Source of the DNA: Vulcanimicrobiota bacterium
GTDB lineage: Bacteria > Vulcanimicrobiota > Vulcanimicrobiia > Vulcanimicrobiales > Vulcanimicrobiaceae
Assembly: GCA_013043945.1 (NCBI GenBank)
Contig: JABEUW010000068.1
Location: 1 to 37,415, forward strand
Direction: 5' to 3'
Length of the DNA stretch: 37,415 nt
Part shown: positions 1-37,415 of the stretch, piece by piece
How the letters are laid out: the number at the start of each line of letters is the position of its first letter
Numbering within the stretch: the stretch's first letter is position 1
Translations under genes and position numbers: made by a program
The notes under the pieces: generated by a model
The model's input: only the letters and a program-made list of their open reading frames with translations
What the model was told of the DNA's origin: nothing
Databases searched by the model: none

Positions 1-102
1 ACGGGAAACGTATCGAAGCGATGCCTCATCTCACTACAAGGAGGCATTCCGTGCCATCCTACGAGCAGGGGAGACTCTTTCGCGCCTGCAAAGGTCGATA
101 GG

Positions 103-894
103 ATGCTTTCGACATGTCGCGCTTTCGCCCTCGCCGCAACGCTGATTGCAACGATTGGAGCGGCGGCGGCACCGAAGCCGGCGAGCCTCTGCGACGGAGG
201 GCTCCTCGCGATTCTCAACCGTCCGACCATCGGCTATTCGACCTGCGCGGTCGCGCCGCGCCGGGTGGTCGGCGAGTTCGGCATCCAAAACACCGTCGAT
301 GCCGCCGGGAGCAATCTCAGCCTCGGACAGGGATTTTTGCGCTACGGGCTCGGGCACGGATTCGAGGCCGATATCGATGCCCCGAACGTTATTGCGGGCA
401 GCAGCGTGCCCTTCGCCGGGCTCCAGGACCTTGGGCTCGGCCTGAAGTGGCAGTTTCTCGACCGCCCAACCCTCGGTGGCGCCTTCGACCTCATCCAGAG
501 CCTACCGACCGCGCGGGCCGGGGTAAGCCTCGGCGCCCCCTCGACCACGCTGAATCTCGACCTCGCGACCGCCCTGGGCTCGCGTTCGGGGCTCGGTATC
601 ACGCTCGCCGCGATCGATACCAGCGGCTTCGGAGGCGGTGGTGCGCGGCAGCGCTACTTCGCCTTCCAACCCTCGATGGCGCTCACGAACCTCATCACCC
701 CGCGCCTACAGATCTATCTCGAAGGGGTCGCGCTTTCACGCACCGCGCCCGATGCCCCCGGAGCGTTCACGATCGACGGCGGCTTCCAGTACGCCGCGAC
801 CCCGAGCCTCGAACTCGATATCGAGGGCGCGCAATCGACGAGCGCGGGAATCCACGCCCATTATTTCGGGCTTGGTTTCGGTATCGCCGTCTGA
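103..894 (+). CDS. secreted / outer-membrane beta-barrel-like protein (transporter-type, MetA-like)
   Basis: ORF with N-terminal signal-like segment (MLSTCRAFALAATLIATIGAAAA) and alternating beta-rich sequence ending in a hydrophobic/aromatic segment. Confidence 0.6.
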   Translation: MLSTCRAFALAATLIATIGAAAAPKPASLCDGGLLAILNRPTIGYSTCAVAPRRVVGEFGIQNTVDAAGSNLSLGQGFLRYGLGHGFEADIDAPNVIAGSSVPFAGLQDLGLGLKWQFLDRPTLGGAFDLIQSLPTARAGVSLGAPSTTLNLDLATALGSRSGLGITLAAIDTSGFGGGGARQRYFAFQPSMALTNLITPRLQIYLEGVALSRTAPDAPGAFTIDGGFQYAATPSLELDIEGAQSTSAGIHAHYFGLGFGIAV

Positions 895-1955
895 CGTCCG
901 CGCGCGTATTGCGGCGGCACGAAACTCTCGCCCCCGAGCCGATCGACGGCATCCCAGAGCCAGCGCGGATCGCGCAGAAAACCTCGCGCGAGGGCCACAA
1001 AATCGGCCTCTCCATCGCGCACGATACGATCGGCATACTCCGGATCGACGATCATCCCGACGGCGATCGTCGCCATACCGGTCGCCGCACGAATCGCCTT
1101 TGCAAATCCCACTTGGTAGCCCGGTGCGGGATGAATCTTTTGCAACGGTGAGAGCCCACCCCCACTAACGTCGACGAAATCGCAACCGCGTTCGGCGAGC
1201 TGCCGCACTAGGACGATCGACGCATCGAGATCCCACCCGCCCTCGACGAAATCGGTCGCCGATATACGCACGCCGACCGGCATCTCGGTGGGCAACGCAT
1301 CGCGCACCGCTTGGAAAAGCTCCAGCGGAAATCGCATGCGATTCTCCAACGATCCACCGTACTCGTCGTTACGATGATTGCTCAGCGGCGAGAGAAATTG
1401 ATGCGCGAGATAGCCGTGCGCGAAATGGAGTTCCACCACGTCGACGCCGGCTCGCCGCGCGCGTTGCGCCGCCGCGACGAAGTCCGCGATCGTCGTTTCG
1501 ATGCCGGCACGATCGAGCGCGAGCGGTTCCGCCCAGCCTTCGTCGTATGCGAGCGCACTTGGCGCGATCGGCTGCCAGAGCGCCGGGTTTGGCGGTAGGT
1601 CGCCGGCGGGGAACGGAGGGCGCGTGCCTCCTTTGCGCCCGGCGTGGCCGAGTTGAATGCCGACCCGACTCTGCGACCAGGTTTTCAAAAAATCGACGAC
1701 GCGTTTGAGCCCGCGTTCGTTTTCATCGCTATAGAGACCGAGGCAATGCGGCGTGATGCGCCCTTCCGGGTTTACGTGCGTCGCCTCAAAAAAAACTAAT
1801 CCCGGCCCGGAGAGCGCGAGATGGCCGAGATTGACGAGATGCCAATCCGACGCGGTACCGTCGATCGCGGAGTATTGACACATCGGTGAAACCACGACGC
1901 GATTGGAAATCTCAACGGAGCGCAACGAAAACGATGAAAATAATGATGCGGGCAT
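861..1955 (-). CDS. NADH:flavin oxidoreductase, Old Yellow Enzyme family (YqjM-like)
   Basis: SNRVVVSPMCQYSAIDGTASDWHLVNLGHLALSG, GIQLGHAGRK, HFAHGYLAHQFLSPLSNHRNDEYGGSLENRMRFPLE are characteristic OYE motifs; 3' end overlaps the convergent CDS 103..894. Confidence 0.9.
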   Translation of the reverse strand: MPASLFSSFSLRSVEISNRVVVSPMCQYSAIDGTASDWHLVNLGHLALSGPGLVFFEATHVNPEGRITPHCLGLYSDENERGLKRVVDFLKTWSQSRVGIQLGHAGRKGGTRPPFPAGDLPPNPALWQPIAPSALAYDEGWAEPLALDRAGIETTIADFVAAAQRARRAGVDVVELHFAHGYLAHQFLSPLSNHRNDEYGGSLENRMRFPLELFQAVRDALPTEMPVGVRISATDFVEGGWDLDASIVLVRQLAERGCDFVDVSGGGLSPLQKIHPAPGYQVGFAKAIRAATGMATIAVGMIVDPEYADRIVRDGEADFVALARGFLRDPRWLWDAVDRLGGESFVPPQYARGRQTAIPKPSPK

Positions 1956-2003
1956 ACTCGGTCAAACCACCGAGCGCGCGTGTTGGTTTCCGGCGAAATT
2001 ATT

Positions 2004-2087
2004 TGGGAAGGCCGGGGCTTGAACCCGGATGCCCTTGCGAGCGGCAGATTTTAAGTCTGCTGTGTCTACCGATTCCACCACCCTCCC
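2004..2087 (-). tRNA. tRNA-Leu(TAA)
   Basis: Reverse complement gggagggtggtggaatcggtagacac-agacttaaaatct-variable arm-ggttcaagcc-ccttccca; acceptor GGGAGGG/CCTTCCC pairs with one GU; anticodon TAA; long class II variable arm; CCA not encoded. Confidence 0.93.
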
Positions 2088-3028
2088 GTCCCGCCCTGAT
2101 GCCGCGCGACCGCCAGCGCATCCTGCTGCTGCAGGAGATAGCCGAGCAGGAGATCCCCCGCCGTTACCGTCGCGCTCTCCATCTTCAAGCATTCGAGCGC
2201 GCTCGCGAGAATCAGCACGCCCGCCGGAAGAATATCTGCGCGCTGTGCTTTGACGCCTTCGAGCGCTCGTCGTTCCTCGATACCGAGCGCACAGAGCCGC
2301 ACGAAGGTCGCCTCGAGCCGCTCGCGCGTGAGTTCGTAGCGTTCGATGCGCCCTCGTTTCGCGCGAATCAGCGACGCCGCACTCGTCGCACTCCCGCCGA
2401 CCAGGGCAATACGTTGCGCGCCGCGCAACGCGCTCAGCGGCGCGAGCCGCTCGCCGGCGAGCGCTCGAGCGCGCTCCACGGGGCCCTCGCCGATCGGCCC
2501 GTATTGCCCGCCGAGCTCCGGAACCGCCTCGGTGAGCCGTACCGCACCGAGTTCCACCGAGAGCGAGCGCTGCGGCAGATTGCCCTCACCGATTGCATAT
2601 TCGGTGCTCCCGCCTCCGACATCGATCGCTCCGGTCAGCGTTCCCGAACTCGGCGGAAGGCTCGCGAGCGCACCGCGAAAGGAGGCGGCGGCTTCTTCTT
2701 CGCCCGAGAGCACGCGAAGCGGTACCCCGGTAATGCGCTCGACGGCACGCGAAAAAGCGTCGCGATTCGTCGCTCTACGTACCGCGCTCGTCGCTATTGC
2801 GTAAAGGCGTAGGTAGTGTCCGCGCACGCTGCCCGCGTGCACGCGTACCGCTTCGAGCGTTCGCTCCATCGGTTCCTCGCCGAGCATCCCGCTCTCGCCG
2901 ACCCCTTCACCGAGGCGTGTGCCGATGGAACGTTCGACCGCGACGTGCGGTCGCCCATCGTGTGCATCGGCGAGCAGCACGCGCGTCGAGTTCGTTCCGA
3001 TCGAAATGACGGCGAGATAGCCGCTCAA
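2066..3028 (-). CDS. exopolyphosphatase / guanosine pentaphosphatase family (Ppx/GppA)
   Basis: AVISIGTNSTRVLLAD, IDVGGGSTEYAIG, GTATS-like VGGSATSAASL motifs; stop codon lies in the tRNA-Leu D-arm. Confidence 0.88.
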   Translation of the reverse strand: MSGYLAVISIGTNSTRVLLADAHDGRPHVAVERSIGTRLGEGVGESGMLGEEPMERTLEAVRVHAGSVRGHYLRLYAIATSAVRRATNRDAFSRAVERITGVPLRVLSGEEEAAASFRGALASLPPSSGTLTGAIDVGGGSTEYAIGEGNLPQRSLSVELGAVRLTEAVPELGGQYGPIGEGPVERARALAGERLAPLSALRGAQRIALVGGSATSAASLIRAKRGRIERYELTRERLEATFVRLCALGIEERRALEGVKAQRADILPAGVLILASALECLKMESATVTAGDLLLGYLLQQQDALAVARHQGGTGGWWNR

Positions 3029-3378
3029 GGTTTGCTATCGTTGCGTTTTTTGGGAACGAAACGCCGGCGGCGTTGCGGCGACGCGGCGCGCGCCTCCTCA
3101 TCGCTCTCGCTTCCATCACCTTGATTGAAGCGCAACAATCGCTCTTCGAACGCATCGTCGCGCTGAATCGGCAGTACTTTTGCCTCCAACCGTCGGTTGC
3201 GCGGGACGACCGCCAATTCGATCTCGCGTTCGCTCTGCAGCGCGCGTTCTAGGAAATTCCGGTATGCCGCCACTTCGTTTTCGTTGATACTCGCCAATTC
3301 ACCGTTCTCCAAACGCACGAGCGCACCGTGTGCATGAATCTGCACGACGGTTCCGTTTCGTTTCGCGGGATTACTCAA
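3025..3378 (-). CDS. small basic protein, possible S1-like RNA-binding domain
   Basis: NGTVVQIHAHGALVRLENGELASINENEV resembles an S1/OB strand pattern; basic tail; 4-nt overlaps with both neighbours. Confidence 0.5.
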   Translation of the reverse strand: MSNPAKRNGTVVQIHAHGALVRLENGELASINENEVAAYRNFLERALQSEREIELAVVPRNRRLEAKVLPIQRDDAFEERLLRFNQGDGSESDEEARAASPQRRRRFVPKKRNDSKP

Positions 3379-3731
3379 TGGACGGCGGGCGAGGGGCGAG
3401 GTTCGACGATGACCATGCGTTCGTTGGGCGCGAGCATGCGTAGCCGTTCGTGAATTTCGGGAATCGCTCCGCGTGCGGTCCGCAAGCGAACGATACGGCG
3501 GCGCAACCGCACGTCACGCCGTTCGTAGGTCGCGATTTGCGCGTGCGTTTGTCGCAGATCGGATGCGAGTTTCAAGTCGGTGCCGACGACGCGAGCGAAC
3601 TGCGCCGCGACGAGGAGCACGAAAACCGATCCCACGGCGATCGCAGCAAGGCGCCGGGCCGAGCGTACGAGCGGGTGCTGCGCGAGGCGAACGATCACGG
3701 CGCACCGTCCGTAGCGAGCGAGTCGCGCCAA
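3375..3731 (-). CDS. FtsB/DivIC-like septum formation initiator family protein
   Basis: One TM segment followed by a short coiled-coil-like region (LRQTHAQIATYERRDVRLRRRIVRLRT); alternative GTG start at 3698 would give a GTGA overlap with the accA stop. Confidence 0.55.
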   Translation of the reverse strand: MARLARYGRCAVIVRLAQHPLVRSARRLAAIAVGSVFVLLVAAQFARVVGTDLKLASDLRQTHAQIATYERRDVRLRRRIVRLRTARGAIPEIHERLRMLAPNERMVIVEPRPSPAVH

Positions 3732-4669
3732 CTCCCCAGACGACGATATTTTTCGTACCGGGCGTTCAGAAGGTCGGGGAGCGAGAACGACTCGAGAAGG
3801 TCGAGCACCGCGCCGATGCGATCGAGTACGCGCGTCACCGTTGCGGCCGCATCGCGATGCGCGCCGCCGAGCGGCTCGGGAATGACTTCATCGACGATGC
3901 CGAAGCCGCGCAGATCCGAGGCCGTCAATTTTAAGTGCGCCGCTGCCTCATCGGCCTTACTCGCATCGCCCCAAAGGATCGCGGCGCAGCCCTCCGGCGA
4001 TGCGACCGAGTAGACGCTATGTTCGAGCATTAAAACGCGATCCGCGATCGCTAACGCTAACGCGCCGCCGGAGCCGCCCTCGCCGATCACGACGCAGAGC
4101 GTCGGCACTCGGAGCGCGGCGAAGACTTCGAGCGATGCCGCGATCGCTTCGGACTGCGCGTGCTCCTCGGAGAGAATCCCGGGATCGGCGCCCTTCGTAT
4201 CGACGAAGGTCACCAACGGAAGATTAAAGCGCTGCGCGAGCAGAGCGAGCCGTTCGCCCTTCCGGTACCCCTCGGGCGTCGACATACCGAAGTTCCGCGC
4301 GAGATTCTCTTTCATATCGCGCCCCCGTTGTTGCCCGATCGCCACGATTGAGTGACCGCCGAGGCGCGCGAAACCACCGACGATCGCCGGATCGTCGCGG
4401 AACATGCGGTCGCCGTGCAATTCGTCGAACGCGTCGAGCCCGGCGATATAACCGAGCGTCGTCGGGCGCCGAGGGTGGCGCGCCATATGCACTTTTTCCC
4501 ACGGCGAGAGCGAACCGAAGACTTCGGCGAGCAGCTGGCGATATTTGCTTTCGAGCGAGGCGATCTCCGCGGACATATCGATCCGCTGCCCTTCGTTCGC
4601 CGAGCGCAAATCCTCGATGCGTCGCTCGAGTTCCAGAAGCCCCTTCTCGCGTTCGAGCAGCGGGTTCAT
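3695..4669 (-). CDS. accA: acetyl-CoA carboxylase carboxyltransferase subunit alpha
   Basis: WEKVHMARHPRRPTTLGYI, GDRMFRDDPAIVGG, FNLPLVTFVDTKGADPG, GEGGSGGALALA motifs. Confidence 0.96.
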   Translation of the reverse strand: MNPLLEREKGLLELERRIEDLRSANEGQRIDMSAEIASLESKYRQLLAEVFGSLSPWEKVHMARHPRRPTTLGYIAGLDAFDELHGDRMFRDDPAIVGGFARLGGHSIVAIGQQRGRDMKENLARNFGMSTPEGYRKGERLALLAQRFNLPLVTFVDTKGADPGILSEEHAQSEAIAASLEVFAALRVPTLCVVIGEGGSGGALALAIADRVLMLEHSVYSVASPEGCAAILWGDASKADEAAAHLKLTASDLRGFGIVDEVIPEPLGGAHRDAAATVTRVLDRIGAVLDLLESFSLPDLLNARYEKYRRLGSWRDSLATDGAP

Positions 4670-5535
4670 GCCGATAACTCCGCCCGTTTGCGGCGCTGCA
4701 TTCCGGCGCGTGCGTATCCCAGCAACCGTTCGAGCGTCGGTTTGAGGTTCGGACGATCGACGACGCCGTCGATATGGCCGCGCTCGAGTAAAAACTCGGC
4801 GGTCTGAAAACGATCGGGAAGCCGCTGCCGAATCGTCTGTTCGATGACGCGGCGACCCGCGAATCCGATCATCGCGTTCCGCTCGGCGAGAATGACGTCG
4901 GCCTGAAAAGCAAAGGAGGCAGAGACGCCGCCGGTCGTCGGGTCGGTAAGGACGGTGAGAAACGGCTGCCCGCTCGCTTTGAGGCGCACCACCGCGGCCG
5001 TGGTTTTCGCCATCTGCATCAACGCGAGCATGCCTTCTTCCATGCGTGCTCCCCCCGACGCGGTGAAGATCGCGCAGGGGAGCCCTCGCTCCGTCGCCGC
5101 TTCGATGAGGCGCGTCAGGCGTTCGCCGACGACCGAGCCCATCGTTCCGCCGCGAAAATGAAAGTCCATAACCCCGAGCGCGAGTTCGTAGCCTCCGATA
5201 CTTCCGAAGCCGCAGAGCACCGCTTCGTCCATGCCGCTCTTTGCAGCGTCGGCGGCGAGTTTCTGCGGATAGCTCTTTTTATCGGTCCAGGAGAGGGGAT
5301 CGGCTGGGAGAATGCCGCGCGCGATCTCTTCGAAATCGCCATCGATTAACGATAGAATGCGGTCGTGCGCGTGCATGCGAAAGTGATGCGAGCAACGGAC
5401 GCAGACGTCGAGATTCGCCGAAAGGTCGGGGCGATAGAGTACCTCGCCGCAGCTCGGGCACTTCACCCATTGCGCTGCGTCATCGCGCACTTTTTCACGA
5501 TTTCGGCCGCCGCGCAGCCAGTCCGCCATCGGCAT
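4666..5535 (-). CDS. accD: acetyl-CoA carboxylase carboxyltransferase subunit beta
   Basis: N-terminal zinc ribbon WVKCPSCGEVLY...NLDVCVRCSHHFRM and carboxyltransferase motifs (SGGARMEEGMLALMQMAKT). Confidence 0.96.
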   Translation of the reverse strand: MPMADWLRGGRNREKVRDDAAQWVKCPSCGEVLYRPDLSANLDVCVRCSHHFRMHAHDRILSLIDGDFEEIARGILPADPLSWTDKKSYPQKLAADAAKSGMDEAVLCGFGSIGGYELALGVMDFHFRGGTMGSVVGERLTRLIEAATERGLPCAIFTASGGARMEEGMLALMQMAKTTAAVVRLKASGQPFLTVLTDPTTGGVSASFAFQADVILAERNAMIGFAGRRVIEQTIRQRLPDRFQTAEFLLERGHIDGVVDRPNLKPTLERLLGYARAGMQRRKRAELSA

Positions 5536-5538
5536 CGC

Positions 5539-6255
5539 TTACGCCTTCGCGCCAGTGAGTCGGCGACGATAGAGCCGGCTCAGTTGCTTGAGGTAGTTGA
5601 AAATCTCGCTCTGGTTGAGTTTCGATTCACCGACGATTCGATCGGTGAAGACGTACGGAATCTCGAGCGCTCGACCGTAGTGAGCCTTGGCGATCACCTC
5701 CAGGCCGATTTTAAAGCCGATCGGGTCGAGGTCCACGCCATCGAGTGCCTCGCGCTTCACCAGGAAGAAGCCGCTCGTCACATCTGCAATCGGCGTCAGC
5801 GGCCGCGCGAGCATACAGGCGACACGCGACGTAAAGATGCGCTTTGCCGGCCAGTTGGCGATGCCTCCGCCGGGAACGTATCGGCTGCCGACCGCGAGCC
5901 CGTACTGCCCCGAGGCGAGCGCTTCGACCATGTTGGGAAGAATGCGGATATCGTGGCTGAAATCGGCGTCCATCGCGCCCAAAGCGCGCGATTCGGGCCG
6001 CGCGGCTTTCCAACCGTCGATCACGCCGCTGGAGAGCCCCATCTTTCCCGGGCGGTGCAGGCAGCGAACGGGCAGTTCGGCCGCGAGCCGATCGACGATA
6101 CCCCCGGTACCGTCGGGCGAGTTATCGTCGACGACGACGATCTCACCATCGAGCCCTGCGCCCCGAAAAACGTCGACGGCTCCCCGAAGGAGCCGTTCGA
6201 TGCCACCGGCTTCGTTGTAGGTCGGGACCACGATGGTAAAGGGCAGGGCGCTCAT
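5539..6255 (-). CDS. DPM1-like polyprenyl-phosphate mannosyltransferase, GT2 family
   Basis: FTIVVPTYNEAGGIERLL, VVVDDNSPDGT, AMDADFSHDI, GSRYVPGGGIANW; start taken at the internal Met MSALPFTIVVPTYNEA. Confidence 0.85.
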   Translation of the reverse strand: MSALPFTIVVPTYNEAGGIERLLRGAVDVFRGAGLDGEIVVVDDNSPDGTGGIVDRLAAELPVRCLHRPGKMGLSSGVIDGWKAARPESRALGAMDADFSHDIRILPNMVEALASGQYGLAVGSRYVPGGGIANWPAKRIFTSRVACMLARPLTPIADVTSGFFLVKREALDGVDLDPIGFKIGLEVIAKAHYGRALEIPYVFTDRIVGESKLNQSEIFNYLKQLSRLYRRRLTGAKA

Positions 6256-6268
6256 ATATCCTGCAACT

Positions 6269-8155
6269 CTACGACGTCGAACGCAATTGTTCCGCCCCAT
6301 CCGAGCGACGCGAGCGGCTGCGCTTTCGGGCATACATCGCGGCGTCGGCCTGTTCGATCAGCCGAGCCGTATCGGTCGCATCGTTAGGGAAGAGGGCGAT
6401 ACCGACACTCGCGCCGATGGGGATGGAGAGGTTTCGCGCTTCGACGGGCTGCGCGAGTGCTTCGGCGATCCGGCGTTCGAGCCGTTCGATGGAGAGATCG
6501 GTCGCATCGCTCTGAATGACGGCGAACTCGTCGCCGCCGATGCGAGCGATGGTATCGGAGGCACGCACAACACCATCGAAACGGCGCGCAACTTCGAGGA
6601 GTACTTCGTCACCGACACCATGTCCGTATGTGTCGTTGACTCCCTTAAATCCGTCGAGATCGATATAAAAGAGTGCGACCTGAGCGTTGGAACGTGTGGC
6701 GCGAGTTATTTCGCGGCGTAAGGACTCCGCAAAATTACTACGATTCGGCAACGACGTGAGCGGATCGTAAAAAGCGAGTTCACCCATACGCTTCACTTGA
6801 AGGTCGCGCTCCATTGCCGAACCCAGGAGCGCCGCAAGGAGTCGCATGAAGTCGCGATCGGCATCGTCGAAACGCATCGCTCCCGAGCGCGGGCGTCGCG
6901 ACTCAAACGAGACGGTACCATACGGCACGCCTTCGACCCAAATGGTAGCGAGCAGCAAACTGCGCCAACCTTGCCAATCCGTCGCGGGGTCGAGCCGCCA
7001 ACTGCCCCCCTGCGTATCGTCGATTGCCAAAACGACGTCGGTGCCGAAAGCCTCTCGACTAAAGGTGCGCCCGAACGCGATCTCCATTCCCACCGGAATT
7101 TCGGTCGCACCGACACAACGCTCAACGACGACCGCGTCGCCCTTCACGTGCGTCACGAAGCAAGCATCGGCACCGAGCGATTCGATGCCGAAACGCATGA
7201 CGCGTTCGATCTGTGCGTCGAACTCGAGCCCGGAGGCGGCCGCAAGCGCGAGCAACTCGCGCATGCGTTCGCTGCGCATACGCTCTCGATGCGCGAGATC
7301 GCGCATTTCGGAGACATCTTCGAGCGCTACGTAGGCGCCTTCGATCGAACGATCGACGACGATCGGAGAGAACGAGCAGCGCATCGAGACGCTCTCGCCG
7401 TTATTGCGAACGACATTGAGTTCGCTTTGCGGATGCTCGCCCAACATGACGCGCGCAAACGCGGTCCGAAGCGTCGTAAGATCGTCGGGCGAGACATCTT
7501 CCTCAAAAAGCCGAAATGCAATGGCAAGCGATACGCCGCCGAAGCGTTCAAACGCCGCATTGACCCGCCGGTAGCGTCCCTGTGCATCGAGTTCGATCAG
7601 CGGGGTCGCGTGACCGTCGAAAAGGGCGTCGAATCGTTGCTCGATCTGCGCGCTGCTCGCTTCGAGGGGAACGATCTGTCGAAGGTCTCGCGCCGTTGCA
7701 AGAACGGCGATCGGCTTCCCCTCTTCAACGATTGGAGCAACGGTTGCCAACACGTCGAGTCGGGCACTCTGCGCATCGATAAAGCGTGTGACGAGATACT
7801 CGGTCGAGCCCGAGGCGGCTCGTTCGAAGGCGGCGGAGGTTTCTTCGATCGATTCGGGAGCGATGTGCGTTACGAAATGACGCCCGAGCATCTCTCCGGG
7901 GGCATATCCTAAAAAAGCAACCGCCGCCGCATTTCCGTGGATGAGGTGACCTTCTAAATCGTAGATCGCTATCGCGTCGGGGCTGCGGTCGTAGAGTGCC
8001 GCGAAGCGCGCGCGCAGTTGAAGATATTTTTGTCGCCCGGCTCCCAGGTTTGCGACGAGTTTCCGGCGTTCTATTTCGATCGCGATCGTTGCGATTAGAA
8101 AAACGAGGGCGATAATGCCGAGGGCGGCGACAACGACGATCGAGAGCGCCACTAC
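6269..8155 (-). CDS. membrane-anchored PAS-PAS-GAF-GGDEF diguanylate cyclase
   Basis: TM segment, PAS motifs, GAF-like region, canonical ARIGGDEFAVIQ with RASD I-site 5 aa upstream; the longer ORF (to 8335) overlaps the upstream gene, so a GTG start near 8155 is preferred. Confidence 0.85.
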   Translation of the reverse strand, partial: VVALSIVVVAALGIIALVFLIATIAIEIERRKLVANLGAGRQKYLQLRARFAALYDRSPDAIAIYDLEGHLIHGNAAAVAFLGYAPGEMLGRHFVTHIAPESIEETSAAFERAASGSTEYLVTRFIDAQSARLDVLATVAPIVEEGKPIAVLATARDLRQIVPLEASSAQIEQRFDALFDGHATPLIELDAQGRYRRVNAAFERFGGVSLAIAFRLFEEDVSPDDLTTLRTAFARVMLGEHPQSELNVVRNNGESVSMRCSFSPIVVDRSIEGAYVALEDVSEMRDLAHRERMRSERMRELLALAAASGLEFDAQIERVMRFGIESLGADACFVTHVKGDAVVVERCVGATEIPVGMEIAFGRTFSREAFGTDVVLAIDDTQGGSWRLDPATDWQGWRSLLLATIWVEGVPYGTVSFESRRPRSGAMRFDDADRDFMRLLAALLGSAMERDLQVKRMGELAFYDPLTSLPNRSNFAESLRREITRATRSNAQVALFYIDLDGFKGVNDTYGHGVGDEVLLEVARRFDGVVRASDTIARIGGDEFAVIQSDATDLSIERLERRIAEALAQPVEARNLSIPIGASVGIALFPNDATDTARLIEQADAAMYARKRSRSRRSDGAEQLRSTS

Positions 8156-10161
8156 CGTACCCCCGCGGGACGACGCGCTTGTTTCGCTTGGTACATTTTC
8201 GCGTCGGCGGCGGCCAATAACGAGCTGGGATCGTTTCCATCGAGTCCGAAGATCGCCGGGCCGACCGAGATGCCCACGGGAAGATCGATCTCCGCGAATG
8301 GCTCTCTCATGGCTTTTTCGATGCGTGCGGTACAACGATCCAGGCTATCGCTCCGCAGATCGTTGAGCACGACCACGAACTCGTCGCCGCCGATGCGGGC
8401 GACGAGTTCGTCGCCGCGCACGACGCCGACGAGGCGATGCCCCACTTCGGCGAGTATGCGGTCCCCCACGGCGTGGCCGAAGCGATCGTTCACGCTCTTA
8501 AAACCATCGAGATCGAGAAAGAGAATACCCAACTCTCCTCCATTGCGCTTCGTGCGAACGATTTCCCGTTCGAGGCGCTGGGCGAGCAAGGTGCGATTGG
8601 CGAGCCCCGTGAGCGGATCGCGGAGAGCGAGGTCCCCCAGCGTCCGCGCTCGCCGGTCGCGTTCGAAGGCGCTCCCCAGTAATGCAGCCATCAGCTTCAC
8701 GAAGTCGACATCGTTGGCGTCGAACGGCGTCTCTCGGAGAAATTTCGAGGAGAACGCCAACGCTCCGAATCGAATCCCTTCCACGGTGATCGGCGCTCCT
8801 AAAAAGCATCGCCACGGCTCGCCTTCGGCCGCGACATCCTCGTGAAACGAACTCTCGCGTATGTCGTTAATCACCAACGGCGTCTCGTTCTCCAACAATT
8901 GCCGCGATATCGCTCGCACGATCGGCACGCGATCCCCGAGGGCGAACCGCCCCGAGCCGCCTTTGGCGCGGATCACAAAATCGTCGCCGTCGATGCCGAG
9001 CACGTAACCGATCTCCATTTCGAGAATGCGGCGGCCGAAATCGAGCACTCGCGCGAGCAATGGTTCGAGCTCGTCTTGGGGAACCGTCGCCAGACGATAG
9101 AGTTCGCGTAATTTTTCCCGCGTCAACTCCTCGCGCCGTTCGAATGCACGCTGCGCGCTCAGATCTCGCATGATGATGTAGTAGCCCTCGATCTCCGTTC
9201 CATGCGCCATCGGAATGAGCGCAGCTATCACCGGAAGAACGTGGCCGTCCTTACAACGTAATTGCGACTCGGCTTCAAACGCTTCGCCAGCCATGACCCG
9301 GCGATAGGCATTCTCCCGAATATCCTCCGACCCGGTCGCCGAAAAGAGCGCGGAGGTCTCGCCGACCAGTTCGTCGCTTCCGTACCCCGAGATGCGCTCG
9401 AAGGCCGCATTCGCGCGAAGGATATGGCGATCGGCACCGAGTTGAAGCATCGGTTCGTAATTGATATCGAAGAGCGAACGGAAACGCTCGGTTTCGAAGA
9501 GCAGCTCGCGCTCCAAGATCCGCAGCGGGCGCAGATCCTTCGCGATCCCAAAGACACCGACGACCGCTCCTCCGCTGATAATCGGAACGAAAGTTGCCCA
9601 GACGGGAATGCGTTGAGCGTGCACGCCGAGTGCCAACGTCTCGAATTCCACCGCGTCCCCCTTGAGGGCGCGGGCGAAATAGCGCTGGACTTCATCGCGC
9701 CGCTCGGCGGTGACGCAATCGATGATGCGAAACGCCGTGCCGTCACCGCCTCCATCGCCGAATAACTCCCGGGCCGGTGCATTCGCTTGTTGCAAGATTC
9801 CATCGATATCCCAAAGGATGCCGATATCGGGAATCTTGGTAAACAACCGCTCGAAGCGCTCGCGTTCGAGCTCGATCTCTGCGGCGTAGGCCGCAAAACG
9901 TCGAATCGTCGGCAACATCATCGAGCGCCATATAACGCCGAGTACCAGAACGATCGTCGCACCGGCAACCGCAATCACGATCGCCGCGAGGTGATGGAGC
10001 GGCCAGACAACCGCGGCCGCCACGACGGAGAAGAGCGCCGCTGCGAAGGCGGCGAGGCCGAACGCGCGCGCAGAGAAGGTGAAAAAGCGCCCTTCCTCCC
10101 GTTTCGGAGCTTCGGCTAGGAGCATCCTACCGAGCATACGCGAGCCCCCCCAGGCCGTCAA
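8152..10161 (-). CDS. membrane-anchored PAS-PAS-GAF-GGDEF protein
   Basis: Two TM-like segments near the N-terminus, PAS repeats, GAF-like region, ARIGGDEFVVVLND; apparent TTG start. Confidence 0.85.
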   Translation of the reverse strand: MTAWGGSRMLGRMLLAEAPKREEGRFFTFSARAFGLAAFAAALFSVVAAAVVWPLHHLAAIVIAVAGATIVLVLGVIWRSMMLPTIRRFAAYAAEIELERERFERLFTKIPDIGILWDIDGILQQANAPARELFGDGGGDGTAFRIIDCVTAERRDEVQRYFARALKGDAVEFETLALGVHAQRIPVWATFVPIISGGAVVGVFGIAKDLRPLRILERELLFETERFRSLFDINYEPMLQLGADRHILRANAAFERISGYGSDELVGETSALFSATGSEDIRENAYRRVMAGEAFEAESQLRCKDGHVLPVIAALIPMAHGTEIEGYYIIMRDLSAQRAFERREELTREKLRELYRLATVPQDELEPLLARVLDFGRRILEMEIGYVLGIDGDDFVIRAKGGSGRFALGDRVPIVRAISRQLLENETPLVINDIRESSFHEDVAAEGEPWRCFLGAPITVEGIRFGALAFSSKFLRETPFDANDVDFVKLMAALLGSAFERDRRARTLGDLALRDPLTGLANRTLLAQRLEREIVRTKRNGGELGILFLDLDGFKSVNDRFGHAVGDRILAEVGHRLVGVVRGDELVARIGGDEFVVVLNDLRSDSLDRCTARIEKAMREPFAEIDLPVGISVGPAIFGLDGNDPSSLLAAADAKMYQAKQARRPAGVR

Positions 10162-10171
10162 ATCGCGGCTT

Positions 10172-10897
10172 TTAGAGCACTGTTAGAAGTACGGCAGCCG
10201 ATAGCACGACTCCGGCCGTCTCGGTGCGCAATATTCGCAGACCGAACCTGAGCATCCGCGCGCCGGCGGCGGCGGATCGTTCGGCCTCCCCGGCGCTGAA
10301 TCCACCCTCGGGACCCACCAGCCCCAGCGCGCTCTCCGCTCCCGCGAGCGCCTCTTGCAACAGCGGAAGAGGCGAATGAAGCGGGGCGAGCTCCCAGGGC
10401 ATAAGGAGCGCGTCGTACTCGCCGGCTTCGAGCAAGAGTGCCTCAAGCGAGAGGGGGGCGGCGATCTCCATCGGCTCGCTCCGTCCGCTCTGCAGCGCCG
10501 CCGAACGAGCGAGCCGCCGCCAGCGATCGAGTTTCCCAGGCGAGCAATCGCGGGCGATGCAGCGGTCGGTGATCAGCGGCACCAGACGGGCGACCCCGAG
10601 TTCGCTCGCCTTCTCGACGACGTACTCCATCTTGCTGCCCTTCGGTATCCCCTGCGCTAAGGTGAAGCGCAGCGTGCGCGCCGGCTCCGGCTCGACGAGT
10701 CGCTCGCGCGGCAGTACCAACGCCGTGCGTTCGAGCCGTTCGATCGTACAACGATAGCGCGCGCCTGCGGAATCGAGAATCTCCAACTCGTCGCCGACGC
10801 GAGCGCGCATGACGAGCTTGAGCTTGCGCGCATCCTCGCCGACGATCTCGGACGGTTCGCCGATACGAACGATCCCTTCGACGAAAAAACGCATCAT
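10172..10897 (-). CDS. rsmE: 16S rRNA (uracil1498-N3)-methyltransferase
   Basis: QGIPKGSKMEYVVEKASELGV, RWRRLARSAALQSGRSEPMEI, GLVGPEGGFSAGE, FGLRILRTETA are RsmE hallmarks. Confidence 0.93.
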   Translation of the reverse strand: MMRFFVEGIVRIGEPSEIVGEDARKLKLVMRARVGDELEILDSAGARYRCTIERLERTALVLPRERLVEPEPARTLRFTLAQGIPKGSKMEYVVEKASELGVARLVPLITDRCIARDCSPGKLDRWRRLARSAALQSGRSEPMEIAAPLSLEALLLEAGEYDALLMPWELAPLHSPLPLLQEALAGAESALGLVGPEGGFSAGEAERSAAAGARMLRFGLRILRTETAGVVLSAAVLLTVL

Positions 10898-10900
10898 CGA

Positions 10901-12019
10901 TTATTCCGGGCGAAAGGCTTCTTTAAGACGCTCGAAAAACGAACGCTCTTCGATTTCGTCGCCGCCGAGCTTGGCAAATTCTTCCAATAGTTCGCGTTGT
11001 TTTTTCGAGACGCGCGTCGGCGTAACGACGTGAACGGTCACGTGATGGTCGCCGCGTTGCCCGCCGCGAACGCTCGGCATCCCATGTCCGCGCATGCGCA
11101 GCGTCGTTCCCGTCTGCGTGCCGGGCGGGATCGTCAGATCCAACTCACCTTCCAACGACGATACGCGCAGGGTTGCGCCGAGTGCGGCGTGCGTGAACGC
11201 GATCGGAATATCGACCGCCGTGTCCATTCCCTCGCGCCGAAAGCGTTCGTGGCGCCGCACGCTCAGATAGACGAAGAGATCGCCCGCGGCCCCACCGCGA
11301 ATGCCGCCTTCGCCGCTACCGGCGATGCGAATGCGCGCGCCGTCGTCGACGCCGGCGGGAATTTTTACCGTAAGCTTGCGCTCGCTCTCCTTGCGCCCGC
11401 GTCCTCCGCAACTCTCGCAAGGGCGCGCGACCATCTGGCCGTCGCCGCCGCAGCGCGGGCAGGTACTCTGGGTGACGAACGGCCCGAGCGGCGTCTGTCG
11501 CGCGACGCGCACGACGCCGGTGCCCGCGCATTGAACGCAGGGCGCGACGGTGCTGCCTTCGGCGGCGCCGCTGCCGGAGCAGGTTTCGCATTGACCGAGA
11601 TGCGTGAATGTGAGCTCGCGCGTCGTTCCGGCGAACGCTTCTTCCAGCGAGATATCGAGATCGTATCGCAGGTCGCTCCCGCGTTGCGGCCCGGAACGGC
11701 GCTGCTGGCCACCGTTGCGCATCTCGCTGAAGAACATATCGAAGATATCGCCGAAACCACCGCCGCCGCCGAACGGCGACCCCGTAAAGCCTTCGTTGGG
11801 GTCGGCGGTACCGAAGCGGTCGTAGCGCGCACGCTTTTCGGGATTCGAGAGCACCTCGTATGCTTCGTTGATCTCTTTGAAGCGCGTCTCGGCGTTCGCC
11901 TTATCGGAGGCGACATCGGGGTGATGCTGCCGCGCCAATTGGCGATATGCACGTTTGATGGCTTCGGGCGCCGCATCGCGAGCAACGCCTAAGACTTCGT
12001 AATAATCTACGCTGGGCAT
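10901..12019 (-). CDS. dnaJ: chaperone protein DnaJ
   Basis: J domain with HPD (QHHPDVASDK), Gly/Phe region, four CXXCXGXG zinc motifs (CETCSGSG, CVQCAGTG, CPRCGGDG, CESCGGRG). Confidence 0.97.
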   Translation of the reverse strand: MPSVDYYEVLGVARDAAPEAIKRAYRQLARQHHPDVASDKANAETRFKEINEAYEVLSNPEKRARYDRFGTADPNEGFTGSPFGGGGGFGDIFDMFFSEMRNGGQQRRSGPQRGSDLRYDLDISLEEAFAGTTRELTFTHLGQCETCSGSGAAEGSTVAPCVQCAGTGVVRVARQTPLGPFVTQSTCPRCGGDGQMVARPCESCGGRGRKESERKLTVKIPAGVDDGARIRIAGSGEGGIRGGAAGDLFVYLSVRRHERFRREGMDTAVDIPIAFTHAALGATLRVSSLEGELDLTIPPGTQTGTTLRMRGHGMPSVRGGQRGDHHVTVHVVTPTRVSKKQRELLEEFAKLGGDEIEERSFFERLKEAFRPE

Positions 12020-12040
12020 GGGTGTGTTGCTGTACGTTCC

Positions 12041-13090
12041 TTACTTTACTTCGACATCGTGGAGGCGTTCGGAGAGCGTCTCGGCGGTTCCCGATGCGAG
12101 CGCCAAGAGCCGCGCATACGGCATGCGCCGCGGTCCGAGAATCGAAAGCATCCCAACCGCACGTTCGCCGAAGCGATAGGGAACCGTAACCAGCGAGAGA
12201 TCGGCGAGCTCCTCGCTTCCTAGTTCGTGGCCGATCTTCACGCTTGCAGTGGGGCTATCGAAGGCGTCGGCGACGAGATCGTAGAGCGTTCTCTGCTCTT
12301 CGAGGATCCGAAGTATAGAACGCAGCTTGCGAACGTCGCGAAACTCCGGCTGGTCGAGAAGGTGCTGCGCGCCCGAGGCGGAGATACCGGGCTGCTCTTG
12401 CGTCCGCGCACCGATGAATGCCGCGCGCACCGCTGCGGCCATATCGTCGCCGAAGCCGCAACTCTTCGTAAGCGCCGTCAGCGATCGATCGTCGCAATCG
12501 CGCAAAAGCCTACCGGCAAAGGTCGCGTTGAGGGCATTGGAGAGCCGCGTGAGATCGTCGGGCGAGAGGTCGTTTCGCAGTTCAAAGAGCGATTGCGAGG
12601 CAACGCCGAGCGAGGTGACGATGATCGCGATGCCCGAGCGCTCGGCGATCCAGATGAGTTGTACGTAACGAAAACTCTGCGTGTCGCTCTGCGGCTTGGT
12701 GACAAAGGCGAGATTTCCCGCGAGCCGTCCCAAGAGCCGGCTGCTCTGCTCGACGATTTCATCGAGTTGCGCGCGCGCATCGCGCATTTCGTCGCGAATG
12801 CGGCGACGCTCGTCGGCGCCGAGTTCTTCGGGCGACATCAACGCATCGACGTAGGTACGATATCCCGCGTCGGAGGGAACGCGCCCGGCGGAGGTATGCG
12901 GCTGCTCGAGGTATCCCCCGGCTTCGAGATCCGCCATTTCGTTGCGCACCGTCGCCGAGCTGACGCCAAGATTATATTTCTGGGTCAGTGCCTGCGAGCC
13001 CACGGGTTCGCCGGTCGCGATATATTCGTAGACCACCGTGGCGAGAATGTAGGCTTTGCGCTTGTCGAGCCCGTCGACCTCGTTCTCCAT
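12041..13090 (-). CDS. hrcA: heat-inducible transcription repressor HrcA
   Basis: DKRKAYILATVVYEYIATGEPVGSQAL, SSATVRNEMADLEAGGYLEQPHTSAGRVPSDAGYRTYVD; start at MENEVDG. Confidence 0.95.
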   Translation of the reverse strand: MENEVDGLDKRKAYILATVVYEYIATGEPVGSQALTQKYNLGVSSATVRNEMADLEAGGYLEQPHTSAGRVPSDAGYRTYVDALMSPEELGADERRRIRDEMRDARAQLDEIVEQSSRLLGRLAGNLAFVTKPQSDTQSFRYVQLIWIAERSGIAIIVTSLGVASQSLFELRNDLSPDDLTRLSNALNATFAGRLLRDCDDRSLTALTKSCGFGDDMAAAVRAAFIGARTQEQPGISASGAQHLLDQPEFRDVRKLRSILRILEEQRTLYDLVADAFDSPTASVKIGHELGSEELADLSLVTVPYRFGERAVGMLSILGPRRMPYARLLALASGTAETLSERLHDVEVK

Positions 13091-13100
13091 CACTCGTAGT

Positions 13101-13127
13101 TTAGCACTCCGAGCAAGCGAGTGCGAA
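13101..13127. promoter_or_regulatory. CIRCE operator (HrcA binding site)
   Basis: TTAGCACTC-N9-GAGTGCGAA versus consensus TTAGCACTC-N9-GAGTGCTAA (one mismatch), immediately upstream of hrcA. Confidence 0.92.
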
Positions 13128-13172
13128 GCTCGGGCGCCAGGGCGACAAAGGTCGACCGCCAATCACCGCAGC

Positions 13173-15128
13173 ATGGAATCGAAAGCCATCGAATCGCTGC
13201 TCGACGAACGGCGCGCCTTCCCGCCCCCTCCGGCCTTCGCCGCCCAGGCGAACGCCGGCCCGGGGATCTACGCCGAGGCCGAGGGCGACCCCCTCGCCTT
13301 CTGGGCCGGCTGGGCGCGAAAGCTGCACTGGTCGCGCCCCTTCACGCGGGTCCTCGACTGGGAGGAGCCGTTCGCGCAGTGGTTCGCCGATGGGGCGATC
13401 AACGCGTCGGTCAACTGCCTCGACCGCCACGTCGAAGCCGGGCTCGGCGCGCGCATCGCCTACTACTACGAAGGCGAGCCGGGGGATCGGCGTGCGATCA
13501 CCTACCGCGCCCTGCTCGAGGAGGTCTGTCGGTTCGCCAACGCCCTGCGCAGACTCGGCATCGAACGCGGCGACCGCGTGGCGATCTACATGCCGATGAT
13601 TCCCGAGCTTCCCGTCGCGATGTTAGCCTGCGCGCGCATCGGTGCGGCGCACTCCGTTATTTTCGGGGGCTTCTCACCCGATGCGATTATCGACCGCGTC
13701 AACGATGCGGAGTGCGTCGCGTTGATTACCGCCGATCAAGGGTGGCGGCGCGGTAATAAAGTCCCGCTCAAAGCGAACTGCGACGTGGCGATGGCACAGA
13801 CGCCCTCGATCCGTCACTGTATCGTCGCCAAACGCGTCGGCGACCCGGTGACGATGATGCCGGATCGCGACCTGTGGTGGGACGACCTCGTCGCTCGCGA
13901 ATCGACGACCTGCGAACCCGCACAAACGATGGCCGAAGACCTGCTCTTTCTGCTCTATACCAGCGGGACGACCGCAAAGCCGAAGGGGATCAAGCACACG
14001 ACCGGCGGCTACCTCACGCACGTGAGTGCGACGCATCAATTGGTCTTCGATCTCAAGGCCGAGCGCGATATTTATTGGTGTGCCGCCGACATCGGTTGGG
14101 TCACGGGTCACTCCTACATCGTCTACGGGCCGCTCTGCAACGCTGCGACGAGCGTTATCTACGAAGGCACGCCCGATTACCCGGAAAAAGATCGCCTCTG
14201 GGAGATCGTCGAACGCTACGGCGTTACCATTCTCTACACCGCACCGACCGCGATTCGCACCTTCATGAAGTGGGGAACGCAGCATTTAGAGCGCCACGAT
14301 CTTTCTTCGCTGCGACTCTTGGGCTCGGTCGGTGAACCGATCAATCCCGAAGCCTGGATCTGGTATCGCGAGCACGTCGGCGGCGGGCGTTGCCCGATCG
14401 TCGATACCTGGTGGCAGACGGAGACCGGCGGCATGATGATCTCGCCGTTGCCCGGCGTTACGACGGCGCTTCCGGGGAGCGCGACGAAGCCGCTCCCGGG
14501 CATCTCCGCCGATATCGTCGACGAAGCCGGCAAGAGCGTTCCGCTCGGCGGTGGTGGATATATCGTTATTACGCAGCCTTGGCCGGGAATGACGCGCGGC
14601 ATCTACGGCGACGACGAACGCTTCCGCGAAACCTACTGGTCGAAGTTCCCGCATCTCTATCTCGCGGGGGACGGCTGCCACCGCGACGATCGCGGCAACT
14701 ATTGGTTTATGGGGCGCATCGACGACGTGATGAATGTCAGCGGGCACCGCATCTCCACTGCCGAGGTCGAGAGCGCTTTCGTCGATCATCCCGCCGTAGC
14801 CGAAGCCGCGGTCTGCGCGAAAAACGACGATGTCACCGGCCAGGCGATCTATGCGTTCGTTACCCTTCGCGGCGGCTTCGATGGAACACCGATGCTCGCC
14901 GATGCATTGCGCGACCACGTGATGGGCAAGCTCGGAAAGTTCACGCGCCCGAAATACGTGACGTTCACGCCCGAACTTCCAAAGACGCGCAGCGGGAAGA
15001 TCATGCGCCGATTGTTACGCGATATCGCCGAAGGACGCACCCTCGGCGATACCACGACGCTCGCCGATTCCGGCGTCGTTAGCGAGTTACAGCAGCGCGC
15101 GGCGACCGACGCGGCGAAGGAAGAGTAG
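13173..15128 (+). CDS. acsA: acetyl-CoA synthetase (AMP-forming)
   Basis: LLYTSGTTAKPKGIKHTTGGYL, WWQTETGGMMISPLPG, GRIDDVMNVSGHRIST, PKTRSGKIMRRLLRDIA; start at MESKAIESLLDERR. Confidence 0.96.
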   Translation: MESKAIESLLDERRAFPPPPAFAAQANAGPGIYAEAEGDPLAFWAGWARKLHWSRPFTRVLDWEEPFAQWFADGAINASVNCLDRHVEAGLGARIAYYYEGEPGDRRAITYRALLEEVCRFANALRRLGIERGDRVAIYMPMIPELPVAMLACARIGAAHSVIFGGFSPDAIIDRVNDAECVALITADQGWRRGNKVPLKANCDVAMAQTPSIRHCIVAKRVGDPVTMMPDRDLWWDDLVARESTTCEPAQTMAEDLLFLLYTSGTTAKPKGIKHTTGGYLTHVSATHQLVFDLKAERDIYWCAADIGWVTGHSYIVYGPLCNAATSVIYEGTPDYPEKDRLWEIVERYGVTILYTAPTAIRTFMKWGTQHLERHDLSSLRLLGSVGEPINPEAWIWYREHVGGGRCPIVDTWWQTETGGMMISPLPGVTTALPGSATKPLPGISADIVDEAGKSVPLGGGGYIVITQPWPGMTRGIYGDDERFRETYWSKFPHLYLAGDGCHRDDRGNYWFMGRIDDVMNVSGHRISTAEVESAFVDHPAVAEAAVCAKNDDVTGQAIYAFVTLRGGFDGTPMLADALRDHVMGKLGKFTRPKYVTFTPELPKTRSGKIMRRLLRDIAEGRTLGDTTTLADSGVVSELQQRAATDAAKEE

Positions 15129-15140
15129 CGACGCCGACAA

Positions 15141-15554
15141 CTACGGACAGCCGTGATCCAATTGAATCATAAAGATACTCTTTCTGTTGATTCGAGGACT
15201 GTCGAATAAGAGGCTCGCGTATCCAAAGGGAATCCCACGTGTGTTACACAAGCGCGGGCGGATCGAGCGATCTAAGTAGTGATCAACATAGTCCCCGTAG
15301 TACGCGTGCACGTTGTAGAGCGTCCCCGCCAAGTAGCAACAATTATTCGCATGATAGACTGAATGCGGGGGGATGACACCATCAAACATGGTAATTGCCC
15401 CAAACCCTTGGGGGGTAATAACCACGTGAACTGGAAGGGAGCCGCTATTTTGGAGGCTGATGTAGCCGTTGTGCAGGTTGATGGATGCGTCGGCAAGTGC
15501 GGATGAAGCAAACACGGCAACGACGAGCATCGCGAGCACGCGAAGTAGTTTCAC
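15141..15554 (-). CDS. small secreted cysteine-containing protein of unknown function
   Basis: Signal peptide MKLLRVLAMLVVAVFASSALA, then a ~115 aa mature region with CC pair and additional Cys; RBS-like aaggaggg upstream. Confidence 0.65.
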   Translation of the reverse strand: MKLLRVLAMLVVAVFASSALADASINLHNGYISLQNSGSLPVHVVITPQGFGAITMFDGVIPPHSVYHANNCCYLAGTLYNVHAYYGDYVDHYLDRSIRPRLCNTRGIPFGYASLLFDSPRINRKSIFMIQLDHGCP

Positions 15555-15674
15555 GATAGAGACCCTCCTTACGTCAGTAGGAACCCTAATTTTGCCCGCC
15601 GATTCGCGCTGCCACCGGCCCCTCCTGCTTGGTTCATTCGCTTTCGGCGTTCGCTCGCCGCAACGCGAGGCAGT

Positions 15675-15704
15675 ACGGCGCCGCGAACGTATTCGCGGCG
15701 CCGT
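15675..15704. repeat. perfect 13-bp inverted repeat, stem-loop
   Basis: acggcgccgcgaa-cgta-ttcgcggcgccgt; between the small secreted gene and the 3' end of the TonB receptor; no T-tract. Confidence 0.8.
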
Positions 15705-15729
15705 TGGATGCTCGGTTCGAGTTCGACGA

Positions 15730-18384
15730 CTAGTCGCGAATGCTCACCGTGAACTGCACTTCGCGTGGGGCTCCGGGCTCAGCGAGGATCGCACCGGGAC
15801 CGGCGAGATTGCTCTGCCCGATGCCGCCGCCGAAGTACGCGCCACTCGTGACGTATTCGAATGAGTTGTACTGCTTGTTGAAGAGGTTGTTTACCGAGAG
15901 CGTAAAGCCGATCGGCTTGCCGACGCTCGCAGTCTCGTACCCGATCGAAGCGTTCATCACGCCGTAACTCGGAATTTGGAGCCCGTTGGGATCGGGCTGG
16001 CCGAGGAGATTGTTCCACATCGCCTGCGGTCCGGTGAAGTTCTCCCAAAGCCGTCCGGTAACGACACCGGTTCCAGCCCGCTCCTGAGCGGCGACACCGA
16101 TGTTGTACGCAAATTTCGGCACCTGCGTCACCGGGAGACCGCTATAGTTCGTTCCGAGATAATCGTAGGAGTCGAAATAGGCATGCGTGGTCGAGAGTCC
16201 GCCGAAGAGTTCGATACTCCGCCCGAAGGTACGATCGAACGCAAGCGTGAGACCGGAGTAGCGCGAACTTCCCGAGGCCGAGGCGACCTTTACGCCTGCG
16301 CCGATGACGATGGGAATATATTGATCGCGTACCCGCTCGTCGAAGAAGCTCGCCGTGAGGAACGCCTCCCGCGGCGACCCGTCGATCATACGCCCGGCGA
16401 AACGACGGAAGTATTTCACGCCGACCTCTTGATTCGTTCCCGTCTCCGGGGAGAGCCCGGCGACCGGGATGCCTTGATAGGGCCCGCCGGGCGAGGTCTG
16501 CGGGCTTCGCAGCGCACGCCCGAAGTTTGCGTAGATCGCGACGTTCGGGTTTGCAAGAAATTGGAGCTCTGCCGACGGTTCGATACCGGCGAAGACCGTT
16601 CCCGAATCGCCGAGCTTGGTCTTATTCGAGCAAATCCCCGCCGATGACGGAACGCCATTACACTGCGGGAATCCTTCGAATCCTGAGTTCAGAAAATTCG
16701 TCGCCAACGAAACGTAGCGGAATCCCGGGGTGAATTTCCAGCGGTTTCCAAGGCGCATGAGATATTGTCCAAAGAACGTGAAGTTCTTCTGCTGGAAGTT
16801 GTTGTTCCGAAAAACCGTCGGCTGGAGAATGGTCGAAGGAGCGCTCGGCGCAGACTGCACCGGGTCCGGATTATAAAAGGCGTTGCGCGTGTTGTAGAGC
16901 GAGCCGAAGAGTTCGCTGCCGATATCGAGCGCATCGCCGTTATGTGCGTTGACGTGGTGAAACGTCAGTTTCTCAGAGAGTGCGTTTGAAAACGGGTTGT
17001 TGTATTCAAATCGCTGGTTATTATTGGCCTGGTCCCAATTGAAATTCTTCTGGTGGAGCCGATCGCCATGACGATAGGCGAGAATATTCGATAGCGACCA
17101 GCCGTTCTTTAAGCCGAGTTCCAGATCGGCGGCGAGCAACCGCGTGCTGTTCGAATCGGTCTTCTGCCACACATTCAGCGGAAGTGCCGAATAAAAACCC
17201 GAGGTTTGCTGGCTATAGGTGGCACCGGGGATCGGATTGCCGTTGAGATCGAACCCGTTCGCAGTCACATACGAACCGGCGATCGGATTGCCGTTCCCGT
17301 CATAATTTTGCAGCGGTGAGAGCGGGATCAAGTTCGGCCGCATCTCGGTTCCCGAGGCACTGTACCCGAAGACGTCGAGGGAGCCATGCTCGAATTTATC
17401 GACGATCTCACCGAAGCTCGCATAGGTCGAACCGGGAGCGGTTGTCCCGCTGCCGATGATATTGCGATACCCCTGCGTGAACGTACGTCCATGCGAGATA
17501 ATAAAGCCGAGGTGCTTCGAGAGCGGTGCGCTGAAATCGACGTGAAAAGCGCTGCCGCCGTAGCTGCCGCTCGCGCCCGAGAGGTGCAGGTGCGGTGCAT
17601 CTTTTGGTAACTGGGTATAGAAGTTCAGCGTACCGCCGATGCTGTCGAAAGTGCGGGTTACCGGGCTTCCGGGCCCATATTCCACGGCCATTCCATCGAG
17701 AATCGAAAGATCGGGAATCTCGTCGGCCTGCCATTGCCCGGTCTGCGGGTTATTGAGAAAGACGCCGTTAAGCGTCACACCGATCATGCCGTTATCGACG
17801 ATACCGGCTTGATTCGCCCAGCCCTGTTTAAAGCCCCGTACCGTGATCATCGATTTCGCGGCTCCGGTCGAGCCGTAGCTTGAGACGAGAACACCGGGCG
17901 CAGTTTGCAACAATTGCGCGGAACCGGCGAGTGCGCCCTGCGAGGCGATCTGCGTCTTACTGAGCAGCACTTGGGTCTGCGCGGTCCGAAAGACTTTCGA
18001 ATAGGTCGGCAGCGGGCGCACCGAGTGCCCCTTAATGATAATGTGCGAAACGACCGCCAGCACCTTAAGGCGCACGGTTTTCGTCATCCCGCCGACGATT
18101 GCAACGGTATACGGTGAAAGCTCCTGAAAGCGACCGTCGACCGTTAAGACGTAGGTACCGGGGCGCAGGCTGCGCAAACGAAAGGAACCGTTTTTGCCCG
18201 TCGTTGCAACGATCGCTGCGGCCGATCCGCGCAACCGGGCCTTAACGATTGCCCCGGCGAGATTGCGGTCGGCGCGCGATGCGACGATGCGACCATGTAT
18301 GGTACCCAATGGAGCAGCGCTCAGCGCTGCGCCGTTGAGAGCAATCCCAACGAAAAGCAACGCGAGGACAAGGAGTTTCTTCAC
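15730..18384 (-). CDS. TonB-dependent receptor with N-terminal carboxypeptidase-regulatory-like domain
   Basis: Signal peptide, GTIHGRIVASRADRNLAGAIVKA, plug domain (ITVRGFKQGWANQAGIVDNGMIGVTLNGVFLN), TonB beta-barrel ending FTLSVNNLFNKQYNSFEYVTSG...VQFTVSIRD. Confidence 0.92.
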   Translation of the reverse strand: MKKLLVLALLFVGIALNGAALSAAPLGTIHGRIVASRADRNLAGAIVKARLRGSAAAIVATTGKNGSFRLRSLRPGTYVLTVDGRFQELSPYTVAIVGGMTKTVRLKVLAVVSHIIIKGHSVRPLPTYSKVFRTAQTQVLLSKTQIASQGALAGSAQLLQTAPGVLVSSYGSTGAAKSMITVRGFKQGWANQAGIVDNGMIGVTLNGVFLNNPQTGQWQADEIPDLSILDGMAVEYGPGSPVTRTFDSIGGTLNFYTQLPKDAPHLHLSGASGSYGGSAFHVDFSAPLSKHLGFIISHGRTFTQGYRNIIGSGTTAPGSTYASFGEIVDKFEHGSLDVFGYSASGTEMRPNLIPLSPLQNYDGNGNPIAGSYVTANGFDLNGNPIPGATYSQQTSGFYSALPLNVWQKTDSNSTRLLAADLELGLKNGWSLSNILAYRHGDRLHQKNFNWDQANNNQRFEYNNPFSNALSEKLTFHHVNAHNGDALDIGSELFGSLYNTRNAFYNPDPVQSAPSAPSTILQPTVFRNNNFQQKNFTFFGQYLMRLGNRWKFTPGFRYVSLATNFLNSGFEGFPQCNGVPSSAGICSNKTKLGDSGTVFAGIEPSAELQFLANPNVAIYANFGRALRSPQTSPGGPYQGIPVAGLSPETGTNQEVGVKYFRRFAGRMIDGSPREAFLTASFFDERVRDQYIPIVIGAGVKVASASGSSRYSGLTLAFDRTFGRSIELFGGLSTTHAYFDSYDYLGTNYSGLPVTQVPKFAYNIGVAAQERAGTGVVTGRLWENFTGPQAMWNNLLGQPDPNGLQIPSYGVMNASIGYETASVGKPIGFTLSVNNLFNKQYNSFEYVTSGAYFGGGIGQSNLAGPGAILAEPGAPREVQFTVSIRD

Positions 18385-18402
18385 AAACGGTATCCCCTAT
18401 AA

Positions 18403-18453
18403 CGACAAAAGAGCGTGGAGCAAGATGCACGCTGCATCTCTTGGCTCCACGCT
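18403..18453 (-). terminator. intrinsic-terminator-like hairpin downstream of the nuclease gene / in the receptor leader
   Basis: Minus strand: agcgtggagc...agatgca/tgcatct...gctccacgct followed by cTTTTgtcg. Confidence 0.65.
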
Positions 18454-18518
18454 ATCGCGTCGTCGTTAAGGGCTCGTGATTCGTAGTTTAACGAAGGTGA
18501 TGGCTCCCTTAAGGGCGA

Positions 18519-19550
18519 CTACCCTCCGTAGCTCGCTCGGCCGGCGAGGACGGCGCGCACGGCGACCGACGGGTACCCGACTCGCTCGTTCAAGCTATCT
18601 TCCCACGCATAGGCGATGAGGTTTCGCAGCATCGTAGCACCGCGCGCGAGTTGCGCGGCGGTGAATGCGCGCGCTTGCGCGCTCCCGGTGGTAAAGCCGC
18701 CTGCGGCCGCGATGCGATAGAGCGGCACGACCGCCGCGTTGGTTCCACGGAGGTACCGGGCGATGAGGGAGAGCAGCCGCGCCTGCGAGATACGGCGCTG
18801 CGGATCGAGTGCGGCGTACGCGGGAATATCGCGCTGCACCGCCGATGCTTTTACGAAACGATCGACGAACGCGCTCTCGAATTGCGCGTGAATCCCGCGC
18901 AATGCCGGGAAGTGCTCGGGATTGGGGCCGCTCCCCCACCCGTTGAAGTGCGTGGTCACGTGGAGCGGCTGCGATCCGTCGGCGACAAAATGCCCCCAGA
19001 CGCCGATATCGCGCAAGGTTAACGTCGCCCGCAAGCGTGCTTCTTCAGCGAAGCTCGCCCGCGCGGATGCCTGTGGGGAGTGGAGCGCTTCGTAGCTCAG
19101 CACCCGCCAAAGCGCGAAGTCGGTGCGCAGCTGCTCCCAGCCGTCGGCGATGCTATATGGCAAGTATCCGACGCGATAGGGCGTCGTGTGTGCCGCGAGG
19201 AGCGCGACTTCGTACGCCGACATGCTCGCCGGAAGCCGCCCGAGCGAAACGACGCCCGCAATCTTTCCATCGTCGCCGATATCGAGATAATGCCCGGGAT
19301 CGCGATCGGCATCCCACGACTCGCCCGAACCCTTCAGGCGATCCATCTCCGGCCCGAGATAGCGTAACTCCCAGCGTGCGGCGCGGGTACGCACGAACGC
19401 CGGCAGTTCGCTCGGCAGGTTCGCTGCCGCAAGGTCGTTGATAATCTCGTGCCCTTTCTCTCCCCATGCGCCCGCCCGTAACGGCGCGAATGCGAGCGCG
19501 GCGAGCAGAAGCAGCGAGAGCGTGCGGTGGAGCGTCGTCGGTCGTTTCAC
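18519..19550 (-). CDS. secreted S1/P1-type nuclease
   Basis: Signal peptide ending ...RAGA before WGEKGHEIINDLA (N-terminal Trp as in S1/P1 zinc site), HYLDIGDD, GVWGHFVADGSQPLHVTTHFNGWG. Confidence 0.85.
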   Translation of the reverse strand: MKRPTTLHRTLSLLLLAALAFAPLRAGAWGEKGHEIINDLAAANLPSELPAFVRTRAARWELRYLGPEMDRLKGSGESWDADRDPGHYLDIGDDGKIAGVVSLGRLPASMSAYEVALLAAHTTPYRVGYLPYSIADGWEQLRTDFALWRVLSYEALHSPQASARASFAEEARLRATLTLRDIGVWGHFVADGSQPLHVTTHFNGWGSGPNPEHFPALRGIHAQFESAFVDRFVKASAVQRDIPAYAALDPQRRISQARLLSLIARYLRGTNAAVVPLYRIAAAGGFTTGSAQARAFTAAQLARGATMLRNLIAYAWEDSLNERVGYPSVAVRAVLAGRASYGG

Positions 19551-21448
19551 GTTTGAAAAAACTCCTGTAGTTCGTCGAGATGGGCGATGCGCGTCGCTGG
19601 CGGCAACGCTGCGATCATGCGCTTACCGTATCCTTTTCCCTGCAAGCGCCCATCGAGAACGAGCACCGCACCACGATCACTCCTGCTGCGAATGAGACGG
19701 CCGAAGCCTTGCTTGAGCAGCATCGTCGCCGCCGGAATTTGCAGCCGCGCAAAGGCATCTTCGCCGCGCTCGCGCAGGGCTTGCACGCGCGCCTCCAGCA
19801 CCGGATGATCGGGTTGCGCGAACGGAATGCGATCGATCACCACGCAACTCAAGCGCTCGCCGGGCATATCGATGCCCTCCCAAAAGGTGCGCGTCCCCAC
19901 GAGCACCGCGCCCGGAGTCTCGGTAAACCAGCGCAGGAGCCCATCGCGATCGAGCCCGGAGCGCGGTCGTTGCACTTCGACTGGGTGCAGGCCACTCGCG
20001 CGCAAGCGTTCGCCGAACTCGTTCGCTCGACGAAACGAGGTGCAGAGAACGAATGCACGCCCGCGCGAGTACGCAAGCGCTTCTTCGAGCAAGGCATACG
20101 CGCGCACGACAAAATCGGGATCGTCGGGCTCGAGATCGGGCGGCGCGACGAAGAGGCGTGCTTGCTCCCGGTAATCGAAGGGCGAATCGGCGACGAGTTC
20201 TTCGGCTCTATCGATGCCTAAACGGGCGCGCACGTAACTAAAATCGCCGCCGAGCGCGAGCGTTGCACTGGTCAGCAGGCAGGGCGTACGGGCGAAGAGC
20301 AGATCGCGCAAAATCGGTGCGGCATCGAACGGCGTGCAATGCAGTTCGCTCCCGTGCACCGAGGATTGCGCCCAGCGAATCGAATCGTCGTCGACGGCGA
20401 GCAGACGATCGACCACCTCGGCCTGCGCCGCGAGCGATTTCACCGCCCCGGATATCCGCATCTCGCGTTCGAGATCGCCGCGCGGCGGACGCGTCAACGC
20501 CGAGGCGCCGTTATCGGCGATCCAATTTTCGAGATGATAGAGTGCGTCGCGGAGCCGGTCGAGATCGCCCGCAATCTCCGGCCGTTCGTCGAGCCGGAGC
20601 AGTTCGTTTCCGGTACCAGCGAGCGTCTCGCCGAGTTCGCGGTAGCGTTCGTCGACCTGTGCCGTCAGCGAGGTGGGGAGCGTAAAGTACCGCCGCAGAC
20701 GACGAAAGGTGCGGTCGATGCTTCGCCGAGAGAGCGAGGCGGTCAACACGTTCATCGCGATATCTTCGCAGGTGTGCGCCTCGTCGAGAATCGCGTAATC
20801 GTAGGCCGGAAGGAGACCGCCGGCGATCGCATCGATGAAGAAAATCGCGTGGTTGACAACGATAATATCTGCGGCCTCGGCATCGCGGCGGCGGCGATAG
20901 TAAAAACAATCATCGAAATGCGCGCACGCCTCGCCGATACAATCGTCGCCGTCGGCGTCGAAGCGCTCCCAAAGGAGCGAGTCGAGCCGGAAAGGGACGT
21001 CGGATCGATCCCCCGTGATCGTTTCGTTCGCCCAGCGTCGCAACTTCGAGATCTCCGGGCGTTCGACGAGCGCTAAATCTCCGCGCGCTCGCTCCCACTT
21101 CTCTCGACAGAGGTAATTCGCGCGCCCTTTGAGCAGCACGACCCGCGGCTCGAGGCCGAGCGCGCGCGCCACCATAGGAATATCTTTGCGAAAGAGCTGC
21201 TGTTGCAGCGTGATCGTCGAGGTCGAAATGACCACGCGCTTACCGCTCCGCAACGCCGGCACGAGATAGGCGAACGATTTCCCGACGCCGGTCCCGGCCT
21301 CCACGAGCACGTGCGAGCCGCTTTCGAAGCCCGCTTCGACGGCGCGCGCCATCTCGAGTTGCCCGGGGCGCGGCTCGAAACCGGGAAGTTCGCGTGCGAG
21401 CGATCCCCCGAGGGAGAACAGCTCGTCGATACTCGGGCGTGGGTTCAC
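19547..21448 (-). CDS. DinG/XPD-type ATP-dependent DNA helicase
   Basis: Walker A VEAGTGVGKSFAYLVPAL, CREKW...CIGEACAHFDDC FeS-type Cys pattern, DEAH (AILDEAHTCEDIA), GTRTFWEGIDMPGE, QGFGRLIRS. Confidence 0.92.
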   Translation of the reverse strand: MNPRPSIDELFSLGGSLARELPGFEPRPGQLEMARAVEAGFESGSHVLVEAGTGVGKSFAYLVPALRSGKRVVISTSTITLQQQLFRKDIPMVARALGLEPRVVLLKGRANYLCREKWERARGDLALVERPEISKLRRWANETITGDRSDVPFRLDSLLWERFDADGDDCIGEACAHFDDCFYYRRRRDAEAADIIVVNHAIFFIDAIAGGLLPAYDYAILDEAHTCEDIAMNVLTASLSRRSIDRTFRRLRRYFTLPTSLTAQVDERYRELGETLAGTGNELLRLDERPEIAGDLDRLRDALYHLENWIADNGASALTRPPRGDLEREMRISGAVKSLAAQAEVVDRLLAVDDDSIRWAQSSVHGSELHCTPFDAAPILRDLLFARTPCLLTSATLALGGDFSYVRARLGIDRAEELVADSPFDYREQARLFVAPPDLEPDDPDFVVRAYALLEEALAYSRGRAFVLCTSFRRANEFGERLRASGLHPVEVQRPRSGLDRDGLLRWFTETPGAVLVGTRTFWEGIDMPGERLSCVVIDRIPFAQPDHPVLEARVQALRERGEDAFARLQIPAATMLLKQGFGRLIRSRSDRGAVLVLDGRLQGKGYGKRMIAALPPATRIAHLDELQEFFQT

Positions 21449-22116
21449 CGCTGTTGGTGCGGTTCGGCGTCTTCGAGCGTCGATTCTAGCGCTTCACCGG
21501 TCATCGCATCGGTCACCTGCGCGCGTACCGGTCGCAACGGGCGATAGATCGCCAGCGTCGCAAGGAAACCCGTCAGCAAGCCCGCTACATGCGCCTGCTT
21601 CGAAATCCCGGGAAACGAAAATGTGAACACCAGATTGAGCAACAAGATGCCCAGATTTGCACGGACGAGTTGAAGCCCCGCCGGACCGTTTCGCAACCCG
21701 ATGGCGAAGAGCGCACCGAAGATGCCGAAGATCGCGCCGCTCGCACCGAGCGTCGGGTCCTGAAGGTTGCCGAAACTCAAGTAGGTGACTCCGAGCCCCG
21801 AAGCGATCAGCGAGAGCGTATAGACCAATGCGGTGCGCGGCGTTCCGAGTATCGGTTCGATAAAACGTCCGAGTATCCAGAGCGAATACATATTGAGCCC
21901 GATGTGCAGGATCGAGGCGTGGAGGAAGGCGCTCGTAACGATACGCCACCAATCGCCTTGCTGCACCAATGCCGGCACCAGCGCGCCGGCATTATCGATC
22001 TGCCCGATGGTCACGTTGCCGGTCAGAATACCGGAACCCATCGTTGCGATCTCCCAGAGAAATACGATGACGCACGCCACGACGACCGCGTGCGTGAAGC
22101 GGGCACCGCGCGGCAT
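21445..22116 (-). CDS. rhomboid family intramembrane serine protease
   Basis: FLHASILHIGLNMYSLWILG, catalytic GASGAIFGIFGALFA, QAHVAGLLTGF. Confidence 0.92.
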   Translation of the reverse strand: MPRGARFTHAVVVACVIVFLWEIATMGSGILTGNVTIGQIDNAGALVPALVQQGDWWRIVTSAFLHASILHIGLNMYSLWILGRFIEPILGTPRTALVYTLSLIASGLGVTYLSFGNLQDPTLGASGAIFGIFGALFAIGLRNGPAGLQLVRANLGILLLNLVFTFSFPGISKQAHVAGLLTGFLATLAIYRPLRPVRAQVTDAMTGEALESTLEDAEPHQQR

Positions 22117-22796
22117 CAGCCTGCGGCGCCTACCGGTTCGACCAAAAGCATTCTCGCAAGTTCTAAGGAAATCGCGTGCTCGCCACCCTCGCCCGAGATC
22201 GTCAACGGGCCACCCAACGGCGCGCGCGCGAGCACGCGTAAGCGGCGCCCGGGCTTGAGATCGAGTTCGGCGAGATAGCGCAGAATCTCGGGAACCTCTT
22301 CGGTGACGCCGACGACGGCGAGATCGGCACCGGTCTCGGCGCGCGCGAGTGGCTCGCCGCGCGGCAACGGATCGCTGAGATCGCTCGGTGGAATCGGCAT
22401 ACCGTGGGGGCAGCGCGTCGGATTCTTCAATAAGGATTGGAGACGCTCTTCAACGCGCGCCGAGATGGCGTGTTCGAGCATGCAGGCATCGGCATGAGCT
22501 TCATGCCACGGGATACCGAGAACGTCGACGAGGAAACACTCAGCAAGCCGATGGCGACGAACTACGCGGACGGCGACGGCGAGCCCGTCGCGCGTGAGTT
22601 TGACGTTGCCGCGCGAGATCGGTTCGACGAGCCCGTCCTTCGCGAGTTTTTTGAGCATGCCGGAGACCGAGGCCGGCGCGACGCCCAACGACGAAGCGAG
22701 CGCGCCGGTGCTGACACCATCGCCCTCACGTTCGAGCCGATAGACCGCTTCGAGATACTCCTCGACCGATTCTGCGAAGTGACTGTGCCCTGACAT
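22116..22796 (-). CDS. DtxR/MntR-family metal-dependent transcriptional regulator
   Basis: SVEEYLEAVYRLEREGDGVSTGALASSLGVAPASVSGMLKKLAKDGLVE, dimerization region, C-terminal FeoA-like domain. Confidence 0.9.
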   Translation of the reverse strand: MSGHSHFAESVEEYLEAVYRLEREGDGVSTGALASSLGVAPASVSGMLKKLAKDGLVEPISRGNVKLTRDGLAVAVRVVRRHRLAECFLVDVLGIPWHEAHADACMLEHAISARVEERLQSLLKNPTRCPHGMPIPPSDLSDPLPRGEPLARAETGADLAVVGVTEEVPEILRYLAELDLKPGRRLRVLARAPLGGPLTISGEGGEHAISLELARMLLVEPVGAAG

Positions 22797-22823
22797 AGAA
22801 CCTAGCCTTCGACGCCGCCGAGT

Positions 22824-23888
22824 TTACTCCGCGGAGCGGAGCCGTTCTTCGAGCGAACGCTTCAGCGAGGCCGGCGCGAAGGATGCTTCGATCGCCGTCG
22901 CAATGCAGCCGCGCAGCGCCGACTCGCCGACGAGGCGAGCGACTTCCAGGTACTCGTCGTCGATATGCGCGCCGAAGAGCGCCGGGTCGTCGTCGTCGAT
23001 CGCCACCCGGAGCCCCGCTGCGAGCAGCTCGGGGAGCGGGTGCGCCTCCGGTGCGCCGACGACCCCGGTGCGAAGATTCGAGGTGGGGCAGACTTCGATA
23101 GGAATCTCGCGTTCGCGGAGCAGCTCGATCACCGCGGGGTTCTCGACCGCCCGGATGCCATGCCCGATGCGCTCGGCGCGGAGGTTTTCGACCGCGCTGC
23201 GGACGCTCTCGGCTCCGGCGGCCTCCCCCGCGTGGACGACGGCGTGGAGCCCCTCGGAGCGCGCGAAGGCGAAGGCCTCGACGAAGAGCTCGGGCGGGAA
23301 GCGCGCCTCGTCGCCGCCGAGCCCAATGCCGATGACGCCGAGTTCGGTCGCCGAGGCGGCAAAGCGTGCGGTCTCCAGCGCGCTACTCGCGCCGAAATTG
23401 CGCGTGAGATCGACGATCGTGCGGAAGGCGACTCCGTGGCTGCGCTCGACGCGGGCGAAGACCTCGTGGATCGCGGCCATGCAGGCCTGCAGATCGAGGG
23501 TAGGATGGAAGAAACGCCAGACCGAGGGCGAGATGAAGAGCTCGCCGTAGGCGACCCCGCGCCGCAGCGCATCGGCGGCGAACTCCTCGGCGAGGCGCGC
23601 GTAATCCTCGGGGCGCGAGAGCGCCCGAGAGACCGCTGCAAAGAGCAGCAGAAACTCGGGAAAATCGGCGAAGGCGTAGACCCGCCCGGGCTCGCGCGGC
23701 GAGCGATCTACTTCCTCGGCCGCCGCACCCGGGCGGTAGCGCGTCGGAAGGCCGTCGCGCGCGGTGAGTTCGAGGAAGGTGCTCTCGCGCAGCGTTCCCT
23801 CGAGGTGGCAGTGCAAGTGGATCTTCGGCAGTGCCGCGATGCGCGCGGCGAGCGATTCTTGTGGTTCGAGCTCCAACATCGGTCGCAC
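22824..23888 (-). CDS. add: adenosine deaminase
   Basis: LPKIHLHCHLEGTLR, HAGEAAGAES, ERIGHGIRAV, DDDPALFG motifs. Confidence 0.92.
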   Translation of the reverse strand: MRPMLELEPQESLAARIAALPKIHLHCHLEGTLRESTFLELTARDGLPTRYRPGAAAEEVDRSPREPGRVYAFADFPEFLLLFAAVSRALSRPEDYARLAEEFAADALRRGVAYGELFISPSVWRFFHPTLDLQACMAAIHEVFARVERSHGVAFRTIVDLTRNFGASSALETARFAASATELGVIGIGLGGDEARFPPELFVEAFAFARSEGLHAVVHAGEAAGAESVRSAVENLRAERIGHGIRAVENPAVIELLREREIPIEVCPTSNLRTGVVGAPEAHPLPELLAAGLRVAIDDDDPALFGAHIDDEYLEVARLVGESALRGCIATAIEASFAPASLKRSLEERLRSAE

Positions 23889-23927
23889 CAGGGTTCGCTA
23901 CGGTATGCTAGAATCCATAGGTTCCGG

Positions 23928-24004
<77 letters not shown>

Positions 24005-24014
24005 ACCTTTCGAA

Positions 24015-24042
24015 AAATTCCCTCGTGAAAGCGAGGGAATTT
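24015..24042. terminator. stem-loop just downstream of tRNA-fMet, terminator-like
   Basis: aaattccctcg-tgaaag-cgagggaattt, perfect 11-bp stem with A-rich 5' and TTT 3' edges. Confidence 0.6.
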
Positions 24043-24137
24043 CGTTGTGCCAATCACTTCGTGTGCCATTCATGTGCCGTGCGGGTTAAAAACATGCGGA
24101 ATTACGCAACGAGCTAGCCGCGAATTCAGCATCGTCT

Positions 24138-25277
24138 CTAGCCATTCGAAAGCTTCTCGATGCTGTCGCCAAGCGAATCGACTGCGCTGCGCTGCGCGTT
24201 GGCGACGAGATGGGCGTACGTGCTCAGAGTGACGTTCGGAGTCGAGTGGCCGAGAACGCCAGCCGTCGTCCGTACATCGACGCCGTTGACAAGCAGCGTC
24301 GTCGCCGCGGTGTGCCGGAGGTCGTGAAGCCGAGTGGTGCTGATCTTCGCCTTCTCGGCCATCCGAGCGAAGGCGTTGGTGGCACTCTTGGGCGTCACGC
24401 GCTGCCCAAGCTCGTCGGCGAACACCGCACCGTCGTCGCCGTACAGGCCCCCGGCCTTGAGTCGATCGGCGGCCTGCGCGGCTCGCTGACGCCGAAGCGC
24501 GTCGATGGCATGGCGCGAGAGCGGTAGCGTTCTGGACTTCCCAGACTTCGTGCCTTTCAAGACGACGCGACCCTTGGTCTGAGAAAGTGACCGGCGGATC
24601 GTCACGGTCCCTGCGTCGAGATCAACGTCGCTCCAAGAGAGCCCGCACAGTTCCCCGCGGCGCGCTCCGAGAGTTAGCGCCAACGTCGCGAACGAACTCC
24701 ATCGGCCTTCCCGCGCGACTGCCAGAAGTCGCCGCACCTCATCGCTCGTCAGGGCCTTCGCCTCGGACGGGCTCGCGGTGGGCGGCGTGACTGCCTCGCA
24801 TACGTTGCGCCCAGCGAGTTGCATGCGTACCGCCCAGCGCATCGTCCCATTGAGCAGCGCGAACGCGTGACGCACGGTCTTCGGAGCGAGTGCCCGAGAG
24901 TCGCGGCCACCGCTTCGACTGAGGTTCGCAATCCATTCGGAGACATGGGCGGGCCGCAGTTTCGCGACGATCTTCTCGCCGAGGTGCGGCACGATGTAGA
25001 GCGCGATGATCCGACGATACTCTTCGATCGTCTTTTCTCCGCGGCCAAGCGCTTCACGATCGGAGAGATACCGGTCAGCGAGTTCCCGGATCGTCACCGT
25101 CATCGGCGCTAGGTCGATGCCTCGGTCGCGAGCCGTCAGCGCCTCGCGTTCTGCGCGTGCTGCATCCTTGCGCGTCTTGAAGGCTCCGAGCGAACGCCGA
25201 CCGCGAGAACCGTTCGTCTCGCGGTCTACGTCGATAACGACGCGCCAGTTCCCCGATGGCAGTTTGTAAATGCTCAT
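24138..25277 (-). CDS. int: phage-type tyrosine recombinase / integrase
   Basis: N-terminal arm-binding-like region, SAM-like core (ADRYLSDREALGRGEKTIEEYRR), LTLGARRGELCGLSWSDVD, TRLHDLRHTAATTLLVNGVDVRTTAGVLGHSTPNVTLSTYAHL (R-HxxR-H-Y). Confidence 0.95.
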   Translation of the reverse strand: MSIYKLPSGNWRVVIDVDRETNGSRGRRSLGAFKTRKDAARAEREALTARDRGIDLAPMTVTIRELADRYLSDREALGRGEKTIEEYRRIIALYIVPHLGEKIVAKLRPAHVSEWIANLSRSGGRDSRALAPKTVRHAFALLNGTMRWAVRMQLAGRNVCEAVTPPTASPSEAKALTSDEVRRLLAVAREGRWSSFATLALTLGARRGELCGLSWSDVDLDAGTVTIRRSLSQTKGRVVLKGTKSGKSRTLPLSRHAIDALRRQRAAQAADRLKAGGLYGDDGAVFADELGQRVTPKSATNAFARMAEKAKISTTRLHDLRHTAATTLLVNGVDVRTTAGVLGHSTPNVTLSTYAHLVANAQRSAVDSLGDSIEKLSNG

Positions 25278-26140
25278 GCTTTCTTTCTCAAATGCTGATT
25301 ATGACTTATTTTTTCTCTCTCGCGGTGACCGACGGTTACGAGGGCCTGAAGGCGCTCCGTGCGAAGCTCCTGGAGACGGAGCTGAATGGTGGCAATCCGC
25401 GAGCTCCAGGCGGACGGCGCATTGAGGAACCCCCATTCGCGCATAGCGCTCAGCACGGCCGGTTCCACAGGGTTGGCGTTGCGGTAAGTCTCGGCGCCAC
25501 GAGCCATTTCCGCGATCTGTGTCAGAACCGTTTCCGCGCGCGCGCGGGCGTTTTTCAGGAGGCGCTCGTTGCGCCGCTCGAACGCCGACCGCAGTCGCTC
25601 GGGCGGGAAGCCTTTGAGCGCATCGGCGAGAACGCTCCGGGCATCGGCGCGCAATTCCTCGCCTTTATCGTCGAGGTCGAACCGGAGATTGTTCTCCCGG
25701 AGTACGGCGAGGGGTACGTACACGGCGAGTAGGGCCGCCGTTTCGGGCTGGGGAAAAACCACCGTCCCGCCTGCCCGCAGAACCGCGCGGCGGTGCGCAA
25801 CCTCGCATTCAGTCGGGATCAGAAAGACGCGCGCCGTCGTCTCCACCCAGTCGCCGAGATACCCAGCCGCATAGAGCGCGAGCGGACCGCTCGCCCACGC
25901 CACGCCGCAAGCGCGTAACGCCTCGCCAGCTTCGAACGCGAGGAACGGCGACACCGTTCGGCTTCCGTCGATCCAATTCCGCACCTGCCACGTTGCGTCG
26001 CCGCTTCGCTCGGTGTTCGCGCTGATCGCCTTCGCGAGCGCCGATGCTGGAATCGGACGCTTATCCCCGACAAGCGGATTCAAGAAGAAAGCCCAGTTCC
26101 TACGTACAGTGCTGTCTTTTGCCGTTAGGTACCGTGCCAT
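25274..26140 (-). CDS. putative XRE-like DNA-binding regulator, coupled to int
   Basis: ATGA-type overlap with int; N-terminal SGDATWQVRNWIDGSRTVSPFLAFEAGEALRACGV resembles a Cro/CI HTH; start taken at MARYLTAKDS. Confidence 0.45.
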   Translation of the reverse strand: MARYLTAKDSTVRRNWAFFLNPLVGDKRPIPASALAKAISANTERSGDATWQVRNWIDGSRTVSPFLAFEAGEALRACGVAWASGPLALYAAGYLGDWVETTARVFLIPTECEVAHRRAVLRAGGTVVFPQPETAALLAVYVPLAVLRENNLRFDLDDKGEELRADARSVLADALKGFPPERLRSAFERRNERLLKNARARAETVLTQIAEMARGAETYRNANPVEPAVLSAMREWGFLNAPSAWSSRIATIQLRLQELRTERLQALVTVGHREREKISHNQHLRKKA

Positions 26141-26279
26141 ATACCTTCTATACCATACAATATCATATATAGCAAGACCCGGTCGACTTTCCGTCGACAT
26201 CGTCAATTTAATGGCGTTATACTTCGAAACACGGTCATGCAAGGCCGTTGCACTTTACGTCTATATGAAAGGATATAAT

Positions 26280-26483
26280 ATGGCATCGTTACAGGAACCC
26301 GGCACGACGCAGCGCCGGCTTACGTGCTCGATCAGTGAGGCGGGGGCGCTCCTCGGGATCGGCCGGGCTTCAGCCTATGAGGCCGCGCGCACCGGACAAA
26401 TTCCAACCGTCACACTTGGTCGAAGAAAAGTCGTTCCGCGTGCCGCGCTGGAGCGGCTTTTGAGCGGCGAAACGCGTCCGTGA
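26280..26483 (+). CDS. HTH excisionase/AlpA-like DNA-binding protein
   Basis: CSISEAGALLGIGRASAYEAARTGQIPTVTLGRRKVVPRAALERLL matches the MerR-like HTH excisionase pattern; strong RBS aaagga before ATG. Confidence 0.85.
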   Translation: MASLQEPGTTQRRLTCSISEAGALLGIGRASAYEAARTGQIPTVTLGRRKVVPRAALERLLSGETRP

Positions 26484-26788
26484 ATACCGATAGCACGTAC
26501 GACAACCGCCGCGCAATCGCCAACCATTTCGTTCGTTCGTTGCGCGACCCCAACGCGCTCGCGCAACGTCGCGAGGAAGCGCAACGATTCCTTGACGAGT
26601 CCGAGTTCGAGGCGCTCAAGGAGGACGCGCGATTCCGCTGCGCGTGCGCCGCTGTCGTGCGAATGATAGCACGGACGTCGAAGTTGGAACCGACCGAGCT
26701 CGCAGGGTATTTGCGCATGGGCCTCTTTCCACGAACGCGCGCTCGAATCTATCGCCTGGCGAAGCGGATCGCGCAGGTGGCAGCATGA
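26480..26788 (+). CDS. hypothetical element protein
   Basis: GTG start with GTGA overlap to the upstream gene and ATGA overlap to the downstream DUF3987 gene. Confidence 0.65.
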   Translation: MNTDSTYDNRRAIANHFVRSLRDPNALAQRREEAQRFLDESEFEALKEDARFRCACAAVVRMIARTSKLEPTELAGYLRMGLFPRTRARIYRLAKRIAQVAA

Positions 26789-28425
26789 CGACATTCGCAT
26801 TTAATGATCGCGACCGGCAGTTGCTCGACGGAGCTACCGCAGACTTTCGCGCGCGAGGCGGCCATCGTTTGCCGCGCAGCGAAGCGCACTACGAATCTTC
26901 AATCGCGCCTTGGCCTGAATTGATACGCGATGTCGATCCGGAATTGTTGCCTCTGCCGATGCCGCCAGAACTGATCCCGGAACCGCTGTGTCGCCGCGTC
27001 GTAGATATTTGCGAGCGCACCTGCGTGCCGGTTGAAATGGTCGCGGCGCCGATGATTGTTGCGGTCGCTGCCATCGTCGGCCGCACGGTCGGTATCCGGC
27101 CCAAGCGGTGCGATGATTGGCTTGTCGTCCCGAACTTGTGGGGCGCAGTGGTGGCGCGCCCGGGATTCTTGAAAACGCCTGTAATCGCCGAGGCTTTGAA
27201 ACCGTTGGCGCGCCTCGCACAACGCGCGCGCGAGCAGTTCGAACATGATCGCGAGGCTGGCGATTGTCGATCCGCTATCGTGAAACTAGAAGTCGAAGTT
27301 CTTGAGTCGCAATTAAAGACTGCGCTGAAAAAATCTGGCGACGATTCGACGATTGCGGTACTGCGCGAACAACTCGCGGCGAAGCGGATTGAGGTCGAGG
27401 CGCAACCGACAGAACGACGCTTTATCACCCACGACGCGACGGTCGAAAAGTTGGGCGAGCTTTTGAAAGAAAACCCCCGCGGTTTGCTCCAATCACGTGA
27501 TGAGTTCGTCGGCTGGCTGCGCCTAATGGATCGCCCCGGACACGAGGGGGATCGCGCATTTTATCTTGAGGCGTGGAATGGAACGGGTTCGTATACGTTC
27601 GATCGCATCGGTCGCGGCACGGTACACATTCCAGCGCTCACGCTCAGCGCATTCGGTGGCATGACGCCAGGGGCGCTGCGCGCCTACATCGCCGAGGCTT
27701 TGACGCAAGGGCGCGGTGCGGACGGCCTCTTGCAACGGCTACAGGTCGTCGTCTGGCCCGGCGCGATGCCGAATTGGAAGAAAGTTGACCGTGCGCCCGA
27801 TGCTGCGGCGCGTGATCGCGTCTTTTCGATCTTCGAACGCCTTGACGCGCTCTCCCCGGCGTTCGTCGGCGCCGCGTGCGACGACGACGCTGAAATTCCT
27901 TACCTTCGGTTCTCGCCAGAAGGGCAAGTGCTGTTTGATGCGTGGCACGCGGACCTTGAGCTACGCCTACGCGGCGACGACCTCGGCGACCGGCCCGCGT
28001 TCGAATCGCATTTGGCGAAGTATCGCTCGCTCATGCCGAGCCTGGCTCTGTTGTTCCACCTCGTCGAGGTCGTTGACGGCGGCAAGCCGGAAGCCGGCGT
28101 TTCGTTGGGCGCGGCTCGCCTGGCGGCGACTTGGTGTGACTATCTCGAAAAACACGCGGAGCGCGTCTACGCTTCGGAGACTCCGCGTTCGGCGGCCAGC
28201 TCGCTGGCCCGGCACATCGAGCGAGGGGACGTGCACGACGGCGACGACGTGCGCACCCTCTATCGGCACGGCTGGTCGCGTCTTGATACGGCCGAGCGCG
28301 TTACGGAGGCCGCTCATATCCTGGGAACGCTCGGCTGGCTCCGGCTCGTCGAAGCCCCCAGCGCGGGCGGTCGCCCCGCCTCCCCGAGGATCGAACTGCG
28401 CCCCGACTTTGGGGTCGAGCAATGA
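26785..28425 (+). CDS. DUF3987 (YfjI-like) replication-type protein
   Basis: PPELIPEPLCRRVVDICERTCVPVEMVAAPMIVAVAAIVGRTVGIRPKR, VPNLWGAVVARPGFLKTPVIAEALKPL (P-loop-like segment of this family), LLQSRDEFVGWLRLMDRPGHEGDRAFYLEAWNG. Confidence 0.85.
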   Translation: MTTFAFNDRDRQLLDGATADFRARGGHRLPRSEAHYESSIAPWPELIRDVDPELLPLPMPPELIPEPLCRRVVDICERTCVPVEMVAAPMIVAVAAIVGRTVGIRPKRCDDWLVVPNLWGAVVARPGFLKTPVIAEALKPLARLAQRAREQFEHDREAGDCRSAIVKLEVEVLESQLKTALKKSGDDSTIAVLREQLAAKRIEVEAQPTERRFITHDATVEKLGELLKENPRGLLQSRDEFVGWLRLMDRPGHEGDRAFYLEAWNGTGSYTFDRIGRGTVHIPALTLSAFGGMTPGALRAYIAEALTQGRGADGLLQRLQVVVWPGAMPNWKKVDRAPDAAARDRVFSIFERLDALSPAFVGAACDDDAEIPYLRFSPEGQVLFDAWHADLELRLRGDDLGDRPAFESHLAKYRSLMPSLALLFHLVEVVDGGKPEAGVSLGAARLAATWCDYLEKHAERVYASETPRSAASSLARHIERGDVHDGDDVRTLYRHGWSRLDTAERVTEAAHILGTLGWLRLVEAPSAGGRPASPRIELRPDFGVEQ

Positions 28426-28775
28426 GCGCCCCCTTCACTTCGCGATGGATGATTTTTCCAGCGCCCCCTAAGGTAGCGGCTGACGAAACTGCCAGAAGTC
28501 CCCAGACCTCCCCTTCTGTCAGTTCTGGCAGCCCCGACCATAGGGGTGAAAAGAAAAATTCGCGGGCGGAGTCCGGCGCGTCGGCCGAGCAACTGGCCGT
28601 CGCCCCGATGACCGCCGACCCTGTAATCGTTGCGGCGCGACACTTGCGCGAATGCCGGTGGGCAGCCGAATTGCCCGTCTGCGCCTTCCTCATCGGGTAC
28701 GCGGGCGAGGACTGCAGGCGCTGCGGAGCGTCGTGGCTGGAGCACTACCCAAGCGGGTTCGTGCGGCCAGCGTGA
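28422..28775 (+). CDS. hypothetical protein with C-terminal Cys cluster
   Basis: ATGA overlap with upstream gene; C-terminal CRWAAELPVCAFLIGYAGEDCRRCGASW could bind zinc. Confidence 0.5.
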   Translation: MSAPFTSRWMIFPAPPKVAADETARSPQTSPSVSSGSPDHRGEKKNSRAESGASAEQLAVAPMTADPVIVAARHLRECRWAAELPVCAFLIGYAGEDCRRCGASWLEHYPSGFVRPA

Positions 28776-28902
28776 AGGGCGCCGCCTGTCTCTGCAATAG
28801 GCCCGCTGCGGGGCTCCGCGCTCGCGCAGGCTTCACGATCCGCCAAATGCATCCGGCGGGCGCGCCGTCCGGCCAAGCGCCCGATCCGCCGGGCGGCAAA
28901 TA

Positions 28903-29193
28903 GTGGGCGAAATGTCGTCTAGGCGCAAAGGGAACGGCCCAGGTCTGGGTGGCCCAGCCAAGGGCGCGGGATTGTGGGGGCCAGCGAACGGCATGGGCTG
29001 GGGTGGCGAGAGCCGCGCCAGCGGCAAGGGCAGAGGGCGCCCCATGACCGGCGACGAGCGAGCCGATCTGCGTCGAGAGATGCTCGCGCTCTACGTTACG
29101 ATCGCCCGCGATCCCGGGCAGCCCACCTTGATCCGCATGCAGGCCGCACGCCATCTCATCGAGCGGCTCGACAACCCATTCGACCTGTTCTAG
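28903..29193 (+). CDS. Gly-rich small-terminase-like protein
   Basis: GTG start; N-terminal GPGLGGPAKGAGLWGPANGMGWGGE resembles Gly/Pro-rich N-termini seen beside phage terminases; C-terminal helical region ALYVTIARDPGQPTLIRMQAARHLIERLDNP. Confidence 0.45.
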   Translation: MGEMSSRRKGNGPGLGGPAKGAGLWGPANGMGWGGESRASGKGRGRPMTGDERADLRREMLALYVTIARDPGQPTLIRMQAARHLIERLDNPFDLF

Positions 29194-29385
29194 GGTCCGC
29201 GACCCGGTATTTCTTTGCCGCCCCAACGCGCGCCCGTGCGCGCGCGGGGGTTTCGAAACCGCGCTCGCCAAGCCCCCAGAGCGCGAGCGTTAAAGCCTGC
29301 GGGTGACGCACTTGCGAAGGGAGCCGGGCGCCTCTTTGGCGCCCCCCCCGGATGGCGCGCGGAGCGCCGGGAAGGGTCGCCGAAG

Positions 29386-29571
29386 GTGGGTACGTTCCTG
29401 TTTCTCGTACTAATTGGGATTGCGCTCTATTTCGTACCGTCGCTCATCGCGGTTACGAGGGCCAAGCGCAACACGCTTGCGATCTTCGCCCTCAATCTTT
29501 TTCTCGGTTGGACCCTCGTCGGCTGGGTCGTTTCCTTGGTATGGGCGTTGGCGGTTGACCACACTTTCTAA
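29386..29571 (+). CDS. superinfection immunity protein (Imm_superinfect, T4 Imm-like)
   Basis: VGTFLFLVLIGIALYFVPSLIAVTRAKRNTLAIFALNLFLGWTLVGWVVSLVWALAV: two TM segments with the family LYF.PS.IA..R.K.N...I..LN..LGWT..GWV..LVWA pattern; GTG start preferred over the upstream 29215 start. Confidence 0.85.
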   Translation: MGTFLFLVLIGIALYFVPSLIAVTRAKRNTLAIFALNLFLGWTLVGWVVSLVWALAVDHTF

Positions 29572-29597
29572 TCTAAGCTTGCATGAAGGACAACAAA

Positions 29598-30140
29598 ATG
29601 AACCGCTTCATCGGCGCCTCAGCAGCTATAGCGCTTCTATTGGTCGTTTGCGTTACTTCGATTGCATGGTTTCTTGGAAGATCATCCTCGGCCGATGTCA
29701 TCGCTGCAAAAGAAGTTCGAGCCTGCATGACGATGCACCACCTTCGTATGGCGAAGCAGACTGTCAGCCGGCCGCAGTCAAGCGAACTCGTCTTTGCGTC
29801 GTGTACATGGCCGCCGCGTGCGTGGGCGGGGCAGGACGGATATTCGGAGATTATTGTCACAACCTTCGACGGGCCGGGCCGAAGCGAGGTTTCAGACGCT
29901 GACGAGGCGGATTACATTCGTGCGCCGTGCCAGCGGGTAGAGTTGACGTACGATTTCGGGTCGCAGGGGGTATATAAGTTTCTGCACCCCTTCGTGGCTA
30001 CGGTCGGAACGGTGACGTCGGAAGACCATCCCGGGCAGCAATGGCATGGAGCGAAGCTTACTCAATACCCGGGCCGAAATGAAATCGTCTATCTTCGCAA
30101 CGACGACGAAGGACTCGTCAGCGCGACCTGCCGAGCGTAA
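29598..30140 (+). CDS. hypothetical membrane-anchored/exported protein
   Basis: N-terminal TM MNRFIGASAAIALLLVVCVTSIAWFLG, then extracytoplasmic region with several Cys. Confidence 0.65.
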   Translation: MNRFIGASAAIALLLVVCVTSIAWFLGRSSSADVIAAKEVRACMTMHHLRMAKQTVSRPQSSELVFASCTWPPRAWAGQDGYSEIIVTTFDGPGRSEVSDADEADYIRAPCQRVELTYDFGSQGVYKFLHPFVATVGTVTSEDHPGQQWHGAKLTQYPGRNEIVYLRNDDEGLVSATCRA

Positions 30141-30142
30141 AA

Positions 30143-30161
30143 AGCGGTCGTCCCGACCGCT
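30143..30161. repeat. short stem-loop after the exported-protein gene
   Basis: agcggtcg-tcc-cgaccgct immediately after the stop codon. Confidence 0.55.
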
Positions 30162-30230
30162 GCGTTGGGATGCAGCCCCCACCGTGCGCGACGTGCTGGA
30201 TGCTGCTCGGCGACGGCGGCCCGCAGCGCG

Positions 30231-30563
30231 ATGAATGACTTCCCGGAGTTTTCGGGACGGTTAACGCGCGCGCGGGGGTTTCGAATACGCTTGGCCAACG
30301 ATTACAAAATGAAAGGCGCGATCGTGCGAGGGGTCTCGGTTCTATTCGTTGAGCGCGGGCTCGAACCGCTCGCGGAAGCGTGCGAAGGCGTCGCTGCGCC
30401 GGCAAGAGCCTCTCGTGCTGGAACGACCTGCGTCATGATCCGCGCTGGACGAGAAGTAATCGACAGCGCTATGATCGACGACGCGCTCGCGAGGTTCACG
30501 AACCCGCGCGACACCGGAGATTCACCGCCCAACACAGGCGCGATTTTACGGCTGGCCGCGTAA
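30231..30563 (+). CDS. hypothetical protein
   Basis: ORF MNDFPEFSGRLTRARGFRIRLANDYKMK...; stop overlaps the next start (TAATG). Confidence 0.5.
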   Translation: MNDFPEFSGRLTRARGFRIRLANDYKMKGAIVRGVSVLFVERGLEPLAEACEGVAAPARASRAGTTCVMIRAGREVIDSAMIDDALARFTNPRDTGDSPPNTGAILRLAA

Positions 30564-31444
30564 TGGAGAATTCGCCGTCGATTATTGGCGCGAGAGAGGC
30601 GATCAATGCTATAGGGGCGACATTGACGGCCTTCCTGAAATCAGGTTCACAATATCCGAACCACCTTGAGGAGACTTATGCTGACATCTCGAAATCGGTT
30701 CGTGAGATTTTACCAAGCATCGAAGCCGCCACGGCGAGCTACGAGCAGGCATGCAAAGACTTTCTCGATAGCGTAATTCAGGTCAGGGGAATGCCGTTCA
30801 GAGCAATATCTGGAAGCGACGAACAGCAGGCGCAAAATGTCAGTTCCAGCGGAAGCCACATCGCCGAGATATTTGACACGCTCCTCCCATCCATCACCGA
30901 GCGCTATAAGTGGTGCATTGAGAACTATCGTTCGCAATCGGCAAGTTTTCTAGAGGACCGGATTGGCCAATTGCAGGCCATGTTGAAAGCATTTCTTGAC
31001 AAAGTTCCGAATGGCGGGACAAACGAGAAGACGATTAAGAGCAAAATTGCGGAGATAAAGAGTGATCTTCGCTCTTTGGCAAAGTGGGATCGTCTCTTCT
31101 ACACCTACAAAGCGACGAGCTTCCACGATGAAATAGAATATATCTTCATGCTCGCGAAGGACGATCCGGTCGCTGCAATCTGGGAGTATTGCTACCTGGA
31201 TGAACAGGGCGAGTACCAGCAAACTTACAACCACAAGAAGCGCCACGGCCGCGTGTATGCCGTTCGTGGAAGTTGGGCTATCGAGCAGGGCTTTATAAAA
31301 GTTGGCCCAGCTGGCTATCTGGACGAGATCAGCAGACCGGGCCAAGAGGTTGGATGCATGTGTTCCCTTCAATGGGTCATGTCGCCGCGCGATCTGCCGC
31401 GCGAGATGCTCGCCGAGAGCGGGCGGGGCCGGGTGAATACGTGA
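30563..31444 (+). CDS. element protein with MuF/head-morphogenesis-like C-terminus
   Basis: Long helical N-terminal region; C-terminal NHKKRHGRVYAVRGSWAIEQGFIKVGPAGYLDEISRPGQEVGCMCSLQWV resembles the Mu gpF C-terminal H...(H)G.v(y/f)xv...P....(n/g)C.C pattern. Confidence 0.5.
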   Translation: MENSPSIIGAREAINAIGATLTAFLKSGSQYPNHLEETYADISKSVREILPSIEAATASYEQACKDFLDSVIQVRGMPFRAISGSDEQQAQNVSSSGSHIAEIFDTLLPSITERYKWCIENYRSQSASFLEDRIGQLQAMLKAFLDKVPNGGTNEKTIKSKIAEIKSDLRSLAKWDRLFYTYKATSFHDEIEYIFMLAKDDPVAAIWEYCYLDEQGEYQQTYNHKKRHGRVYAVRGSWAIEQGFIKVGPAGYLDEISRPGQEVGCMCSLQWVMSPRDLPREMLAESGRGRVNT

Positions 31445-31581
31445 GTCGATACGTCGATCGCAAAAATTGGAGCGCACCGCCGCGCACCGCCGAAGGGAGC
31501 GCTTTTAGGCTAAAAACGAAGCAGTGTCCCAATTGCCTTTCCGGCATTCCCGCCGGAATCAAGCCGCCTGAGGTCCAATAA
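31441..31581 (+). CDS. small protein with CPNC motif
   Basis: GTG start overlapping upstream stop; VSRYVDRKNWSAPPRTAEGSAFRLKTKQCPNCLSGIPAGIKPPEVQ (46 aa). Confidence 0.35.
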   Translation: MSRYVDRKNWSAPPRTAEGSAFRLKTKQCPNCLSGIPAGIKPPEVQ

Positions 31582-31627
31582 AAACACCTCCGCGAAAGCG
31601 GCCCAGCTTCACCGTTCCTTCCCGCGG

Positions 31628-32953
31628 CTAGTTTGGTGCAATAAATGCGTCTAGCAACTTAAAGACCTTTAATGTTCGCAGGGCCTTAACGGAAATATTA
31701 ACGTTTCCGTTTACCGTTGGGCACGAAATCTTGACCGTTGCAATGGCATTGAGCGACGTCGTATTTGACGTATCCGAGGCCATTGAACAACGAGTTTGCC
31801 GGCTCTCTTCGTCGTTTACAAGGGTGCGCAAATACGAAAGTGCGGAGAAGTTTGCGCCCGACGCGACAAAATCGTCGGAGCCCGTTTCGACATATCGAAC
31901 CAGCGCAGCAAAGGCCGTATATTCTATCGCGGTCGAGGTAAGAATGTAGCGATCGCCATTCCATTTCACCGTTGCTGTCGATGCAATGTCTGGGCAAGCG
32001 AGACATTGCCAGAACGGTGCTTCCTGATCGCCTCCTGCTGGAAAAGCATACCCGGTTCCTGTGAGGCCGTGAAAATGCTTGACCAAGACATCCTTTGGAA
32101 TAGCGCCACCATCATACTTAGGCTTTGTCCCAGCGACAAAGCGAAGCACATGTAGCACATAACGATCCCCACTCCCGCCCCAAAAACTCGTTATCAGGCC
32201 ATCAAAAGAAAGAGCAAATCCATGGGGCATTGGCAACAACGCCACGTCCTGTGCAGCTACGGCATCGTTAACGAAATCCGCAGGCATGGCGACGAGGCTC
32301 CGCGGAACTTGACCGTCTTTGTTCGATCGATACTCAACGACCATCGCTGCATTTATTAGGGCTGAACCGAAGCAATCAGTCGTCGAGTTGGGAACGGTAT
32401 TGCCGGAAGACGGATCGAACGCCGGAGTCCACGACGAGACGCTCAAGACGCGCACAACGTAATCCAAATGAGCGGCTGGGGTTGGCTGAGAATATTCAAT
32501 ACAAAGGGTACCCTTCGCCATACTCGCAAGCTTCTTTGTAAGCACGACGTCGCTCAACAACCATTCATGAGGACGCGCCACGGCTTTCTGGGCTGCGGAA
32601 ACTAACTGATCGAATAGCGCCGCAGGAGGGCCATCTCCTTCGTTATAAATGTTCCGGGCGGCGGCAACGTATTGTGAGGCGGCCCGTGCATAGGCGGCCC
32701 ATGCGGCATTATCGCTAGCAATATCGCGCGCAATTTTTTTATCGACCGCTCGTCGTGAACCGGGTTGTAGGCGCAGTGTTGATGCGAGGGTCCTTGCTTC
32801 GTCATAATTTCCGCTGCGCGCATCTGTTTGAGCTTGCGATAGAGTCCTAGCTTCGCGGGCCATTTCGAGCGAGCGCAAGTGTCGCCACAACAAGCCTCCG
32901 CCGAGCGCCGCGATTGCCACTGCGCCGAGAATAATATACGAGACTCGGTTCAT
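31628..32953 (-). CDS. membrane-anchored hypothetical protein (element cargo)
   Basis: Start MNRVSYIILGAVAIAALGGGLLW (TM), then ~415 aa extracytoplasmic region; opposite orientation to neighbouring cargo; visibly lower GC. Confidence 0.65.
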   Translation of the reverse strand: MNRVSYIILGAVAIAALGGGLLWRHLRSLEMAREARTLSQAQTDARSGNYDEARTLASTLRLQPGSRRAVDKKIARDIASDNAAWAAYARAASQYVAAARNIYNEGDGPPAALFDQLVSAAQKAVARPHEWLLSDVVLTKKLASMAKGTLCIEYSQPTPAAHLDYVVRVLSVSSWTPAFDPSSGNTVPNSTTDCFGSALINAAMVVEYRSNKDGQVPRSLVAMPADFVNDAVAAQDVALLPMPHGFALSFDGLITSFWGGSGDRYVLHVLRFVAGTKPKYDGGAIPKDVLVKHFHGLTGTGYAFPAGGDQEAPFWQCLACPDIASTATVKWNGDRYILTSTAIEYTAFAALVRYVETGSDDFVASGANFSALSYLRTLVNDEESRQTRCSMASDTSNTTSLNAIATVKISCPTVNGNVNISVKALRTLKVFKLLDAFIAPN

Positions 32954-33317
32954 GTTGAAACCTTGGATCGCATTTCCTGCCCTTCTCCGGGAGCAAATTC
33001 CGGCCCTCCTGACTTGCCCGTAGAGTATCAATATCGGACGTTGAGTAGGAGCTCGACGAAAAATTCGGGGTCGAGCTTCCGTATTCGAGGCCCCACGTTT
33101 TGAGTGCCAGGAGTGGCACCACAGCTTTCTGCCTCTGCAAGCCCGTTGGAATGGCGACGGTGAAAAGACGGCGAGAGACCGTGTGCCATTCGTGTGCCAT
33201 ACGCGACCAGATTAGACCGAACGAGACGATACGAACCGAGACACCGCGCGGCGGAAGACCTTACCAAACGGGGATTTGCGACTACGCGGCGACACTCGAC
33301 AGGACCACCCTGACGGA

Positions 33318-33340
33318 TTCAAATCCTGTCCCCGCAACCA
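33318..33340 (+). repeat. attachment site core, distal copy
   Basis: ttcaaatcctgtccccgcaacca identical to 23982..24004. Confidence 0.93.
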
Positions 33341-33344
33341 CGCC

Positions 33345-33389
33345 ACGAGAGGCCTCGCAGTCGATAGACTGCCAGGCCTCTCGTTTTTA
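33345..33389 (+). terminator. intrinsic terminator, probably the original tRNA-fMet terminator
   Basis: acgagaggcct-(gcagtc gat agactgc)-aggcctctcgt followed by TTTTT, 4 nt after the distal att core. Confidence 0.85.
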
Positions 33390-33434
33390 TGCTCCCTTCA
33401 ATCGCCATGCCTCGTCAGCGGGCGCAGCAATGGC

Positions 33435-35459
33435 CTAATTCAACGCTGCCTGAGTTCGAATCGCACCGTTCCCGGCGACAAATGCATCCATAATCGTAAG
33501 CAGCCCTTCCGCCGTTCTGTCGAGATCGCCGGACAACGCAAGCAGATCTGAAAATTTTGCGTCGAGCACGGTCGACGATGCGACCACCGTGTCGGCGGTC
33601 ACCGCATCGTCGCGCGACTTATCGGCAAACTCGGCAATCGCCGTCGCCAGCTCTCGCGCCTGCGCGGCCATTTCTTCTGTGGCCGCACCGTTTTGTTCGA
33701 CCACCGCAGAGATTGCTTGCATGGCATTCTCCGATCGTTTCGCCGATTCAAACATCTCAGCCGAGGAGCGCTCGATCTGCTCGCTACCCGATCTCGAAAG
33801 ACGAACGTTTTCGGATATCGATTGGAGCGCTTGCGATATGGACTCCGATTGAGATGCAGCCTCGACGACACGACTCTGGGCTCCCCCGACCGCAGCCCCT
33901 GCCGTACTCACACGATCGCGCACTTCGGTTATGAGTGCCGTAATGCGACGGTTTTCATCGGCGCTTCGTTCGGCGAGTTTCCGAATCTCCGATGCTACCA
34001 CGGCAAAACCCCGGCCCTGATCCCCGGCCCGAGCCGCCTCAATCGCTGCGTTGAGTGCGAGAAGATTGGTTTGTTCCGCAATCGATTCAACACTCTCAAG
34101 AATCGTGCCGATTTGCGACGACAGCTTCGATAGCGCAGCCATCTCTGCCGATGCTTCCCGTGTGGAAGCGTCGGTCTCAACAAGCATGCGCAGGGTCGCG
34201 CCCACGACGGCCACGCCGTTGTCGGCTGCCCGAGCGCTTTCACGAGCAGAATCGAGCAACAAGGTCGCTTGTTCCACCACCGTGCGGGCCTGCTTACCTA
34301 CCGATTCGATCTCTCCACTCGCCGCGCGCACTTGGAGCGCTTGGTCGGCGGCTCCCCGCGCAATACTTTCGACGCCAATTGCGAATTCGCCGATAATCGA
34401 TCGTGAAGCGCTTGCCTCCGTCGCACGACTTCGAAGCGCCTTGGCGAGCATCCCAACGGCACCAACCGAGGCAGTAGCTTGCTCGCGCACGAGAGCGACG
34501 TTTTGTTGCAATAGATTCGCTGATGGGGCGAGCGTGTTGACCGCCGCCTTAACGCCCTCTAAAATTGCGCGGATGCTCCCCATCATCGAGTCCAGCGATG
34601 TCCCAAGTCGGTCACGCTCGCTCTGCGGAGCGATGCTCGCTCCGATGTCGCCGCCGGCCATGGCTTCTGAAGCAGCCACGATCGAGCGTTGGTAATCGAT
34701 CATTTCCTCGAATGCATTGGCAACCGGTCGCAGCTCTCCGTCGATCGCACGGAGGTCGCCGAGTTCGAGTTCGCCGCGTGAAAGCGTTGCAGCGGCAACG
34801 CGAAGCACCGCAGCGCCCTTTCGTAGTCGTCGTATGCCGAGCGAAAAAACGAAAAACGTGATCGTGAAAATCAGGAGCATCGCACCGGCGACACCGACGA
34901 CGACGAGCGTAATTAATCGATTGATTACTGCGAGCGGATAGCTGACAACGTACGCACCGATCACGCGTCCGATGGCGTCGAAGACCGGCGCGGCGACGAC
35001 GAAGCTGGGAATCTTCGAGATCTCCGCGTCTCCTCGAAATGGTTTTCCGGCTATGATTGCCGAGGCTACCTTCGGGGGGATGTTCGCGGTGACGATAAAC
35101 GAACCGTCTTCTTTAATCGACGATGCGTCGAGTATCCATTCGCCGCCGTTTTGGCGTGCAAAAATCGACACATCGGCGCCGGAGAGCGAATGCGATTGCT
35201 GTATTAGGGCTTCGTTTCCCCCGTTGCTCCAACCGGGAAAGCCCGGAAAGCTGAGTTGCCCGCTCGAAAGCGTCGCATTCCCGGCGTTGGTAGCGAGCGC
35301 CAGTAAGGCCTTGACCGCCGCCTTCCCCTGACCGGAGAGAAAGCCATACTCCACTCGTTTCGCCGAATAGACCAGCCCCGCAACGGCAAATACGATCCCT
35401 AGAGCAAAAGCGATCGCTGTCGGCAACATGATACGAAACGTCATAGAATCCCGATTCAC
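33435..35459 (-). CDS. methyl-accepting chemotaxis protein
   Basis: N-terminal TM, periplasmic sensor, second TM, HAMP-like region, signalling hairpin [41 protein letters not shown]. Confidence 0.95.
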
Positions 35460-35653
35460 CAGGTCGCCTCCATTCCTTAATCAGTAATAGCAGGCAAAAC
35501 TTATGCATGCGTTATGAATGTCTTATCGAGACGGAGGCTTGCACTTCCACATCAGCCGAGCTCGAGGCCGCCTCTTCCACGAGTATCGACGGGCGAGCGC
35601 ATCGATAGCGTACGCTCCTCCCGGAGCGACACGTACGGCGTACGGGTTACGGG

Positions 35654-36635
35654 TTATGGCGCCTGAATCGAAGCGACCGACGAGGACGGGCAGAGTGCGT
35701 CGAGCGCCGTTTGCGCTACGGGATCGGGTTGCGCCATCGCACGGGGACGGCCGTAGGCGACCATGATGAGTTGGCCGTTTTTTTGAGCGAATCGCTCGAT
35801 GAGATATGAAAGCGGGGTGCGGCCACAGCCAAGCACCTTCGTCGATGAAATAATCTTCGAGTGAGCAAACATTTTTAGCATGGTCGTTGTCGCAATTTGA
35901 GCCACCATGGAGAGCGGCACCGGCTTACCGGAGACGTCGCCGTATTTTTGCAACGATGTTGCCGTAACGAGATACGATTCCATCGTCCCGTCGGCGAGCT
36001 TCCCCGAAGCCGCCGCCGTCCAGCCGACGGGAAGGGGCGCGTGCAGCCCCGGCATCGTCGTCATCACCGGCACCGCCGGCGGCGCAACGAAATCTTGCGG
36101 ACAGAAGGTGCCGAGCGCTGCAAGCGCCTCCGGATCGGTAGCAGAGCCGCCGGGGTCGCATGTGAGTCACTGCATCGAACGCACCATGCGGTGCCTGAGC
36201 GATATACTGCAGCATATCGAAGTGCACCGTCCCAAAGGCGAGGTTGTAATGCAGACGCCAGGCCGGGCGTGCACCGGCGCAGACGAAACTCGCACGGCTC
36301 GAAATCAACTGGAACTTGGTACCGAAGTTCTCGAGCGTTCCCAGAGCGGTCTTGACGTTCGCTTAGAGCGTTCCCGTCGTCGGTGCGTCATCCTCGGTAA
36401 CGTTGATCGCTTCGTTCGAACCGTCATAGGGCTTCATTGCTTGAAAGCGAATCTGCGTCACCGGTGAGAGGATGCGAATGCGGTCGTCGAGCATCCAATC
36501 CTTGGGAACCTGCATGAACGCCGAGACCGGTTGCACGCTTGCCTGCGGCGAGGGAACGGCGGCAGGCGACGCAATCGGCGAGGGGGCGGGCGAGGGACTC
36601 GTGAGTGCCTCTGCGAGCAATACCGCGCGAATCAT
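35654..36635 (-). pseudogene. disrupted gene for a secreted Pro/Ser-rich-linker protein
   Basis: N-terminal ORF 36363..36635 stops at TAA but continues in the same frame (ANVKTALGTLENFGTKFQLISSRASFVCAGARPAWRLHYNLAFGTVHFDMLQYIAQAPHGAFDAV), then a frameshift near 36150-36175 leads into 35654..36073. Confidence 0.65.
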
Positions 36636-37415
36636 GCCGGCACCAATCCGGCTTCTTTCGCAACCGCGGCAAAGGCGTCGAGCGCGCTATCCATCTCCTC
36701 GCGCGTCAGCGTCGCGCAGAGCTGCGTGCGAATACGCGCCGCGCCTTCGGGAACCACTGGGAAGCCGAAGCCCGTCACGAAGACGCCGCGCTTCAAGAGC
36801 TTATCGCTCATCGCAATCGCGAACGCCGTCTCGCCGACGATAATCGGCACGATCGCGCTCGGTCCCGGAAGCGGTTTCAAGCCGATCCGTTCGAGCCCGT
36901 CTCGGAAATAGGTAACGTTCTCGCGGAGCGCGGCGACGCGCTCGGGGTGCGCGTCGAGAAAGTCGATCGCCGCGAGCGCGCTACAGGCCACCGTCGCCGG
37001 TAACGCGTTCGAAAAGAGTTGCGGGCGCGAGCGCTGGATCAGCATATCGACGAGTGCATGGCTTCCTGCGACGAAACCACCCGCGGCACCGCCGAGCGCC
37101 TTGCCCAGCGTTCCGGTGATGATATCGATCTCGCCGGTGAGTCCGAAATGTTCGATCGTTCCGCGCCCGCTCTCGCCCATCACGCCGGTTCCGTGCGAGT
37201 CATCGACGACGCTGACCGCGCCGTATTTTTTGCAAAGCACGACGATGCCGGGAAGGTCCGCGACCGATCCCTCCATCGAAAAGACGCCATCGGTCACCAC
37301 GAGAATCGGCGCGCACTCCCGAACGGCTTGCAATTTCGCTTCGAGGTCGGCGAGATCGCCGTGTTTGTAGACGCTGCGTTTTGCCTTACTCGCCAACCGC
37401 ACGCCGTCGATAATC
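36632..37415 (-). CDS. kbl: 2-amino-3-ketobutyrate CoA ligase (glycine C-acetyltransferase), 5' truncated by window edge
   Basis: IIDGVRLASKAKR, VTDGVFSMEGSVADLPGI, VDDSHGTGVMGESGRGTIEH, DIITGTLGKALGGAAGGF, GFGFPVVPEGAARIRTQ; frame stays open to the window end. Confidence 0.92.
   Translation of the reverse strand, partial: IIDGVRLASKAKRSVYKHGDLADLEAKLQAVRECAPILVVTDGVFSMEGSVADLPGIVVLCKKYGAVSVVDDSHGTGVMGESGRGTIEHFGLTGEIDIITGTLGKALGGAAGGFVAGSHALVDMLIQRSRPQLFSNALPATVACSALAAIDFLDAHPERVAALRENVTYFRDGLERIGLKPLPGPSAIVPIIVGETAFAIAMSDKLLKRGVFVTGFGFPVVPEGAARIRTQLCATLTREEMDSALDAFAAVAKEAGLVPA

Follow-up and report, generated by a model that had tools for sequence, protein, structure and literature searches.

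An island at the 3' end of tRNA-fMet

The window, the whole stretch of 37,415 nucleotides that we analysed, belongs to a MAG (70% complete) of an uncultured Eremiobacterota bacterium and contains a mobile DNA island of 9,336 bp (24005-33340). The features of the island and its insertion site are listed below.

23928-24004, plus strand: tRNA-Met (CAT) called by ARAGORN, the target of integration; its sequence is of the initiator type
23977-24004, plus strand: attL core, 28-bp direct repeat that makes up the tRNA 3' end (junction compared with empty sites)
24061-24082, plus strand: two 11-bp repeats in tandem, GTGTGCCATTC/ATGTGCCGTGC, probably arm-type sites for the integrase
24138-25277, minus strand: int, tyrosine recombinase, N-terminal domain of the arm-binding kind (PF00589, 9.8e-30; PF14659; PF14657; phrog_1, 1e-77)
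25274-26140, minus strand: 288-aa gene that overlaps int from the upstream side (iolg-like position), no assigned family
26265-26483, plus strand: divergent xis/alpA-like helix-turn-helix gene (HTH_17, 9.3e-9; phrog_66 excisionase, 3.5e-4; TIGR01764, 4.9e-5)
26480-26788, plus strand: orf102, small gene between xis and the replication gene (up1-like position), 4-nt overlap on each side
26785-28425, plus strand: DUF3987 replication-type protein, 546 aa (PF13148, 7.2e-78; phrog_2373, 6e-15)
28422-28775, plus strand: orf117, final gene of the 4-nt-overlap operon
28912-29193, plus strand: conserved Gly-rich element gene, earlier called small-terminase-like (TerS unsupported)
29386-29571, plus strand: Imm, small membrane protein of the superinfection immunity family (PF14373 Imm_superinfect, 8.4e-18)
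29583-30140, plus strand: orf185, predicted secreted/anchored protein (N-terminal hydrophobic stretch read from the sequence)
30563-31444, plus strand: homologue of MuF-position minor head/head-morphogenesis proteins, 293 aa (phrog_324, 4.2e-5)
31628-32953, minus strand: orf441, membrane-anchored orphan protein, low-GC cargo (GC 0.53, GC3 0.52)
33181-33202, plus strand: probable integrase arm-type sites of the opposite end, GTGTGCCATTC/GTGTGCCATAC
33313-33340, plus strand: attR core, second repeat copy, 26/28 identical to the attL core

The insertion point of the island is the 3' end of a tRNA-fMet gene, whose initiator type is indicated by a C1-A72 mismatch and a GGG/CCC anticodon stem. A 28-bp direct repeat stands on either side, and shuffled sequences are expected to give no such match. 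In four congeneric MAGs the two flanks adjoin each other, which defines the empty site. The island is an intact, site-specific integrative element. The first-pass annotation had placed an element at 24138-33031; the element is real, and the 28-bp repeat moves its limits outward. Within the window, GTGTGCCAT is found only at both ends of the island, and it is also conserved in locus L124. The tRNA-fMet allele is associated with island occupancy. A swap of the tRNA T-arm by the island was considered and set aside: where the congeners have CTCGC, the attR copy reads CCTGT, so an integrase preference for the allele fits at least as well.

Most genes named in the first-pass annotation were borne out, namely int on the minus strand, a second gene coupled to it, a divergent AlpA/excisionase-like gene, the DUF3987 gene, Imm and the MuF-like gene. 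Refined ORF starts lie at 26140 (overlapping gene), 28912 (Gly-rich gene), 30563 (MuF-like gene) and 32953 (last ORF). The overlap between int and its upstream neighbour is exactly the four nucleotides ATGA (25274-25277). A copy of int with 91% identity lies at tRNA-Met in genome G063, and homologues of the overlapping gene adjoin int/xis in several Eremiobacterota islands. On the plus strand, xis, orf102, the DUF3987 gene and orf117 form an operon whose members are joined by 4-nt overlaps. orf102 matched no family among the Pfam, PHROGs, NCBIfam and PADLOC profiles, and no separate primase domain was found in the DUF3987 protein. orf117 shares a C-terminal Cys motif, CRRCGxxWLEH, with a sister island in genome G091.

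Downstream genes and the search for virion functions

Imm scored 64.4 bits against PF14373, above the curated cut-off of 27.9. orf185 had no family in the Pfam, PHROGs, NCBIfam or PADLOC profiles; orf441 matched no family either, and a comparison with 148 further genomes from the phylum gave no homologue of it. The Gly-rich gene at 28912-29193 has a homologue in a second Eremiobacterota element (G042:C98). Its earlier description as a small-terminase-like gene did not survive, every profile and fold test being negative. There was no match in Pfam, PHROGs or NCBIfam; tblastn against phages, with this protein or with its homologue, was empty at E values up to 10; profile-profile comparison with the P27 TerS of loci L007 and L028 was negative; and neither a PDB profile search nor Foldseek returned a significant match. 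In a single-sequence model of the protein the Gly-rich half is disordered and two helices are formed, which is too little structure to judge by.

The MuF-like protein, by comparison, found relatives among phage proteins at tblastn E values down to 5e-16, and in the phage homologues that were checked, which match phrog_324, the gene follows immediately on the 3' side of a portal gene. It was also aligned pairwise with phage relatives. A C-terminal domain, HKxR..VY.VRGSWA..G...GYLDEI..PG.E..C.C, is conserved with head-morphogenesis proteins of the MuF/SPP1 gp7 type (phrog_324), and the length is similar to theirs (293 versus 272-278 aa), but the island copy has no portal, terminase or capsid gene as a neighbour. 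Two other identities, MobP3 (NCBIfam, E 0.098) and LmuB (PADLOC, E 0.005), both matching the N-terminal/middle part, were judged to be chance, and an AlphaFold model built without an alignment (pLDDT 40) was discarded. A homologue 69% identical to the protein is found in a relaxase/ParA-bearing region (L075); this 69%-identical homologue, in genome G005, has a NurA-domain gene on one side and an AbiE pair on the other, and neither portal nor capsid genes were recognised around it. At a GC of 0.52 the island gene is unlike the element core; it is a low-GC insert, and its relative belongs to another mobile setting. A literature search for MuF in satellites gave nothing relevant, and we know of no described satellite in which a phage head-assembly (MuF-position) gene has an established role.

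As the first-pass annotation had it, the element lacks a virion module: none of the scanned island ORFs matched capsid, portal, large terminase or tail families with a convincing E-value. No relaxase was matched in Pfam, and the NCBIfam hit to MobP3 stayed at the chance level given above.

Sister islands, related loci and helper phages

Sister islands occur in other Eremiobacterota at tRNA-fMet, -Met, -SeC and -Phe. They keep int, the overlapping gene and xis, while the replication gene is exchanged. The ATGA overlap with int is common to the window island and three sister islands at tRNA-fMet. The homologous elements sought at this tRNA thus exist, and no structural genes were recognisable in them.

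We also examined 66 loci with related DUF3987 genes. Among the 39 with adequate downstream sequence, a TerS gene follows the DUF3987 gene in four, and a recognised terminase gene is absent from 34; a TerL-like gene is present in L013. No capsid or portal family was detected in 53 scanned ORFs downstream of these genes. On this distribution, the DUF3987 gene also serves islands lacking a visible packaging link. Across 50,697 phage records the subclass to which it belongs hardly occurs.

A co-resident helper prophage, which the first-pass annotation had proposed to look for, was not found with the families tested in the island's own MAG or in nine congeneric MAGs; none of the ten yielded a PF05065 capsid, a phrog_146 portal or a clear TerL. 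Weak phrog_2 matches (~22-26 bits) were rejected as a helper TerL. They come from a uniform, ATPase-like ORF of 318-319 aa in all 10 congeneric genomes, and we take this ORF for an ATPase of the host rather than a terminase. In the same family there is a phage fragment that carries a TerL-like gene, a portal gene and a related MuF gene.

Interpretation and comparison with known satellites

We think it probable that the island is organised like a small phage satellite, resembling the phage-inducible chromosomal minimalist islands (PICMIs), and is spread by a helper phage. For excision, replication, helper dependence, packaging and each cargo function we infer the following scheme. The integrase would insert and remove the island at the tRNA-fMet 3' end through the 28-bp core and the flanking arm-type repeats, and the divergent helix-turn-helix protein would serve as excisionase or switch, jointly with the overlapping upstream protein. 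Once excised, the circle would be amplified by the xis-orf102-DUF3987-orf117 operon. Lacking structural genes itself, the island would travel in the particles of a tailed helper phage, carrying Imm and other downstream genes as cargo. The MuF-like protein might be packaged with the helper virion or interfere with it. Phage dependence is suggested by the architecture, the TerS genes in related elements and the MuF homologue, the search for a helper prophage having been negative. Counting against the satellite reading, the window element itself carries no confirmed packaging gene, no helper was found in its own or the congeneric MAGs, most related DUF3987 loci show no recognised terminase, and a MuF-like homologue also occurs in the relaxase-bearing region L075.

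The island could instead be a generic integrative genomic island with its own integration and replication, moved passively by natural transformation or generalised transduction, or mobilised conjugatively. The many related DUF3987 loci without a recognised terminase (34/39), the failure to find a helper in the genus, the unsupported TerS-like call and the close MuF relative in a relaxase/ParA-bearing region all fit such an island. We nevertheless regard it as rather unlikely: the element yielded no relaxase match, its architecture, including the ATGA-overlapping gene, fits an experimentally proven satellite type, and a phage-head homologue together with Imm makes for phage-related cargo. A decayed prophage, stripped of its structural module and keeping the MuF-like gene as a remnant, is very improbable. 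In its favour are a head gene of the MuF position that has neither a portal nor a capsid gene beside it, and the fact that Imm is also known from phages, but the element is compact, its ORFs are open and its att sites match, and it has an operon with 4-nt overlaps and a known empty site. Beyond the one MuF-like gene it holds no head, tail or lysis remnant and no broken gene, and sister islands at the same site are likewise devoid of recognisable structural genes. The near absence of the DUF3987 subclass from phage genomes, the lack of nucleotide similarity between 25400-33340 and any phage record, and the low-GC character of the MuF gene, with its relative in another mobile context, argue in the same direction.

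The MuF-like gene could have a history of its own, as a defence or interference gene that descends from a phage head protein, passes by itself between mobile elements and is unrelated to satellite packaging. This account, which is compatible with the satellite explanation, draws on the NurA/AbiE setting of the G005 homologue and on the deviating GC. Just two such copies have been seen, however, and a satellite could also use a MuF-like protein for interference; we consider the account possible without favouring it. More speculative, and in our view unlikely, is a phylum-specific family of minimal satellites in Eremiobacterota, with fixed int/overlapping-gene/xis and exchangeable replication genes, which here would have captured a MuF-type protein that steers or poisons helper virions.

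That tRNA genes across an uncultured phylum harbour the int/overlapping-gene/alpA/DUF3987 plan suggests that this minimal satellite plan is either much older or convergent. In the island family, a satellite-type element with a phage head-assembly gene becomes open to testing, and the family supplies first candidates for the mobile elements, the phage type and the anti-phage cargo of Eremiobacterota.

Tycheposons and VEIMEs are integrase-bearing elements proposed as phage satellites, and tycheposons target tRNA genes. Both have been named as marine satellite-type elements (PMC11389934); their hosts differ from that of the island, and the likeness is to their general description alone. Gram-negative PICIs, with which the island had first been compared, have a conserved order of integrase, replication module and master regulator and no structural or lytic genes, occupy an att site of their own that prophages never use, encode a Pri-Rep with an iteron origin, and are typically 12-15 kb in size (PMC6092414). 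The island shows this module order, with an integrase, an AlpA-type regulator, a replication module and a dedicated att site, and lacks structural and lytic genes. It differs in being smaller, in an unproven TerS and in a replication gene for which DUF3987 is the only domain found, where PICIs encode their Pri-Rep. Of the PICI-like description, the satellite-like plan without a virion module and the MuF-like gene stand, the small terminase does not, and a closer counterpart is found in the PICMIs.

PICMIs are an experimentally proven satellite type, defined by excision that a phage induces and by the packaging of their concatemers into virions of the helper, and are modelled as co-localised int, alpA and DUF3987/DUF5906 prim genes, with PF12728 in the model (PMC10803314). 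Their iolg gene, of which there are 13 families, overlaps int, most often by ATGA (PMC10803314). The island combines PF00589, PF12728 and PF13148, and its overlapping gene resembles iolg in position and in the ATGA overlap. It further shares with PICMIs a gene that separates alpA from prim, accessory genes on the far side of prim, the absence of capsid genes, flanking direct repeats and a small size. It differs in its exact length (9.3 kb versus 6.1 kb for PICMI115), in carrying a MuF-like gene and in being known from sequence alone. PICMIs are confined to Vibrionaceae, with complete ones reported only in Vibrio, and integration next to fis is their hallmark (PMC10803314), whereas the island lies at tRNA-fMet in an Eremiobacterota MAG; it is therefore PICMI-like and not a PICMI. 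The PICMI type is the closest published architecture, closer than the classical Gram-negative PICI.

Insertion at tRNA-fMet and gene layout

The window is an entire contig from a MAG that is 70% complete, and by eye the ORFs on either side of the element look like those of an ordinary host chromosome. A 28-bp repeat pair (23977-24004 and 33313-33340) is identical at 26 of 28 positions, where shuffles expect none, and its left copy terminates precisely with the 3' end of the tRNA-Met gene. The site is empty in four congeneric MAGs (G042, G039, G036 and G037): the flank up to 24004 abuts the right flank, which aligns from about 33436-33637 onward, and tRNA-Met is intact. The base-by-base alignment of this junction covers three of them (G042, G036 and G037). 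Since both flanks are adjacent in congeners without the element, the insert is 24005-33340, 9,336 bp. Tandem 11-bp repeats built on GTGTGCC (24061/24072 and 33181/33192), found at the equivalent position in one sister island, are probably integrase arm sites; int has a weak match to an arm-binding N-terminal domain.

24138-25277, (-), int, PF00589 9.8e-30
29386-29571, (+), Imm_superinfect protein, profile match 8.4e-18
30563 (start ATG), (+), MuF-like gene
31628-32953, (-), orf441, membrane-anchored orphan

On the minus strand, int and its upstream gene overlap by ATGA (25274-25277). Divergent from int, the xis (HTH_17), orf102, DUF3987 and orf117 genes form one run with three 4-nt overlaps (GTGA, ATGA and ATGA), followed by a Gly-rich 93-aa gene, Imm_superinfect, orf185, the MuF-like gene and, on the minus strand, orf441, which had no relatives among the 148 other genomes of the phylum. 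GC is about 0.63 in the core and 0.52-0.57 in the majority of distal genes, in agreement with the expectation for cargo. A C-terminal Cys motif, CRRCGxxWLEH, is common to orf117 (28422-28775) and a gene of sister locus L166 (3626-4051 downstream of the tRNA), each of which comes after a replication gene unrelated to the other; this suggests a conserved element function.

Sister islands and the tRNA-fMet allele

Other Eremiobacterota genomes carry related islands. At the same tRNA, G063 has an integrase 91% identical to that of the window, an upstream gene at 41% and xis at 65%, again with the ATGA overlap. G091 and G098 combine int and its ATGA overlap with a divergent small HTH-like gene at tRNA-fMet, and their replication genes differ from the window's (ATPase/helicase-like; RepA-like and DnaB-like by eye). 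Integrases of the same clade also lie there in G062 (49%) and, as a 39-aa fragment, in G092. The same plan recurs at tRNA-Met (G084), tRNA-SeC (G073; replication gene DUF3631 1e-39, cargo with a SIR2-domain) and tRNA-Phe (G065; DUF3987 52%). Because these islands are alike in control genes and unlike in replication genes, we conclude that the int/overlapping gene/xis module stays stable while the replication gene is swapped. Sister-island cargo likely to serve defence includes a SIR2_2 domain (L126, 10836-11969), a KAP-like NTPase recognised by eye in L166 (4707-6872, counted downstream from the tRNA) and MrcB_N plus HNH (L125, 9364-10326).

The T-stem of tRNA-fMet reads ACAGG/CCTGT in the window versus GCGAG/CTCGC in five matched congeners. 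Across the genomes checked (positions 23957-24004 of the window, loci L124 and L165-L170, with L174-L179 as controls), an integrase of the clade lies beside the tRNA in six of eight ACAGG genomes (one a fragment) versus none of nine GCGAG genomes (Fisher p 0.0023, relatedness not corrected). This association reflects either an integrase preference for ACAGG/CCTGT or a scar left by earlier integrations. As attR carries CCTGT as well, the allele probably existed before the window's integration event.

Candidate packaging-related genes and possible helpers

The gene at 28912-29193 had been read as small-terminase-like in the first-pass annotation; all tests were negative, and the TerS annotation should be dropped. 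By sequence comparison it is nonetheless a conserved element gene, with a homologue in a truncated G042 element that holds, in order, a regulator, xis, an AEP-like primase gene, HicAB and this Gly-rich gene. The G042 locus (L087, G042:C98), cut by contig ends on both sides, is a second satellite-like element in the genus.

A scan of genome contigs gave 66 DUF3987 loci from many phyla, the nearest relative within the order being JACRTY010000002.1 (Candidatus Eremiobacterota). TerS was the commonest recognisable downstream family. It appeared in four (three with phrog_83, one with phrog_309) of the 39 loci whose contigs run on for 1.5 kb or more, and the 53 downstream ORFs scanned included no capsid or portal family. 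Another of the 39, an Acidobacteriota locus (L013), on a 12-kb contig without recognised head genes, has a TerL-like gene spread over two ORFs (5900-7302). Fifty thousand phage records contain three relatives, all weak. This DUF3987 lineage is mainly island-borne, with a packaging link in part of those islands.

The MuF-like call on 30563-31444 held up. The homologues in the three phages checked, of Shewanella, Pantoea and Yersinia, lie immediately 3' of the portal gene and all match phrog_324 (6e-23 or better); the window protein is 30% identical to the Shewanella protein over 189 residues and 40% to the Pantoea protein over 88. A 69%-identical homologue in G005 lies in a relaxase-bearing region beside NurA, Mre11/Rad50-like and AbiE genes, so the gene moves outside satellite-like islands too. 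That mobile region (L075, G005:C23, 1498-18981), which also holds DnaJ-domain and ParA-like genes and a large unnamed ATPase-like ORF, is possibly a defence island.

An Eremiobacterota phage fragment (L076, G081:C33) encodes a portal (phrog_146, 4.4e-46), a MuF protein (phrog_324, 5e-12) related to the window's and, by eye, a TerL-like C-terminal part; phages of possible helper type therefore occur in the family. Searches with PF05065, phrog_146 and phrog_2 (the last uninformative) found no helper prophage: PF05065 capsid was absent from all ten congeneric genomes and the phrog_146 portal from the genus, in incomplete MAGs. Given that incompleteness and the three families searched, this absence is weak evidence, and virulent helpers, which leave no prophage, may also serve known satellites (PMC10803314). 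In another family of the phylum, a portal gene with two stops inside the match (L134, G103:C40, 5684-7174; phrog_146, 1e-121) may belong to a decaying prophage.

Proposed mechanism and known satellites

Most likely, a helper phage (or another signal) would derepress the xis operon, Xis, Int and the overlapping protein would excise a circle, DUF3987 would support its replication, and helper proteins would package the element DNA. Integration alone has direct support, from the empty site; the other steps are modelled on PICMI115, in which helper-induced excision required int, iolg and alpA and normal copy number required prim (PMC10803314). Like PICMIs, the element has all three model families (int, alpA and prim) and the ATGA overlap of 14 of 35 PICMI subfamilies, but it lacks their hallmark fis site and Vibrionaceae host; it is therefore PICMI-like in working and not classed as a PICMI. 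In general gene content it resembles classical PICIs, with integrase, replication and regulator genes and no structural genes.
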